Positions 1 through 64,000 of a DNA stretch of 64,000 nt are shown here, piece after piece (position 1 is the first letter of the stretch; every line of letters starts with the position of its first letter). A model generated the notes under the pieces. It saw nothing but the letters and a program-made list of their open reading frames with translations, ran no database searches and was not told the origin of the DNA. The translations under genes and the position numbers were made by a program. Source of the stretch: Nannochloropsis salina CCMP1776 (taxonomy: Eukaryota; Sar; Eustigmatophyceae; Eustigmatales; Monodopsidaceae); NCBI GenBank assembly GCA_004565275.1, contig SDOX01000183.1, forward strand, positions 152,035 through 216,034, in the 5' to 3' direction.

Positions 1-1074
1 TCTGCGAGGAGAGGTGGTGATGCGGCAAAAAGAGCGAGACGAGTATCGTGATGAGGCGCGGTACTTAAGAGTTGGTGGCGGGAGCTGGGGTCGAAATGGG
101 TTCAGTGGATTGAACAAAAAATAAAAAGTCTGGAGCAGTCGCCGAGGATCCTAAAATGACTGTTTGCCACCTTTGTACAGAATAAAACACAAAGAAATCA
201 TAAACGGGAAGACACTGCGAGCTCGTTCAAATTCAAATGCAGCAACGCAATTTATCTGACAAGTATGGTTGCTGTGCCCATAGCACAGGCCTCGACAATT
301 TATCCATCAATATCTGTCAGCAAGGTGTGTCTGAGAGTAAATTTTGACCACGTCTCACGGCCAGCTAAAAAAAGTTACCCGTACCGCCCTCAGTCAAACG
401 CTATGGCTTCGTGCCATCTCCTGTGTTCCTCGTCTATACACATTTTGTCTGCCTTGGCATCACATTGTAAATTTTATTACTTTGGGGACCTTATTCGTAA
501 AGCCTGGTGCTTTTTCGCTCATCACAACAGAAGAAAAGCTAATAAGCAGAAAAACTCACAACTTCAGGGGGGTGCAGGGTGCACGAGAGTATCTCATTGC
601 TCACTTACGTTCTGTAAAGTCATTTCCTTCACTGGCTGTATATGTCCCAAAAACATCTTAATGATGGGTGAGATGGAAAAATGACCCGAAAATGTGCATA
701 ATACTCACAGTCTTAAGGACATTCCAGCTGGGAACGCAGACCAACGGCTCGGAACTTTGGCGCCAAGTTCGCTAATTCCGAGACCACGCCGGCTTGCGTG
801 CGTGTCAGAGTTTTCCAACCTTCGTCAGCGTCCAAGCCTTTGCCACAACGGAGCGGGAGGGCTTCCTTCACCAAAGCGATAATCCATGCATGAGTTATGG
901 GATTTGGTGTACAATCAAACATTTCAATCCTCGGTAACGATATTCTGCCTCTATTTTCTCCTTCAGGACGCGATCATTGCGGTATTTGTTTTAGGGCTCT
1001 ACCACCTCGAATACGCTGCAAATACAGAGTAATTTTCAATCTTTCGCGCAACAATTGGGAATTCTTCTAGAAAT
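1..1074. other. Gene-free left flank
   Basis: No convincing gene is seen here. Open frames (for example 265-684 +) have no recognisable domain and biased composition. An AATAAA hexamer lies at 181. The right-hand part presumably holds the promoter and 5' UTR of the FAD oxidoreductase gene that begins at 1075. Confidence 0.5.
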
Positions 1075-2980
1075 ATGATGTCATCTATGGTTTTTCTGCT
1101 CGTGGTATTCGCAATGGATCCCGCATGTGGCTTCCTCTCCCCCATGGCTCGACCAACGACACCATTGAGTTTGCACGTGAGCACTGCCCCTGCAGACGAC
1201 AAACCCGTCTCATTTACCACAAAAGAACCCTTTGGATCCAGGACGAAGAGAATTCTTGATAAGATCGGTGCGGATGCTGATGCTTCAGGGGGTGCAGGAT
1301 CGTCAATTTCCTTCACGACCCTGGAGGCGATAGACCGCGCTTGGGAGGCCGTTAAAACAGGCCGGGCTTCGGGGGAGGCTCCCACTTTCGTACGGGAGAC
1401 TGACGTTCCCTTATCTACATCCCCCAAATTCGATGTAATCGTTGCGGGAGGTACGTTGGGGATTTTTATGGCAACAGCTTTGCAAAGAAAAGGTTTTCGT
1501 GTTTGCGTTGTAGAGCGCGGACCCTTGCGGGGTCGGACGCAGGAATGGAATATTTCTCGAAAAGAAATGATGGAATTGGTAGAGGAAGGAGTGCTTAGCA
1601 AGGAAGATGTAGAAGATGCAATCGGTATCGACTTCAACCCTATCCGTGTGGGTTTTGTGGGCGAAAAAAATGAGCCGTACACTCTCTGGACGCAGGACGT
1701 GCTGCACCTCGGCGTCTCCCCCTCTGTGCTGCTGGCTCGGGCTCAATCTCGGTTCCTGGCCGCTGGAGGCGTCGTGCACGAAAACACCCCAATCCAAGGC
1801 ATCCGGATTGCCCCTAATGGGGCGGCGGTGGAGGTGAAGAGCACAGAAATGATGGACGGTGAAGAGCTCACGGGGCGCCTTGTGATAGACTGCATGGGTA
1901 ATCAGAGCCCTATCTCGCGTCAGGCACGGGCAGGGCAACAACCCGACGGCATTTGTATCGTGGTGGGTACATGTGCATCTGGATTTGACCCAACCCGGAA
2001 CACCTACGCCGACTTGCTGTACAGCAACACTCCTACCATGGACAAGGGGGTCTCCCAAGTGCACTGGTTCTGGGAGGCGTTCCCTGCGTCCTCGGGACCC
2101 GGCGACAGGACTACTTATTTATTCATGTACTGCGACGCCAAGCCGGAGCGACCGTCGATCCTGGAATGCTTCGAGGTTGGAAAGAGAGGGACGGGGGGGG
2201 GGCAGTCCAGTTAGCCACCCGTCCTGACAACCACTCCATTCTTCTTTCCCTTCTTCTCATTTTCTTCGTCAGGATTATTGGGACTTAATGCCTCAGTACC
2301 AGAACCTTTCGAGCCTGGACGCGCTCACCTTCAAACGCGCCGTCTGCAATTTCTTCCCCACCTACAAGGACAGCCCCCTGCGGACCGACTTCCCCCGACT
2401 CTGCGCCATCGGTGACGCCTCAGGCATCCAATCCCCCTTGTCCTTTGGCGGTTTTGGCTCCTTAAGTCGACACCTTGGCCGCCTGACCACCGCTTTTTCC
2501 GACGCTTTAACCACGGACTCTCTCTCGAAAGAGGAGCTCGGGCTCATCAATGCCTATCAACCCTCCCTGTCCGTCACCTGGATGTTCCAACGGGCCATGA
2601 GTGTGCCTGTCGGAGCCAAGCCCCGGCCTGACTTCATCAATCGCTCGCTGATCAACAACTTCAAATCCATGGAGAAGCTCGGAGACCCGGTCCTGAAGCC
2701 GTTCCTGCAGGACGTGGTGCAAGCCGGGCCGCTCTTCTCAGCCATGGCAGGCATCGCCCGCCAGGACTTCTTCAACACCCCCACCGTCCTCTGGCACGTG
2801 GGCGTGGACGCCTTCTTTGGATGGTTCCGTCATTTTTTCATGCTCTGCGTGTATACTCTCCTATACCGTGCCACGAAACAGACCAAAGGCACGGAGGCCC
2901 TGCCCCCGAAGATGAGGTACCGATGGGACAGACGGGTGGAGAACTGGGAGTTCGGCTCCGGGTTGGATTATCGGTTGTGA
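1075..2980 (+). CDS. Lycopene-cyclase-like FAD-dependent oxidoreductase, plastid-targeted
   Basis: Two exons, 1075-2175 and 2273-2980, give 602 aa; the 97-bp intron starts GTTGGA and ends TTCGTCAG, and the frame is kept (ECFE joined to DYWDLMP). Residues about 119-137 form an N-terminal Rossmann FAD motif (VIVAGGTLGIFMATALQ), followed by VVERG; LVIDCMGNQSP and, in exon 2, AIGDASGIQSPLSFGG are the later FAD-contact motifs of lycopene-cyclase-like flavoproteins. Plants have a plastid member annotated as lycopene beta/epsilon cyclase protein that is not the classical cyclase; this resembles that group. The start MMSSMVFLLVVF is a signal peptide ending near CGFLSP, a heterokont plastid leader. 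A hydrophobic stretch near residue 551 may touch a membrane. The substrate is unknown. The gene converges on the SRP54-M gene, 113 bp away. Confidence 0.85.
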
Positions 2981-3093
2981 GAAAGGAGGACACTTGGAGA
3001 GGTGTATTTCTGTAAGATACAAATGTACGAACCGAGAATCGAGGGGCAAGTCCCCGCAATTTCTACTTCCTCTTCCCTTGGCTATTTCTTTCA

Positions 3094-3735
3094 TTAAAAT
3101 GGCAACCGGTTTCCTTTCTTCAACGCCCTTTTCTGTTGTTTCTGCTGCATGGCTCCCACAGACACGCCCGCCGGATCCCCCATCATCAGCACTTGGCACT
3201 CACTCTGCGTCTTTGGCATTTCCTTCTTGTCCGCCACCCGCCGACGTACCCATTTGTGCAAGGCCTGGGAGTTTTCGTACAAGCCGAGGAGTAAATTGAT
3301 TTCTTGGATCGACTCACCACTCTGTGTGGCCACACGTTGCTTCTCCCTCGACTTGATCTTCTCAGGGTGGGCCAGCTCCTCCTCCGTGAACGCGCCTAGA
3401 ATCTTCCTGTACCGCTCCCCCACCTGTACTTCTGGCATGCTCCGAACTCCCGGTACTTTATTGACCCAGGAAAACCACGAATTCCCCGGTTTATCCACTG
3501 CCTCTTTAAAATTACGCAAATCATAGCGCGTCATGCTCGCCAGTCTAGCCAGTTCTGCCTGAAATTGCTCCTCTTCCTTCGAGGCCCGCCGTTCTTGAAT
3601 GGCATTCTGCACTACGCGCCACACGGTGGAATGGCGCACAAGTGGCGGAGCCGTTGCAAGCTGTGTCAAAAGGTGCGGTCGATTGAAAAGCAGCGACGTG
3701 CGTATATTGCACCTGAGGGATAGCATCAGACTCAT
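3094..3735 (-). CDS. Stand-alone SRP54 M-domain-like protein, probably mitochondrial
   Basis: A single exon of 213 aa. The first ATG of the frame is at 3735; the open frame runs upstream without an ATG. Residues 1-45 are rich in Arg, Leu and Ser with no acidic residue, as in a mitochondrial presequence. The rest aligns by eye with the signal-peptide-binding M domain of SRP54/Ffh: MTRYDLRNFKEAV resembles its first helix, WVNKVPGV the SMIPGM finger-loop end, then FTEEELAHPEKIKSREKQR and the best-conserved part, GESIQEINLLLGLYE, matching SGTSVQEVNRLLKQFE. The NG GTPase domain of SRP54 is absent. Family knowledge says the M domain binds SRP RNA and signal peptides; here only an RNA- or ribosome-related role in mitochondria can be inferred. 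Confidence 0.75.
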   Translation of the reverse strand: MSLMLSLRCNIRTSLLFNRPHLLTQLATAPPLVRHSTVWRVVQNAIQERRASKEEEQFQAELARLASMTRYDLRNFKEAVDKPGNSWFSWVNKVPGVRSMPEVQVGERYRKILGAFTEEELAHPEKIKSREKQRVATQSGESIQEINLLLGLYENSQALHKWVRRRVADKKEMPKTQSECQVLMMGDPAGVSVGAMQQKQQKRALKKGNRLPF

Positions 3736-4401
3736 ATTATGCCCCTGTCGTTGCGTGACGAGAATGTGCGAAGCCTGCGTTGAGGAGAGTGTGGATGGAC
3801 ACACATGTTTCAGCTTCGGACATACATCCTGCTCAACACCTTCGTGCTAAAAGACTGAATTGCATGTGCCCGCCCCTTCGCCTGCCGTCACCGAGGTGTC
3901 AGCTCGTGTATACCTCCTTCCTGTCGAGATTACCCCTTTCATGGTACCTACTAATCAACCTTTGGACCGCAGGAAAATATTCCATCGCATCCCAACAAGC
4001 CAAAAAGAACGATTTTCATCCGCGCGTCACACTCCATCATGCACAGGTTCTAGGGAGCGCTTCCATCCAATCCGCGTACCTGTGGCATGAGCCTGATCGT
4101 ATCCCAAGGAGGGTCCCTCTTGCATCACCGCCTGGAGATTCGGCGAGCAGGGCCATGAGTGAGACCTTGCCTGATCATTTTTATTGCAAAAAGCCCCGTT
4201 CCGAAGTATTGGCACATGTTTTACCACGCTGACTGTATAACGTTTACGTGGAGAGTCATGCGATCCATATTTTTTTCCCTTTGGAAAGATTTTTTTCCCC
4301 TCAGTGCCGGAAGCTCCCTGGTGCATATGATGCAAGCTCTTGCTTTTTCCTGTAATCCTCATCTAATTGAACAATATTTTCCCCCCACATTCATTACAAG
4401 A
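3736..4401. promoter_or_regulatory. Divergent intergenic region
   Basis: This 666-bp gap separates the start codons of the SRP54-M gene (-) and the DUF2470-ferredoxin gene (+), so it should hold both promoters. The plus-strand frame is open from 4159 with in-frame ATGs upstream of 4402 (for example at 4258), so part of it could be coding. No clear TATA element or conserved motif was identified. Confidence 0.4.
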
Positions 4402-5787
4402 ATGAAACCAGTAGATCATATTCGCGCATTTTGGTCCCGTAGTCCAGCTCCTCGAACACTCCTGTTTTTATTCTCATCGCTTGTTGGTGGGGTTGTGGCA
4501 AGAGTGATTCTCAAGCACTTTCGTTCCTTGGCGTTGCCTGCCTCACTGCGATGTCTTTTGAGAGGGAATCGAGGGGGAGAGCGATTGCCACCTGAGGTAG
4601 CTGAACGAATCATTGCCCACATGAATAAAGACCACGGAGCCCAACTCGTCCTATACTCCAAGCATTACGCTGGTCTCGCCTCGACCATCGCGGCCACCCT
4701 GACCTACATAGATTCGACTGGTGTCGAACTTTCGGTCACGCTCAGCTCATCCAATGCTCCACGTCGGATCTACATCGCGTTTCCACACGGATCTCTTCCG
4801 TCAGTCCACGATGCACGACCGGTATTGGTGGCGATGGCTGAAACAGCCGCGCAGGCCCTGGGCTCCGAGGTGAAAGCGGGCGAATCGGACGAGAATAAGT
4901 CAGATCCCTTGACGGACACCGAACACGGCTTTGCCCGCGCAGAAATGGGCAGCAAGAAATGCCTGGCCGGTACAGTAAAGAAGTACGACACGCACATGTT
5001 TGTCTTGTGGAAACGGGCGCAGGAATGGCCCAAGCACGTGGAGGCGGGCGCCGCGGGAATTGACCCGCCCACGCTCCCCCAAGCGCTCCATGCCGCCCTC
5101 AAGGATTGTGCCGGCTCGATCTCCTGTGGGAAAGTGAAGTTGAACGTGGCAGAATGCAGGGATGGGTCGGAGGACAAGGACGGGACCCTCTTGCTCTTCC
5201 CTCAGGAGCTTTGCGTAACGGGGGTGACTGAGGCCAATGCGAAGGCCGTGGTGGAGGCGTTGTTCGCGGGCGAGATGGAGGAAGGGGAGGAGGGACGGTG
5301 GGGGAACCGCACAAGGGTGGCGGCTGAGAAGGTCGGGCGTCTGAAGGGGTTGGCGGTGAAAAGCCTTCCGGGCCAGCATCTCTTTGTCTGCTGCCATGGG
5401 AACCGGGACAAGCGGTGCGGGTCTGTCGGCCCATATCTGGTCACGGAACTTCGGAGGTTGATCAAGGAGCGGGAGGAAGGAGCGGGGGGCGGGGTAGGGC
5501 CGTGGGATTGCCCCGTGCGGGCCTGTAGTCATGTGGGGGGGCACGCCTACGCCGGGAACGTGATCAGCTTTTGCCGGCGGGGCGAGGAGGGGCGGGTCTT
5601 GGGGGACTGGTGGGGCTACGTGACCCCTGCGGTCGCCAGGGAGTTGGTCGAGCGGCATTTGGGCAAGGGAGAGCTCTTGGCTTCGGTGTGGCGTGGACAG
5701 ATGGGCCTGGGGGAGGAGGAGCAGAGGGGGGTCGTGGAGTCGAGGGGATGCCAGGGCTGTGCGTGTGGGAAGGCGGGGAGGCCTTGA
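4402..5787 (+). CDS. DUF2470 domain fused to thioredoxin-like [2Fe-2S] ferredoxin (Apd1/sucrase-ferredoxin type)
   Basis: A single exon; the ATG at 4402 gives 461 aa, chosen because it directly precedes a hydrophobic segment (TLLFLFSSLVGGVVARVI), but earlier in-frame ATGs exist. Residues about 62-135 are a DUF2470 domain with the hallmark ERIIAHMNKDHGAQLVLY, the fold of plant plastid heme-binding and haem-oxygenase-related proteins. From about residue 185 a sucrase/ferredoxin-like (thioredoxin-like ferredoxin) domain follows, with FVCCHGNRDKRCG near 328-340 and CSHVGGHAYAGNV near 375-387. In yeast Apd1 the HxxxH pair helps bind a [2Fe-2S] cluster; H377 and H381 occupy that place here. GDWWGYVTP follows, as in the family. 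Inferred: a membrane-tethered redox protein with a haem- or flavin-handling module. Confidence 0.8.
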   Translation: MKPVDHIRAFWSRSPAPRTLLFLFSSLVGGVVARVILKHFRSLALPASLRCLLRGNRGGERLPPEVAERIIAHMNKDHGAQLVLYSKHYAGLASTIAATLTYIDSTGVELSVTLSSSNAPRRIYIAFPHGSLPSVHDARPVLVAMAETAAQALGSEVKAGESDENKSDPLTDTEHGFARAEMGSKKCLAGTVKKYDTHMFVLWKRAQEWPKHVEAGAAGIDPPTLPQALHAALKDCAGSISCGKVKLNVAECRDGSEDKDGTLLLFPQELCVTGVTEANAKAVVEALFAGEMEEGEEGRWGNRTRVAAEKVGRLKGLAVKSLPGQHLFVCCHGNRDKRCGSVGPYLVTELRRLIKEREEGAGGGVGPWDCPVRACSHVGGHAYAGNVISFCRRGEEGRVLGDWWGYVTPAVARELVERHLGKGELLASVWRGQMGLGEEEQRGVVESRGCQGCACGKAGRP

Positions 5788-6267
5788 GGACGGCGGGAGG
5801 TGGTGAAGAGGGTGAAGGGCAGGATGTTGAGAAAGTGTGGTGGCGTCTGCGAGTCTGAGCCATCCTAAGGGCAGCGCGTGGAGCGCTATTTTCATGCGGG
5901 GGGCGCGAGGTTCAAGCGCTTGCCGAGACGATTTCTTTGAGAGTAGTACCGCGAACTCTTTCGTTTCATGCACGGTCGGGGTCATTGAGGAGCTCTCCGG
6001 TGCCGACAGTGGCCTTAAAGAATGAAAGGCGGTCAAATAATCTGTCCGCGGCATCCACCCCGTGCTTGTGCTCATTTCACTGCCCTGTCCCTCCCTCCCG
6101 CCACTCGCCCACAGTCGCCGGCCTTGTTTTGCCCTTGCCTTCCAAGAAGCTGGAATCCGCGTGCCGGCAATAAAATTGGGGGGGCTTCACGGCCGTTGAC
6201 GGTAGGGAAAAAAGGAAAGCGGGGCGGAGGTGTAGGGAGAGAGGGGAGCAGACGGTGAGAGAGAAGG
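5788..6267. other. Intergenic region
   Basis: A 480-bp gap between two same-strand reading frames. Frames on both strands are open but are compositional shadows of GC-rich DNA. It should contain the 3' UTR of the ferredoxin-fusion gene. Nothing else recognised. Confidence 0.4.
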
Positions 6268-6774
6268 ATGAAGACCTCCCTCCTTTCGTCCCCTCGCCGC
6301 CCCACCCACCCGTCGTCCGCCTCCCATCCCGCCCCTCACGCCTTCTACGACGCGGACGCGCTTTTTCGCCTTCCCCCGGAGGTGGTCCGGGGATTTTCGG
6401 CCCTTTTGGCCTCCCCCGAAGCCGACCCCACGGTCGCCTACTACGCCGTCATCGACGGGAATGTGCTTGCCATGTGCCTCGGAGCCTCCACGCCCTTTCC
6501 TCCTTCCCACCTTCCCTCCTTGGCGCGGACCCGGGCCTTGCTGGCCCGTGTCCAAGGGGACAGTCGGAAGGAGAGGGAGGTGGTGTACGCGTATGCCACC
6601 GTCTTCCGCACCCTCGAGGAGTATCACCGCGAACGTGAGGGCCGCTGCTGCTTGTGTCTGCCGCCCTGCCGGCATGCTCTCCACCGGTGGTGTTGTGAGA
6701 GGAGGATGAGGGAGGAAACCTTGCGGGTGGTGGAGGGGGCCTTTCGGACCATGAAGCGGGAGCTGGGGGCGTGA
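6268..6774 (+). CDS. Hypothetical 168-aa Cys-rich protein
   Basis: The ATG at 6268 opens 168 codons. No family is recognised. The centre (PTVAYYAVIDGNVLAMCLGA) looks like a folded beta-alpha segment, and a cluster near residues 129-145 (CCLCLPPCRHALHRWCCERR) could bind metal or form disulfides, though it is not a standard RING or B-box. The C-terminus is a probable helix rich in Arg and Glu. It lies on the plus strand between the ferredoxin fusion and the convergent monooxygenase gene, only 180 bp from the latter. GC-rich DNA gives spurious frames, so this could be non-coding or one exon of a larger gene. Confidence 0.4.
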   Translation: MKTSLLSSPRRPTHPSSASHPAPHAFYDADALFRLPPEVVRGFSALLASPEADPTVAYYAVIDGNVLAMCLGASTPFPPSHLPSLARTRALLARVQGDSRKEREVVYAYATVFRTLEEYHREREGRCCLCLPPCRHALHRWCCERRMREETLRVVEGAFRTMKRELGA

Positions 6775-6954
6775 GGAGGGAGGGACGAAGAAGCGGAGGG
6801 AAGGAGGGATCTTCATGGAGGGCAGGGAAAGAAGAGAGAACCCGTGCCTTCGAGTGAATTGATTTTGGAGTGTTGTTCACGAGCGGAGTCCAGCATTCGT
6901 GCGAGAAGGCCTAATCTTGCCCCCCCTGCAGCCGTGCATTCCAACTCTCTCCCA

Positions 6955-8733
6955 CTAGCACTGGGCTTTCCTCGCGCCCTCCCCCTTCTCCTCTCCGGCC
7001 CCCTCAAAACTTCCTTTCCCCCCCACCTCCACCTCCCACCCCTCTCCGCCTGCCACCCGCCTATATTCACACCGCCGGTAAGCGTCTGAGCCTCCGGGAA
7101 AGACGGGGCGGCGATTGGAGACGTCGTTGTAGATCCCTTCCCGCACCTGAAGGTCCTCCTCCAGGGCGCTTGTCAGGCACCCTGCCTCCCGCGCCAGCAG
7201 TCGCTTGTACGCCCATTGTCCGGGGCCCAAGAAGAACCAGTCCCTCCCAAGCACCCGTCCTGCGGCCTCTTGCCTCATTTTCTCCTCCTCCAGCCACTGG
7301 AACCGACGCCGACGGGGAGGGAGGGACGGAGGCGGAGGGTCCGAACCTGGGGGCTGGCGAAGCGTTTTCAGGGCCCACCGGGCTTGGAGCTCAAAGAGGG
7401 GGAAAGGAACGACGGAATGAAGGAGGCCAATGAAGACGAGGGAGGGGAAAAAGGCGTGAAACAGGTGCTGATAGAGAGGGAAGACCGCACGGTCCTCCAC
7501 GCGGAGGAGCCGCGCGTCCGAGAGAGGGGCGGAGGGCGACAAGGGGCGACTCTCAAAGGCGGAGCCGCCGCTCAGGAAGGGCACGTGGTACTGAAAGCCC
7601 GTGCAGTACAGCACCAGGTCGATGCCCGTACAGACACTGCCGTCCTCAAACATCGCGCTCTTCCCGTCGCCCCCGGGCAAAAACACTCGCAGGCCCGGGC
7701 GTCGGTAGATGTTCCCCCGCTGCAAGGCCCCAGCCTCTTCCTTTCCGTCTTCCATCATTTTGGAGAGGCGCCGGTCCACCACATGGACCTCTGAAGCGAC
7801 CTGGGCCACCTCCCTGGCTATATCCGTCCCACTCGCCCTGTATCCCACGCACAACACCTTCAAACCCCGCAGGGCCTCCGGGTGGTCGTAGTCACGGGAG
7901 TGCATCACCCGACCGCGGTAATGCTCACGCAGCCCCGGGAGGTCCGGGCAATGAGGTACTTGGTAGTGCCCGTTGCACACCACGACCGCGTCGAAGACCT
8001 CCGATTCCGGAACCCCCTCACACGCGCCGGCGACAGAGCCACCCGCCTGTCGCACGACCGTGACTTGCCACACTGGCGCCTGGCTCTCCTCTCCCTCCGC
8101 CCCCTCCGGACCTTCTTTCTCTCTGGCCGCCCCCACGCCATGTTCCCTCGTGTAGTCACCCGGAGGGTACGGCGCGGCCCCCTTTCCCTCCTGGCCCCTG
8201 GTCCGTCGCACAGGTCTCACTTCTTTCACCTCCGTGTCGAAGGTGATCAATTTTTCTACGTCGTACTGCTTCGCATACCCCTCCAAATACGTCTGAACGT
8301 CTGTGTGTCTTAAAAAGGACGGAAGGGAGGGGTCGAAGGGCGTGTCCAGGAAGGCCATGATCTCCTTTGGTAAATTCGTCACCAACGATCTGTACATGAC
8401 ATCTTCGGGCCGGTATTTCCAAACTCCGCCGACTGTGGATGTTTTCTCGAATATACGCACTCGAAATCCGGCCTCGTGGAAGAGGCGCCCTGTCACAAGG
8501 CCCGCCGCGCCGGCCCCCAGCACGGCTACTTTTTGAGGCCGATGGGATGCCTCTGCCGAAGCCATCGTCATAAATCGCCGCCCCCAACCTTCTCTTGATG
8601 GTACTACGTCTGTGATGACAAAAGTAGGAAGGATCCTGCGCATGCGACGGAAGCTAAGAACGTGGGAGGAACTGAAAAGTGCCGTGGGTATTGTCAGAAC
8701 AAGCAGACCAAGGGGCAGGTTGCCTGCGACCAT
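6955..8733 (-). CDS. Flavin-containing monooxygenase (FMO-like)
   Basis: A single exon of 592 aa with ATG at 8733. An N-terminal hydrophobic stretch (LPLGLLVLTIPTALF) suggests a signal peptide or anchor. Residues from about 68 carry the FAD Rossmann motif (VAVLGAGAAGLVTG), followed by FEKTSTVGGVWKY, typical of class B FMOs. YRGRVMHSRDYDHPE matches the FMO-identifying motif (FxGxxxHxxxY) with Tyr for the first Phe. The NADPH Rossmann motif is VLCVGYRASGTDIA, where Arg stands in the place usually held by Gly or Ser. DLVLYCTGFQYHVPFL and FIGLLHSVVPFPLFELQARW are the later FMO motifs. FMOs use NADPH and O2 to oxygenate N or S atoms in small molecules; the substrate here is unknown. A Gly/Glu-rich tail closes the protein. 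Confidence 0.9.
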   Translation of the reverse strand: MVAGNLPLGLLVLTIPTALFSSSHVLSFRRMRRILPTFVITDVVPSREGWGRRFMTMASAEASHRPQKVAVLGAGAAGLVTGRLFHEAGFRVRIFEKTSTVGGVWKYRPEDVMYRSLVTNLPKEIMAFLDTPFDPSLPSFLRHTDVQTYLEGYAKQYDVEKLITFDTEVKEVRPVRRTRGQEGKGAAPYPPGDYTREHGVGAAREKEGPEGAEGEESQAPVWQVTVVRQAGGSVAGACEGVPESEVFDAVVVCNGHYQVPHCPDLPGLREHYRGRVMHSRDYDHPEALRGLKVLCVGYRASGTDIAREVAQVASEVHVVDRRLSKMMEDGKEEAGALQRGNIYRRPGLRVFLPGGDGKSAMFEDGSVCTGIDLVLYCTGFQYHVPFLSGGSAFESRPLSPSAPLSDARLLRVEDRAVFPLYQHLFHAFFPSLVFIGLLHSVVPFPLFELQARWALKTLRQPPGSDPPPPSLPPRRRRFQWLEEEKMRQEAAGRVLGRDWFFLGPGQWAYKRLLAREAGCLTSALEEDLQVREGIYNDVSNRRPVFPGGSDAYRRCEYRRVAGGEGWEVEVGGKGSFEGAGEEKGEGARKAQC

Positions 8734-9813
8734 TGACCGTCCTCAGTGCATCCTACTTGCGTTTTCGAGAGGCCACACCTGCGAAGTTGTAGGTCGTTAT
8801 GAAGTTGTCAATGCCCCGTTATGCGTTCGGCGTCCACGGTGGGCGGAAATCAGTGTCACAGGACCTGGTGAATTTTCTGAAAGGAAGTGTAGGAAGGGCA
8901 CTCGGACAGCCGCTGTCCTCGCTCCTCCTCATGCCACGCCCGGCTTCCCAGTCCCCTCATGTCACCGGCTAAGGCGCACGTCGCACGACCGCAAAGCTGT
9001 GACCGGTGGAATACCCACGCTTGAAGCCATGCAAGTGCCGCCTTCACCCGAGTCGTTGGGTTAAACCATGTGTTGTTGCCAAAGATTGTACTATCGGCTT
9101 CAGTAACGCAAGCGCCGAACAGGCCTCACGTTGGTTTCTGCTCGCAAGAGAGAGCCTTACTGGTGCAGGTGCAGCACAAACTCCATGCGTGGCCATTTAG
9201 AAAGGCATTTTTGGTAGATGGTATGAACAGGTTGAGCGTGGAGCGGGCTGTCAGCGCGCATTGTCTTGTCGTGCTTGCACCGTTCATCAGAGTATCATGC
9301 CTCCTGCATGCTGAAGAAACAATGACGCTGGACATTAGCAACCCTAGTGTATCTTTTGTTGTAATGTTTGGTGTATGCAATCGATACAAGTTGTGTGGGC
9401 ATGCATGATGTGCTGAAGGGCTTGTAGATCTGTGTGTGTGCCGACGTCGTGGTTGTCGAGCACGAGCATCGTAAGGTTTGCAGACTCCGAAGGGTCATAG
9501 TATCACTGTGGCTGACGCACGGCCATGCTCGTTCATGCGTGCACTACATGGTTGCCATATCGTCACAGCGCTCGGGTGCATGGTAGTGAGCTCCGCCTTC
9601 TGTGCCTGACTGGACGATACGGCGTGCTTGCTCTCTTGTCGTCGCTTCCATCTTGCCCGATCCCCACCCCTCTTTCTATCTCCCTCTTTCCGACCTGACG
9701 CGACCCTCAAAGACGTGATCCCGCACAGTCAGAGGCCAGGACGCCACTAAAAGGGTTTGCCGGTCGCTGAGGTACATCCGCCACGCCCACAGGCGTCGTC
9801 CGTGTGAGGAGCC
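8734..9813. promoter_or_regulatory. Divergent promoter region between FMO and Brr2 genes
   Basis: A 1,080-bp gap with the FMO gene leaving to the left and the Brr2 gene to the right. Small open frames (such as 9070-9408 +) have no recognisable domain. It is presumed to hold both promoters and 5' UTRs; no specific motif could be assigned. Confidence 0.4.
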
Positions 9814-12800
9814 ATGTCCCTGGAGTTCGAGCAGCAGAAGAAGTATGATTACACGGCGAACAGCAATTTGGTCCTGGAAGCGGACCGCGGGGAAGGGGGC
9901 CGCCGTCGGCACGACGAGGCAACGGGAGAGGTGGAGGTGTGGGACGAGAAGAAGCTGTCGGGGAAACGGATGGGCGATCGTGTGGGGGGAGGGAGGACAC
10001 GGGCGCCGGAGGTGGAGGAACGGCTGCAGAGGAGTAAAGAGAAGCGGGAGCGGGAGCTGAGGGGGCTTGAAGGGGGGAAGAAGGCAGCAGGAGGTAGGAC
10101 GAAGGCGTCAAAGAAGGGCGTGTTTTCGGCCGGGAGGGGCGCAACGGTGCTGACAGAGACGGAGGCCTTGGAGGCGATCAATTACCGGCCCCGGCATTCG
10201 GAGAGCAAGCGGGCGTACGAGGAGATGCTGGGCCTGATCAAGGGAAACATCGGGGACCAACCGCAGGACATCCTGCGGGGGGCGGCCGACGAGGTGCTGG
10301 CCATTCTCAAGGACGAGTCCCTGACGGACCCGCGCCGGTTAACGGAAATTCAAAAATTGATCCGGAAGCTTTCGCCGGAGAAGTTCAACAAGCTCGTGAC
10401 GCTTGGGAAGGGGATCCACGACTTCAACACGGGAGGGGCAGGGGGGGAAGGGCAGGGCGAGGAGGAGGATGAGAAGCAGGTGCTGGACGAGGAGATGGGC
10501 GTGCGCGTGGAGTTTGACCGGGATGAGGAGGAAGAGGAGGAAAGCGACCTGGACGAGGTGGTGGAGGAGGACGAGGACGAGGACGAGGACGAGGATGAGG
10601 AAGAAGGGGGCCAGGGGGGGGGAAAGGGATGGGAGCACGGAGAAGGGCATGGGGGGGGGCTGCGGGCAGCGCGGGATGGAAGTGAGATGGAGGTGGAGGA
10701 GGAGGAGGCGGGCACGCGCCTGTCCGTGCACGACGTCGACGCCTTCTGGCTCCAGCGGCAGCTGGGAAAATACTACGAGGATGCGAACATCTCTGCCAAG
10801 CTAGCGGAGGACGTGCTGGCCATCCTGGGCGGGGCAGACGAACTGGATTGCGAGAGTAAACTCGTGGTGCTCCTGGATGTGGACAAATTCGACTTCATCA
10901 AGAAGCTGATGAAGAATCGGGGGAAGATCCTTTTTTGCACGCGCTTGAAGCAGGCGCAAAGCGAGGCGGAGAAGAAGGAGGTGGAGGCGGAGATGCTCCA
11001 GGACGTGGAGCTGGGGGGACCGGCGATCTTGAAGGAGCTCTACCAGAAGGCCACCGCTGAGTCCTGGGCCGCCGACCGACAGGGGGAGTTCGTGCGGAAA
11101 ACGAAGGGCGAGGCGCGGGGGCTGGGAGGAGGCCGTGAAGAAGGGCGAGGAGCGGGGCGGGCAGGGGGACTGGTGGAGGACGAGGTGGGATACGTCCCCA
11201 CGGGGGACGGCGGCATGGTGGGGGGCGGGAAGGAGGGGAAGGCGGGGAAGAAGCCGCAGCAAAGCCTGGACCTGGAGGCCCTGTCCTTCTCGCAGGGCAG
11301 CCACCTGAACAGCAACAAGAAAGTGGTGCTTCCGGAAGGGACGTGGCGGGCCCTGAAGAAGGGCTACGAGGAGGTGCACGTCCCGGCCGTCAAGCACATC
11401 CCGGACGCGAACGAGCGGCTGGTGGAGATTGAGGAACTCCCCGCCTGGACCCACAGAGTCTTCGAGGGCATGACCATGCTAAACCGAGTGCAGAGTAAGA
11501 TGTGCTCCTCTGCCCTCTATTCCTCGGAAAACCTCCTCCTCTGCGCGCCTACGGGGGCGGGCAAGACCAACGTGGCGATGCTCTGTATCTTGAACGAGAT
11601 AGGGCAGCACCTGCGGGAGGACGGGAGCGTGGATTTGGACGCGTTCAAGATCGTGTACGTGGCGCCCATGAAGGCCCTCGTCCAAGAGTGCGTCTTGAAT
11701 TTCGGGAAGCGTCTGGCCCCGTTTGGCATCGCGGTGCGGGAGTTGTCGGGGGACCAGTCCTTGACGCGGGGGCAGATCAACAGCACGCAGGTGATCGTGA
11801 CCACGCCGGAGAAATGGGATATCATCACTCGCAAGGCGGGCGATCGCACTTACACCCAACTGGTCCGCTTGATGATCATTGATGAGATCCATTTGCTGCA
11901 CGACGAGCGGGGCCCGGTCTTGGAGAGCATCGTCGCCCGCACCATTCGGCAGATCGAAACTACGCAGGAAATGGTGCGGATCGTAGGCCTGTCGGCGACG
12001 CTGCCCAATTACGAGGACGTGGCGACCTTCCTGCGGGTGAACCCGGACAAGGGCTTGTTTTTCTTTGACAATAGCTACCGGCCCGTTCCCCTGCAGCAGC
12101 AGTACATCGGGATCACAGAGCGGAAGGCCATCAAGCGCTTCCAACTCATGAACGAGATATGCTACGAAAAGGTACTGGAACAAGCGGGGCAGAACCAGGT
12201 GTTGATTTTCGTCCACTCCCGGGCCGAGACCGCCAAAACCGCCAAGGCGTTGCGGGAGCTGGCCATCGAGAACGACACAGTCGGGCAGTTTGTGGCTGAG
12301 GACGGGGCTAGCAAGGCGGTGCTCGTACACGAGGCGGAGCAAACCAAGAACGAAGACCTGAAAGACTTATTGCCCTACGGCTTTGCCATCCACCACGCCG
12401 GAATGAACCGCGCGGACCGGACGGCCGTGGAAGACTTGTTTGCGGCCAAACATGCCCAAGTCTTGGTGTCGACCGCCACCCTGGCCTGGGGAGTGAACCT
12501 CCCCGCGCATACGGTCATCATTAAAGGCACGCAAATCTACAACCCGGAGAAGGGACGGTGGACCGAGCTGTCCCCTTTGGATATCATGCAAATGATGGGG
12601 CGGGCCGGGCGTCCCCAGTACGATTCCTCGGGCGAAGGGATCATCATCACCCAGCACTCGGAGCTCCAGTACTACCTCTCCCTCATGAACCGGCAGTTGC
12701 CCGTCGAGTCCCAGTACGTGAAGCGCCTGGCCGACAACATGAATGCGGAGATCGTCCTGGGCTCGATACAGACCCTTAGAGAAGCCGTGCACTGGCTGGG

Positions 12801-15800
12801 CTACACCTACCTGTACGTGCGCATGCTGCGGAACCCTACCTTGTATGGGGTCGGGGTGGACGAGGCGGAGAAAGATCCTCTACTGGAACAGAGACGAACC
12901 GACTTGGTGCATACCGCGGCCAGCACGTTGGATAAAAACAACCTAATCAAGTATGACCGGAAAACGGGCGCGTTTCAAGTGACTCCGCTTGGGAGGGTCG
13001 CGGCCTACTACTACATTACCCACCAGTCCATGGCCGTGTACGCCGACTATCTAAAGCCAACCATGAGCGACATTGAGCTCTTCCGCCTCTTCTCTCTGTC
13101 GTCGGAGTTCAAGAATATCCACGTGCGCGAAGAAGAGAAGTTGGAACTGGCAAAACTGGCGGCCCGGGTGCCCATCCCTATCAAGGATTCTATAGAAGAC
13201 TCGCTTGCGAAGGTGAATGTCCTCCTGCAGGCCTATATCTCTGGCCTCCGGCTGGAAGGCTTTGCTCTGGTCGCGGACATGCAATACGTCCAGCAGTCGG
13301 CGAATCGCATCATGCGGGCTTTATTCGAGATCTCGCTCAAGAAAGGTTGGGCGGCTCTGGCGGACAAGACGTTGAACCTGTGCAAGATGGCAGAAAGGCG
13401 TATGTGGTTGTCTCAATCCCCCCTCCGACAGTTTCGGGCGATCCCCGAAGCGATCGCCCGCAAATTGGAGAAGAAGGACATCCCTTGGGAAAGGTATTTC
13501 GACATGACTCCACAAGACTTGGGGGAGCTCATCAAGTTGCCTCGGATGGGCAAACCTCTCCATCAATTTGTCCACCAGTTCCCGAAGGTCGAATTGTCCG
13601 TCCACGTCCAGCCTATTACGCGATCCTTGCTCAAGGTCGAGTTGACCATCCATCCGGATTTCATCTTCAACGCGGACGTGCACGAGAACGGGGTGCTCTT
13701 CTGGATCATGGTGGAGGATGCCGATCAGGAACAGATCCTACACTATGAGCCCTTCCTGCTCAAGGCGGCCTTTGCCGGCGACGAGCACGTGGTCAATTTC
13801 ACTGTCCCCATCCTTGATCCCCTGCCGCCACAATATTTCGTCCGGGTGGTGGCGGATCGATGGCTGCATTCCGAAACAGTGCAAGCCATCTCTTTCCGCT
13901 CTCTGATCCTCCCGAACAAGTTTCCGCCGCACACGGAGCTTCTGGATCTGCAACCCCTACCCATCTCCGCCCTCCGGGCTCCCACTCTCCTGGAGCCCGT
14001 GCTTGCCGCCCGTGGGTACACGCACTTCAACGCGCTCCAGACTCAGGCTTTCACAGAACTCTACGATACGGACAACAACGTTTTGATATGCGCCCCCCCT
14101 GGGTCGGGCAAAAAGCTCTGTGCCGAATTTGCCATGTTCCGCTTGTTCAAGCTACAGGCTCTGGCAGAGGGGGACGGGGAAGGGCAGGGTGGGAAAGTTG
14201 TGTACGTCCACAGCAAGGCGGAGGCGGTGAAGAATCGATACGCCGACTGGGCGAGACTGTTGGGAGAGAAAGGGCCCTTGAACAAGCGCGTGGTGATGTT
14301 GACGGGGGACGCCACTTTGGACAACAAACTTTTGGAAAGCGCCGACGTCGCCGTTTCCACCGCCGAGGCCTGGGATGTACTTTCCCGTCGATGGCGGCAG
14401 CGGAAAGCTGTGCAACAGGTGTCTCTGTTCATCTCGGATGACCTGCACTTGATCGGGTCATCCGGAGGCTCGACATTAGAGATGGTGGTAAGCCGGATGC
14501 GCCTTTTCCCCTTTGAATTGGAACGAAAGGTGCGGATTGTGGGCCTGGCGGCCTGTGTGGCGAATGCGAAGGACATAGGGGACTGGATTGGAGCCACGGC
14601 GCACGGATTGTTCAATTTCCGCCCCGATGTGCCGGGCGTGCGGCCCGTGCCTCTGGAGATCCATGTGCAAGGTTTCGAGATCTCGCACTTCTCCTCCAGG
14701 ATGCTGAGCATGGCCAAACCTGTGTATAACGCAGTGGCGGGCCACGGGGGTAAGGATGGGAAGCCCTCTCTGGTCGTCGTCCCTTCCCGCAAGCAAGCCC
14801 AGCTGACGGCCATCGACTTGATTACTTACGCGGCGGCCGCTGGAGACCCGAAACAATTTCTGCAGGGACATGGAAAGGAGGATATGGAGGACGACGAAGG
14901 GGTGGGAAAAAGCGTGAAGGAAGTCGTGCTTCGGGATACGCTCGCCAAAGGAGTCGGCTTTGTCCACCAAGGGATGGCAGAGACCGACCGTCGGCGGGTG
15001 TGGGACCTGTATGAGGCGGGGACACTGCAGGTGGTGGTGGTCCCCCAGTCCATGGTCTGGTCCGTGACGGCCAGGGCGCATGCGGTGGTGATCATGGGCA
15101 CCGAGTACTACGAAGGACGGGAGCATCGGTACGTCGACTACCCCATGACGGATCTGCTCCAAATGATGGGGCTCGCGTCCAGGCCTGGGAAGGACAGGCT
15201 GGGCCTGTGCGTCGTGATGTGCCACAATACCAAGAAGGAGTACCTCAAGCGACTCCTTTACGAACCGCTTCCGGTAGAAAGCCACTTGAACCACTTCTTG
15301 CACGACCATTTGAACGCCGAGGTGGTGAACAAGACTGTGGAAACGCAGCATGAAGCCTTACAAATTTTGACCTGGACCTTTTTCTATCGGCGCTTGGTGC
15401 AGAACCCCAACTACTATGGCCTTCGGGCGGTGGGCTCTAGGCAACTTTCTGAATTTTTGTCAGATCTGGTTGAGAGCGTGGTTGAGGACCTGGCCCGCGC
15501 CAAGATGTTGGAAGTCGAGGAGGACGTACAGCTCTCTCCCTTGAATTTGGGAATGATTGCGGCGTACTACTATGTGCAATACACTACGATCGAGCTTTTC
15601 GCTTCGTCTGTCACGGCCAAGACGAAGGTGAAGGGCCTGCTGGAGATCCTTTCGTCCGCTTCCGAGTATGGGGACTTGGCGATCCGACAGGGGGAGGAAA
15701 GGGTGCTGCAGCAGCTTGCCACACGCTTGCCCCAGAAACTCCCAGAAGGTGCACGATTCACGGAGACGCATGTGAAAGCCCTGGTTTTGCTCCAAGCCCA

Positions 15801-16599
15801 TTTCTCTCGCATGGTCCTACCGACAGAGTTGCGGCAAGACCAACGGTCAGTGGTGGGGGAAGCGCCTCGGATGCTGCAGGCGTTGGTGGACGTCGTCTCT
15901 TCGGAGTGCTGGCTCAAACCCTGCATTGCCGCCATGGAGCTGTGTCAGATGGTGGTCCAAGGCCTGTGGGACCGGGACAGTTACCTCTTACAGATCCCGC
16001 ATTTTACTAAGGAGATCGTCAAGCGTTGCGAAGCACTTGCAGAACCTGTGGAAAGCCCGCTTGGGATCTTGGAATTAGATGACGATGTCCGCGAGAAGAT
16101 GCTGCAGCTTCCCCCCGCAAAAATGGCAGATGTGGCTAGATTTTGCAATGCTTATCCAAACATTGATTTGGAATGGGAAGTGGTGGGCGGGGTAGACTGT
16201 GTTGTGGCAGGAAAGCCGATCAGTGTCGTGGTAACCCTGGAGCGTGAAACCGAGGACGGGGAGGAAGAGGAGGGAGGCCTGCCTGTGACAACGCAAGCGG
16301 TGGCCCCTCTTTACCCGAAGCCCAAGATGGAGGCTTGGTGGTTGATCGTGGGAGACCCCGCCAGGAACTCTCTATTGTTTATCAAGAGGGTGAACAATGT
16401 GGCAAAGCGAACGCGGACACGGCTGAACTTTGCGGCCCCCACAGAGGCGGGCGATCATGATTTGAAGCTGTACTTCATTTGTGACTCGTACATGGGAGCA
16501 GATCAGGAGTATGACCTGTCCCTCTCTGTATTGCCGGGAGAGAGCGACGAGGAAGAGAGTGAAAGCGACGGAGAAAAGATGGACGTGGACAAGAAGTAG
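9814..16599 (+). CDS. BRR2: Pre-mRNA-splicing helicase Brr2 (U5 snRNP 200 kDa)
   Basis: An intronless frame of 2,261 aa, close to the usual 2,100-2,200 aa. Brr2 is the Ski2-like RNA helicase that unwinds U4/U6 snRNA to activate the spliceosome. The N-terminal region has the Brr2 plug/PWI part and an acidic insert near residues 245-265. Cassette 1 has Walker A APTGAGKTNVAM (about 578), DEIHLLHDERG (about 689), GLSATLPNYEDV and MMGRAGRPQYDSSGEG, then a Sec63 unit. Cassette 2 has APPGSGKKLCAEF (about 1425), SDDLHLIG (about 1541), MMGLASRPGKD, then a second Sec63 unit to about 2240. Cassette 2 departs from the active consensus (GKK for GKT, DDLH for DExH, LASRPG for AGRPG), as expected for the regulatory C-terminal cassette of Brr2. 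The tail is acidic (ESDEEESESDGEK). Confidence 0.97.
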   Translation: MSLEFEQQKKYDYTANSNLVLEADRGEGGRRRHDEATGEVEVWDEKKLSGKRMGDRVGGGRTRAPEVEERLQRSKEKRERELRGLEGGKKAAGGRTKASKKGVFSAGRGATVLTETEALEAINYRPRHSESKRAYEEMLGLIKGNIGDQPQDILRGAADEVLAILKDESLTDPRRLTEIQKLIRKLSPEKFNKLVTLGKGIHDFNTGGAGGEGQGEEEDEKQVLDEEMGVRVEFDRDEEEEEESDLDEVVEEDEDEDEDEDEEEGGQGGGKGWEHGEGHGGGLRAARDGSEMEVEEEEAGTRLSVHDVDAFWLQRQLGKYYEDANISAKLAEDVLAILGGADELDCESKLVVLLDVDKFDFIKKLMKNRGKILFCTRLKQAQSEAEKKEVEAEMLQDVELGGPAILKELYQKATAESWAADRQGEFVRKTKGEARGLGGGREEGRGAGRAGGLVEDEVGYVPTGDGGMVGGGKEGKAGKKPQQSLDLEALSFSQGSHLNSNKKVVLPEGTWRALKKGYEEVHVPAVKHIPDANERLVEIEELPAWTHRVFEGMTMLNRVQSKMCSSALYSSENLLLCAPTGAGKTNVAMLCILNEIGQHLREDGSVDLDAFKIVYVAPMKALVQECVLNFGKRLAPFGIAVRELSGDQSLTRGQINSTQVIVTTPEKWDIITRKAGDRTYTQLVRLMIIDEIHLLHDERGPVLESIVARTIRQIETTQEMVRIVGLSATLPNYEDVATFLRVNPDKGLFFFDNSYRPVPLQQQYIGITERKAIKRFQLMNEICYEKVLEQAGQNQVLIFVHSRAETAKTAKALRELAIENDTVGQFVAEDGASKAVLVHEAEQTKNEDLKDLLPYGFAIHHAGMNRADRTAVEDLFAAKHAQVLVSTATLAWGVNLPAHTVIIKGTQIYNPEKGRWTELSPLDIMQMMGRAGRPQYDSSGEGIIITQHSELQYYLSLMNRQLPVESQYVKRLADNMNAEIVLGSIQTLREAVHWLGYTYLYVRMLRNPTLYGVGVDEAEKDPLLEQRRTDLVHTAASTLDKNNLIKYDRKTGAFQVTPLGRVAAYYYITHQSMAVYADYLKPTMSDIELFRLFSLSSEFKNIHVREEEKLELAKLAARVPIPIKDSIEDSLAKVNVLLQAYISGLRLEGFALVADMQYVQQSANRIMRALFEISLKKGWAALADKTLNLCKMAERRMWLSQSPLRQFRAIPEAIARKLEKKDIPWERYFDMTPQDLGELIKLPRMGKPLHQFVHQFPKVELSVHVQPITRSLLKVELTIHPDFIFNADVHENGVLFWIMVEDADQEQILHYEPFLLKAAFAGDEHVVNFTVPILDPLPPQYFVRVVADRWLHSETVQAISFRSLILPNKFPPHTELLDLQPLPISALRAPTLLEPVLAARGYTHFNALQTQAFTELYDTDNNVLICAPPGSGKKLCAEFAMFRLFKLQALAEGDGEGQGGKVVYVHSKAEAVKNRYADWARLLGEKGPLNKRVVMLTGDATLDNKLLESADVAVSTAEAWDVLSRRWRQRKAVQQVSLFISDDLHLIGSSGGSTLEMVVSRMRLFPFELERKVRIVGLAACVANAKDIGDWIGATAHGLFNFRPDVPGVRPVPLEIHVQGFEISHFSSRMLSMAKPVYNAVAGHGGKDGKPSLVVVPSRKQAQLTAIDLITYAAAAGDPKQFLQGHGKEDMEDDEGVGKSVKEVVLRDTLAKGVGFVHQGMAETDRRRVWDLYEAGTLQVVVVPQSMVWSVTARAHAVVIMGTEYYEGREHRYVDYPMTDLLQMMGLASRPGKDRLGLCVVMCHNTKKEYLKRLLYEPLPVESHLNHFLHDHLNAEVVNKTVETQHEALQILTWTFFYRRLVQNPNYYGLRAVGSRQLSEFLSDLVESVVEDLARAKMLEVEEDVQLSPLNLGMIAAYYYVQYTTIELFASSVTAKTKVKGLLEILSSASEYGDLAIRQGEERVLQQLATRLPQKLPEGARFTETHVKALVLLQAHFSRMVLPTELRQDQRSVVGEAPRMLQALVDVVSSECWLKPCIAAMELCQMVVQGLWDRDSYLLQIPHFTKEIVKRCEALAEPVESPLGILELDDDVREKMLQLPPAKMADVARFCNAYPNIDLEWEVVGGVDCVVAGKPISVVVTLERETEDGEEEEGGLPVTTQAVAPLYPKPKMEAWWLIVGDPARNSLLFIKRVNNVAKRTRTRLNFAAPTEAGDHDLKLYFICDSYMGADQEYDLSLSVLPGESDEEESESDGEKMDVDKK
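10556..10602 (+). repeat. GACGAG-type tandem repeat coding an acidic tract
   Basis: Six-base GAG-GAC style repeats inside the Brr2 gene encode an alternating Glu/Asp run. This is a low-complexity insertion within the N-terminal region and a likely length-variable site. Confidence 0.8.
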
Positions 16600-17891
16600 G
16601 AAGTTATTCCATGTGCGAAAGGAATACCGTATGAGGGATGTGAGACGTGTGGATCGGAGACGTTGGTCGGAGGGATTACAGTCTCATATTATTTAGGATT
16701 GCGATAGCAAACAATATCATGATCAAAATAAGACAACGAATGTTCATCTGGATAAGGCCATCTTCTTCAAAGCAACGCTTCTCTATAAATCCTCTCAGAG
16801 AGGCATCAATTACACTTTCATGAAACTAAATTATTTTGGTGCATCCCAACGGACACTGCAGTGGAAGCCTGACGCCTTGCTGACTCAATTATCTTCACTC
16901 TTACACCCAAAATAAACACAACAGACATGACGAGCTGAACCGTTTTCCTCTTCTGACAGCCTGTAATGGTGGAGGGGACGCACACATCCCGTCTCGCCCT
17001 TACGCAATGCGTGGATAGTCCCTCATATTCCCCATTTGTACCCCGCTCCTTGATGTTCAGCTACTCAAAAGGGGCAACTTCTCCTGCAGGCATCAGATAC
17101 CACGCACACGTTGCGTCATGGCCAAGAAGACGCATGTGTGTGCGTATGTCCATGAATGGTTCTCTTTTTACGGCGGTTATCCCTCTTCTATTCTCCTCTC
17201 TGGTTTTGCACCTCACTTATTTTCCCCCTCCGACAACGCGCACCGTTTTTTTCATTCGAATTTTGAGCTATACAGCACAGGTCTCAGCTTGTTTCGGCTC
17301 AGCCTTCCTTCTCCTCGGGCATCATCCGGTCCTTTTTCCATCACTTTCTCTGGCACGTGGCACATTACTCGTAACCTCTCACTTCACATGTCAAGCATTA
17401 CATTCAAGATTCACAGCTGGTGCTGCCCCGATCGCACTCCTTCTTTCGCCTTCGCAGTTTTCCTTTCTCCTACTGTTACGCCATCGTAGTCGATCCCGGC
17501 CGTGGAGCTGTTGACACTGCCGTGGCGGACAAAGGTCACACCGCTCCTACCACCGGACTCTTCTCCTCGCTCGCAATAAGTACAACATTCACTTTCCCGA
17601 AAGCTATATTACGAATGGGCGCTTTCTTGCTCAGGCAAATAAGTGATGCGTGTGAGGCAAGTCACTGTCACCAACCGCTCAATCATATCGCTGCTTTCCC
17701 CTTTTTTTAAGAGACATATGGGTCGGGTTTCACACGTCTTCTCTGCTCTCCCCATTCTACTTCCGTGATTCTACTCGAAACTACATTCAATTGAGCCATA
17801 CAATGAAAAACAACTGTACACATCAGCGCATCTTTCGAAGGTGCTGCAACACCCTTCTATCTACAAAAGCTACCATCTTGACATCCAAACG
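16600..17891. other. Convergent intergenic region
   Basis: A 1,292-bp gap between the 3' ends of the Brr2 gene (+) and the CCT-domain gene (-). It is more AT-rich than the flanking coding DNA at its left end. A 123-codon frame (17118-17489 +) and others show no recognisable domain. It probably contains two 3' UTRs; nothing else is seen. Confidence 0.45.
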
Positions 17892-20080
17892 TTAGAAGCA
17901 GATGCTGTGTCGTCGCATGCGACAGACAGGGCCCTCCTTCTCCATCTCCTCGGACTCCTCCTCCTCTTCCCCCTCTTCCTCCTCTTCCTCCCCATCCACG
18001 ACGCTTTTTGCCGTGTCCGCAACGCCCTCCTGGATCACGGCCAGCGCCTGGCCTGAGGACGACCAGGACATGCCCCCCCTCCCCTCCTCCTCCCCGGCCT
18101 CCTTGGGCGGCAGCTTGACAAAGCGTCCCTTCACACGCACCCGCTTGTCCGCCAAGTTCTTGCGGCACGAGTAGCGGATCTTCTTCTTCCACACGCGCCG
18201 TTGACGCTTTTCACGAAAGCGAGCAATGATGGCATCCCGCTCGTCCTAAACCAGTTTAAAGGGAAGCCGGGGTGAGAAGACCACAAGGCCCGCGAGACCG
18301 ACGACCCGCCCCCGAGGTCGCACCGCCCTACAAGAGACGACTCCTCACCCCCATCCCCCACATGGTCGCATCGCTCCGCCCCTCCACGTACCCGTGTGTA
18401 GATCCCGATACGTCCGTGCTTGTTGTAAACGTCCGAATACTTGGCCAACATGTGCGGCAGAATACTCCCGACACCCGACCCCGCCCCGGCTTCTGCAGCG
18501 GCAGCACTGGCAGCAGCGGACGCCGCGGCAGCCGCTCTAGCACCGGCCTGCAGGGTCGAAGCAGCCGCACGGCCCTCTGACGCTAAGCTATCCGCAGTGC
18601 TCGCGAGGCCGCCGTGGAAGGTGATCATGCTACCGCCCGCGGCAGGGCCCGCCTTGTCGTGGACTGCGGCTCCCGATGCATGCGTGGGCTGACCCTTGGC
18701 GAGGCCTTTCCTGTCCATGGCCATGGGGACTCCCGAGGTCCCGTACCGGCGCCAAGTGTCACAACCCTCGGGGTTCGAAGCGGCGCGGGGACGCCGGCCC
18801 CGGCCCACTTCCATGCCGTCCAGGGCCCCCCTGCCCAGGCCTGCCCCGCCCGTTGCATAGTAATACCGCCCTGCCTCCTCCCCGTCCTCCTCCTCCTCCT
18901 CCTCGTCCGAGTCCTCCATCCCCCTCGCTGCCGCCAGCAAGGAGGGGGAGAAAGGGCTCGGGCCCCGGCTGCCCTTGCTTGGCCGACGGCAATGCTGCTC
19001 CAAATCCATGTCGTCTACCGACATACGAGACGCCCGGCAGTGCGCAGGCACTACAGGGGGGCGATTGGACGCCAAGGAGGCCAGGCAATCCAACAGGTCC
19101 TCGTAGCCCTTGGCGCCCCCCCTGCGGCTCCCAGGGGACGAGCCCCTGCCTGCATCGCCGGTGCCCTCGCCGGAGGTTCCCATGGAGGGCGCACGGTCGC
19201 CGCCTCCGCCGTGTCCCTGCACTGACGCTTTCTTGGGGATGCTCCCGCGCGCGTCCGCAAAGGTGGTGGTCAGTTTGTGCATGTCCGGCAGCACCTTGGA
19301 CAGGATGCTCGCCGCCTCCGCGTCCTCGGTTTCCATCTCCTCCGACGCCTCACGTTTGACGGTACACGCGACGGGGGCAGAGACAGGGCCAGAGGGAGCT
19401 GCGGAAGACGCAAGAGAGGGCTGCCCGGGGATAGGGGCAGAGAGGACAACGGCCGCCGCCATTTCCAGATCAGACGCGCACGCCAGGTCCTCCTCGTCGA
19501 CGGGGGGGTGCGGGCGTGGGCTGTTTCCCACACTTCCCACGCTGCCTGCTACGGAGCTCCCTGCTGACGTGGAATTGCTGGATGTGTCACTTAAGCCTCC
19601 CCTGGGAGAAGGAAAGAAAGTCGGTGCATGTCAAGGCTGAGCGTACGAAGGAAAGTGCTTTCCAAGCAAAGTTGATGGCAATTTATTTTCAAGGCCCTTC
19701 TCCCGATCCTAAATTGCCACTCAAGAGTGGCGAACGACGTGCCCTCTCGTGAGGCCCCAAAAGGGGTGGGAAACACCCTTTCCAGCACAAAGGGAATCTC
19801 CTCCCTCCGATGTGACACGCGTTCTCCTGCACAACCCCGAGTAACGTGGGTATCCACAGTCAGTTCTCCTGTCCTCTCCTACTTAAGTATTTACGTACCA
19901 TTCTTGAACCGATTTCACTTCCCAGGGTGTCGCAGCGGCTGGAATGGGAGCGTTTTGAGCATCAGATGACCCCGCTACAGGCGCTTTAGGTACCATCGTT
20001 GAGCTGTCCCTCGTGAGTGCTGCGCCCGCTGCTTTTTCAGCCGCTGGGGTCGCGGCCGGAGCAGGTGATGCCAAAATCAT
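17892..20080 (-). CDS. CCT-domain (CONSTANS/CMF-type) transcriptional regulator
   Basis: Three exons on the minus strand, 20080-19899, 19601-18392 and 18245-17892, give 581 aa. Donors are GTACGTAAAT and GTACGTGG; acceptors are CTTTCCTTCTCCCAG and TGGTTTAG, with phases matching. The CCT motif, found in CONSTANS, CO-like and TOC1 plant regulators, straddles the second intron: GRIGIYTR ends exon 2 and DERDAIIARFREKRQRRVW, KKKIRYSCRKNLADKRV and RVKGRFVK open exon 3. CCT domains bind DNA with NF-Y partners and carry nuclear import signals. No B-box is visible, so it fits the CCT-only (CMF) class. The middle is Ala/Ser/Gly-rich with a run of Glu, and the C-terminus after the CCT domain is strongly acidic. 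A role in light, clock or nutrient control is inference. Confidence 0.85.
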
Positions 20081-21009
20081 AGAGAAGATGTTGAGGATGT
20101 GATTAACTACCTACGTGTGGTAATTTAAGGGTCGCAATGCGGTCGTATTGCACGGACGGTCCGCGCTAGCACCACAGCGCGTTTCACTCCAACCGCAGGT
20201 GACCGCTCTGGGCGTGATGTCTGCTTGGTCTTGGCATACAAGATTAAAAATACGTTAAGGGACAAATAAAACCATCCTTCCGAGCTATAAAACCCTTCAC
20301 ATGCACATTCTAGGGACAAGCCCAGATCGAACAGAAATATTTCGGAAGCGCAAAGATCACAACTGCTAACTCGAAGCGAGCGGGCGTGCTGGCGGCGGCA
20401 ACCTTGAACGTGACTTTCACCAGCTGGTTTTTCTATCAAGCAACCCTGTGGCCCCCCACGCCACGATATACCGCCCTCATTCGAATGCAATGCATGACGG
20501 AAGCCCGACGCCAGCTTTCTCAGGCCTGGTCGGTGCCCCGCGCGTCCCATTTTGCCGCGCCAGGGCCCGGGGAGGGCACCTCACCTTCCAGAGGCGCGAA
20601 ACTTTGTCAGCAGAATACGCATACGTCATCGATCCGATCTTCTGTCCCACCCACTGGGGGTTCAAGTGCAGCGGGAAGCGTTTGCTCGCGTCTTATCCTG
20701 GTGGACGGACGATTTCGCGGTCTGTCTGACGAGAATGCTAATCATGTGCTAGTATTTGCACTTTGAGACGTATGCCGTACACGCAATAATGCCATTAAAA
20801 ATAAAAGTGCAATATGATGGGGTGTCAAGCCGAGAGAGACGCATCACGCCGCGGCCGGCAATTGTTCTGGAAGTAAAAAGGTAAATGAAAGCACTTAAAT
20901 GACCTCAGCAGATAACTCTGATTGATTTAGTAAAACAATTTTATTTATCGTTTGGGTGTGCATGAAAACGAGCTTAGTATGCAGGGAAGTTTTCCGAGGC
21001 CACAGAGCA
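20081..21009. other. Intergenic region upstream of the CCT-domain gene
   Basis: A 929-bp gap between the start of the CCT-domain gene (-) and the 3' end of the ZCCHC9-like gene (-). It should hold the CCT gene promoter and the 3' UTR of ZCCHC9. No gene, RNA or repeat was recognised; open frames here lack domain features. Confidence 0.45.
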
Positions 21010-22727
21010 TTAGAAAACAACCGTCTTCGGTTTGGTCTTGTTCGCTTTCCTCCTATCTTCCACGGGTGACCTAGAACTCGTAGGGCCTTGCGAAGGAGCG
21101 TGAGTGTTGCGCATACGCCCATACCTACCGGAACCAGGAGCCCCCCTTCCTCGGCCACGTCCTCTCCCCCTCGCTCCGCTCATTCCGGCCTTGCGAACAG
21201 CTTCGCCCCGCAGAGAGTCGAGTCCTTCCTCATCTTCATCGTCGAGCGATTCCAACAGGAAATCGTGCTCATGAAGGTCGTCCCCCCCTAATGTCCTAGC
21301 GGAAGCATTTGTGGTCGTTGCAAAGACGCCCTTGGCCCCTGAGCTCTGTTCATCAAAGACGATCTCTTGTGTCATCGACTCCTGCCGGGGCCGCTTCTCT
21401 TTCACATATCGTGCCGTAGGGATTGAAGGATCGATGCCACCGTACTCCTTCTCTTTGACTGCAGCTTCGTCTTCCCCTTCCTGCCCCCCCTGCCTTTCCC
21501 TTTCACCATCCTCCTCCGTCTCCCTTTCCTTTCCTCCATCCCTGGTGGGGCACCGGGCGGCAAAGTGGTCCTTCTCCCCGCACCGATGGCACCCTCCCCC
21601 TTTGGGATACAGGCCTTTTTCGTTCCTCTCGCACTGGGAAGACAGGTGGCCCTGTTTGCCACAGACAAAGCAAGTCGCGTAGTTGCATCCGCCTGAAAGG
21701 GAATGGAGAGGGAGGGAGTATGCTCAGACAAGGGACGGAGACAAAGATAAGGGTGCCCCGCGCCGATCATGAAGGAGTACATTCCAACCACAAAAGACAA
21801 GGCTACCAACAAAACAATAAACCGACTCCGTAACCCCCCCCCCACCCCTACCATTCACGAGAGGCTGCGTGCAATGGGCCAGCCGGTGCTGCGTCGACCC
21901 GCAGTTGAAACAAATCCTCCTCTTGGCGTTGTCCCCATCGCCCGCCCCCGCCACGTCGGGGCAGTCCTGCAGCATGTGTCCGGGCTGCCGACATCCGTAG
22001 CAGTACATCTTGGCCGCCTGCCGCTTGTGAGAACCGGGTCTGTTACTCTTGGCGAAACGAGATGCGCCTCGTCCCCCGCCTTGTCCCCGCTGGCGGGCAT
22101 TATGCTTTGGCCGCAAAAACTTGGCACGACGCTCTTCGTACGTCATCTTGGGTTTCTGCTTTGTGGGCATGGGCGTCCCATATTCTTGGGAAACACAACC
22201 ATGCACATCTCCTTCAGCATGGGCATCATTGCTACCAGCTTCCTCTTCCAATCGTCGCTTTCGTGCCAGGCGTTTCCGTTCGCCTTTGTTGGTACTTTTC
22301 TTGGCCTGTTTTTCAAAGGCCAAGAACAGGGGAATCACTCGGATGAGAACGTTTCAGACAAAACGGGCACTACTGCAGAACCCCCAAACCAGCTGGGGCG
22401 CCACTTGAAAATGGCACCGTCAATCACACACGGATACTATGGGAGGGGGGATTGCCCGGACAGGAGTCGGGAGGTCGAGGGATGGTGACCAAGAGCACAG
22501 GAACCAAGAAATATCGCGACCAAAATCATCACGCTGACTAATTCACTTAGCTCCCAGTGTACGCACAGGAGTAAGTCCTTTTATCAGCGTGGGCTGGCAT
22601 TCTTTGCTTTCAACATGCTGATTTTTACCTCCCCGTAACTGCTTGTGGCTGTGGGGTCGCACAGCCAGCACAAGAGCCCCCCATAATAGCCCGCAAACTA
22701 CGTACTCACCTCTTCCGCGACATCCAT
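21010..22727 (-). CDS. ZCCHC9-like CCHC zinc-knuckle protein
   Basis: Exons 22727-22710, 22305-21852 and 21692-21010 give 384 aa. The first exon codes only MDVAEE before a GTGAGTACG donor. Four CCHC knuckles follow in ZCCHC9 order: CYGCRQPGHMLQDC, CFNCGSTQHRLAHC, CFVCGKQGHLSSQC and CHRCGEKDHFAARC. The ERNEKGLYPKGGGC spacer between knuckles 3 and 4 is the clearest ZCCHC9 signature. The second intron (21851-21693) falls between knuckles 2 and 3. The N-terminal KGERKRLARKRR stretch is basic; the C-terminus has an acidic segment and an RG-rich patch. ZCCHC9 and its yeast relatives bind RNA and are linked to rRNA and exosome-related processing in the nucleus. It shares a short divergent promoter with PPWD1. 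Confidence 0.88.
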
Positions 22728-22968
22728 TGTCCACCTACCACGTCAATTCGAACCCTAAGTAGCGATGTGCATGGGGTTAGCGCCTATAGCTGCAAGGATC
22801 GTTGATTTTTGCTACAGACGAGCAAAAAGACGAGGAGCGTATCGCCACCCTCAGGCTGCCCTCCTCCTGCCCTGTATCTCTGTCGCCAGTCCATTTTACC
22901 ATCGGTGTACTAACGACTTACGCCTTCTGCGTCATAACTTCACCCACCACAATAGTTCGGACACCATT
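22728..22968. promoter_or_regulatory. Short shared promoter of ZCCHC9-like and PPWD1 genes
   Basis: Only 241 bp separate the two divergent start codons, so both RNA-processing genes probably share one bidirectional promoter. The frame upstream of PPWD1 is open to 22765, but the ATG at 22969 gives the family-like start. No TATA box is evident. Confidence 0.5.
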
Positions 22969-24966
22969 ATGTCTCATACCAAGGGGCGGTCCCGTCACGC
23001 GGACGAAGAGGAGAGCGTCCCTCCGCCCCCCGCCCAGGCTGAAGATGAGAGTGAAGACGACAGCGACGACGATTTCGGACCGGCCCCTCTTCCTGCTTCC
23101 AATGACTCGTCAGCTACAAACGATGTCTCATCTGCACGTCCGAAGAAAAAGAAGAAACGGCGGAAGCTGGAGCATGAAGAGGCTTTCTTGGCTGCTTTGC
23201 CCAACGCAGACATGTACGAAAAGAGCTATATGCACCGAGATACAGTCACCCAGTGCGCGTTCACCCCACGAACAGATTTCCTGATCACGGCCTCTGAGGA
23301 TGGTCACGTCAAGTTCTGGAAAAAAATGCCTGAAGGGTTGGAATTTGTGAAACATTATCACGCCCACCTGGGGTCAATCCGGGGACTGGCTGTCAGTGGA
23401 GACGGCCTCCGCTTGGCCACGACAGGTGCAGACAAGGCGATCAAATTCTATGACGTCCTGACATTCGATCTTACCTACATGCTGGACGTGGATTTCTCTC
23501 CAAGCCACGCGGTCTGGGTCCACCGCCCCGGAGAGGCGCACGGGCGTTTGGCCGTGGCGGACGCGGACACGCCCTGCCTTCGCATCTACCGCTCTGACGG
23601 CAGCCAAGCTCCCATCCATACGTTGCCGACCATGCACGCCGCACCTGTGACGGCCTTGGCCTTTTCCCCCTCAGATGCGCTGGCCATCTCGGCGGACGTG
23701 AAAGGCATGCTCGAATACTGGTCGACCGAATTGGAAGGCGGCGACGGGGAGGCGTACACCTTCCCGCGGAAGAAGGTTTTTTTCAGGAGTAAACTCGACT
23801 CGGACCTCTTTGAGATGCTCAAGAGGAAGACCTACATCACCGCAATGGACGTGAGCCGGGATGGAAGCAAGCTGGCAACTGTGGGGAAGGACCGACACAT
23901 CCGGGTATTTGACTTGCGACGAGGGAAACTCTTGCGTGTCTACAACGAAGGGTTGGAAGTGGCGGAAGCGGCTATGGCCACAGGGACACTTGGTTTGGAT
24001 ACCATCGACTTCGGGCGGCGTTCGGCCGTGGAGCACGAGCTGGAGGGCTCGGCCCCGGACGTGATGGCGCGAAACAATGCCGTCTTCGACGAGACCGGTC
24101 ACTTCTTGATCTACGCGACGCTGTTGGGCATCAAAACGGTGAACGTGGAGACGAACCGAGTGGTGAAGGTGTTGGGGAAGATCGAGAGCGGGGAGCGCTT
24201 CCTCCGGGTGTGTGTGTTCCAAGGGGTGCCCAAGGTCGACTCGCAGATGGTCAAGGCGCTGAACAAGGGCAAGACAGCCAGCAGCGTGGAGGAGATGCGG
24301 GCCCAGCTCCGGCCCGACCCCACGGTGGTAGCGACGGCCTTCAACAAGCGGAGGTTCTACTTGTTCACGCGCCGCATGCCCAGCGACGTGGAGGGGGAGG
24401 GGCTGGGGGAGGATGGCGGTCGGGACGTTTTGAACGAGAAGCCGACAGCCGAGGAGGCCACTGTGGCCTCGGCGACGGACAAAGCCCAGCAAGAGCTGGG
24501 GAAAGCGGCGATTTTGAGGACGACGATGGGAGACATCCACCTGAAGCTATTCAAGGAGGAGTGCCCGCGGACGATCGAGAACTTCGTGACGCACGCTCGG
24601 AACGGGTACTACGACAATGTTCTCTTCCATCGCGTCATCAAGGGGTTCATGGTCCAGACGGGCGATCCGCAGGGGGACGGGACGGGGGGCGAGAGCATTT
24701 GGGGTGGGGAGTTCGAGGACGAGATACATCGGAATCTGCGGCACGACCGGCCGTTCACCCTCTCCATGGCCAACGCGGGGCCCAACACGAATGGAAGCCA
24801 GTTTTTCATCACCACGGTGCCGACGCCTTGGTTGGACGGGAAGCACACGGTCTTCGGGCGCGTCGTCCAGGGCATGGACGTGGTCAGCCAGATCTCCCAG
24901 GTGAAAGTGGACCCACAGGACCGGCCCTTCGCGGATATAAAGATCATCAACGTAGACACCCTGTAG
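22969..24966 (+). CDS. PPWD1: PPWD1: WD40-cyclophilin spliceosomal peptidyl-prolyl isomerase
   Basis: An intronless frame of 665 aa from the ATG at 22969 (MSHTKGRSR); human PPWD1 is of similar length (about 646 aa). An acidic/basic N-terminus with KKKKKRRK is followed by [20 protein letters not shown], the start of a WD40 domain running to about residue 460. The C-terminal 160 residues are a cyclophilin: [50 protein letters not shown] and [14 protein letters not shown]. The catalytic Arg (HRV), the active-site Gln (VQTGD), the Trp of TPWLDGKH and the following His are all kept, so it should be active and cyclosporin-competent. PPWD1 associates with spliceosome C-type complexes in the nucleus. 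Confidence 0.96.
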
Positions 24967-25766
24967 GGAGGGCTTGGTCGGGCAGGGAGGCGGGCCTCGC
25001 CGTGTAAAAATGGAACGAGGGAGAAAAAAGCGAAATTTGCTCCAAAGAAAAGATTGCCAGAAACGCTCGAGGCAAAGGAGAAAGAAAGCTAGAGGGCTGT
25101 CCTACATGTCTTCCTTCTTGCCTACCGTGGTTACTTGGCTGCACGCCCGGCCCCCCTGCCTATGAAAACTTATTTCCTCCGCTTCCAGCAGCCTACTTTA
25201 TGTACATTCACTAAATTCTGGCCCATACGCCGCACCCTGGCAGGTCCTCCTTCCTCCTTCCCACAATATTCGTTCAGCCTCCCCGCCACGGCGTCCGTCT
25301 TACGCATTCCTTGCTTCCTCCTTTGCACCACGCACCGCTTTTATTCTATGGCAAGCGAAGTCCGTCGTCATCTTCAACACATATTGTATAAAACACGCGG
25401 ATAAGCAATCTCTTTGGTGGTCATCCATAGCACGGCTCCATACTTTTCTCGTCCTCCTCTCCCAGCCTTTCCATGTGGGCTCCCTCCGCTACCCCTCCCT
25501 CCCTCTCCCCTCACACTGCTCTTTCCCTCGCCCTCCATCCTCTTTCCCAACATGGCTTCGGCCCATGTGCTGCCTCTTGTCAAGACAAAATTAACCGCCG
25601 CCATCAGCGGAGGACTTCGCACATCTACGGAGGCTTGTCGCACGGCTATCCAATATCTACACGTGCACGTCCCCCGTGTCCTTCCCTTCGACCCTCCCCG
25701 GATTCGTTCCCAGACAGTCCCTCCTCCCCTCCTCCATCCATGCGGCCAGCTCCCCCCTCCCTTCCC
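24967..25766. other. Convergent intergenic region
   Basis: An 800-bp gap between the 3' ends of PPWD1 (+) and the DCC-family gene (-). Pyrimidine-rich stretches lie near 25440-25550. Several open frames exist without recognisable domains. Probably the two 3' UTRs. Confidence 0.45.
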
Positions 25767-26796
25767 TCACTGGTCCAAAAACCGCTCCATCTCGTTCTCA
25801 CTCGGGATCCGGCACGAGTCTTTCTCCCCGGCCAGCAAATGGCGGTTCGAAGAAACGAAGCTGTAGAGGGCGTCCCGAAAGACGTGCGGTAGGAGAACCT
25901 TGGCCAAGCGTGCCAGCTGGGGGAAAGGCTCCTTTAGCCGGTCGGCGATTTCCAAGACGGCATCGGAGGAGGTGAAGACCTGCGGGGAGGGGGGGAGGGG
26001 AGGGTGAAACGACCGCAGAATATTCAATACGAGGACAGCACCACATGGCCTGACCGGGACTCAAAATCCATGGAATGCGGAAGACAGAGCAAAAGAAAAG
26101 GAGGCAAGGCAGGGACGCCCCCGCCCCACGGTCCATCTGCCCCACCTACCTCGTCCTTGTCCACAAGCACGATGGTGTTGAAGTGCTCCGTGTCAAGCCC
26201 GTTGGCCGTAAGGAGCTCCTGGCCTATCTCACCCTGCAGGGACGCAAAGCGAAAAGCTCCACGCGGATCGCCGTCAAAATTGATAAAGAGGTTAACCACG
26301 TCCGAGCAGAAACCGCAGTCTGGCGTGGGCATGGAAGAAGGGATAAGTGAGCTCCTTTAAGACAGGGAACAGCGTACAACTCACATAGATACGCGGAACA
26401 TGAGCTCGTCTTCCAGCGCCTTCACTTATCCGACAGACAGACATCATCCCCGAGGCCCGAGGAGTAGGCCTCCCCACTCGCGAAGCACCACGTACCGCCA
26501 TCAAACAAAATGACCCGGCGCGAGTCCGTTTCGAATAATCGATCCTGCAGTGTACTTGTGTAAGTCCCGTCCACGTCTTGTCCTGGGTGCTGCGTGCTTT
26601 GAGGGGCGCGGAACGGGCTTGGGCTCGGCATGTAAGCGTCGGAATCATGGAAGGTGGTCGCTCCTCTGTGCGAGGAAAATGGAGCAACCAGAGGCAAAGG
26701 TCGCGGGGTGATAAAGCCTTGGACACAAAATGATATTATGCAGAAGACTACCGCGCCCAGCCACAGGGCATTGCATGCTTGACCCGACAGCTTCAT
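25767..26796 (-). CDS. DCC-family (DUF393) thiol-disulfide-like protein, plastid-targeted
   Basis: Exons 26796-26496, 26319-26150 and 25979-25767 give 227 aa; donors are GTACGTGG and GTAGGTGG and acceptors CACGCCAG and CCCCGCAG. The DxxCxxC signature of the DCC family is created by splicing: LFDG at the end of exon 1 joins DCGFC in exon 2. The family pattern continues with FRFASLQGEIGQELL, the TIVLVDKDE strand, and exon 3 with SSDAVLEIADRL, and VFRDALYSFVSSNRHLLAGEKDSCRIP, which carries the typical late Arg/Cys region. Residues 1-30 (ALWLGAVVFCIISFCVQGFITPRP) form a signal peptide followed by F at the plastid cleavage motif. DCC proteins look like thioredoxin-fold oxidoreductases; the substrate is unknown. 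Confidence 0.85.
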
Positions 26797-27525
26797 CGGC
26801 TTTCCAGCTGTGCGGGCTTTTCCCGCTGTTCGTCTGGTTCGACAAAAAAGGATAAAGAGACAGCAAAACGTCCCGATCAGTGAGAGAAAGAAAATTTGGA
26901 TGTGTGAGCTTATTTACCAGCTAACACAGCAATCTCGCGTGCATCCAAGGTTTCGCACTTACCTCAACTTAGGTTGAAGGCTCAGTCACTCGCTCGTCGG
27001 CGTTCGTTTCGGGCGTGCAAATGACCCCAAAAAACACCCCCACCAGTCTCACTACACGCAGTGCAAGAGGGAGTCGCGGTCCGTCCTACCGAGTCACGGA
27101 CTACGCCCGGCTCCCTTGCCTGCGTGACGGGCGGGAAAGAAAGGGGAGAGAGAAAGATTTAAGTCCACCAAAAAGAGGCCAAGGGCGTGGCTTGAAGCAG
27201 CGCGACGAAGGCGCCGTGCACACTCCGAAGTTGTTGCTCACCAATGGGTACACAGCAGGCCTGTCTCCGGCGCCGCATACGTGCATGCACTCTTACAAGC
27301 ACTTCAGTGCGTGCACAAAACCAAGCATGGTGGAGAAAGGCCACAAAAGCTTGAAGCTGTGTACTTAAGTCCTCGCCATGAATGGCACTGGTGAAATCCC
27401 ATCGGGCCCTTCGACACCCGTTTCAAAAAAAGGCGCGAACGGCCCATATAGAGTCGGAGAGACCGCAGGTTCTGCCTGACCCTCTCTGCTTTTCCTCTTT
27501 TTTTTTTTCATTATTTTACTGTCCC
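26797..27525. other. Intergenic region upstream of the DCC-family gene
   Basis: A 729-bp gap between the DCC-family start (-) and the 3' end of the hydrolase gene (-). A T-rich tract on the plus strand (about 27496-27520), read as A-rich on the gene strand, lies in the hydrolase 3' flank. A 117-codon frame at 27015-27368 has no recognisable domain. Confidence 0.45.
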
Positions 27526-29344
27526 TTAGCTAATTTCGTTCCAAAAATCTTTTGATTTTGTCATGGCTTGGAGTAATTTGATGATTTCTGGGTCCCGTTC
27601 AACTGCCTCCCAATCTGAATGTGACCATACCGGTTTGGACCCTTTCTTGGTACCAACAGCCGTGCTCACGCCTTCGACGAAGTCTTGACGAAAACCCAAG
27701 CATCGATTAGCCACGTGCTCGATGCCAAGACCTTGGTCTATGTCCCACTTATCTAGGCCCCGACACTGGGCGGTACGAACAGCGTGCAATGTGACAACAT
27801 GCGAAGCGGGACATTCCGACGTTAAGGCCGCCAAAGCAGTCTCAATCCAGCTTTCCCCCCTTTCATTCCTACCCCGTCCTTCGACACTGTTGCTTTCGTT
27901 TCCCTGCGTCCCCTCCGTTTTCGTGTTACCGCCTCCAAGATCCTTCCCACGACACACTGAAGCGGATTCCGCAGCGTGGGCTTCCTGCACCTCCTGCTGC
28001 CGAACCTCCACCAAAGCGTTGTAGATCTCCCGAACAGTGTTATGGGCAAAGACAGCATCGATGACCGGTCTCCTGGCTTCAATCTTTCATCGATGAGCGC
28101 CATGAAAGGGGCAGGGAGGGAAGGAAAGGAAGGAGACGTTCCGTTAGCAGCGAACCGACGGAGCCCTTTTCCCCGACTGCCAGGAGCTATATATCACCTT
28201 TCTCAATTCCTTACCGGTGCTTCTCCCAGCTCCATCTCCGCAACCTGCCTTGTAGTCAGAATTTCTGTGAAGTCCTCAGGGTCCTCCGTCCGCAAGAGAG
28301 AGAGAAGGTTCGGGATGCCCTGGGACTCGACCACGTGAGTGGCGAGGCCTGCAGCTTGCATACAGCGGCCTTGGAGGCGCGCGCCGGTCAGTGCGCAGTA
28401 CAAAGGGACCTCCCCAGGGGCCCGGAACAGGAAACTCATGGCCCCAGCGTCAGGGAGAATGGCAATCCTGCATTCCGGCATGGCGAACGTGGAGGTCGGT
28501 GTCACGACTCGAAAAGTGGCACTCTGGAAGATCCCGGCGCCCCCTCCCATCACGATTCCATCGCACACGGCCACTACAGGGACTTTGGCAGCCAGCTTGT
28601 GCAAGAGAGAGTCCACTTGATATTCTACAGTGATGTATGTGAGGGGGTCGCACCCTGTTGTGCCGTCGTTACCAAAGGTTCGGGGAAGGTAAGTGAAATG
28701 TTTCACATGGGACAGGATCAATCAAGAGTTAAGGGAAAGATCAACCCTTGACGTACATCCATATGCAGTTGAGAAATGTTGATGTACTAAAAAGGGAGCT
28801 GATGAATGCAAGGACACGCCCAAAAAAAGTTTTTCTGCCCACCTTTTTTGATGGCCTCATCCTGAGAAAGCCGCCCCGCCAGGACTTCTTTTATGTCTCC
28901 GCCTGCTGAGAATGCTCGGGAATCCTCAGAGGCGGTCAAGATCAAAGCCTTCACGGCGCCTTCACCCCCATCGCTTTTACCGACCAAAGCCCCTTCCACG
29001 TATATTTTCATCTCGTGCAGCATGGATAAGGAAAGTGCATTTAGGGCTTTGGGACGGTTGAGCTGCAACTCAAGGACACCATTTGGATGGAAAGTCGCCA
29101 TCACATGTGGCTGATGCTGGGCAGCTTCGGGGCCGGTCGTGGATGACATCGTTGACATGATTGTATCGGAAGTCTTCGAAAGCTTAGCACTCCAAGAAAA
29201 TCGTCGGGGTCCCTCGCTTGGGTTTATGCGCGGTGTGGGCCTTGGGGAGGGGAAAGGAACAAACGCTGCAGCTCGAAGCAAGTAAAGAGAAGGGAGCAGA
29301 ACAACGACAACTAAAAACTGCAAGTGGAACGCTTGCCGCCGCAT
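27526..29344 (-). CDS. 3-hydroxyisobutyryl-CoA hydrolase-like (enoyl-CoA hydratase/isomerase family)
   Basis: Exons 29344-28843, 28624-28215 and 28083-27526 give 489 aa. LNRPKALNALSLSML and FSAGGDIKEV are the family's acyl-CoA-binding elements, and VCDGIVMGGGAGIF forms the oxyanion-hole region. FAMPECRIAILPDAGAMSFL carries the Glu and Asp positions used by HIBCH, and the C-terminal block from VVTLHAVRTAQCRGLD to RQDFVEGVSTAVGTKK is HIBCH-specific. HIBCH cleaves 3-hydroxyisobutyryl-CoA in valine breakdown. The N-terminus is not an evident mitochondrial presequence: it is a hydrophobic run (LQFLVVVVLLPSLYLL) ending in RAAAFVPFPSP, which looks like a heterokont plastid leader; a later ATG (MSTMSS) could give a shorter form. 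A Gly/Asn/Glu-rich insert lies before the C-terminal block. Confidence 0.85.
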
Positions 29345-29778
29345 TCACCCACAGAAGTCCTGTCGCTTCCTGTGAAAGGAATGCATGGTTTAAGTGGATG
29401 AAATCGGAAGGCACTGCTCCTGTGTATGTCGCTCTTTTCCCCGTCTCATCGAGCGATGATGTCCTCCGTCTCGGTTCAGCGACTTGCAAATAAATGTTTT
29501 GGCCTTTCATATCGAAGGCGGACAACTCTTTCACTTCCTTCTTTCGCCACATTTATCACGATGTCTCGGCACAGGTGCATAGAGCGTTGGGAATTCAGGT
29601 GTCGCACATTCCGCAAAGTCTTGTCTACTCGTGAGCTCTGGGGGTCTCTTTTTAGGCAGCTGGGGCGAGGGCTCGCACAAAAGGTGTTCTCAGAAGCAAC
29701 TTAGTAGTAAGGTTTATTTTCGTCACTGGGGGAGAGAGTGTTGCCATCTAAAAGGACGGCACCCTTGCGTTTGCCAGC
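29345..29778. promoter_or_regulatory. Divergent promoter of hydrolase and G-patch genes
   Basis: A 434-bp gap between start codons that point away from each other, so a shared bidirectional promoter is likely. Frames here (for example 29426-29704 +) show no domain. Confidence 0.45.
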
Positions 29779-31215
29779 ATGTCGCACATCGAAAAGCCGG
29801 AGGAGGGCGGGGCAGCGAAAGGCCCGACGAGCGCCCCTCCCCCTGCCTCGGACTGGAAAGCCGCCCATACAGGGTCAAGTGCTCACATCGACGATGACAC
29901 CACCTCTTACACGGATATATTGGAGACGCGTGCTTCCTCTATGGCTCTCCCGGCCGCGACGGAGCGTGTCTCGTTCAAACGCTACGAGACAGCTGGGTAC
30001 CTGGACCACGGTACTTTCGACCAGGCAACAATCGACACCCCGCTGGCCGACGATAATCGGGGGATGAGATTACTCATGAAAATGGGGTGGAAGAAAGACA
30101 CGCCGTTGGGAAGAGCCGGGGGGAATGGGTTGGTGGTGCCGTTGCAACTGGTGGATGCGGGCCTGGGGGGGGAGGGTCTAGGGAAAGGGAGGGAGTATGA
30201 CACAACTGCCGAGGAGGCCACACGGAGCCGGAGGCTGCTAGACGTGGAGGTGAAGGAGACCGTGGCGATAAAGGAAGAGCGGGCCCTGAAGGCTGCAAAG
30301 GAGGAAGCGCTCAAACAGGAACTGAAGGCGGTAGTCCGGGAATTCTATTGTGATATTTGCGGCAAGCAGTACGCAGGCGTGAGCGATTTCGCCGTGCATT
30401 TGAGCGGTTACGAGCACGGGCATACGAAGCGTTTGAAGGAAGCGAAAGAAGCCAACAGAGCTCGCACGGCGGCTAAGGCAGGGAACCAGGCCAAGCAGGA
30501 CCAGGCGCGGTCGCTGAAACAGATGCAACGCCGCATGGCCGCCGCCGGCGTTAAGACGGGGAATGCCGCCGCCAAAGCCTCTGTCCCGGTCCCTCATCCT
30601 GCCCCTCCCTCCAACACCGTGTCGCCTTTGAACCCTTCTCTCTCCACACTCAGCTTCCAAGCGGCACCCCCACCGGAACCGTCGGCCCTCCCTCCTCCCC
30701 CGCCCCCACCGCCACAACCCCAACCGGCAAGCGCGTATTCCCCCTCCCACCCACCGGTGTCCTCCCTCCCTCCTCCTTCTCTTCCTCCCCCTCCCCCTCA
30801 TGAGAGCGCCTACAGTCGCCCCTCGCCCTCGCAGCATCCCCCCTATCCTCACGGCGGCCCCGCTCCTCATCTTCCTCCTTCGCATCTCCACCACCATCAG
30901 CGCCATCCCAATCTACCTTCCGGGCACGCCGCTCAGACTGCCGGCAATTATTACAATACCCATTCACATCACAGCTCCCCTGCACCACCACCACCTCTTC
31001 CTCCTCCCCCTCTTCCTCCCTCCTCCGCCCTTCCTTCCTTCTCAGCCACCGCCTCTTCCCCCCCCGCATCGGCTTTATCATCGTCTCCTCACTTGCTTTC
31101 TTCCGCTCCGACAAATCCCTCGCTGAGTTCCGAGCTCCCACCCACCGGGAGCCGCGCTCCAATGACCCTCTCCATGAGCTTTGCCTCCAAAGCCAAGAAG
31201 AGGATCGGTCGGTGA
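29779..31215 (+). CDS. G-patch and C2H2 zinc-finger protein (GPATCH8-like)
   Basis: An intronless frame of 478 aa. A G-patch-like motif lies near residues 93-125 (GMRLLMKMGWKKDTPLGRAG, then GNGLVVPLQL); G-patches bind and activate DEAH-box RNA helicases. A charged coiled stretch (ALKAAKEEALKQELKAVV) precedes one C2H2 finger near residue 191 (FYCDICGKQYAGVSDFAVHL followed by SGYEHGH), of the U1-like RNA-binding kind. This order matches GPATCH8/ZNF804-type proteins. The last 250 residues are Pro/Ser/His-rich and disordered (repeated PPPPP blocks). Likely nuclear and splicing-related; the helicase partner is not known. Confidence 0.85.
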   Translation: MSHIEKPEEGGAAKGPTSAPPPASDWKAAHTGSSAHIDDDTTSYTDILETRASSMALPAATERVSFKRYETAGYLDHGTFDQATIDTPLADDNRGMRLLMKMGWKKDTPLGRAGGNGLVVPLQLVDAGLGGEGLGKGREYDTTAEEATRSRRLLDVEVKETVAIKEERALKAAKEEALKQELKAVVREFYCDICGKQYAGVSDFAVHLSGYEHGHTKRLKEAKEANRARTAAKAGNQAKQDQARSLKQMQRRMAAAGVKTGNAAAKASVPVPHPAPPSNTVSPLNPSLSTLSFQAAPPPEPSALPPPPPPPPQPQPASAYSPSHPPVSSLPPPSLPPPPPHESAYSRPSPSQHPPYPHGGPAPHLPPSHLHHHQRHPNLPSGHAAQTAGNYYNTHSHHSSPAPPPPLPPPPLPPSSALPSFSATASSPPASALSSSPHLLSSAPTNPSLSSELPPTGSRAPMTLSMSFASKAKKRIGR

Positions 31216-31633
31216 CGCCAGGACTCACACCTTTGGGACCCGCACGCCGGCAGTCCATTGTGTGACATGAAGAGAGGAAGTTGAAAAATGATTTGAAAGG
31301 AAGCAATGGCTCTGACTAAGACTTTCCCTCGAAAGCAAAGCTCGCCATCCCGCTTTCCGTGCTCTCGCAATGCTTCTTCATTATCACCCTGGTCCTGTCC
31401 ACCTCTCTGGACCACAATCTCGCACTCTCATTCGTTGCCCCTCTCCCCTGCGCACAGACCCTCTGGAGGGATCTTCGAGGGCGTTGGACCCGGTCTCCTT
31501 GCCGTCGAACGCCCTGCTTGACAGGCCTCGGCGCTCCTCCGCTCCATACTCATTCTCCAGGCTTCTATCCTTCATTCAGACAATGTTCATAGGTTACCTA
31601 TGCCATTAGGGCTCTTTCAGATTCCTTAGATTC
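31216..31633. other. Convergent intergenic region
   Basis: A 418-bp gap between the 3' ends of the G-patch gene (+) and the CDGSH gene (-). Nothing beyond presumed 3' UTRs is seen. Confidence 0.45.
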
Positions 31634-32332
31634 CTATTTCTTAAGCACAGCAGGCCCCACGTTGTCCCCGCAAGTCTTGTTGAAAGCCGTGTGGGAGCCG
31701 TCGCAGAGCGGGAAGTTCTTGCTCCGCCAGCACCGGCAAATCGCGACGACTCCGTTCTTGTCCTTTTTCATCAGGTCTTCGATGTCTGCGGGAAGGCGAT
31801 CGGATGGGGAGCAGGGTTGCCAAAGAGACTGGTGAGGATCGTGTACGAGTCTTGCCCAGGGAAATGCACACCATGTCATGTTCCATGCCGCTCCTCGACA
31901 TTTGCATGCATTATGTCTGCCTTGAAAATAAAGTTGTAATATACGATAGCTTTTCCCGCGTGAGGAAAGGGACGACTGAGCCCAGCATCTTTTGAGAAGC
32001 GCAGGCCATGCTCTGACCCGATTGCTGATCCACGTGGAGGCTATGTACACATCTATATTTTTGTCACAACTGGTACCCTCGCCCACGCACCTTTCATCGT
32101 GAAGGAATCTACAACCTTAGGCTGATCCTTCTTGATTCCTGTGAAGACATGAGTGTGCGGATTATTATCAAGGACCAATTGCAAACCCTCTTGCGTCTCG
32201 ATACTCACCTGGATTCACATGTTGGCCTCCCTTCCTTCCCGTCAAGATCATAAATGCCGTCACAAGGAATGCAACAATCGCTGCTACTACGACTTCATGT
32301 CCTTGCAAGGCTTTGAAGAGCTCTGCGGCCAT
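31634..32332 (-). CDS. CDGSH iron-sulfur domain protein (mitoNEET-like)
   Basis: Three small exons, 32332-32209, 32138-32091 and 31785-31634, give 107 aa, almost the same as human mitoNEET (108 aa). Donors are GTGAGT and GTGCGTGG; acceptors CTTCACAG and CTTCCCGCAG; phases agree throughout. Exon 1 codes an N-terminal membrane anchor ([17 protein letters not shown]). Exon 3 contains [16 protein letters not shown], giving the 3-Cys/1-His ligands of a [2Fe-2S] cluster (C-x-C-x2-S/T-x3-P-x-C-D-G-S/A/T-H; here the S/T slot is RS). In this family the anchored dimer sits on the outer mitochondrial or ER membrane and transfers Fe-S clusters or electrons. All exons are too short to stand out alone. Confidence 0.9.
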
Positions 32333-33250
32333 TTTCCCTGTCAAAGCAGAATCAACCTGTCGTTTTAAAAAAAAAACTTAAAAGGAATGACGTACGCGTG
32401 TGAGGAGTCTCGTGTGGGATCAGCAGCAGCTACCAGCTACTCCGTTGCGTGTCAAGCACACTCTTCATGTGTTGCCACTCCCATCTCGTGGCCCGAGTAA
32501 AATGTTACACCCTTGCAATAAAAAATATCAGAAGAATTTAAAAGGCGTGGTCTACCGGTGTACAAAGGAGGCATTCTTTACGCTCGAGGACTCGCCGACT
32601 GCGTCCGACTGCGAGTTACGTGCACATCACATGTCGCGGAGGCATGAGACCACTGCACCCGGGCTCGACCAATTTTTCATGACTGATGCTACAGCGATTG
32701 TAAGACAGGCCACATATTCGAAATTTTCAGTTTTGCCATGGATTGTCCCCTTCGTCCAGAAAGGGGGTTACGCAGGGATCGTACACAGGGGAGCCGGCGT
32801 CCTCCTCTCTCCATATCTACTATCTCTAGGGCATTTGATTATGTGCTAAGTCTGTACCATTTTCAAATTTTCCGTGATAATGATTTGTAAGGCATCTTGG
32901 AGATCTGAAGTAATGTCAGGGGACATAGGATGGACGTCAGTTTTGCAAAGCTCTCAGGAGGTTTCCTGTTGCCCTATTTCCTGACATCCAAGATGGATGA
33001 TTACACGGGAATTTCCAGGTTCGATTCAAGCGGGGACCCATACCTTATTTTCCCTCTCTGAGTTAAATCCTCTCTTCTTCCTAGATTTTATGACCTTTTT
33101 ACCCCTCATTCTTTAGACAGGTCTGTTCACGCCGTAGTGCTTCTCCCTCTGTGAGCTCTTCCTCTATTTAAAAGAACATATCTCTCGATACTACTTCTTA
33201 ACATCCCATACCAAATGTACAAAAGCCACTTACAGCTACACGTCACTACT
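32333..33250. other. Intergenic region upstream of the CDGSH gene
   Basis: A 918-bp gap between the CDGSH start (-) and the 3' end of the AI-2E gene (-). It is AT-richer than neighbouring genes. A 149-codon plus-strand frame (32400-32849) has no recognisable domain and coding-unlike composition. Presumed promoter and 3' UTR only. Confidence 0.45.
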
Positions 33251-35455
33251 CTAGGCTTGCACCACCTGCCCCTCCCTCGCTTCCAGATTCCCCTTCCCTT
33301 GCCCGTCCGCGGGTATACCCAGTACTTGCCGGATCACAAACATGGTGACAGGCACCGCCAGAAAGACCCCCTGCAGCCCCGCCAGGTGCTCCATCATGTA
33401 TAGGGCAGCCACGATCAGAACTGGGTGGAGTTTCACGGTCGCGGAGTAGATGAGGGGGGAGAGGCAATAGGCCTCCACCACGTGGACGCCGATGACCATC
33501 AGGATCACGTCGATCATCTTCCCCACCCCGTACTCGCTCACCGCGACCAGGGCCATGGGCAGCGTGGAGAGAAAGACGCCGAAGACAGGGATGAAGGAGG
33601 TGATGAGCACGACCAGGCTCATGAAGCCGTAGCCCGGGATTTTCAGGAAGACAAGGCCCAGGGTGGTGAGCAGGGTGTTGACGAGCGCGATGATGGATTG
33701 CACCTCGAAACTCTGACCCACCAGGCGGCCAAAGGCGGTCAGCTGAGGCGCTAGAACCGAGTAGGCGTAGCCAAAGCGGGAGCGTGCCAGTCGCTGGGTG
33801 CCTCGGGCCAGGCGGGGCAGGTCCCAGATGATCATGAAGGAGAAGAGGAGGGAGAGGAGGCCCTTGTAGACGAGCTTGGTGCTGGAGGTGAGGAGCTTCT
33901 GGGTCACGAAATAGGCTTGTTTGATGTATCCTTTCAAGGAATACTCCATGAGCTTGGCGAAGCGGCTGGAGCGAGCCGGTGTCCAGGCTTCGAGGGGGAG
34001 GCCGTTGAGGGGCTGGGTCAAGCGCTTCCGAGCCACGGAGGCGGCGGCGGCGGCAGAGGAGGTCGAGGACGAGGCGGAGGGACTGGAGAACAAGGTAGAG
34101 GTGGGGGAGGTGGCAGAGAGCACGCCCGTGGCGAATGCACGGCCCTCTTCCCCTGTGACAGAGAGGAGAAAGGCCTCCACTTTCCCCGAGAAGTCGGGCC
34201 CCAGAAGCCGTCGAACGCCGTCCGCGACAAAGACGTAGGGATTCTCGCTTTCGATCAGGAGGGACAAATAGTTCGTCTCCCCCACGACCCGAGGAACGGT
34301 GACCACGGTCAGGCTCACGAAGCTGCTGAGGACGAGGACCACATAGGCCAAGGCCCAGAACCGGCGGGGGAGGGGGGGCAGCTTGAGCCGCCCGCCCAGC
34401 TCGTTGCCTTTCTCCTCGCTCCAGCGCACGGCGGAGGAGCCGATGTAGGAGAGGACAAACGTGCCCAAGATGATGCCGTAAAAGGACCGGAGGGTCCACC
34501 CGAGGACCAAAAAGGCCGCCCAGACCAAGAGGCGCTTGGACGGGTCCGACTGCACCATGCTGAGCAAGACTTGCATGTTACTGTTGTTCCCGGGGGACGT
34601 GGATGCCTGAACGCTGTCAAGGTAGTCGTTGGCACTGCTACTACCTTGTAGTGCCTTGCTCTTCTGGGAGGAAGCCGGTTTCGCCGAAGGGAGATTGGGC
34701 ATGGAAACGAGGGGGGCGGAGGAGCCGGCGGAGGACTGGGAGGAGGTCGATGAGGCCGTGCCACTGGGCCCCACGGGCGCCGAAATTCTGGGCGCCTTTG
34801 CTCTCCTACTGCCCTCTACGTGATTAGAGCGGGGCATGCATGACGGGAAGGTATCTTTGCTGCGCGTGAAGAAGGACGGTCGAAAGCGCCCACGACCGCC
34901 CAAGCCGCCCCCGCTGATGGTTTTGAACACGTTGAACCCGTCCTGTTTCCCTCGACGAACTCCGTCCTCTGGGGCTTTTAATTTTGTCTTTTCGCTAGGG
35001 TTTGCAGCCTTGTAGATTTCGTTTGCAGGCGCGGTATCCGTGCACAAGGGGGCTACACCACCGATAGATCTTCCCCTGCCGTACTCAGCGTTTCTGCGCT
35101 CTCCCTCGTCCCCTCCCTCAAAATCATCTTCTACTTGGTTGCCTGCTTCCATCGGTGGGACGCCTGGGTGGTCTTCAGAGATGCTCCACTCTTCTAAGGG
35201 GGTGTCTCTGGTCGGGTCAAGCCAGAAGGATGAAAAGCGTGCCTGCTGACGCTGCCGTGGCTGCCAGAGATACAAGTTGGGCTGAGACAAATCTCGAGCC
35301 CTGAAGAGCTGTGAAAGCCCACAAGGAAACGATGGCATCACAAATGCATGCACAGATGCTGATCCGTATGTAAGAGACCAAAATGCGCCACAGTAGGTCA
35401 GAAAAGCGACGACGACGGAAAGGGGAGGTCGCATGGTGATAATGGGAGGGCGCAT
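33251..35455 (-). CDS. AI-2E/PerM (UPF0118) family membrane transporter, plastid-targeted
   Basis: An intronless frame of 734 aa, longer than bacterial members (about 350 aa) because of a 290-residue N-terminal extension. An ATG seven codons in is an alternative start. The leader has a hydrophobic run (PLSVVVAFLTYCGAFWSL) ending in ASVHAFVMP, a clear heterokont plastid motif. A long Ser/Pro/Arg-rich region follows. The C-terminal part is the AI-2E transporter domain: paired helices LLVWAAFLVLGWTLRSFYG and ILGTFVLSYIG, then WALAYVVLVLSSFVSLTVV, a large soluble loop with an Ala/Ser insert, LLSLLFSFMIIWDLP, and IIALVNTLLTTLGLVFLKIP with FIPVFGVFLSTLPMALVAV, ending in HPVLIVAALYMMEHLAGLQG. Family members export small molecules or exchange Na+/H+; the substrate is unknown. 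Confidence 0.88.
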   Translation of the reverse strand: MRPPIITMRPPLSVVVAFLTYCGAFWSLTYGSASVHAFVMPSFPCGLSQLFRARDLSQPNLYLWQPRQRQQARFSSFWLDPTRDTPLEEWSISEDHPGVPPMEAGNQVEDDFEGGDEGERRNAEYGRGRSIGGVAPLCTDTAPANEIYKAANPSEKTKLKAPEDGVRRGKQDGFNVFKTISGGGLGGRGRFRPSFFTRSKDTFPSCMPRSNHVEGSRRAKAPRISAPVGPSGTASSTSSQSSAGSSAPLVSMPNLPSAKPASSQKSKALQGSSSANDYLDSVQASTSPGNNSNMQVLLSMVQSDPSKRLLVWAAFLVLGWTLRSFYGIILGTFVLSYIGSSAVRWSEEKGNELGGRLKLPPLPRRFWALAYVVLVLSSFVSLTVVTVPRVVGETNYLSLLIESENPYVFVADGVRRLLGPDFSGKVEAFLLSVTGEEGRAFATGVLSATSPTSTLFSSPSASSSTSSAAAAASVARKRLTQPLNGLPLEAWTPARSSRFAKLMEYSLKGYIKQAYFVTQKLLTSSTKLVYKGLLSLLFSFMIIWDLPRLARGTQRLARSRFGYAYSVLAPQLTAFGRLVGQSFEVQSIIALVNTLLTTLGLVFLKIPGYGFMSLVVLITSFIPVFGVFLSTLPMALVAVSEYGVGKMIDVILMVIGVHVVEAYCLSPLIYSATVKLHPVLIVAALYMMEHLAGLQGVFLAVPVTMFVIRQVLGIPADGQGKGNLEAREGQVVQA

Positions 35456-36140
35456 TGCTTCTTTTCAGAAAAACGGTCCGAACGCTGCAACACTGACTTC
35501 TGATAGGCTGGACCAAAAGCGACCTTTCTATACGTGTGCAGGGTGTTTTAAAATGTGAGTGGGTGGCAAGGTGGGAGGGCAAAGGGCAATGTCAACGTCA
35601 AGTTCTATCTGTTCTCGTCATCTCACGCGCCAGAACAAAAGGTATCATTCCCTGCCTGGATTCACCCCGGAGACACTCTGCTCGACAAGCACAGGGAAAA
35701 TGCCGGACACAAGTCCAACAGGCTATTTCAGTCCATACCCCATCGTCGTTGGACGCGCGTGCACGTGACCATGCGGCTTCGCGGGGGGTGGTCGACCGCA
35801 AGTCGAGGAAACTTGTGCGTGCCGTGTGCCCCGTGTGGTCGGCGTTTGCCCTCTCTGTGTCGGTTAGTAAAGCTGGGGCTACTTGCCCAAGATCGAGCCT
35901 CTCCCCACCTTAACGTCATTTCCACGTCTGCCCGTCCGTCACTCACATTGTGGCTCATGCATCGAACATTTTCTCATAAGCATAGACACACTGAGGCAAT
36001 AGGTCTGTCTGGGGCGCCAACGTGTGCCATTAGAAGCAAGTGGGTTCACCCTCTCGTTCTTCCGGCCCATATTGCCTAGACTCGCCTAAGGGTACTATTA
36101 AACGCTTCGACAGTCGACGCTGTCGACCGCCACTGCCATT
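35456..36140. promoter_or_regulatory. Divergent promoter region
   Basis: A 685-bp gap between the divergent start codons of the AI-2E gene (-) and the RhoGAP gene (+). It should contain both promoters; no motif was assigned and no gene is seen. Confidence 0.4.
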
Positions 36141-39100
36141 ATGCAGGCAGCATCGCCAGAGCACATTTACGACGATATACTGTACGTGGAAGAGGATGCA
36201 GAGCAAAGCGTGGAGTTTTCGCAGGAAGTGGGATGCCGGGTTAAGGAGGGCAAAGACGGGGAGGACAGCGAGGACGGTAGCAGTGATGGCTATCTTGAAG
36301 AGGAGGAGGAGGAGGGAGAGGAGGAAAACGATTTGAGAGGAACGTTTGAGGACGATTTTGATGCTTCTGTCGATGATTGGGGCGAGGAAGATGAATTCAC
36401 CTGTGCGTGGGACCGCAGTCGAAGCAACGAGGCCAGTGAGGCGAGAGGAAACGAGGCGGCCGAGTTCCGGCAATTAAGTCTGGAGGTGTCCAACACTGGG
36501 GTCAAATTAGACGGAAATACGACTCTGGATACACTCGCGGTAACGGCCGGCCGCAGACGGAGCACTCTTTACCACACCTTCACGCAAAGCCTCTTGATGG
36601 AGGCCAAGCTCCACCAGCAGCAGCGCGACAACTTCCAGAGGGGACGCCTGCGGCACGCAGTCTACGTCCTTCAGCGCGGATTCAGCCTCAAGAAGAAGGC
36701 GGAGCATGAGAAATCGTACAAGGAGCGTTTTCTCTTCCTAAGCGACGATCTGAGGTCCCTACGTCTGGCGAAATCGGGCCAAACCCGGCATAAAGCCAAG
36801 CACATCGCTCAGCTCCGAGACGGCCTTCAGGTGGTGAGGGCGGGGCCCACCCTTCGACATCGACGGGACGCGGAGCAACTCAACTTTCACTCGACCACTT
36901 TTACCCTGCACGTGCGCAAGGGGAAGGAGGGTAGTTTCAGCCACCTTGGCCACGGGGGTCTGACGGGAACGACCCCCCCGGGCCCGGAGAAAGTGATCGA
37001 CGTCTGGTGCTCCTCGGAAAGCGACTGCGAGGAATGGTTGAAGTGCTTGCCACTGATCGTGAATGTCACGGTCTGCCCCGAGCACGGGCCCCGGGAGTTG
37101 ATCTGGAGCGAGTCCGTGGGGCAGGGGGACGGGATGGAGGCCGGAGGGTGGGTGGAGGGCCCGCGGCCCTACTTGGAGGGGCTGGCGGAGGAATTGGCGC
37201 GTTCCTCCATCGTCTACTACATGGACGTGCAGCAGAGACGGCTGCGGCGCCGGACGTTGCGACAGAGCGCGCAAGGTCGAGATATAGGCGCGGCGGTGGC
37301 GGCTGCCATGGCGGTGCATGGCGGGGACAAAAGTAAGACTCCCCATCAACGGAGCACAGATAATTCTAGCGGCAGCCAAGCCCGCAGCAACACCACCGCA
37401 GGCAAAGGGGAGGGTCAGGGGAACCACAACGGAAGCCACCTGCAGAATGCGATGAAGAAGATGCACATCGAGCATTTCTTGTCCAAGGCCAGGGAGGGCC
37501 ATGGGGGGGGAAGCCCCTCCGGGCCGGGACTTGACCCCGTGCACCCGGCAACCACAGCCGCCAGCGCTGCCGCCAGCGCGGCCGCCAGTGCGGCCGTGCT
37601 CCTGCTCCGGCCACGTTCGTTGAACGAGCTTCTGAGCTTTCACGCGTCCCCGACCAAGCGTCCTTTCCATGCTTACCTTCGCGAGGAGGGGGCGGCCGCG
37701 GCCCTCAAGGCATTTCGGCTCATCATGGTCTACATGGGGGACCTGGACGCGGTGGTGCAAGAAGAGGAGCAGGAACCGGGGGAGGAAGGACACCTTTGGA
37801 AGTCCCCACGCCCGCACCGTCCGGCAGGAGGGAGCTGCACCAGCCAAAACAACGGCTCGGATCGGCTCCGTCACCATTCCTTTTCGAGCACCGCGAGCAT
37901 CTCCTGGCCCTTTCCCGGCGGCCAAACGCAGGCACCGCGTCCTTCTTCCTCTCCTTCGCCCTCCGAGTCCCCTCAATCCTCCTTCTCCTGCTCCTCCCCC
38001 GCCAGCAAGGCCGGCGAGGCCGATGGCGAGGCCCAGCACGCCCTCCTCCTCCACCTCTGTGCCCTCGGCCAGGCCCCCAGCCGGGAGCCCGGCGCCTGCC
38101 TCAAACCGCACGCTTGGATGCACGACTTGCGCAACGAGCTATACGTGGCCGCGCTCGCCCAGACGATTCAGAACCCGGACCCTGCTTCCTGTGTGCGCGG
38201 CTGGCGCCTGCTGGTCGCTTTCGCGCATTCGTTCATGCCGACGGACGATGACCTCCGCGAGTGCCTCATCTGGCACGCGGACCGGGCCTGCCACCAGTAC
38301 GCCGCCCCTCCGTCCTTGCCTCCCATGGCATCCCTTGCCATGGCCTCGGGGGGGGGCAGCGGAAGCGAAGGAGGGAGGGAGAGCAAGGAGATGAGTCGGA
38401 CCGGGGGCCGGGGCCTCGATGCCAGCGGCTTGGCCTACCACGCCTACACCGTCTTCGTGAACACCGAGCGGGACCTTCAGCAGCCACCAGGTCGGGATTG
38501 CGCAAGCGGAAGGGAGGGAAGGGCCGCCCCGGTGGGCCTGACCGTCGCGGAGTTGAACCGTATCCAAACCTTGGTCATCCCGCCCACGGTCTTCGACTGC
38601 TCCTTGGAAGAGGTCCTGCGAAAGGAGCTGGTCGTCGTCCGAGGGGGCGGAGGAGGGGGGGGGGGGGGCTCCCGTCGAGCGAGATGCTCCTGGAGAAAGG
38701 GAATGTGCCGTTGATCGTCCAAGTCCTGATCCGAAAATTCCAAGAGCTGGAGGGCTACGAGGTGGAAGGCATCTTCCGTCGCGCTGCCGTCACGGAGCGC
38801 GTGCTCGCAGTCAAGCAGGGCCTGGAGGACGGGAGCTACGTGGTGTACGGGACCGAGGCCGTGGAGACGACCGACCCGATGGTGGTGGCCGACCTGCTCA
38901 AAGCCTGGCTTCGGCACCTGCGGGAGCCTCTCGTCCCCATGCAGCATTATCGACGCGCCCTGGACGCGGGCCAGGCCCAAGACCTGGCGCCGACGCTCGC
39001 TTTCCTCGACACGGTCCTTCCCAAGGCCAATGCGGCCACCTTGGTCTACCTGATCCATTTTCTGAACCACTGCGCCGAGCTCTCTCAGTTCAACCAAATG

Positions 39101-39295
39101 ACGCCCAGGAACCTGGCCATCGTCTTCTCTCCCAACCTCCTCCGCCATCCCTCCAACGACCCCATGCTTATGGTCCAAAACGCAGAAAACGAGAGGAAGT
39201 TCGTCATCCAGCTCATGCGTGCCCTTGTAAGTCCCGCCGAACCCTCTCCTACGACCGCTTCGCCGTCGGTGCCTCCACTTGTCTCCTCGCGATGA
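36141..39295 (+). CDS. PH-MyTH4-RhoGAP protein (reading-frame slip at a poly-G run)
   Basis: The ATG at 36141 opens a frame to 38714; the RhoGAP part continues in another frame to 39295. The switch coincides with 14 consecutive G (38655-38668), so a homopolymer length error is the simplest explanation. Order: acidic N-terminus; PH-like domain about residues 169-305 (HAVYVLQRGFSLKKKAEHEK, ending VWCSSESDCEEWLKCL); Ala-rich and disordered linkers; MyTH4 domain about 503-710 (HAWMHDLRNELYVAALAQTI, GWRLLVAFAHSFMPT); and RhoGAP (VPLIVQVLIRKFQELEGYEV followed by EGIFRRAA with the arginine finger, and FNQMTPRNLAIVFSPNLLR). A MyTH4-RhoGAP pair resembles ARHGAP39-type proteins that link Rho GTPase control to the cytoskeleton. 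A GTAAGT donor-like site at 39227 suggests a further 3' exon. Confidence 0.82.
38655..38668 (+). repeat. Run of 14 G within the RhoGAP gene
   Basis: Fourteen G in a row code a Gly tract where the MyTH4 and RhoGAP frames part. Its length is mutation- and sequencing-prone; one base more or two fewer would join the frames. Confidence 0.9.
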
Positions 39296-39795
39296 TTTGC
39301 ACTTGGAGAAAACGCTAATTTGGCGGACTCTATTGAAATGCAAAAAAATGTAAAGCAGGACCTTGATTGAAATGCAAACGATTGTAAATATCGGTCAGGT
39401 GGTCGACCGAGGCGGCGCTGAAGAAGCTCTTGGATCCTTGGCTCGATGGGAAGAGCGAGGATCAAGAGGGAGGCCGATCACTTCTATGAGGACGCATGGT
39501 GATCGCCCCAAAAAATCCAACTAACCGGCCTATAAGTCGGCCACAACGAGCATCTTTCCCGATGGCTTTCTTGCTTTTTCGCAATGTCTGCTTTTCTTAA
39601 AAGCCTCAACGCGGGCTTTTTTACATCCACACAGTACGTTTATGACAAAAGTTATCATGGCAGCAACTATCATCTCCCCATCGGAATTGTACACTGCAGA
39701 AGAGGGCAATACGATCTTGATGATACACCCACTCTCACCACCAAACAGACTGATCTACATAACACTACCTCGCCGCCAAGCCCACCAGCTTCCCA
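39296..39795. other. Convergent intergenic region, may hold a last RhoGAP exon
   Basis: A 500-bp gap between the RhoGAP gene (+) and the carrier gene (-). An acceptor-like TCGGTCAG near 39400 precedes about 90 bp of open sequence, which could be a final RhoGAP exon spliced from the GTAAGT at 39227. This is uncertain. The rest looks like 3' UTR. Confidence 0.35.
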
Positions 39796-41735
39796 TTACA
39801 TTGGTTCCTCCAACCTCATCAGCTTGGCAATACCCTCGTAGGCGACCAGTAAGATCCCGCTTCCAGGGGCTGCCCTGCACAGACGTGCATTCAGGCCCCT
39901 AAAGCATCCTCGGAGCCCCTCCTTCTTGCAAATCTCTCTCAGATAGGGCAGGACCCAAGGGAGGGATGCCCCCCCGTCCCTTCCCCCACATCCTCCCGTC
40001 CTGCTATAGGTGACGCACTGCAACCTTGTTTTGCAGACATCGAAGGGGGTGTTGAGCAACGTGGCCACTGTGCCAGCGAGGAGGCCCGTGACGAAATCGT
40101 AGACGCGGGCCGTGCTCAGGAAGACGAGGGGGAAGGCAAAGGAAGAGGAGGAGGTGAGAGGAGAGGGAAGCGGCGAGAGTTTAAGCGGAGGGGCAGGGCA
40201 CGAAGACGGAGAAGACAAGGAACATTGAACTGAGGCAGTGGAACGAGGAGAAGTTGTCGGGGCTGATGAAGCTGGGAGAAATAAGGCCAATGGGGCGTGC
40301 GTGCGGATGGCGGCGATGCTCGTGAAGAAGACGCCGTTCCAGACCCCCTGCCGCCACAAATAGGCCTCCCAGCCTTGATAGAAGGCAAGCAGCCTCCTCC
40401 AGCCTCCCTGCACCCTCCCGCCTTGGGCCCAGACCTCCTGGGCACACGCGTGGGCGTCGCGGCAGTGCTGGAATTCTCGGGACTGGAGGCGGGTCTTAAG
40501 GAGCTCAAAGGGCGTGTGAAGGAGCGTTTCCGTGAGACCGGTCAGGGTGCCAGCCACTGCAGCGAGTAGGACGGGGAAGGAGGGGGAGGAAATGCCTGCG
40601 AGAGGATGGTAAAGCGGGTGTGCGGGACAAGCATGGGATGCTAAGGAGGAAGGAGATGGAAGCCCAGAAGCCGGAAGGAACCAATGACCACGCGCGTCGG
40701 TTCCAGAAATGATATTAAAAAGGGGAAGTAACACAGTGTGTGGAAGGGACCAGGGCCCCGCGTTATTGAGAGAACAATCGGCGGCCCAACTAATTACCCA
40801 TGCCAGTCGACGCACGTCACGGAGGATTCCGAGGTGTCTCTCATTTTCGCACGCATCTTCATGACCGCGGCAGTCTACCGAGAATCGAGACTGCCGGGAG
40901 ATACCAGGTGCCAAGTTATCTACGTAGCACTTTCTCTTAAGACTATTACACACTTCTTGGAAGAGAAGAAGCAGCCCACCAATACACAATGAGGCGCTCG
41001 TGGGCTGTGCAAGGCTAAACACAAGTGCGCATACATCCTGGAACAACGCCACCAGTTACTCTACCTCGCGGCCCTACCTGACCATTTTTTCAGAAATGCA
41101 CGCCCTTGATGCGTGTAGAACTCGTTCGCGCTGAATTTGAGGGCACGACGTGGTACTTCAGAGATCAGGGGAGGTAGAAGGCCTCGATAGAGCCGAAGAA
41201 ACCCTTCCTCTTGAGCAATTGATGCTAAGAGTCTGATGATGCCAGGTGAATGCCTCCGACGAGGAAACTTGCTAGGTATTAAATTGGCAACGTTGCCCGT
41301 GGTATCTTGCAGCATTTGCAAACGCGTTCGCACAAGGTCTAAGGGATACGTTAGGATGGTTTCAATGACGCCTGCTCCGCCGCCTGCGACGAGACTGACA
41401 GCGAACGCCGAATAACCCTTTGGCGCTGTATTCGAAGAGATACAGAGCGTTGTAGCTCGCCGCTTGCATTGTGCATGTTTGTCCACCGCGTTTGCAAACA
41501 TGTGGTCATTGCGAAGATCCCGCTGAGGGTGCTTTCTACATAGCAGGGCCGTGGCACTGCTGCAGCCCTTGTCCGGTGAGTCCTCAAGCATTTGGGGTAT
41601 TCTCTCCAAAATGTATTCATAAGCTGGTTCATTGTGAGTGATGGCTATCAGTGATTTCCGATGTTTTGGGGGGGGGGGAAACCGTGATCGCGAGGCCACA
41701 GGTCCCAACCTCCTGTCCTCTCTCCTTCGGCCCAT
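39796..41735 (-). CDS. Mitochondrial carrier family (SLC25) protein, oxodicarboxylate-carrier-like
   Basis: Exons 41735-41078 and 40640-39796 give 500 aa; the donor is GTAGGG and the acceptor CCTTCCTCCTTAG, phase 1. The three carrier signatures are YPLDLVRTRLQ, TPFELLKTRLQ and TPFDVCKTRLQ, each starting a repeat of about 100 residues with an EG..RLYRG or LRGCFRGL partner helix. The PLD/PFE/PFD pattern resembles 2-oxodicarboxylate carriers (SLC25A21 type), but substrate assignment from this alone is weak. SLC25 carriers exchange metabolites across the inner mitochondrial membrane. The protein is far longer than the usual 300 aa: about 110 extra N-terminal residues, and a Ser/Pro-rich insert between repeats 2 and 3 (near ASSAPTTSPRSTAS). 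A start further in (MFANAVDK) is possible. Confidence 0.85.
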
Positions 41736-41913
41736 GCCTCTCGGAAATCACATCGAAACGCAAGCTCTGCTACAAATAAATAAGAAATATAAGTGACGCT
41801 AGGCTAGCCAGAAAACGATGTAGCTTTAAAAAACAGCGTGATTCTTCTCGATTTGAAAATAAATACATTCCTAGCCCCAGACGGCCTCGATGATAGATAA
41901 GCGCATGTCACTT

Positions 41914-43195
41914 TCAGTCCTTTCCTCGCCTGGGGTTGTTCAGGGGGTCCAGTGTGTTGGGCGACACAATACCAGCGTCTCCATTATGCCCCTGCATGAC
42001 GGCCATTGTCATAAAGTGTTCGCGTTCATCGTTGCGAATGTTTACAAAAACATCGTACAAGCTCTCGATTTTTGGTCGGCGCCGTTCAGCAGGGCTGTTG
42101 GTGTGGAACTCGTCGAACATGTAGAGATCTCCTAGATTGTCAAAGAAATGGTGGGGGGACACAAGTTATTTGAAGCGTCAGGATAACGAAGACTCGACAA
42201 ATCTCAGCAGGGCCTCGCGGAGAATCGATAGTCTTTGTGACAGCCTGAGCCCTCGCCATACCTGTTTGATAGTACTCTTTCGCAATCTGAGGCGGTGGCA
42301 ACGCCTTCAGCTCCTCCTCGTGTGTTTCCAAAAATTTGTCGTAAGTATCGTACGCGTGTCGCTCGACCATCTCGTTCAAATTGTAGGCGGTTTCCGGCGA
42401 CGCCATATAAAGCGCGATGGCCATCCAGTAGTAAAAGAATGCCAAATGCACTGCGACCAATCGGTCCAGCCATTCCGCGTTCCCGCCCAGCTCTTCCATT
42501 ATCAAAAGGTGATGCAACTCGTTCCAAGACTCCGCAAAGTGAATTTTCATCAAGTCCGCCCGGCGTCGCCAACCCAGGGTCTCGTACAAATGCAAGACGG
42601 ACGTGTACGCGAAGTACGGCACACGAGCAATGGTCTCGAGGGCGTGGAAACGGGCGTAGTGCCGGTCCCCATACACGGCCACGAGGGCGTCTTTGATGGA
42701 GCTGACGATGGCCTTGTTGGCCTCCGCGACGACGGCAGGGACCCTTCCCCCCGGGACATAGGAGGAGGCTGCACTGACCTTTGCTTGCTCACTGCTGTCG
42801 CTGTTATCGCGCTGAAGCTCACCGTCCTGGTTGGCAGCCATGCTTTTGAAGATAGGAAGCTCGTGCAGCCTGCCCTTGGACGTGCTGCCACCGTTGTTCT
42901 TCATCTTCAAGCCCTGCGGCTTTCTTTCCTGGCTATCTTCGTCCTTTCCCGCCGCTGAAACTACCCCCTTGCGGAGCTCCACGATTGAAGGACATTTCGA
43001 CAACGACGCGGACGGCCCCGAAGAGCGGAGAGCGCCAACAGAAGAAGATGCCGAGGAGGGAAAATGGAGGAAGCCCGGGAGGCCGGGAAGGGACACGGAC
43101 ATGGGGCCCTTTGCCAAGGACAGACCGAGCATCGAGAACATTAGTAGTGAAATGAGAAGAGGAGTGCCTCTGTAAGCGTGCTTGGGTTCTTGCAT
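41914..43195 (-). CDS. PTOX: Plastid terminal oxidase (alternative-oxidase family)
   Basis: Exons 43195-42262 and 42131-41914 give 383 aa; the donor is GTATGG and the acceptor ACAATCTAG. PTOX is a di-iron plastoquinol:O2 oxidoreductase of thylakoids, acting in chlororespiration and carotenoid synthesis. Iron ligands are visible: Glu in FHALETIARVPYF, Glu and His in ESWNELHHLLIMEELGG, Glu in MVERHAYDTYDKF, and, in exon 2, Glu and His in NIRNDEREHFMTM. KEYYQTG joins GDLYMFDEF across the intron, a PTOX-typical block absent from mitochondrial AOX. The N-terminus (TPLLISLLMFSMLGLSLAKG) is a signal peptide followed by a Ser/Pro-rich transit region, fitting a secondary plastid. The family's exon-8-like insert (DALVAVYGD.. 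to EEL) is kept. Confidence 0.94.
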
Positions 43196-44101
43196 GCTGT
43201 GGAAGGTGACGGACTTTGAAGTCCGTAAGGCCTTGCTTGCCTTCTTGTAGTTGAGGTACGACAACAAGCGATGCGACGGCAAAGAACGCAGGTGGATGAA
43301 ACCGGAACGCCGCCTTCAAGCCAGACCCCTGGTTAAAACACAGTGAATGCTGCAGTGATGAGATAAACGCAGAAGATCTGACGGCTGCGAGTCCTACAAC
43401 CCATTACCCTTCAAAAGGAGGGAGGAACATCTGGTATGCAAGCGAGAACACAGGCCTCGACTTCCAGCACCCCCCCTTGACGAGGAAACACCGCACAATG
43501 TAGTCCCTGGTTTCCACACAACACCCAAACCCCGCCCAAGGGCACGCATGGAACCAGTGTCATCTTCCCGGTCCACATTGGCGTGGGGGCGGTGGGTGTT
43601 TTCACAACACTGGTGGGGGCGGGTGTGGCAGTCTGTGGTAGCGAGGGGGGGAAGGCGCGGAGGTGCCCCCTGATTGAAAATTTAAGTCGAAATTCCAACT
43701 GTTTGAATGGCAGCGCTTTCCAGTGACGGGAAAACGTTCCCGGTGTTATCCTCAAGGGGACGCACGCTGTACAGTAATCGGGTTGGAGGCAAGTGCATTG
43801 AAGAGATTTATGGTGGTGTTCAGCGCGCATAGTTGCTTACGCGTGCGAGGTGAAGAAACCAGCTTTCTTGCCGCCGACGCCTCATCACTCCCCGCCCCCG
43901 CGACTTTCTTCCATATCGTCACCTGCTTATCCCGAGGATGGACCCACATGCAACATATATCCACTTTGTCCACTCATTTTCGTCTCAACTACGTAGGTCG
44001 TGTTAGCGCGCTTTCTCCTTATCACTACGTGTGGAAAAAACGCGGCTTGCTCGGCGCGAAGAATCGAGAGTGGCGTTTGAAAACATTCAAACCTAGAAAA
44101 C
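43196..44101. promoter_or_regulatory. Divergent promoter region of PTOX and CXC-domain genes
   Basis: A 906-bp gap between divergent start codons. G-rich segments lie near 43580-43660. Several open frames without domains. Presumed to hold both promoters; no defined element could be assigned. Confidence 0.4.
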
Positions 44102-47089
44102 ATGTCAGAGGCCCGAAATGGCAACGACACGCCCATCTCGTCCCACTTCATGTCATTCGCTGAAGAATCCGAGGAAAACTGGGGGGAAGACGTAGCTTCC
44201 CGTCACATGGATGCAGAAGCGGAGCATCAGCAAGAGGAAGCAAGACAGCAGCTACGACAGACAACAGAGCAAGCGGACGATTCGACTGTCAGCGACGTCG
44301 CAAAAAGCGATGCCATCCACGGAGACCACGAGGGCAAATCTGGTGACGATGATCGTGGGCTGGGCTCCTATGTTGGCGTCGAGGGCCAGGGAGATGGCAG
44401 GCCGAGAGACATGGACAGATATGTGGAAGGGACGGGCGGGATAGGGGAAGGCGACGGACCACGGCCGCAGCCGGAACCCGCACGGCCTGTGGAGAGGAAA
44501 GACGGGCAGCGCCAAGTAGAGTACGGGGCGTCAAAAATGGAGAAGCCGCCAGCGCAGGGATTGCCCCGGCTCGATGTTGGAGGGCAGCAGGAGGAGGAGG
44601 CGGAAGCACGCCCGGACGAGCAACATGCGCCATTCCAAGAGCCAGGACAAGGGGGCTCGGAGGCAGGCGCTGAAGTCCGGCAAGAGGGGTCCGAGGAGAG
44701 AGGGGAGAAGATGCAGCCCTACGGCCAGCGCCACGAAGCACCCCCAGTGGTCGCGTACACGGGCAGTGACGAGAATGACGTGGAGGACTCTGAGGTGGCG
44801 CGGGCCACGAAAAAAGAGGACATGGGACCAGGAAGCGACTCCGAGGAAGGGCATGGAGAAGGTGTGGCGCTGGATAGCTCGAGGGGGCCAGGGGCTGGGC
44901 AAGGCGCGGCGCCTCCACCCTCCTCCCTCTCGGTCCCCCGGCCCATCAGCAGCACGCTCAGCAAGGGGGAAAGCGTGGGGCCCGTCAACGTGCTGTGGGA
45001 CGCGCAGCAGACACAAGCGTCTGTGGCCCCCGCGGCCCCGCATTCTCTGCCCGCCCGCTCCGCCACCGATGACTCCGCCCCGCCCCTCCAAAGCGTACCC
45101 GGAGGAAGGCTCCTCAAGCCCGAGGTCGGGCTCCCGATCGTCCCGTCCCAGGTGGCCTCCCTCCCGCCCTCAACATCCTCTCAGGTCACACCCTCCCAGC
45201 CCCCCACCCTCCCCGCCTACGGCTCCAATGTGACCACCATGGAGGGGGTGGCCCCCGGGTGCAACTGCAAACGCAGCCGGTGCCTGAAATTGTACTGCCA
45301 GTGCTTCGCCGCCCAGGCGTTCTGCATTCCCTCTTGCAATTGTCAGAACTGTTTGAACACGGCGGGCCAGAACCATCTGAGGGCGGAGGCAATCCGGCAA
45401 ATCATGGAACGTAACCCCAACGCCTTCCAGACCAAGTTCCGGCCGAACGGAGAGGACGCCGTGCATAAGGTGGGTTGCAAATGCCGCAAGTCCGCCTGCC
45501 TAAAGAAATACTGCGAGTGTTTCAACGCCGGGGCCCGGTGCTCCGACAAATGTTCCTGCGTAGGCTGTCAGAATGTAGCAGGCCTGGGGCGCCCCTACGA
45601 AGAAGCAGTCATGGCGGCCCGTCGAGGGGCCACAGCGGCGCGGCAGGCGGCCCAGCAAGTGGGACAAAACCCCGCTTTGGCCACGCCCCAGCCCCACATG
45701 ATGGCTTCCATGGTAGCAGCTGCCCTGCGCCAGCAGCAACAGCAGCAGGTGCTGCCGGAGGTGACGGGGGAGGGAGTTGGCGGAGGCGGGGGTGTGAAGG
45801 AGCGTGGATCCGGGGGGGGGGGGGGCTCCTCCCCGTCCTCAAAGCGCCGACGAAGCGGCAGCAGCGGGGCGGTCCCGGCGTTGGGAAGCAACCAGGGGCT
45901 CGCCGACCAACAAATGCCCTTGTTTCACCGGTCGCTCATGTCCCCTACCCCCCCGAGTCAGCGAACGTCGCCCCTTCAAGGACATCCGGCCCAGGCAGGG
46001 CAGCCGGACTTCTCCGCACAGGGGCTCTTCTCCCTCCCTCCCGGCCTCCAACCCCACCACAGCCCGCATCCCGGGCTCCTGCCCTTCTTCTCCCCTGGAC
46101 AACCCGTGCCCCCGGGCTTCTTCGAGCAGCACGCCTTACTGGCCTCGCAAAACCTACAACAACAACAACAACAACAGCAACAACAGCATCAGCAGCATCA
46201 GCAGCAGCTGGAATTCATTCAGCGGCAACAGGCGCAAGCACAAGCGCAATTTTTCCAGCAACTGGCTGCCCAACAGCAACAACAGCAGCAACAAATGCAA
46301 CAACGTCCCCTTCACCAGTCCCTCTCGCCCACGCAGCTCCTGTTGTTGCAAGCTCAGCAACAGCAGCAGCTCCTACAGCAACAGCAAGCGGCCGGAGGAG
46401 GGGGAGGAGCGGGAGGGAGGGGGCAAGGGAAATCAGGGAAGAAGTCGTCGGAAGTGTCCGGCGGGGACGACCTGCAGGAGATGGTTCAAGCCGCGGAAGA
46501 TTTGGCGTTCTTAAAGGGCTCGAGTGGGCCTGGGAGTAAAAATCACGCGGAGGTGGAAGCACAATTCGCGCAAGCCCAACAGCAGCAGCAGCAACAACAA
46601 GGTGCACAACAGCCACAGCTGCCACAAGATCAAACGCAGCAGCAGCAGCAACATTACATGGCATTTGCCGCGGCGGCGGCAGCAGCAGGAGGGGGTGGAG
46701 GAGGAGGAGGTGCAGGGGGAGGAGCCGGGGGAGGTCGGCCAGGACAAGGGCAGCCCTTCTTTGGCCAGCAAGTTGCGTTTCCCGGGAATCCATTCCTTTC
46801 GGGAAGCGTCCCTTCCCAACAGCTGATGGCGCCACAATTTTTGGATCCTGCGCAAGCCGCGCATATGGCAGCCATGTATGCACAGATGCAACAGTTTCAA
46901 GGGGGGGGGGGGGGGAAGTGGCCGATGGGAAGAAGTCTCCAGGAGCTGGGCAGCACGAAACCGTATAAAAATTCGTGTGAGAGGGGGATGGGTAAGAAGC
47001 GGAGGGAAACACTTGCTGCCTGGAGGCCAGATGTCGCGGCGTTTGCGATCATGCACGTTCTTCTCCTCTGGACCCTTCCCTTGGACTGA
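44102..47089 (+). CDS. CXC-domain (tesmin/TSO1/LIN54-type) DNA-binding protein
   Basis: An intronless frame of 995 aa. Two cysteine-rich CXC motifs form a CRC domain near residues 384-495: CNCKRSRCLKLYCQCFAAQ and CKCRKSACLKKYCECFNAG, joined by a spacer with the conserved RNPNAFQTKF. These motifs, in plant CPP/TSO1 and animal LIN54, each bind three zinc ions and read the CHR-type TTYGAA sequence; LIN54 is part of the DREAM cell-cycle complex. The N-terminal 380 residues are acidic then Pro/Ser-rich; a basic SSKRRRSGS patch follows the CRC. The C-terminal third is dominated by poly-Gln and poly-Gly, typical of activation or phase-separating regions. The last 60 residues after a 15-G run lack family features, so the true end is less certain. 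Confidence 0.9.
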   Translation: MSEARNGNDTPISSHFMSFAEESEENWGEDVASRHMDAEAEHQQEEARQQLRQTTEQADDSTVSDVAKSDAIHGDHEGKSGDDDRGLGSYVGVEGQGDGRPRDMDRYVEGTGGIGEGDGPRPQPEPARPVERKDGQRQVEYGASKMEKPPAQGLPRLDVGGQQEEEAEARPDEQHAPFQEPGQGGSEAGAEVRQEGSEERGEKMQPYGQRHEAPPVVAYTGSDENDVEDSEVARATKKEDMGPGSDSEEGHGEGVALDSSRGPGAGQGAAPPPSSLSVPRPISSTLSKGESVGPVNVLWDAQQTQASVAPAAPHSLPARSATDDSAPPLQSVPGGRLLKPEVGLPIVPSQVASLPPSTSSQVTPSQPPTLPAYGSNVTTMEGVAPGCNCKRSRCLKLYCQCFAAQAFCIPSCNCQNCLNTAGQNHLRAEAIRQIMERNPNAFQTKFRPNGEDAVHKVGCKCRKSACLKKYCECFNAGARCSDKCSCVGCQNVAGLGRPYEEAVMAARRGATAARQAAQQVGQNPALATPQPHMMASMVAAALRQQQQQQVLPEVTGEGVGGGGGVKERGSGGGGGSSPSSKRRRSGSSGAVPALGSNQGLADQQMPLFHRSLMSPTPPSQRTSPLQGHPAQAGQPDFSAQGLFSLPPGLQPHHSPHPGLLPFFSPGQPVPPGFFEQHALLASQNLQQQQQQQQQQHQQHQQQLEFIQRQQAQAQAQFFQQLAAQQQQQQQQMQQRPLHQSLSPTQLLLLQAQQQQQLLQQQQAAGGGGGAGGRGQGKSGKKSSEVSGGDDLQEMVQAAEDLAFLKGSSGPGSKNHAEVEAQFAQAQQQQQQQQGAQQPQLPQDQTQQQQQHYMAFAAAAAAAGGGGGGGGAGGGAGGGRPGQGQPFFGQQVAFPGNPFLSGSVPSQQLMAPQFLDPAQAAHMAAMYAQMQQFQGGGGGKWPMGRSLQELGSTKPYKNSCERGMGKKRRETLAAWRPDVAAFAIMHVLLLWTLPLD
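45812..45825 (+). repeat. Run of 14 G within the CXC-domain gene
   Basis: A homopolymer coding a Gly tract; the CXC frame stays open across it. Confidence 0.85.
46157..46410 (+). repeat. CAA/CAG repeats coding poly-Gln
   Basis: Interrupted CAA/CAG codons at about 46157-46210, 46273-46305 and 46358-46390 code Gln-rich tracts in the CXC-domain protein; another lies near 46579-46653. Mixed codons point to an old, moderately stable tract. Confidence 0.85.
46901..46915 (+). repeat. Run of 15 G near the 3' end of the CXC-domain gene
   Basis: Fifteen G code five Gly. An error in length would change the last 58 codons. Confidence 0.85.
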
Positions 47090-47591
47090 GCCATACCGAC
47101 GTGCACGGTGGGAAGCGGAACGCTTATCTAATCAGCCACGCGTGACAGGCTTCTTCTAGAAGGCACGAGCTTACCAAGTGGGAGAGGATGAGCTGTTGCG
47201 TGGGTGTGCAAGACCGGGCGCTAGCACGGACAGTGGGAGCAACACAGCCTACGGGTCATTTAGAGTGGCTTAGAAGAACGCCACGAAGTTATATTGGTAC
47301 ACCGCAGCGGTGGTGGCCGGTCCCCTTTGGGGGTCACGCCAAGGCCAGATACACGAATCAATGTGCTCACAGACATGGGTAAAAAAGAAACACAGAATCG
47401 ATTCGCACACACTTCGGGACAGTTTTCTTCACAAATTTTTCTTTCGCGTCGTTCACTTTTCTACCCTGCCACCTTAACCTTCCCAGTGCCCTACGTCCTG
47501 CACGGGGCCGCGCGAGGTCCCACTTCCACCCGCATGATTCAGTCGAAGTCCCCATCCCACCTTCCCCCTCGAACCTCTAAAAGATTCCTCC
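47090..47591. other. Convergent intergenic region
   Basis: A 502-bp gap between the 3' ends of the CXC-domain gene (+) and the OSCP gene (-). No gene or structured element recognised. Confidence 0.45.
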
Positions 47592-48862
47592 TTACAACGC
47601 CATGGCCTCCTGGTAGGCCTTTGCCCACGTGTCCTTGGTCGCAGACACCTTGCGGGTGATGGTGTTGTCGATCAAGGTGCTCTTGTACCGGATGCGTAGC
47701 CCCGCTACCAGGTCCTTGTCTACGTCCGTGTGGAAGTTCACTTTGCTAGCCGCCGACGATCCGATCTGCTTGATGATAAGGCCCTCCAGCTGCTTGAGCG
47801 TTGCCGCATCAAGGGGGTCGGCGCTGGTAACGAACACGTCGATCTCGCCGCGCTTTTCCTTGACCAGCTTGAAAAAGAGGTCTTTGATCTCGGGCAAGTG
47901 CTTGAGCATCTTCTGTTCCACGAAGTAGGGCAAAAGCTCCTTTGTGAACGGGGTCAGGCTCCCCGCCTTGCTCATGAACTTGTTCACCATCTCTAGCTTC
48001 TGCGTCGTAGTCCAGCCGTTGCTGTTGAGCCATTCTTTCGTGCCGATCAAATCCTTCTCGACCAGGTGGAAGTCTTTCTCCACCGCGTCTAAGACGCCGT
48101 TCATGGAGGCGTACGAGTACAAATTGCTAGTGATCTTGCCTACAGGGCCGGAGAGCCTCATGGGGGGGCAATGCTCAGGAGGGAATTCGACCTTGATGCG
48201 CTCGAAGATCTTCTGCGTCTTCCCATCGCCCAAGTCTAGAGTTTGGGCCACCTAAGGGAGAACAGAGCGAGGGAGAGCAAGCGGGACAGGGAAACGGGAT
48301 AGGGACGCGAGAAATATTAAATCTTGCTTCCCAAAAATCATTCTTTCAACATGAAGCGCTGAAGGGCTTAAAAGCTTATAACGCGCTTGCTTCCGACTTC
48401 TATTGACTTGTGACAAGTACACAGAGGATCAGGACCTTGGCGTAAGGAAATGTGTGAGTGCTTAGAGAAAGAAAAGGCTACTTTTCCGAGCATCTGATAA
48501 GATGCCAACAAATAATCAAAATCAGTCCGACTATGGCGCGAGGGTCAATGATCTCCTACTAAAAAGCTAGACATATGCACACACACGGCCAAATCGAAAC
48601 TCAAATCAACTCTCTCTCAACTCCCGCCCGTTTATCTCCCATGTGCCTCGGAAAAAAGAAACATATGCATCACAGACCCACCACATCATAGAATCCTCAC
48701 CTTCTTCGTGTTTAGGCGGTCCAAGGAGTGTGTGAAAGGGTTATATTCCCCTCCACCTGACGCCAAGCACCGCACAGGGCTGACCGAGGCAGGGGAAGCC
48801 GCGACTCGGATAATGGCTTGCCTAGCCGCACGCGAGGCAGCCATTCGGAGTGTAGCGGCCAT
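47592..48862 (-). CDS. Mitochondrial ATP synthase OSCP (delta-type) subunit
   Basis: Exons 48862-48701 and 48251-47592 give 273 aa, joined at KK/VAQTLDLG; the 449-bp intron starts GTGAGGATT and ends TCTCCCTTAG. OSCP links the F1 head of ATP synthase to the peripheral stalk on the matrix side. Exon 1 is a mitochondrial presequence (MAATLRMAASRAARQAIIRV, with Arg and Ala, no acid). Exon 2 has the family course: GKITSNLYSYASMNGVLDAV, FTKELLPYFVEQKMLKHLPE, and the conserved C-terminal LVAGLRIRYKSTLIDNTI preceding KVSATK, equal to the GG..i..gd..iD.Si pattern. A plastid AtpD is unlikely because that gene is usually plastid-encoded in this lineage and the presequence lacks a signal peptide. Confidence 0.9.
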
Positions 48863-49489
48863 CTCTTCTCTATTCACCCATTTTAGATGGGTATTGTAGG
48901 GAAATGCATGAGCATGAGTGACACATAGCTTGAGAAGGGTTCATCTCGAATCGGAGAGGGCGGGTTGGCTCTCTCCTCCTGCTGCCTATGACCTCTCCTC
49001 GCTTTAACAAAATTCGCCCACCCCTCCACCGGGGTATCGACGTTCATTACAACAGCATCGCCTTCGTACCCAAGAGACAACGAACGCAAGCGCGCAAGCG
49101 AACCATGGGCGTGGGAGTGAAGGAAGATGCTCGACGAGCACAAGACAAGGTGCCGGAAGGCTGGGCGCAGAGCTGGATGACGGGAGAGGCCCCCAAGTCT
49201 ATGATGGAATGCGACCCCTCCGTCATTTGTTCCTCCCGCATGTGGGAGATATGCCCGTGTCCGCGTGAAATCAACCGGTGGCGACGTCACATAAGGGGAT
49301 GCGCAGAGCTATGACAGCCCTCAGAGAAATTTTTGCGAAAGCAGCTGGGGGAGAGAGGCGTTGCCTGGCCGGGGAGGACCCCTACAAAGACTCAAATCGT
49401 GCCTCTCTTCCTCGCTTTCAGGCGTTCAGGAACGAAAGTAAGAACAAGCGCTACCCACTAACACACCAACGGGCGCCAAACAAATAAGT
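48863..49489. promoter_or_regulatory. Divergent promoter of OSCP and CaMK genes
   Basis: A 627-bp gap between divergent start codons. Overlapping frames at 48883-49320 on both strands lack domains. Nothing else recognised. Confidence 0.4.
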
Positions 49490-51485
<1,996 letters not shown>

Positions 51486-52221
51486 AGGGGGGAAAGTGGG
51501 TCAGATTGTGAAGAAAAGGATTGAATTGTGTAGTTTTGAGGAGGGTGAAATCACGAATTCTTCTGTGGGTAGTCTTCAAGTGCAAAAAGGTTGTAAATTG
51601 TATATTGGCGTAACAGCCAGTGACAGGCCAGAATGCTGCAAGGGTACACGAGTAGCAGGTCCTGTCTGGTAGTCGTGACAATTTATGATTGGATAAGAAG
51701 TGTCGGTGGAAGGAGAATGTGTGAGGGAGGTTGAGGTAAAAGTGACGAGGATGTGCGGGTGGCCATACACTTTACACCGAGAGCAAATTAGATTTTCGGT
51801 AATCAATATCCTCAGAGTGGCTTGACCTTTTCAAAACCCATACCCACATTGCTGTTCTAAAATCAGAATACGCCCTAAATCATGCGTGTTGTCGTTATTG
51901 AGATTCGTTCTCACACGACACGGGATCGCGACGGCTGTGCTCTTGACCTCTACACGCAGCGATATCATCCCCGGATGTCAGCAAAAGCCTGTAGATAGAG
52001 GCCTCGGAAGCCTGCTTTTCAGCCATTCCTTAATCCCTTTGGTCGGTCGGTCACAAATGTATGACCATGTATGCATGATTTTCTCCTTAAGTCCTGAAGG
52101 CTTTGGTTCTCCCCTTCAAGGCAGAGGCAGACGAGGGGCGGGAGCTTTTCAGGTGTCGTCACTGTCAAGCAAGGCATCTCTACCGCCTAGGCAGCCCCTG
52201 CCAGCATCACGACAAAAAGCA
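51486..52221. other. Intergenic region upstream of the cyclophilin-SYF2 gene
   Basis: A 736-bp gap between two plus-strand genes, expected to hold the CaMK 3' UTR and the next promoter. The frame is open back to 51886 but has no domain. Nothing else is seen. Confidence 0.45.
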
Positions 52222-54077
52222 ATGCATATGCGTCACAGCGCCAAGGGGGGCGCCAAGAAGAGTGTACAGGTCTACATGGATATTAAGATCGGGCCTCGCT
52301 TTGCGGGACGCATGGTCTTCGAGGTGCGTTGAGGTTGCTTTTGTTTCTTCTTCACCGTGCCTCAATGGAACATGTAATGTACGCTAGCTCATGACTGAGT
52401 TTTGAGTAAGCCACTTCTACTTTTCCCGCTTTTTCTCGAATCCCACTGATCCATTTTGCGAGCGCACACAAGTCTGATCCCAAAACTGAAGCGCATGAAG
52501 GACGCCTTGTCTCGCATCTGTTCTCTTCCCTTGACACGCCACCATCCCTTTCATTCGTAACCGTACAGCTCTTCACTGAACAAACCCCACGAACCGCTGA
52601 GAATTTCCGGGCCCTTTGTACTGGCGAGCGCGGTATCAGCCCCCTGTCGGGGCATCCGCTCCATTATAAAGGGTCGATCTTTCACCGCGTGATCAAGGGC
52701 TTCATGGCCCAGGGCGGAGACTTCACTGCTGGGGACGGTACAGGTGGCGAGTCCGTGTACGGGTACGTCGAAGCCGGAGGCGCTCGGGCCAAAAGGCAGG
52801 ACGAATGAGTGAGGGCCCTGTGTCTGGAAGAGGCAGGGGGGGCACGACGGGCGGATGGAGGGGGGGGAAGAGGCTGCTGGGTGCCCGCGAGTCGCGAACA
52901 ACTCTTTTTTTATGCGCCAACACATGCGCCACTCCCTGCCTGCAGGCTCAAATTTGCGGACGAGGCGTTCACGTACCAGCATGCCTCCCGAGGCACCCTC
53001 TCCATGGCCAACGCGGGCCCGGACACGAACGGGTCTCAGTTTTTCTTGACCTTCCGCGACACCCCGCATTTGGACGGAAAGCACGTGGTCTTTGGGCGGC
53101 TGCTGGAGGGGATGGAGGTGTTGCAGGTGGTGGAGATGGTGGCAACGGACGGGAGGGATCGGCCGCGCATGCCCATGACGGTAGTGGACTGTGGGCAGAT
53201 AGGGGAGACGGCGGAAGAGGACGAGGGGGACGAGGGGGAGGGAGGGGAGGAGGCGGAAGGACTAGAGATGGGGGACAAGCCTGAGGAAGGAAGGCAGGGC
53301 AAAGGTGTCAAGAAAGTGCAGGGTGAGGAGGACAGCGGCGAGGAGGAGGAGAAGGAGGAGGAGCGGATAAGGGAGGACGAGGAAGCGGAGGAGGGGGAAG
53401 AAGGAGAGAAGGAGGTGGACATGAGCGGGATGACGGAGACCCAACGTCGTTTGTACAAGCTCAAATGGAAGCTAAACCAGGGCCGGAAACTGAATCGTCA
53501 GGCCGTGAAAGAGGAATTCACGCGCAAGAAGACGCCCAACTTGGAAGCGCGTCTGCGGGCGGAGGAGCGGCGGGATTCGAACGAACGGTGGAGGAAAGAA
53601 ATCCTGGCCCGGGGGATGAAACCGGAGGAGGCTTACATGTTCGAGACGGCGGAAGCGGCGGGAAAGAAACAGGCGGCGGCGGCCCGGAAGGCGAAAGGCC
53701 AAGCAGCCTTCGGATGGGACGTGTTCAACCAAGATGCCTTGTACAAAGCTTACAAGAAACGCCTGGGGAAACTCCCTTCCGCGGAAGGGGGAGCCAGGGG
53801 GGAGGAGGAGAAGGAGGGGCGGGGGGAGGAACCGGACCCTTTGGCTTACGGCCAGGCCCCCAGGGGGGAGGCGGCGGGCCTGGTCCGGATGACGGAGGAG
53901 CTGGAGGAGCGGGAGAGGGCGAGGAAGAACTTCAGCCGACGCCGGGCCGCGTACGAAGGGGAGGACGTGTCCTCCATCAACGAGCGGAACAAGATGTTCA
54001 ACAAGAAGCTGAAGCGCGCCTACGACAAGTACACGGTCGAGACGCGGCAGAATTTAGAGAGGGGGACGGCCATGTAG
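52222..54077 (+). CDS. Cyclophilin-SYF2 fusion protein
   Basis: Exons 52222-52323, 52569-52762 and 52946-54077 give 475 aa; donors are GTGCGTTG and GTACGTCG, acceptors CCGTACAG and CCCTGCCTGCAG. Residues about 8-180 are a cyclophilin: [47 protein letters not shown] and [15 protein letters not shown]. The catalytic Arg and Phe are present, but the cyclosporin-contact Trp is His ([12 protein letters not shown]). A Glu-rich linker (about 182-258) leads to a SYF2 domain (261-475): [20 protein letters not shown] and, at the end, [20 protein letters not shown] then [13 protein letters not shown], matching SYF2 closely. SYF2 is a Prp19-associated splicing factor bound to Isy1 and Syf1; here it is covalently joined to an isomerase. 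All of SYF2 and half of the cyclophilin share one exon, so the fusion is not an assembly of separate exons. Confidence 0.9.
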
Positions 54078-54565
54078 TACGGGGGGGCAAGGACGGAAAA
54101 GGGAAAAATTATGCAAGTTCAGCCATATCGCCCACGGGGTGCGCGAGTTACGCCTCGGATGAGACGAGGCCAGGAAGCTGTGTGCTGCTTCTCTATTGCT
54201 TTGTACATGTGTCGCCGTCCTGACGACCGAGCTTCTCCCCCCTACCAGGTGCTTCGTCGTCGTCGTCATCATGGCAGCGCTGGCCCGAGACCTCAGGGCG
54301 GCATTCCTCGCCCGATGTTCAACCCATTCCCCTCCATTCACCCCCGTCTGCACACAACCCAACTTTGTACTTTCCCTCCGCCCCTGCCTCCCCCCGGTCC
54401 ATCCTTGCCTTATCCGGCACCCCAGACCCTCTCCTCCCTGAGCTGCCCTTCATCAACCAGGGGCCAAGCACACGCCCATGCCGCACAAGACGTGGGGTTA
54501 AGAAGTAGGCCCATCTTCGCTCGCGTATTCCTCTTTCCCTCCCTCCCTACCTCCCTCCGGGCGCG
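54078..54565. other. Convergent intergenic region
   Basis: A 488-bp gap between the 3' ends of the cyclophilin-SYF2 gene (+) and the PSI-domain gene (-). Frames present lack domains. Presumed 3' UTRs. Confidence 0.45.
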
Positions 54566-55831
54566 CTACCACGCGGAGCAATTACACAAATGGCGCGGGC
54601 CCCCCGTCGTCTCCTTGCCCACGTGAATGAAGTAGTTCTGAAGCCCATACGTGAAGGGAAAGAGCCTCCGCCCGTTCCAAATCACCCGTCCCGCCACGTT
54701 CATGTCCACCATGAGCATGAGGGAACCGGTTTGGAAGGCCAGGTCGAGCTGGAGGCTTTTCCATACGGAAGGCGTAAAGACCAGGGTCACAAGCACGTCC
54801 GTGATGGCGCCCCCCTTGATCAGAAAAGGCGCCACCTCCACCTGTCCGATCGCCTCATGGTCGTGCTTGAAGACGCCTTGCCCGCTGCTGATGGCCACGT
54901 CCAGCCTGTTGGGGTTGTACACGCTCAAGAGCAGCTGGTAGTCTGCTTCGAGCTTCAGGCGCTCCAAGCCCGTGAAGAGGGAGCCCCAGTCCAGGGCCGT
55001 GTTACACACGTTCACGTCCGGGACCTGCGGGGTGTACAGAAAGACCGCCACAGCCACCAAGACCAGCCAGGCGAGGGTGAGGACGAGCGCGGCACGGATG
55101 AGTTGCGAGCACACGACCAGGAAGCGAGACCGTTCCTCCACGCGGATCCGGGGCACCGGGTCCCAGACATCCTCCCCTCCGCTGCCTTGGGGTCGCCTTT
55201 CACCCAACACCCCTTCTCCTCCTCCCTTGCTCGGACCCGAGCGACTGCGCCCCGCGAGTCCCTCCTCTTCCTCGTCGAAATCCAGGAGTTCTTGGTAGTT
55301 CGGATCTTTTTCCATTCGCACCACCGTCGCATGCTTCACGTACTCGTTCGCCACGAAGAAGCAGGCGCTCGTGCAAAATAGGGAGGTAAGAAGGAACATC
55401 CCCAAACCCACTAGGACAGAGCCTGATGGGGCAGGATGCGGCTTCGCCTCCGGTTCCGAACGCACGCAGGCCTCGCTTCCGTAGCAGTTCACGCCCGTCA
55501 GGCACCCGTAAGGAGAGCCAATGGCGTGGCATTTGTTGTCTTTTCCGCACCAGTGACAAGAAATGCTGCTATTGCTGCAAGTAAAGCAGTCTTGGAAATT
55601 GGCGCACGACTCAGCACGGACAGCATGGTATTGAAGAGAGAGCGCGAGCACAACAAGGGCAGAGAAGAGGTTGCAGGGGAGGCCACCAAAAAATTGACAC
55701 GGGATCGTGCTTCGACACCGCGCCTGAGACCGACGCCTTCTCCACCGTTCCCTTGCACTCGACGTTGACTTTGGGCTGGATGCCGGTCTGGCAAAAATAG
55801 CGGGGTGCGTTGGTGCTGCTGCGGCGGCCAT
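54566..55831 (-). CDS. PSI-domain membrane protein with LEA14-like C-terminal domain
   Basis: An intronless frame of 421 aa. After a 50-residue basic N-terminus, LFSALVVLALSLQYHAVRA looks like a signal anchor or late signal peptide. Residues about 75-125 form a PSI-like Cys-rich module (CANFQDCFTCSNSSISCHWC, then GKDNKC, CLTGVNC and SEAC). A membrane helix (VGLGMFLLTSLFCTSACFFV) follows, then a Gly/Glu-rich cytosolic-type loop and another helix (ALVLTLAWLVLVAVAVFLY). The last 150 residues resemble a LEA_2/LEA14-type beta domain (LLLSVYNPNRLDVAISSGQG, VDMNVAGRVIWNGRRLFPF). PSI modules usually lie outside the cell or in the lumen. A surface or endomembrane role is inference; no close family member was recognised. 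Confidence 0.75.
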   Translation of the reverse strand: MAAAAAPTHPAIFARPASSPKSTSSARERWRRRRSQARCRSTIPCQFFGGLPCNLFSALVVLALSLQYHAVRAESCANFQDCFTCSNSSISCHWCGKDNKCHAIGSPYGCLTGVNCYGSEACVRSEPEAKPHPAPSGSVLVGLGMFLLTSLFCTSACFFVANEYVKHATVVRMEKDPNYQELLDFDEEEEGLAGRSRSGPSKGGGEGVLGERRPQGSGGEDVWDPVPRIRVEERSRFLVVCSQLIRAALVLTLAWLVLVAVAVFLYTPQVPDVNVCNTALDWGSLFTGLERLKLEADYQLLLSVYNPNRLDVAISSGQGVFKHDHEAIGQVEVAPFLIKGGAITDVLVTLVFTPSVWKSLQLDLAFQTGSLMLMVDMNVAGRVIWNGRRLFPFTYGLQNYFIHVGKETTGGPRHLCNCSAW

Positions 55832-56359
55832 GGTGGCCCGAAGCCGCCTCGAAGAAGCAACGAGACCACTTCAAGCGGGAAATGTGATGATGAACACACC
55901 CAGGGAAGTCACCCTGAAAGGACAAGGAGAAAAGGGAAGGTTGCATAAGGTCGCCGACTGTAGACAGGACCGCATCAATACGAGGACGCAAAGCCAGAAG
56001 GACAACAAAAAACATATTTATAATCACAGCTTTTCCTGCTTGGCCCTTGTGCTGTCGTCGCTCCAGCCCCCGATCCGATCTTCACCGCTACTCGCCTTGA
56101 TGTTTACAGGTTGTATGTGTCTAAAAACCATGAAAGAGTGCGGCCTTCAGCATTTTTTTAATACGTGCATGCATCGTAGGGAAGTCAGCATGCCATAAAA
56201 TAAGAAATCAAAAAATTATTCCACGAAAAGTGGGAAAATATTGTTTTTCGCCTTCAGTCCATACATACTTTTTTTTCTTTGCCAATGATCGCCGCCCTTG
56301 TACTCCTTTCATGTTTAGCTTTCATCCTTTACACATTCTACGATCACATCTCCGTCACT
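55832..56359. other. Intergenic region
   Basis: A 528-bp gap between the start of the PSI-domain gene (-) and the 3' end of the secreted-protein gene (-). The portion near 56140-56340 is AT-rich, as in a 3' flank. Nothing else recognised. Confidence 0.45.
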
Positions 56360-58052
56360 TCACGTTAGCATAGTGGCTACTCCTGTATTAACATCGCAAT
56401 GATACACCACGATTTCCGGATATCGCTCTTGCATGACGAGGCGAGAGAAATTGGGGTCATCGCAAAGCGGATTATGTGAGCGTTTGGGTGCATGATCATT
56501 GCTCCCTGATGGAAAATCTCTATTATTAATGGTATCAGGAGTGCCTTGCTCCATATTGCACTGCAACGCCACGTCAGTTGGAGACTTGCCACCTTCACCC
56601 AATCGCGAAACACGAGGTAAGATCTCTCGATAAATAATCCCAGGTGTTGCAACGTGCCGTGAGCTCATGTTGCCGTCGGCTCGGTTGAAAGCGAGGAAGG
56701 TGTCCTTGCTGTGATCCAAAAGCCCACAAGCCTCCGCTACGTACTCGAATTCCGCAGAGACAATGGAATACTGTCGATTCCATCCTTTTCCATGCTGTGC
56801 CCAAAGATCTCCATCGTAAATAGCCGAATAGGAAGGCATTGGGGGTCGCAAATCAACGGCGTGAAACGATATGTACCGGGCATCGTATTTCTCTGGTTTA
56901 GAGACTAGTGGTTCATCATATAGTCCCATAGGCGTGGTTCCCAGAGTGCCTGTTATCTTCAAAACAAAGTTCTTGCCCATACGCGCCGCTATGTCGCACC
57001 AATAAAAGTACGTTACGTCCGAGTTCTTGAAGCCGATGTAGAGATCAAGAATGGCCGGAAGTTTCGCACGCCACAAGTAGAAGTCAGAATTTATCTTGTC
57101 TGTCTCTGCCACCGGACAAATGAAGCCAGGAATGTCTCTTAAGGGCAAAAGAAACTGGGGGAAACTCATAAATTTATCCAGTATAGCAGTGTTGCACTGC
57201 TCTTCAGCTGCTGTGCACTGAGGAATAACCTGAAATGCTTCTTGGTCGTGCTTCTTCCACTCTACAATGGGAGGATTCACGAAGCCAAAGAGGGACGCCC
57301 CCTTGCCCCATGTCAAGCTCTGATCATTGCGAGGATCCGAAGCGTAAAAGCGAATAGCCATGGTGAAAAGGTTGTATGACGTGTTGCGCCCTCCTTGCAG
57401 GCGTGTCAGCATGCGGTCAGGATGGTACGCTCTGAGCTCGTTAGGGTAACCTTGATCACCATTGGCTGTGAAATAGATCTCATAATAGCCATTTTCGTCC
57501 GAAGAATGTACCGGCGTTGTGAATGGATTCACACCTGATGATGGCTTTATTTGATAGTCTGCTCTTCCATCTATAGGTTGGCGTAAGAAAGTGTAAGTCT
57601 GCACGGAGAAATAGCGTACTTTTGGAAATTGACCTCGAATGCGATACACCGTCTTGTCGTGCTCAAACATGGTGTGCAACGAATAATGATAGATCACATG
57701 GGGTTCTGGAGCGATAACGCTGACATCTGTCGGAGTGAAACTGAATTGCCAGGCGCAGGGTCCTTTCAAATGGCAGCCCTGCAATTTTGACTCCAGCTCC
57801 ATGACGGTATGCACGTCCTCCGCGTAGCCGGAGGCCTCTATGGCAACAGTGGTCGAAGTTTCGCGAAGATTCCTGCCATGCTGAAGGGTATCTGTAGTCG
57901 CGCTTATGCTGCACCCAGGACAAGAAAGGTTGGTAGGTCGGTAACGTAAGAGCCCAAAGGATTGAGACGTACTCTCCTACAAACACATACCGGAAATTGC
58001 GAGGAAGGAATACCAGGAAAGCATATGGCAATAAAAATGTGCATGATTTCAT
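56360..58052 (-). CDS. Secreted protein of unrecognised family (possibly DUF1254/DUF1214-like)
   Basis: Exons 58052-57991 and 57908-56360 give 536 aa; the donor GTATGTGTTTG and acceptor CCTGGGTGCAG are in phase 2. Exon 1 codes a signal peptide (MKSCTFLLPYAFLVFLPRNF). The mature part begins with a Thr/Ala-rich stretch and contains KVRYFSVQTYTFLRQP, followed by ENGYYEIYFTANGD and LRAYHPDRMLTRLQGGRNTS. The pattern of a small beta-rich domain followed by RYFS.Q.Y loosely recalls DUF1254/DUF1214 proteins, but I do not recognise the family. Cysteines occur in small pairs (PQCTAAEEQC, near FICP). Composition is richer in A/T than most neighbouring genes and codons are less GC-biased, similar to the next two genes to the right. 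Confidence 0.75.
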
Positions 58053-58572
58053 TTTTGACTCGCTTGTATGGTGTATGTTGCCGTCACTTGATGGAGTATA
58101 AAAAAGCTAGTGTTGCGTTTGGACGGATCGAAGTATCGGCTTAGTTAGAAAATTCACATTGCTTTTTATCTACCATTACACAAGGTATAAGGTAGTCGGA
58201 ACAATTCTGGCAAATAAACTCAACACGACGATTTGTCTGTTGTTTTTAAGCGGCTCCATGAACATGTCGCTGCCGCATCCAGGAAAAGAAGTAAAGACGT
58301 GCCGTGCGGATCGAAAGCGAGCGGGTTGAAGTTCTCGAACCGTTACTGGACACCAGGAACGTCACACGTATCCCGTTCAACTGAGCTTCTACCCCATTAA
58401 AGAGTAACTAGAATGACAATTATGTTTTCGGCCGTATTATTCGCTCCTTTCTTTTGTGTTTATCGCAAGGAGTCCTATCTAGTCACATTCGCATCGTTTG
58501 CACGTTCCAAAACTCCCCCCCCCCCCTCGGCGATTTCATTACTGGCTACGGCTTGCCTTCATGGTCTCTCCG
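58053..58572. other. Intergenic region
   Basis: A 520-bp AT-rich gap between the start of the secreted-protein gene (-) and the 3' end of the NmrA-like gene (-). A run of ten or so C lies near 58516. Presumed promoter and 3' UTR; nothing else recognised. Confidence 0.45.
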
Positions 58573-59780
58573 TCAACACCTTGAATAAGCTTTATAGACG
58601 CGAATAATAATTCCCATCAAAGCGTCCTTGATCTGATTAATAACACCGTCCTCAAAGGCCATGTCATTGATCAAACGAAGACCACCGCTTTGCAGCCATT
58701 CGTCCGCATTTCGCACAGAAGGACACAAGGACCGAGTAGATGCCGGGTCGCGTGAGTGACCTTCCCCTGGACATCTTGCGTGGTACCATTTGTACATCTC
58801 AACGCTGGGTATGGCAGATGATATAAATAAGCGGTTTCTTTAGCGACAATGAGAGAAGTAACAAGCACGTTGCAACATTCACATTACGTACATGAGCTCT
58901 GATCCTGGGATAGGCAAACGCTGGAAAAACTCAAGTGGGAGCTGAGTGTAGGATGATTCCACACCTGTCAAGTTAGCCACCTTTTCAACAAATTGCTTAG
59001 GTGAAAGCACGTCCCCGGCTATGGGGAGCACACTTTCAGAAGGAATATCCGAATGCGGGGCAAGGAGGACAGTGGCAGCCACCCTTCCGATATCCTTCGG
59101 CGAAATGAATGGAATGGCCATATCTTCTAGCAGAGGAATAGAAAAAAAGTATCTGCTAATACGTCCTGATGAGGGATTACGCTCAATACGCACGCGTTTC
59201 GTGCCTCTTTTGGTGACAATATTCTCGTAAAAAAAGGCCGTATGGAGATAAACTAGGTGGGGGAAATTCAAACTACGCAAGTATTCCTCTATTTTAACCT
59301 TGTTGTCCATCGCATACACCCCAATTTGCTCTCCACCTGAAAACACGACGCGTTTCACGCCAGCCGCTATCGCTGCGTCCCCCAAATTCTTGCCTTGTTG
59401 TACCTCGGAGCCGTCGTGATCAGAGAATGTAACCAGGAATAGTGAATGCACCCCTGCCATGGCCCGTCTCACGAAGGGACGGTCAAGCAGACTACCTTCA
59501 TAAAGCTCAACACCGTGGGCGGTAAGAGCCAATGCTGCCTGTCAAAAAATATGCCCGTAGAGTTCGCTAGTACATAAGGAAATGACCTTTTGACAGGAAA
59601 GTCGAACATACGTACCTTACTCCTGGCGTTTCGTGAGGTAGTACGCAGCCGTACACGATTACTGACAATCAAATCCTGGATGCAACCAGAGCCCTGTAAG
59701 CCCGTGCCTCCGATTATGAGAGCCAGGGGTAATCGCGATTCTGGTTCCAATGCTTTGTCTTGTGTTGTCGGTTTTAGCAT
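58573..59780 (-). CDS. NmrA-like NAD(P)-binding protein
   Basis: Exons 59780-59616, 59538-58892 and 58804-58573 give 347 aa; donors are GTACGTATG and GTACGTAATG, acceptors TTTTTTGACAG and CATACCCAG. Exon 1 carries the Rossmann start LALIIGGTGLQGSGCIQDL and RLRTTSRNARSK; exon 2 continues with GVELYEGSLLD, LFLVTFSDHD, GVKRVVFSGG and the HTAFFYENI block typical of NmrA/HSCARG proteins. Exon 3 has MYKWYHARCPGEGHSRDPAS and ADEWLQSGG, the family's C-terminal region. NmrA-like proteins are short-chain-dehydrogenase relatives that sense the NADPH/NADP balance, or act as reductases when a Tyr/Lys pair is present; the SDR YxxxK is not evident here. The substrate or partner is unknown. Confidence 0.88.
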
Positions 59781-60145
59781 GTCTAATCCAAAGCGATTGC
59801 AAAAAAGGAGTTGTGAATTGTTTGAGGTCTTATAATAAACCAGAAAATTTTAGATATCATAGTAAGCCTTGTCATCGTCATTTGAGTGACATATGGACGC
59901 CTTTGTTCGAGACAACCTTTTTCGAACCCACCAAAACTTCAACTGACTTTCTTCCCGGGAGAGGGAGGAGGTTAGCGACGTTGGATGGAAGCCATTGACG
60001 TGCCAAGTTTCCTGAAGTAAAGTATGTCTTAGCTTCTCTCAACATCCTTTGTCGTCTTTGTACAGAAATGGAGCTGACTTTGATAACATTTTCCAGATAA
60101 GCGGCGGCCAGTCACTTGGAAAAGAAAATATCTTGCTGTTTGATA
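59781..60145. promoter_or_regulatory. Divergent promoter of NmrA-like and PDCD2 genes
   Basis: A 365-bp AT-rich gap between divergent start codons, so a shared promoter is likely. The PDCD2 frame is open from 60116 but the first ATG is at 60146. Confidence 0.45.
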
Positions 60146-61735
60146 ATGGTGGTCGAGCCCACTGGCATTACGGACGGAGATGAGAAACAAGCCGGTATGA
60201 CTCCTACGATGATCAAGATACCGGTAGATTGTAGAAGGATGCTGACGAAAGAAGAGGGTTGGAATTCGGGTACCGATAGCAAATATACAAGTGAGGCTAA
60301 AGGATCAGGACAGGGCAAAGATGTTTCTCATACGTCTACTACTCCACGTCTTGTGCCGGTGGCGGATACAACTGTCAAAAGGAAAGTTGGCTGTACAGGT
60401 GAAGATGGTAGAAGTAGTGATGATTCATCAGACGACGATGGTGACCAGGGGATGCAGCTTGGGTTTGTGGAGCGGCTCCCCGAGGAGATGCAAAATCGCT
60501 TGTTGTTCCAAGACCCTGACTGGCGCGCCTGGGACGGAGGGAAAGTGGGCGGAAAGCCCATATGGCTAAACCCTAGAGACCTACCTCCTCAAACTTTGTT
60601 GCTTTGTCCCTCCTGCCAAGATCCTCTTAGCTTCGTCCTGCAGATTTATTGCCCTCTTGATGAGCCTGAGGAGGCCTTTCATCGCGCCCTATACGTCTTT
60701 GTCTGTCAAAAGTTTCGATGCCAAGGACCGGGAAGCGTTAAAGCTCTGCGCTGTCAATTACCACGTGAAAATTCATTTTTTGCTTCAGATCCTCGGGATA
60801 TTTGGAACAACGGAGGCCGTGGAAAGGGACGAGCAGCCCTTGCAGTGCGGACGTGTGACGTGTGCGGGCTGCGGGCAGACAAAGTCTGCGCGGGCTGTAA
60901 ACGCGTGAGCTACTGCACACACAAACATCAAAAGGAAGGATGGAAAACAGGACATAAATTGGACTGCAGAAAAGTGGAGAGAGAAAAGCTCGCTCCCGAG
61001 GGTGGCGGCCAGGAAAGGGATGCAAACCTTACCTCTGGGGATGTCCCAGCGTCTTCGGTCAATCTGCCTCAGGCGAATGCACCAGTCCTTGGGAGACCTG
61101 CAGACTCGGGAGTCAAAAACGCTCTGCGCTCTACATTTCCTGAATATGAGATCGTGATCGAGGAGGAACGCGTACAGAACGATGCGGTCCGTGACGCTCA
61201 TGAGCAGGATGCAGACGCGGCGCTTTTAGAGAAGTACAAACACGTCGTCGTCTCAGAAACCGACGACGACGCCTCTCTTGATCAACAGCATTTGAATCAA
61301 GCCACGGGGGCCAAGTCGGCCCTGACGGACGCTCAGAGCTTGCGGTTCCTGGCTGTGATCGGTCGCCACCCTGCACAGATTCTTCGCTACGCACGCTGGG
61401 ACGACGCGGCTGCCTTGTGGGTCTCCCGAGACGATCGTCCCGCCTCGAGCACCGACATTCCGTCCTGCCTTCTCTGTGGAGCGAGGCGCGCCTTTGAGTT
61501 TCAGGTCATGCCGCAACTCCTCCACCACCTCCGGGTGGATGCACAGGTGCAAGCACCCGGGCATCTCGGAGAGCCCCTCCAGCTCAACTCCCTGGATTGG
61601 GGGACTTTGGCCGTGTATACATGCGTTAGAAGTTGTAGGACCGGTGAGAAAGTCACCGGGATCGGGGAGGGGACGGGAGGGGAAGAGGGGAGGTATGTAG
61701 AGGAGTTTGTCTGGCGGCAAAAGCCGATGGCGTGA
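60146..61735 (+). CDS. PDCD2: PDCD2 (ribosome assembly chaperone) with MYND zinc finger
   Basis: An intronless frame of 529 aa from the first ATG at 60146. The PDCD2 N-terminal domain spans about 105-235: MQLGFVERLP, GKVGGKPIWLNPRDLP, LLCPSCQDPLSFVLQIYCPL and ALYVFVCQKFRC. A MYND zinc finger follows near 238-280 (CDVCGLRADKVCAGCKRVSY, CTHKHQKEGWKTGHKLDC), marking PDCD2 rather than PDCD2L. The C-terminal PDCD2 domain has ARWDDAAALWVSRDD, PSCLLCGARRAFEFQVMPQL and LDWGTLAVYTCVRSC. PDCD2 chaperones ribosomal protein uS5 (Rps2) in the cytoplasm for 40S assembly. The first 100 residues are unconserved and acidic. It converges on the GST gene, 128 bp away. Confidence 0.95.
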   Translation: MVVEPTGITDGDEKQAGMTPTMIKIPVDCRRMLTKEEGWNSGTDSKYTSEAKGSGQGKDVSHTSTTPRLVPVADTTVKRKVGCTGEDGRSSDDSSDDDGDQGMQLGFVERLPEEMQNRLLFQDPDWRAWDGGKVGGKPIWLNPRDLPPQTLLLCPSCQDPLSFVLQIYCPLDEPEEAFHRALYVFVCQKFRCQGPGSVKALRCQLPRENSFFASDPRDIWNNGGRGKGRAALAVRTCDVCGLRADKVCAGCKRVSYCTHKHQKEGWKTGHKLDCRKVEREKLAPEGGGQERDANLTSGDVPASSVNLPQANAPVLGRPADSGVKNALRSTFPEYEIVIEEERVQNDAVRDAHEQDADAALLEKYKHVVVSETDDDASLDQQHLNQATGAKSALTDAQSLRFLAVIGRHPAQILRYARWDDAAALWVSRDDRPASSTDIPSCLLCGARRAFEFQVMPQLLHHLRVDAQVQAPGHLGEPLQLNSLDWGTLAVYTCVRSCRTGEKVTGIGEGTGGEEGRYVEEFVWRQKPMA

Positions 61736-61863
61736 TCGGAGGCGGGGAAACTTCAAAGCAGTCACACAGCAATGAGGACGAATCTTCCATATCAACGTTT
61801 GCTTCCTTCCTTGAGTCCTGTCATCCTTGAATAACGTCCACCCGATCAAAGACGGCTGAACCA

Positions 61864-62622
61864 TCACCACCACATCCAATACCCGGACACGCAAGTTGCT
61901 TCAAAACATGGCTCCCGGGAGGCATCTTTGTACCACTCATGAAGACGTGGCGCTGCTGCTTCCACCAACTCCGCGTGTCCATCGACTAACCGTTGCATGA
62001 AGGGAAGCAAGGTCGCATCTGCTGCCGAGAAAGTCGCGCCCGCCAAGAAAGGGCATGGCCCAATAATCTCTTTGTCGAGCTGATTCAATGATGAAAAAAG
62101 GCTAGTTGTGTCTTTTCGTTCGATGGCCGTGCGAGCGCTCCTCAGGAATGGATTCAGGAGCGAACGCAAGTGAGTGTAAGCCTTAGGCGAGGCGGGAACT
62201 AGCGGATTGGGAAAGCCAGGCTTTGGACCTGGAAGGCTTGTAAGATGGTCAAGAATATTGTCGGACTCCACAAGACATCGCCCAGACGGCAGCCATAGCA
62301 CTGGTACCTGTCCTTTAGGACTGATGTCCAGGAACCATTGCGGTTTGCCACTCCCTCCGTAGAGTCCTACCTCCAACAAATCATAATCCTTGGACCCAGC
62401 ATACAAGTATTCAAGCGCAATCCACGCTTTTTGCGCAAAAGGGCATTTTTTGTTCGTGACAATTCGAAGCCGTGAAGGCTTCGAAGGTTTGGAGGAAGAG
62501 GCAGAAATCATACTTAATGGTGTCAAATAAGCCTGCGTGCCGAGGAGGAAGAGGCAGAGGGAGAAAAATATTGCGCACCACCCGCTGAAGCCCGATGGAG
62601 TTGTTACTCTTCGACTTTTCAT
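61864..62622 (-). CDS. Glutathione S-transferase (omega/DHAR/lambda-like), plastid-targeted
   Basis: An intronless frame of 252 aa. The leader CAIFFSLCLFLLGTQAYLTP is a signal peptide with Y at the plastid-type cleavage site. The thioredoxin-fold domain begins LRIVTNKKCPFAQKAWIALE: the CPFA motif places a Cys where omega, lambda and DHAR classes have their catalytic residue, so it should act as a thiol transferase or dehydroascorbate reductase rather than a conjugating GST. WFLDISPKGQVPVLWLPSGR contains the cis-Pro, and LVESDNILDHL the glutathione-binding Glu-Ser. The helical C-terminal domain has GPCPFLAGATFSAADATLLP with the conserved Asp. It probably serves redox defence in or around the plastid. 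Confidence 0.9.
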   Translation of the reverse strand: MKSRRVTTPSGFSGWCAIFFSLCLFLLGTQAYLTPLSMISASSSKPSKPSRLRIVTNKKCPFAQKAWIALEYLYAGSKDYDLLEVGLYGGSGKPQWFLDISPKGQVPVLWLPSGRCLVESDNILDHLTSLPGPKPGFPNPLVPASPKAYTHLRSLLNPFLRSARTAIERKDTTSLFSSLNQLDKEIIGPCPFLAGATFSAADATLLPFMQRLVDGHAELVEAAAPRLHEWYKDASREPCFEATCVSGYWMWW

Positions 62623-63140
62623 TCAGCTCACTTTTCCGGCAAAGTAGCTGAAAGAGCGTCGTAAACTCTGTGTTGCAGAGGATGAAAGGTGTGGGGAAAG
62701 GGGGGGGAGGTTACTTCGGTTAAGAAACATTGTACCACCTTTCTTCCTCATTTACGCGCATTGCATGAAATTTTAAATCGTGGAAGCGAGACAATTTATT
62801 GGATTGTAAGTGAGTATTCAAATTGAACAATCAGACAAACTTCCCTAGCGGTACACGTCTTTCTGGGCACACAACCCACATGACTTGTGGGCATATCACC
62901 AACCCTTCGGAAGAAAACTTTGATAGAATCAAGAATACAGCTGTAGATCGTAAATCCAATGATATTCATTTTTGTCGAAATCTGGCCACAAAATGTGGCT
63001 AAAGCTTTTTGCCTGTACTCTCTAGACCAAAACTTTCAAATCGCCCCTTGGTTCTAGGCATCAATGTATTGACATTTTTCAAATTCTCGCTTTCTCTCGA
63101 CTCTTTTGAGTCTCCATCAGAGCTGAAATCCTTTTGAAGG
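62623..63140. other. Intergenic region
   Basis: A 518-bp AT-rich gap between the GST start (-) and the 3' end of the inhibitor-2 gene (-). Expected to hold the GST promoter and the inhibitor-2 3' UTR. Nothing else recognised. Confidence 0.45.
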
Positions 63141-63976
63141 TCATTTCTCGGCAGTCTTCTCCGCTTCTGAATGATTTATGCCCTTACCAGGACCTTTATT
63201 TCCTTCTCCTTTCTCTTCTTTTTCCTCCTCGTCTTCTTCTTCCTCGCCCTCATGCGCCTTCCGCCATTCTTGCAAGCGTTTGTACTCGTCGTAGTGACTC
63301 ATTCGCTTTTTGGCAAAGGCCGCGTGCTGAGGGCTCTTCATCAGCCTGTCGTCTGAAGCACGGTCATGTCCTGAATCCGAGGAAAAACTTGCCGATCTGT
63401 CTTTGCCTGAGCGCTGGCTGCTGCCGCTCCCGCTTCGAGACATGGACGGAGACTGTCCATCCCCTTTCCCTCCTGCATCGGACACTGCTGACGATGAACC
63501 CCTCGCTTGTCGAAGAGCCTCTCGATTTTGGGCAGCTTGTTCCAGTGCTGTCGTCAGTTCCTGCCAGTTTTCCGCTAGGTAGCCAGGTTGACTTTTCTTG
63601 GCAATTTGACTGGGCGTTCCAGGTGCGGAGGAGACGGAGTTCGAGCGGGAGACCCGATTTCGGGTGACAGGACTGCCCTTGTTTCCGGGGGGCTTGTCGT
63701 CTTCGCCCTCTCCAGTCCCATCCAACTTCATGTTGTCATCCTCGGCGTCGGCTGGTTCGTAGGACATGTGGTAGGGCGTGGGGGGTTCATCGATCTGTGT
63801 CGGCGACGAACGGGATCAGGACAGGAAGAGATGGCCCGTGAAGGGTGAGAGAGGGAGGATCAGTGATTCTCGAAATGAAAGGTCGGTGGGGTTCAATGGG
63901 AGGGAAATGGCCTACTCTTTGTCGCGTTCCCCGCAGCTTGTCGTGCTCCGCGATTGTCTCCTCATCCCATCTAACC
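63141..63976 (-). CDS. Protein phosphatase inhibitor 2 (IPP-2), 5'-partial
   Basis: Two exons are in the window, 63976-63916 and 63794-63141; the acceptor TTTTCAG before 63976 shows that the first exon(s) lie beyond the right edge. The exon at 63976 codes VRWDEETIAEHDKLRGTRQR and joins IDEPPTPYHMSYEP, the two best conserved blocks of inhibitor 2. HYDEYKRLQEWRK near the C-terminus matches the HYNE/HYDEF helix that covers the active site of PP1. IPP-2 inhibits and helps fold protein phosphatase 1. The middle is Ser-rich with SPS and SGSGSS repeats, as expected for phosphorylation by regulatory kinases, and the tail is Glu/Lys-rich. The 121-bp intron starts GTAGGCC. Confidence 0.9.
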
Positions 63977-64000
63977 CTGAAAAGACATGGACGATAGTAT

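Follow-up and report, generated by a model that had tools for sequence, protein, structure and literature searches.

The 64-kb window analysed here, that is, the whole stretch of 64,000 nucleotides, contains a gene whose predicted product joins a cyclophilin to the splicing factor SYF2 in a single reading frame, and this predicted fusion looks real. We read it, with a probability of roughly 0.85, as a spliceosomal SYF2 with an N-terminal cyclophilin of its own, which would dock through its SYF2 half and hold the cyclophilin on an acidic tether. By its domain order, the protein belongs with the SYF2-Cyp subfamily, whose known members come from alveolates and green algae. The first-pass annotation of this DNA had implied that such a fusion was novel; however, the subfamily has been in print since 2009 (PMC2713222).

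The gene consists of three predicted exons on the + strand (Table 1). Splicing them gives an in-frame product of 1428 nt, corresponding to 475 aa plus a stop codon, with a computed mass of 53,437 Da (~53 kDa), and reproduces both the coordinates and the protein length proposed at first pass. The start at 52222 was picked by position only, exon 1 having a second in-frame ATG at 52228. Retention of intron 1 would introduce in-frame stops, and retention of intron 2 would introduce a stop at 52808, which is the end of the listed open reading frame 52410-52808. Exon 3 is 1132 nt long, and the first stop in its frame is located at 54075-54077. The earlier description of this exon as a single open one holds, but the 377 codons attributed to it are in fact 376 whole sense codons plus the stop. 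Its frame remained open in 0 of 20,000 base shuffles, a weak null given that mononucleotide shuffling ignores dinucleotides. Third-position GC amounts to 0.76 in both the cyclophilin part and the linker, and to 0.81 in the SYF2 part. Two donor-like sites, detected with a loose pattern, are present within the linker (53191 and 53323), and joining such a site to a downstream acceptor could result in a shorter linker; the candidate linker intron 53191-53265 has a length that is a multiple of three, and both domains would stay joined. Models of the bacterial type, which are uninformative for a eukaryote, found no promoter or terminator in the linker.

Table 1. Coordinates of the cyclophilin-SYF2 gene, its parts and its immediate neighbours, numbered from the first nucleotide of the window.
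Feature	Position	Strand	Details
Exon 1	52222..52323	+	residues 1-34; open frame up to GT donor; start codon 52222
Intron 1	52324..52568	+	245 nt; predicted GT-AG (GTGCGT...CAG)
Exon 2	52569..52762	+	middle of cyclophilin domain, with active-site Arg74, Phe79, Met80, Gln82
Intron 2	52763..52945	+	183 nt; predicted GT-AG (GTACGT...CAG)
Exon 3	52946..54077	+	end of cyclophilin, linker, whole SYF2, stop; single open frame
Cyclophilin domain	52273..53195	+	residues 18-182, split by both introns; Pfam PF00160
His140 codon	53067..53069	+	at position of human PPIA Trp121; rows aligned with 4jjm, 1ihg, 8xi2_M
Acidic low-complexity linker	53196..53423	+	residues 183-258; D/E 36/76
SYF2 region	53424..54074	+	residues 259-475; Pfam core 53616-54059
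Protein-kinase similarity	49683-50372		upstream; E 6.3e-49
Protein-kinase similarity	50609-51508		upstream; E 2.5e-06, below Pfam cut-off
Open frame, 434 codons	54569-55870	-	downstream, convergent with cyclophilin-SYF2 gene; no Pfam match

The domain search proposed in the first-pass annotation, which had described a complete cyclophilin, an acidic linker and a near-full SYF2, gave both domains. When the 475-aa protein was compared with Pfam at E up to 1, the only matches were Pro_isomerase (PF00160), covering residues 18-182 and profile positions 1-158 of 159 (E 4.4e-48), and SYF2 (PF08231), covering residues 323-470 and profile positions 4-154 of 154 (E 4.2e-25; 89.3 bits against a cut-off of 23.5). 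At the same threshold no Pfam match was found in the linker that separates them, which contains short purine-rich tandem repeats. Thus, the gene model, the open exon 3 and the two Pfam domains agree on the covalent fusion in one frame that had been claimed. The similarity to SYF2 detected by phmmer is wider than the Pfam core, extending from residue 259 to the C-terminus; against PDB sequences (E up to 1), the SYF2 part gave six matches, five of them named SYF2, including 5mqf_N (E 7.5e-17), and the sixth being a fused chain, 8xi2_M (E 3.5e-32). NCBIfam returned just two bacterial isomerase models for the protein, both far under their cut-offs. Prediction from a single sequence gave the SYF2 half a helical fold of poor quality (pLDDT 71.2, pTM 0.26), and this fold had no match among PDB structures at E up to 0.001, the lone match having an E of 6.3. 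No relative of the SYF2 half was found among viral contigs (7 pattern matches, 0 confirmed) or genome contigs (74 pattern matches, 0 confirmed), which is unsurprising for a viral and a prokaryotic collection, respectively.

The fused chain aligns to both halves of the predicted protein. Chain M of 8XI2, a 563-aa 'PPIase cyclophilin-type domain-containing protein', matches with an E of 2.4e-85 over the whole; its residues 4-175 align with residues 15-186 of the protein studied here (cyclophilin stretch, E 7e-57), and its residues 245-560 with residues 182-475 (linker and SYF2, E 3.7e-26, partly low-complexity sequence). 8XI2 is the C* spliceosome of Chlamydomonas reinhardtii, whose description places Syf2 among the NTR proteins of the complex (PMC11833078), and based on these alignments we infer that this Syf2 is chain M. 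The words 'cyclophilin' and 'PPIase' have 0 occurrences each in the main text of PMC11833078, and the isomerase remarks in that main text concern PPIL1. Attention is drawn here to a cyclophilin on a published spliceosome chain that the main text leaves undiscussed.

In the mechanism that we propose, the SYF2 half would bind at the SYF2 place within the NTC-related region of the spliceosome, with the acidic linker as a flexible tether that would let the cyclophilin reach prolines of neighbouring splicing factors, on which it might act either as an isomerase or by clamping onto them. We infer splicing as predicted, expression as a single protein, docking, catalysis and the substrate. The view, put forward at first pass, that the fusion would deliver an isomerase to the SYF2 site at fixed stoichiometry is a sensible one by analogy, because the same architecture is a chain of a solved spliceosome. 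Cyclophilins that touch or bind SYF2 have also been reported, but as separate proteins: rice OsCYP20-2 binds OsSYF2 in two-hybrid and pull-down assays (PMC7483694), and in the human C complex SYF2 is described as contacting the back face of PPIL1 (PMC6315705). According to PMC11833078, the Chlamydomonas C* complex retains PPIL1 and is without PPIE, which is present in human C*. Because the matching Chlamydomonas chain nevertheless carries a cyclophilin, the cyclophilin of SYF2-Cyp proteins might, where the fusion exists, fill the place that PPIE has in the human C* spliceosome, although we regard this as quite improbable. If true, the fusion would be an ancient and widespread means of supplying a spliceosomal isomerase, and animals, fungi and land plants would have lost or split it. 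Orthology with PPIE itself was rejected: PPIE is an RRM-cyclophilin, and no RRM was found in the 475-aa protein (Pfam, E up to 1).

Of the nine residues that PMC2911226 lists for the cyclophilin active site, eight are retained in the fused protein (R74, F79, M80, Q82, A120, F132, L141 and H145), and the sole change is that of Trp121 to His140; these positions were mapped by motif with a constant offset of 19, not via an alignment to human PPIA. It is conceivable, though unlikely, that the cyclophilin part has no catalytic role and serves as a proline-binding or chaperone module, with the fusion providing a scaffold and not an isomerase. This would be in line with the recombinant cyclophilins of P. 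falciparum, all eight of which showed chaperone activity while isomerase activity was limited to two, PfCYP19A and PfCYP19B; the abstract leaves unstated whether the SYF2-containing one was included (PMC2963238). It would also be in line with the description of two human proteins: changing Tyr to His at the Trp121 position of PPIL2 gained no measurable activity, and RANBP2, which has His at this position too, displayed neither isomerase activity nor cyclosporin binding (PMC2911226). However, the conservation of the other eight residues argues against this possibility, as does the report that human PPID, PPIG and NKTR are active with His at this position (PMC2911226); PPIL3 is given there as unassayed.

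The Trp-to-His change noted at first pass at the cyclosporin contact was confirmed as His140, whereas the drug-resistant active site that had been deduced from it did not stand. The notion that His140 is an adaptation giving resistance could draw on the weaker binding reported for human PPID, PPIG and NKTR (Kd of 61, 51 and 488 nM, respectively, vs 6.8 nM for PPIA), on the strong gain in affinity when the His of PPID is changed to Trp, and on the non-binding RANBP2 (PMC2911226). Yet the same source regards either Trp or His at this position as permitting cyclosporin binding by human cyclophilins, and the resistance claim is unsupported because PPID, PPIG and NKTR, having the same His, do bind the drug. 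We consequently rejected resistance as very improbable; by analogy with these human proteins, His140 predicts weaker cyclosporin binding. The residue at this position is Trp in 4jjm and 8xi2_M, and His in bovine Cyp40 (1ihg). The His is therefore not peculiar to the cyclophilin-SYF2 protein and, since the fused Chlamydomonas cyclophilin has Trp, it is no hallmark of the fusion either. Finally, the reading of two adjacent genes or two products, a cyclophilin and a SYF2 that is transcribed or translated on its own, starting for example at one of the in-frame ATGs (53421 and 53430) where the linker gives way to the SYF2 homology, is scarcely credible and was rejected, as no stop separates the two parts, third-position GC is much the same through the linker, and other lineages are reported to have this fusion as well, which exists as one PDB chain (8xi2_M).

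The surroundings of the gene were characterized by a Pfam scan of 20 frames selected from the 80 that have at least 180 codons. The two kinase-like frames upstream are probably one gene. Two further splicing genes are present in the window. One is a BRR2/SNRNP200 helicase (9808-16596, + strand), a single open frame of 2263 codons with Helicase_PWI, BRR2_plug, Sec63 (two stretches) and SNRNP200_wHTH domains, for which human Brr2 (3jcr_C) was the top match in the PDB. The other is PPWD1-like (22759-24963, + strand), with WD40 repeats and a C-terminal cyclophilin (PDB 5yzg_2, E 1.3e-192), so that two of the three splicing genes (BRR2, PPWD1-like and SYF2-Cyp) have cyclophilin domains. Assuming 150-250 splicing genes among 10,000 and 16-20 genes per window, the chance of at least three splicing genes per window is ~0.2-1.3%; because this calculation is post hoc and its inputs are guessed, the cluster is at most a curiosity. 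A candidate G-patch protein (29752-31212, + strand), which scores 21.9 bits where the cut-off is 22, might add a fourth gene for RNA processing. Frames shared by two domains occur elsewhere in the window: DUF2470 and a sucrase/ferredoxin-like domain share the frame 4159-5784 (+ strand), and PDCD2_C and a MYND finger share the frame 60101-61732 (+ strand), the latter being the usual PDCD2 arrangement. No tRNA or Rfam match was found within the 64-kb window.

Comparison of the two halves with fused and unfused proteins gave the following picture. The cyclophilin half is 62.1% identical (105/169) to 4jjm_A, a chain of 175 aa without SYF2 that we take to be a plant-type cyclophilin, and 56.5% identical (96/170) to the cyclophilin of 8XI2 chain M. 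The C-terminal SYF2 core is 48.1% identical (37/77) to human free-standing SYF2 (5mqf_N), and the last 81 SYF2 positions are 53.1% identical (43/81) to those of chain M. Besides its Trp at the Trp121 position, chain M differs in the longer stretch that separates its two domains. The unfused 4jjm_A is thus more similar to the cyclophilin half than the fused chain M is, so that a shared origin of the fusion is not established; as sequence comparisons, these identity figures do not show that one event lies behind all the fusions. PPID/Cyp40 (1ihg) shares the His at the Trp121 position and is 54.7% identical (98/179), but it has a TPR domain that binds Hsp90 (PMC4721547), and no TPR was found by Pfam in the protein described here.

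The subfamily of 'Cyps with SYF2 domain' was described in Toxoplasma, Plasmodium, Babesia, Theileria and Cryptosporidium muris, with TgCyp66.2, BbCyp57.3 and PfCyp80.9 (PfCyP81) among its examples, and the same source notes that Tetrahymena, Paramecium and the green alga Ostreococcus have proteins built in a similar way (PMC2713222). The Tetrahymena fusion gene was subsequently named CSY1 (PMC3143110, 2011), and the SYF2-Cyp proteins of P. falciparum and P. vivax were reported again in PMC11357558. SYF2 was given as undetected in the dinoflagellate Amoebophrya (PMC7789003), and it may therefore be missing or divergent in some alveolates. No report of the fusion in a stramenopile was found in the passages on SYF2 and cyclophilins that the analysis covered, which came from main texts, mostly of open-access journals. 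If, as assumed at first pass, the host of the present gene is a stramenopile, the known range of the fusion would include stramenopiles in addition to alveolates and green algae, a point relevant to whether it is ancient or arose repeatedly. Taken singly, the gene would encode an ordinary splicing component with an architecture that is already known.

That architecture corresponds to the one described for the apicomplexan members, in which an N-terminal cyclophilin is followed by a poorly conserved middle part and by SYF2 near the C-terminus (PMC2713222). The cyclophilin studied here is likewise located at the immediate N-terminus (residues 18-182 of 475) and PF08231 near the C-terminus (residues 323-470), and the middle region, here acidic and of low complexity, is similarly without a known domain. 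A predicted nuclear localisation signal also belongs to the description of the subfamily in PMC2713222. The cyclophilin of the subfamily is of the Cyp_ABH type (cd01926), and the best PDB matches of the present one include small cyclophilins as well as Cyp40. Compared by description, its 475 aa are fewer than the 508-677 aa of five SYF2-Cyp members and more than the 417 aa of CmCyp48.8. Unlike the alveolate and Ostreococcus members as these are described, the gene presented here has its cyclophilin distributed over three exons, and its linker and SYF2 contained within one.
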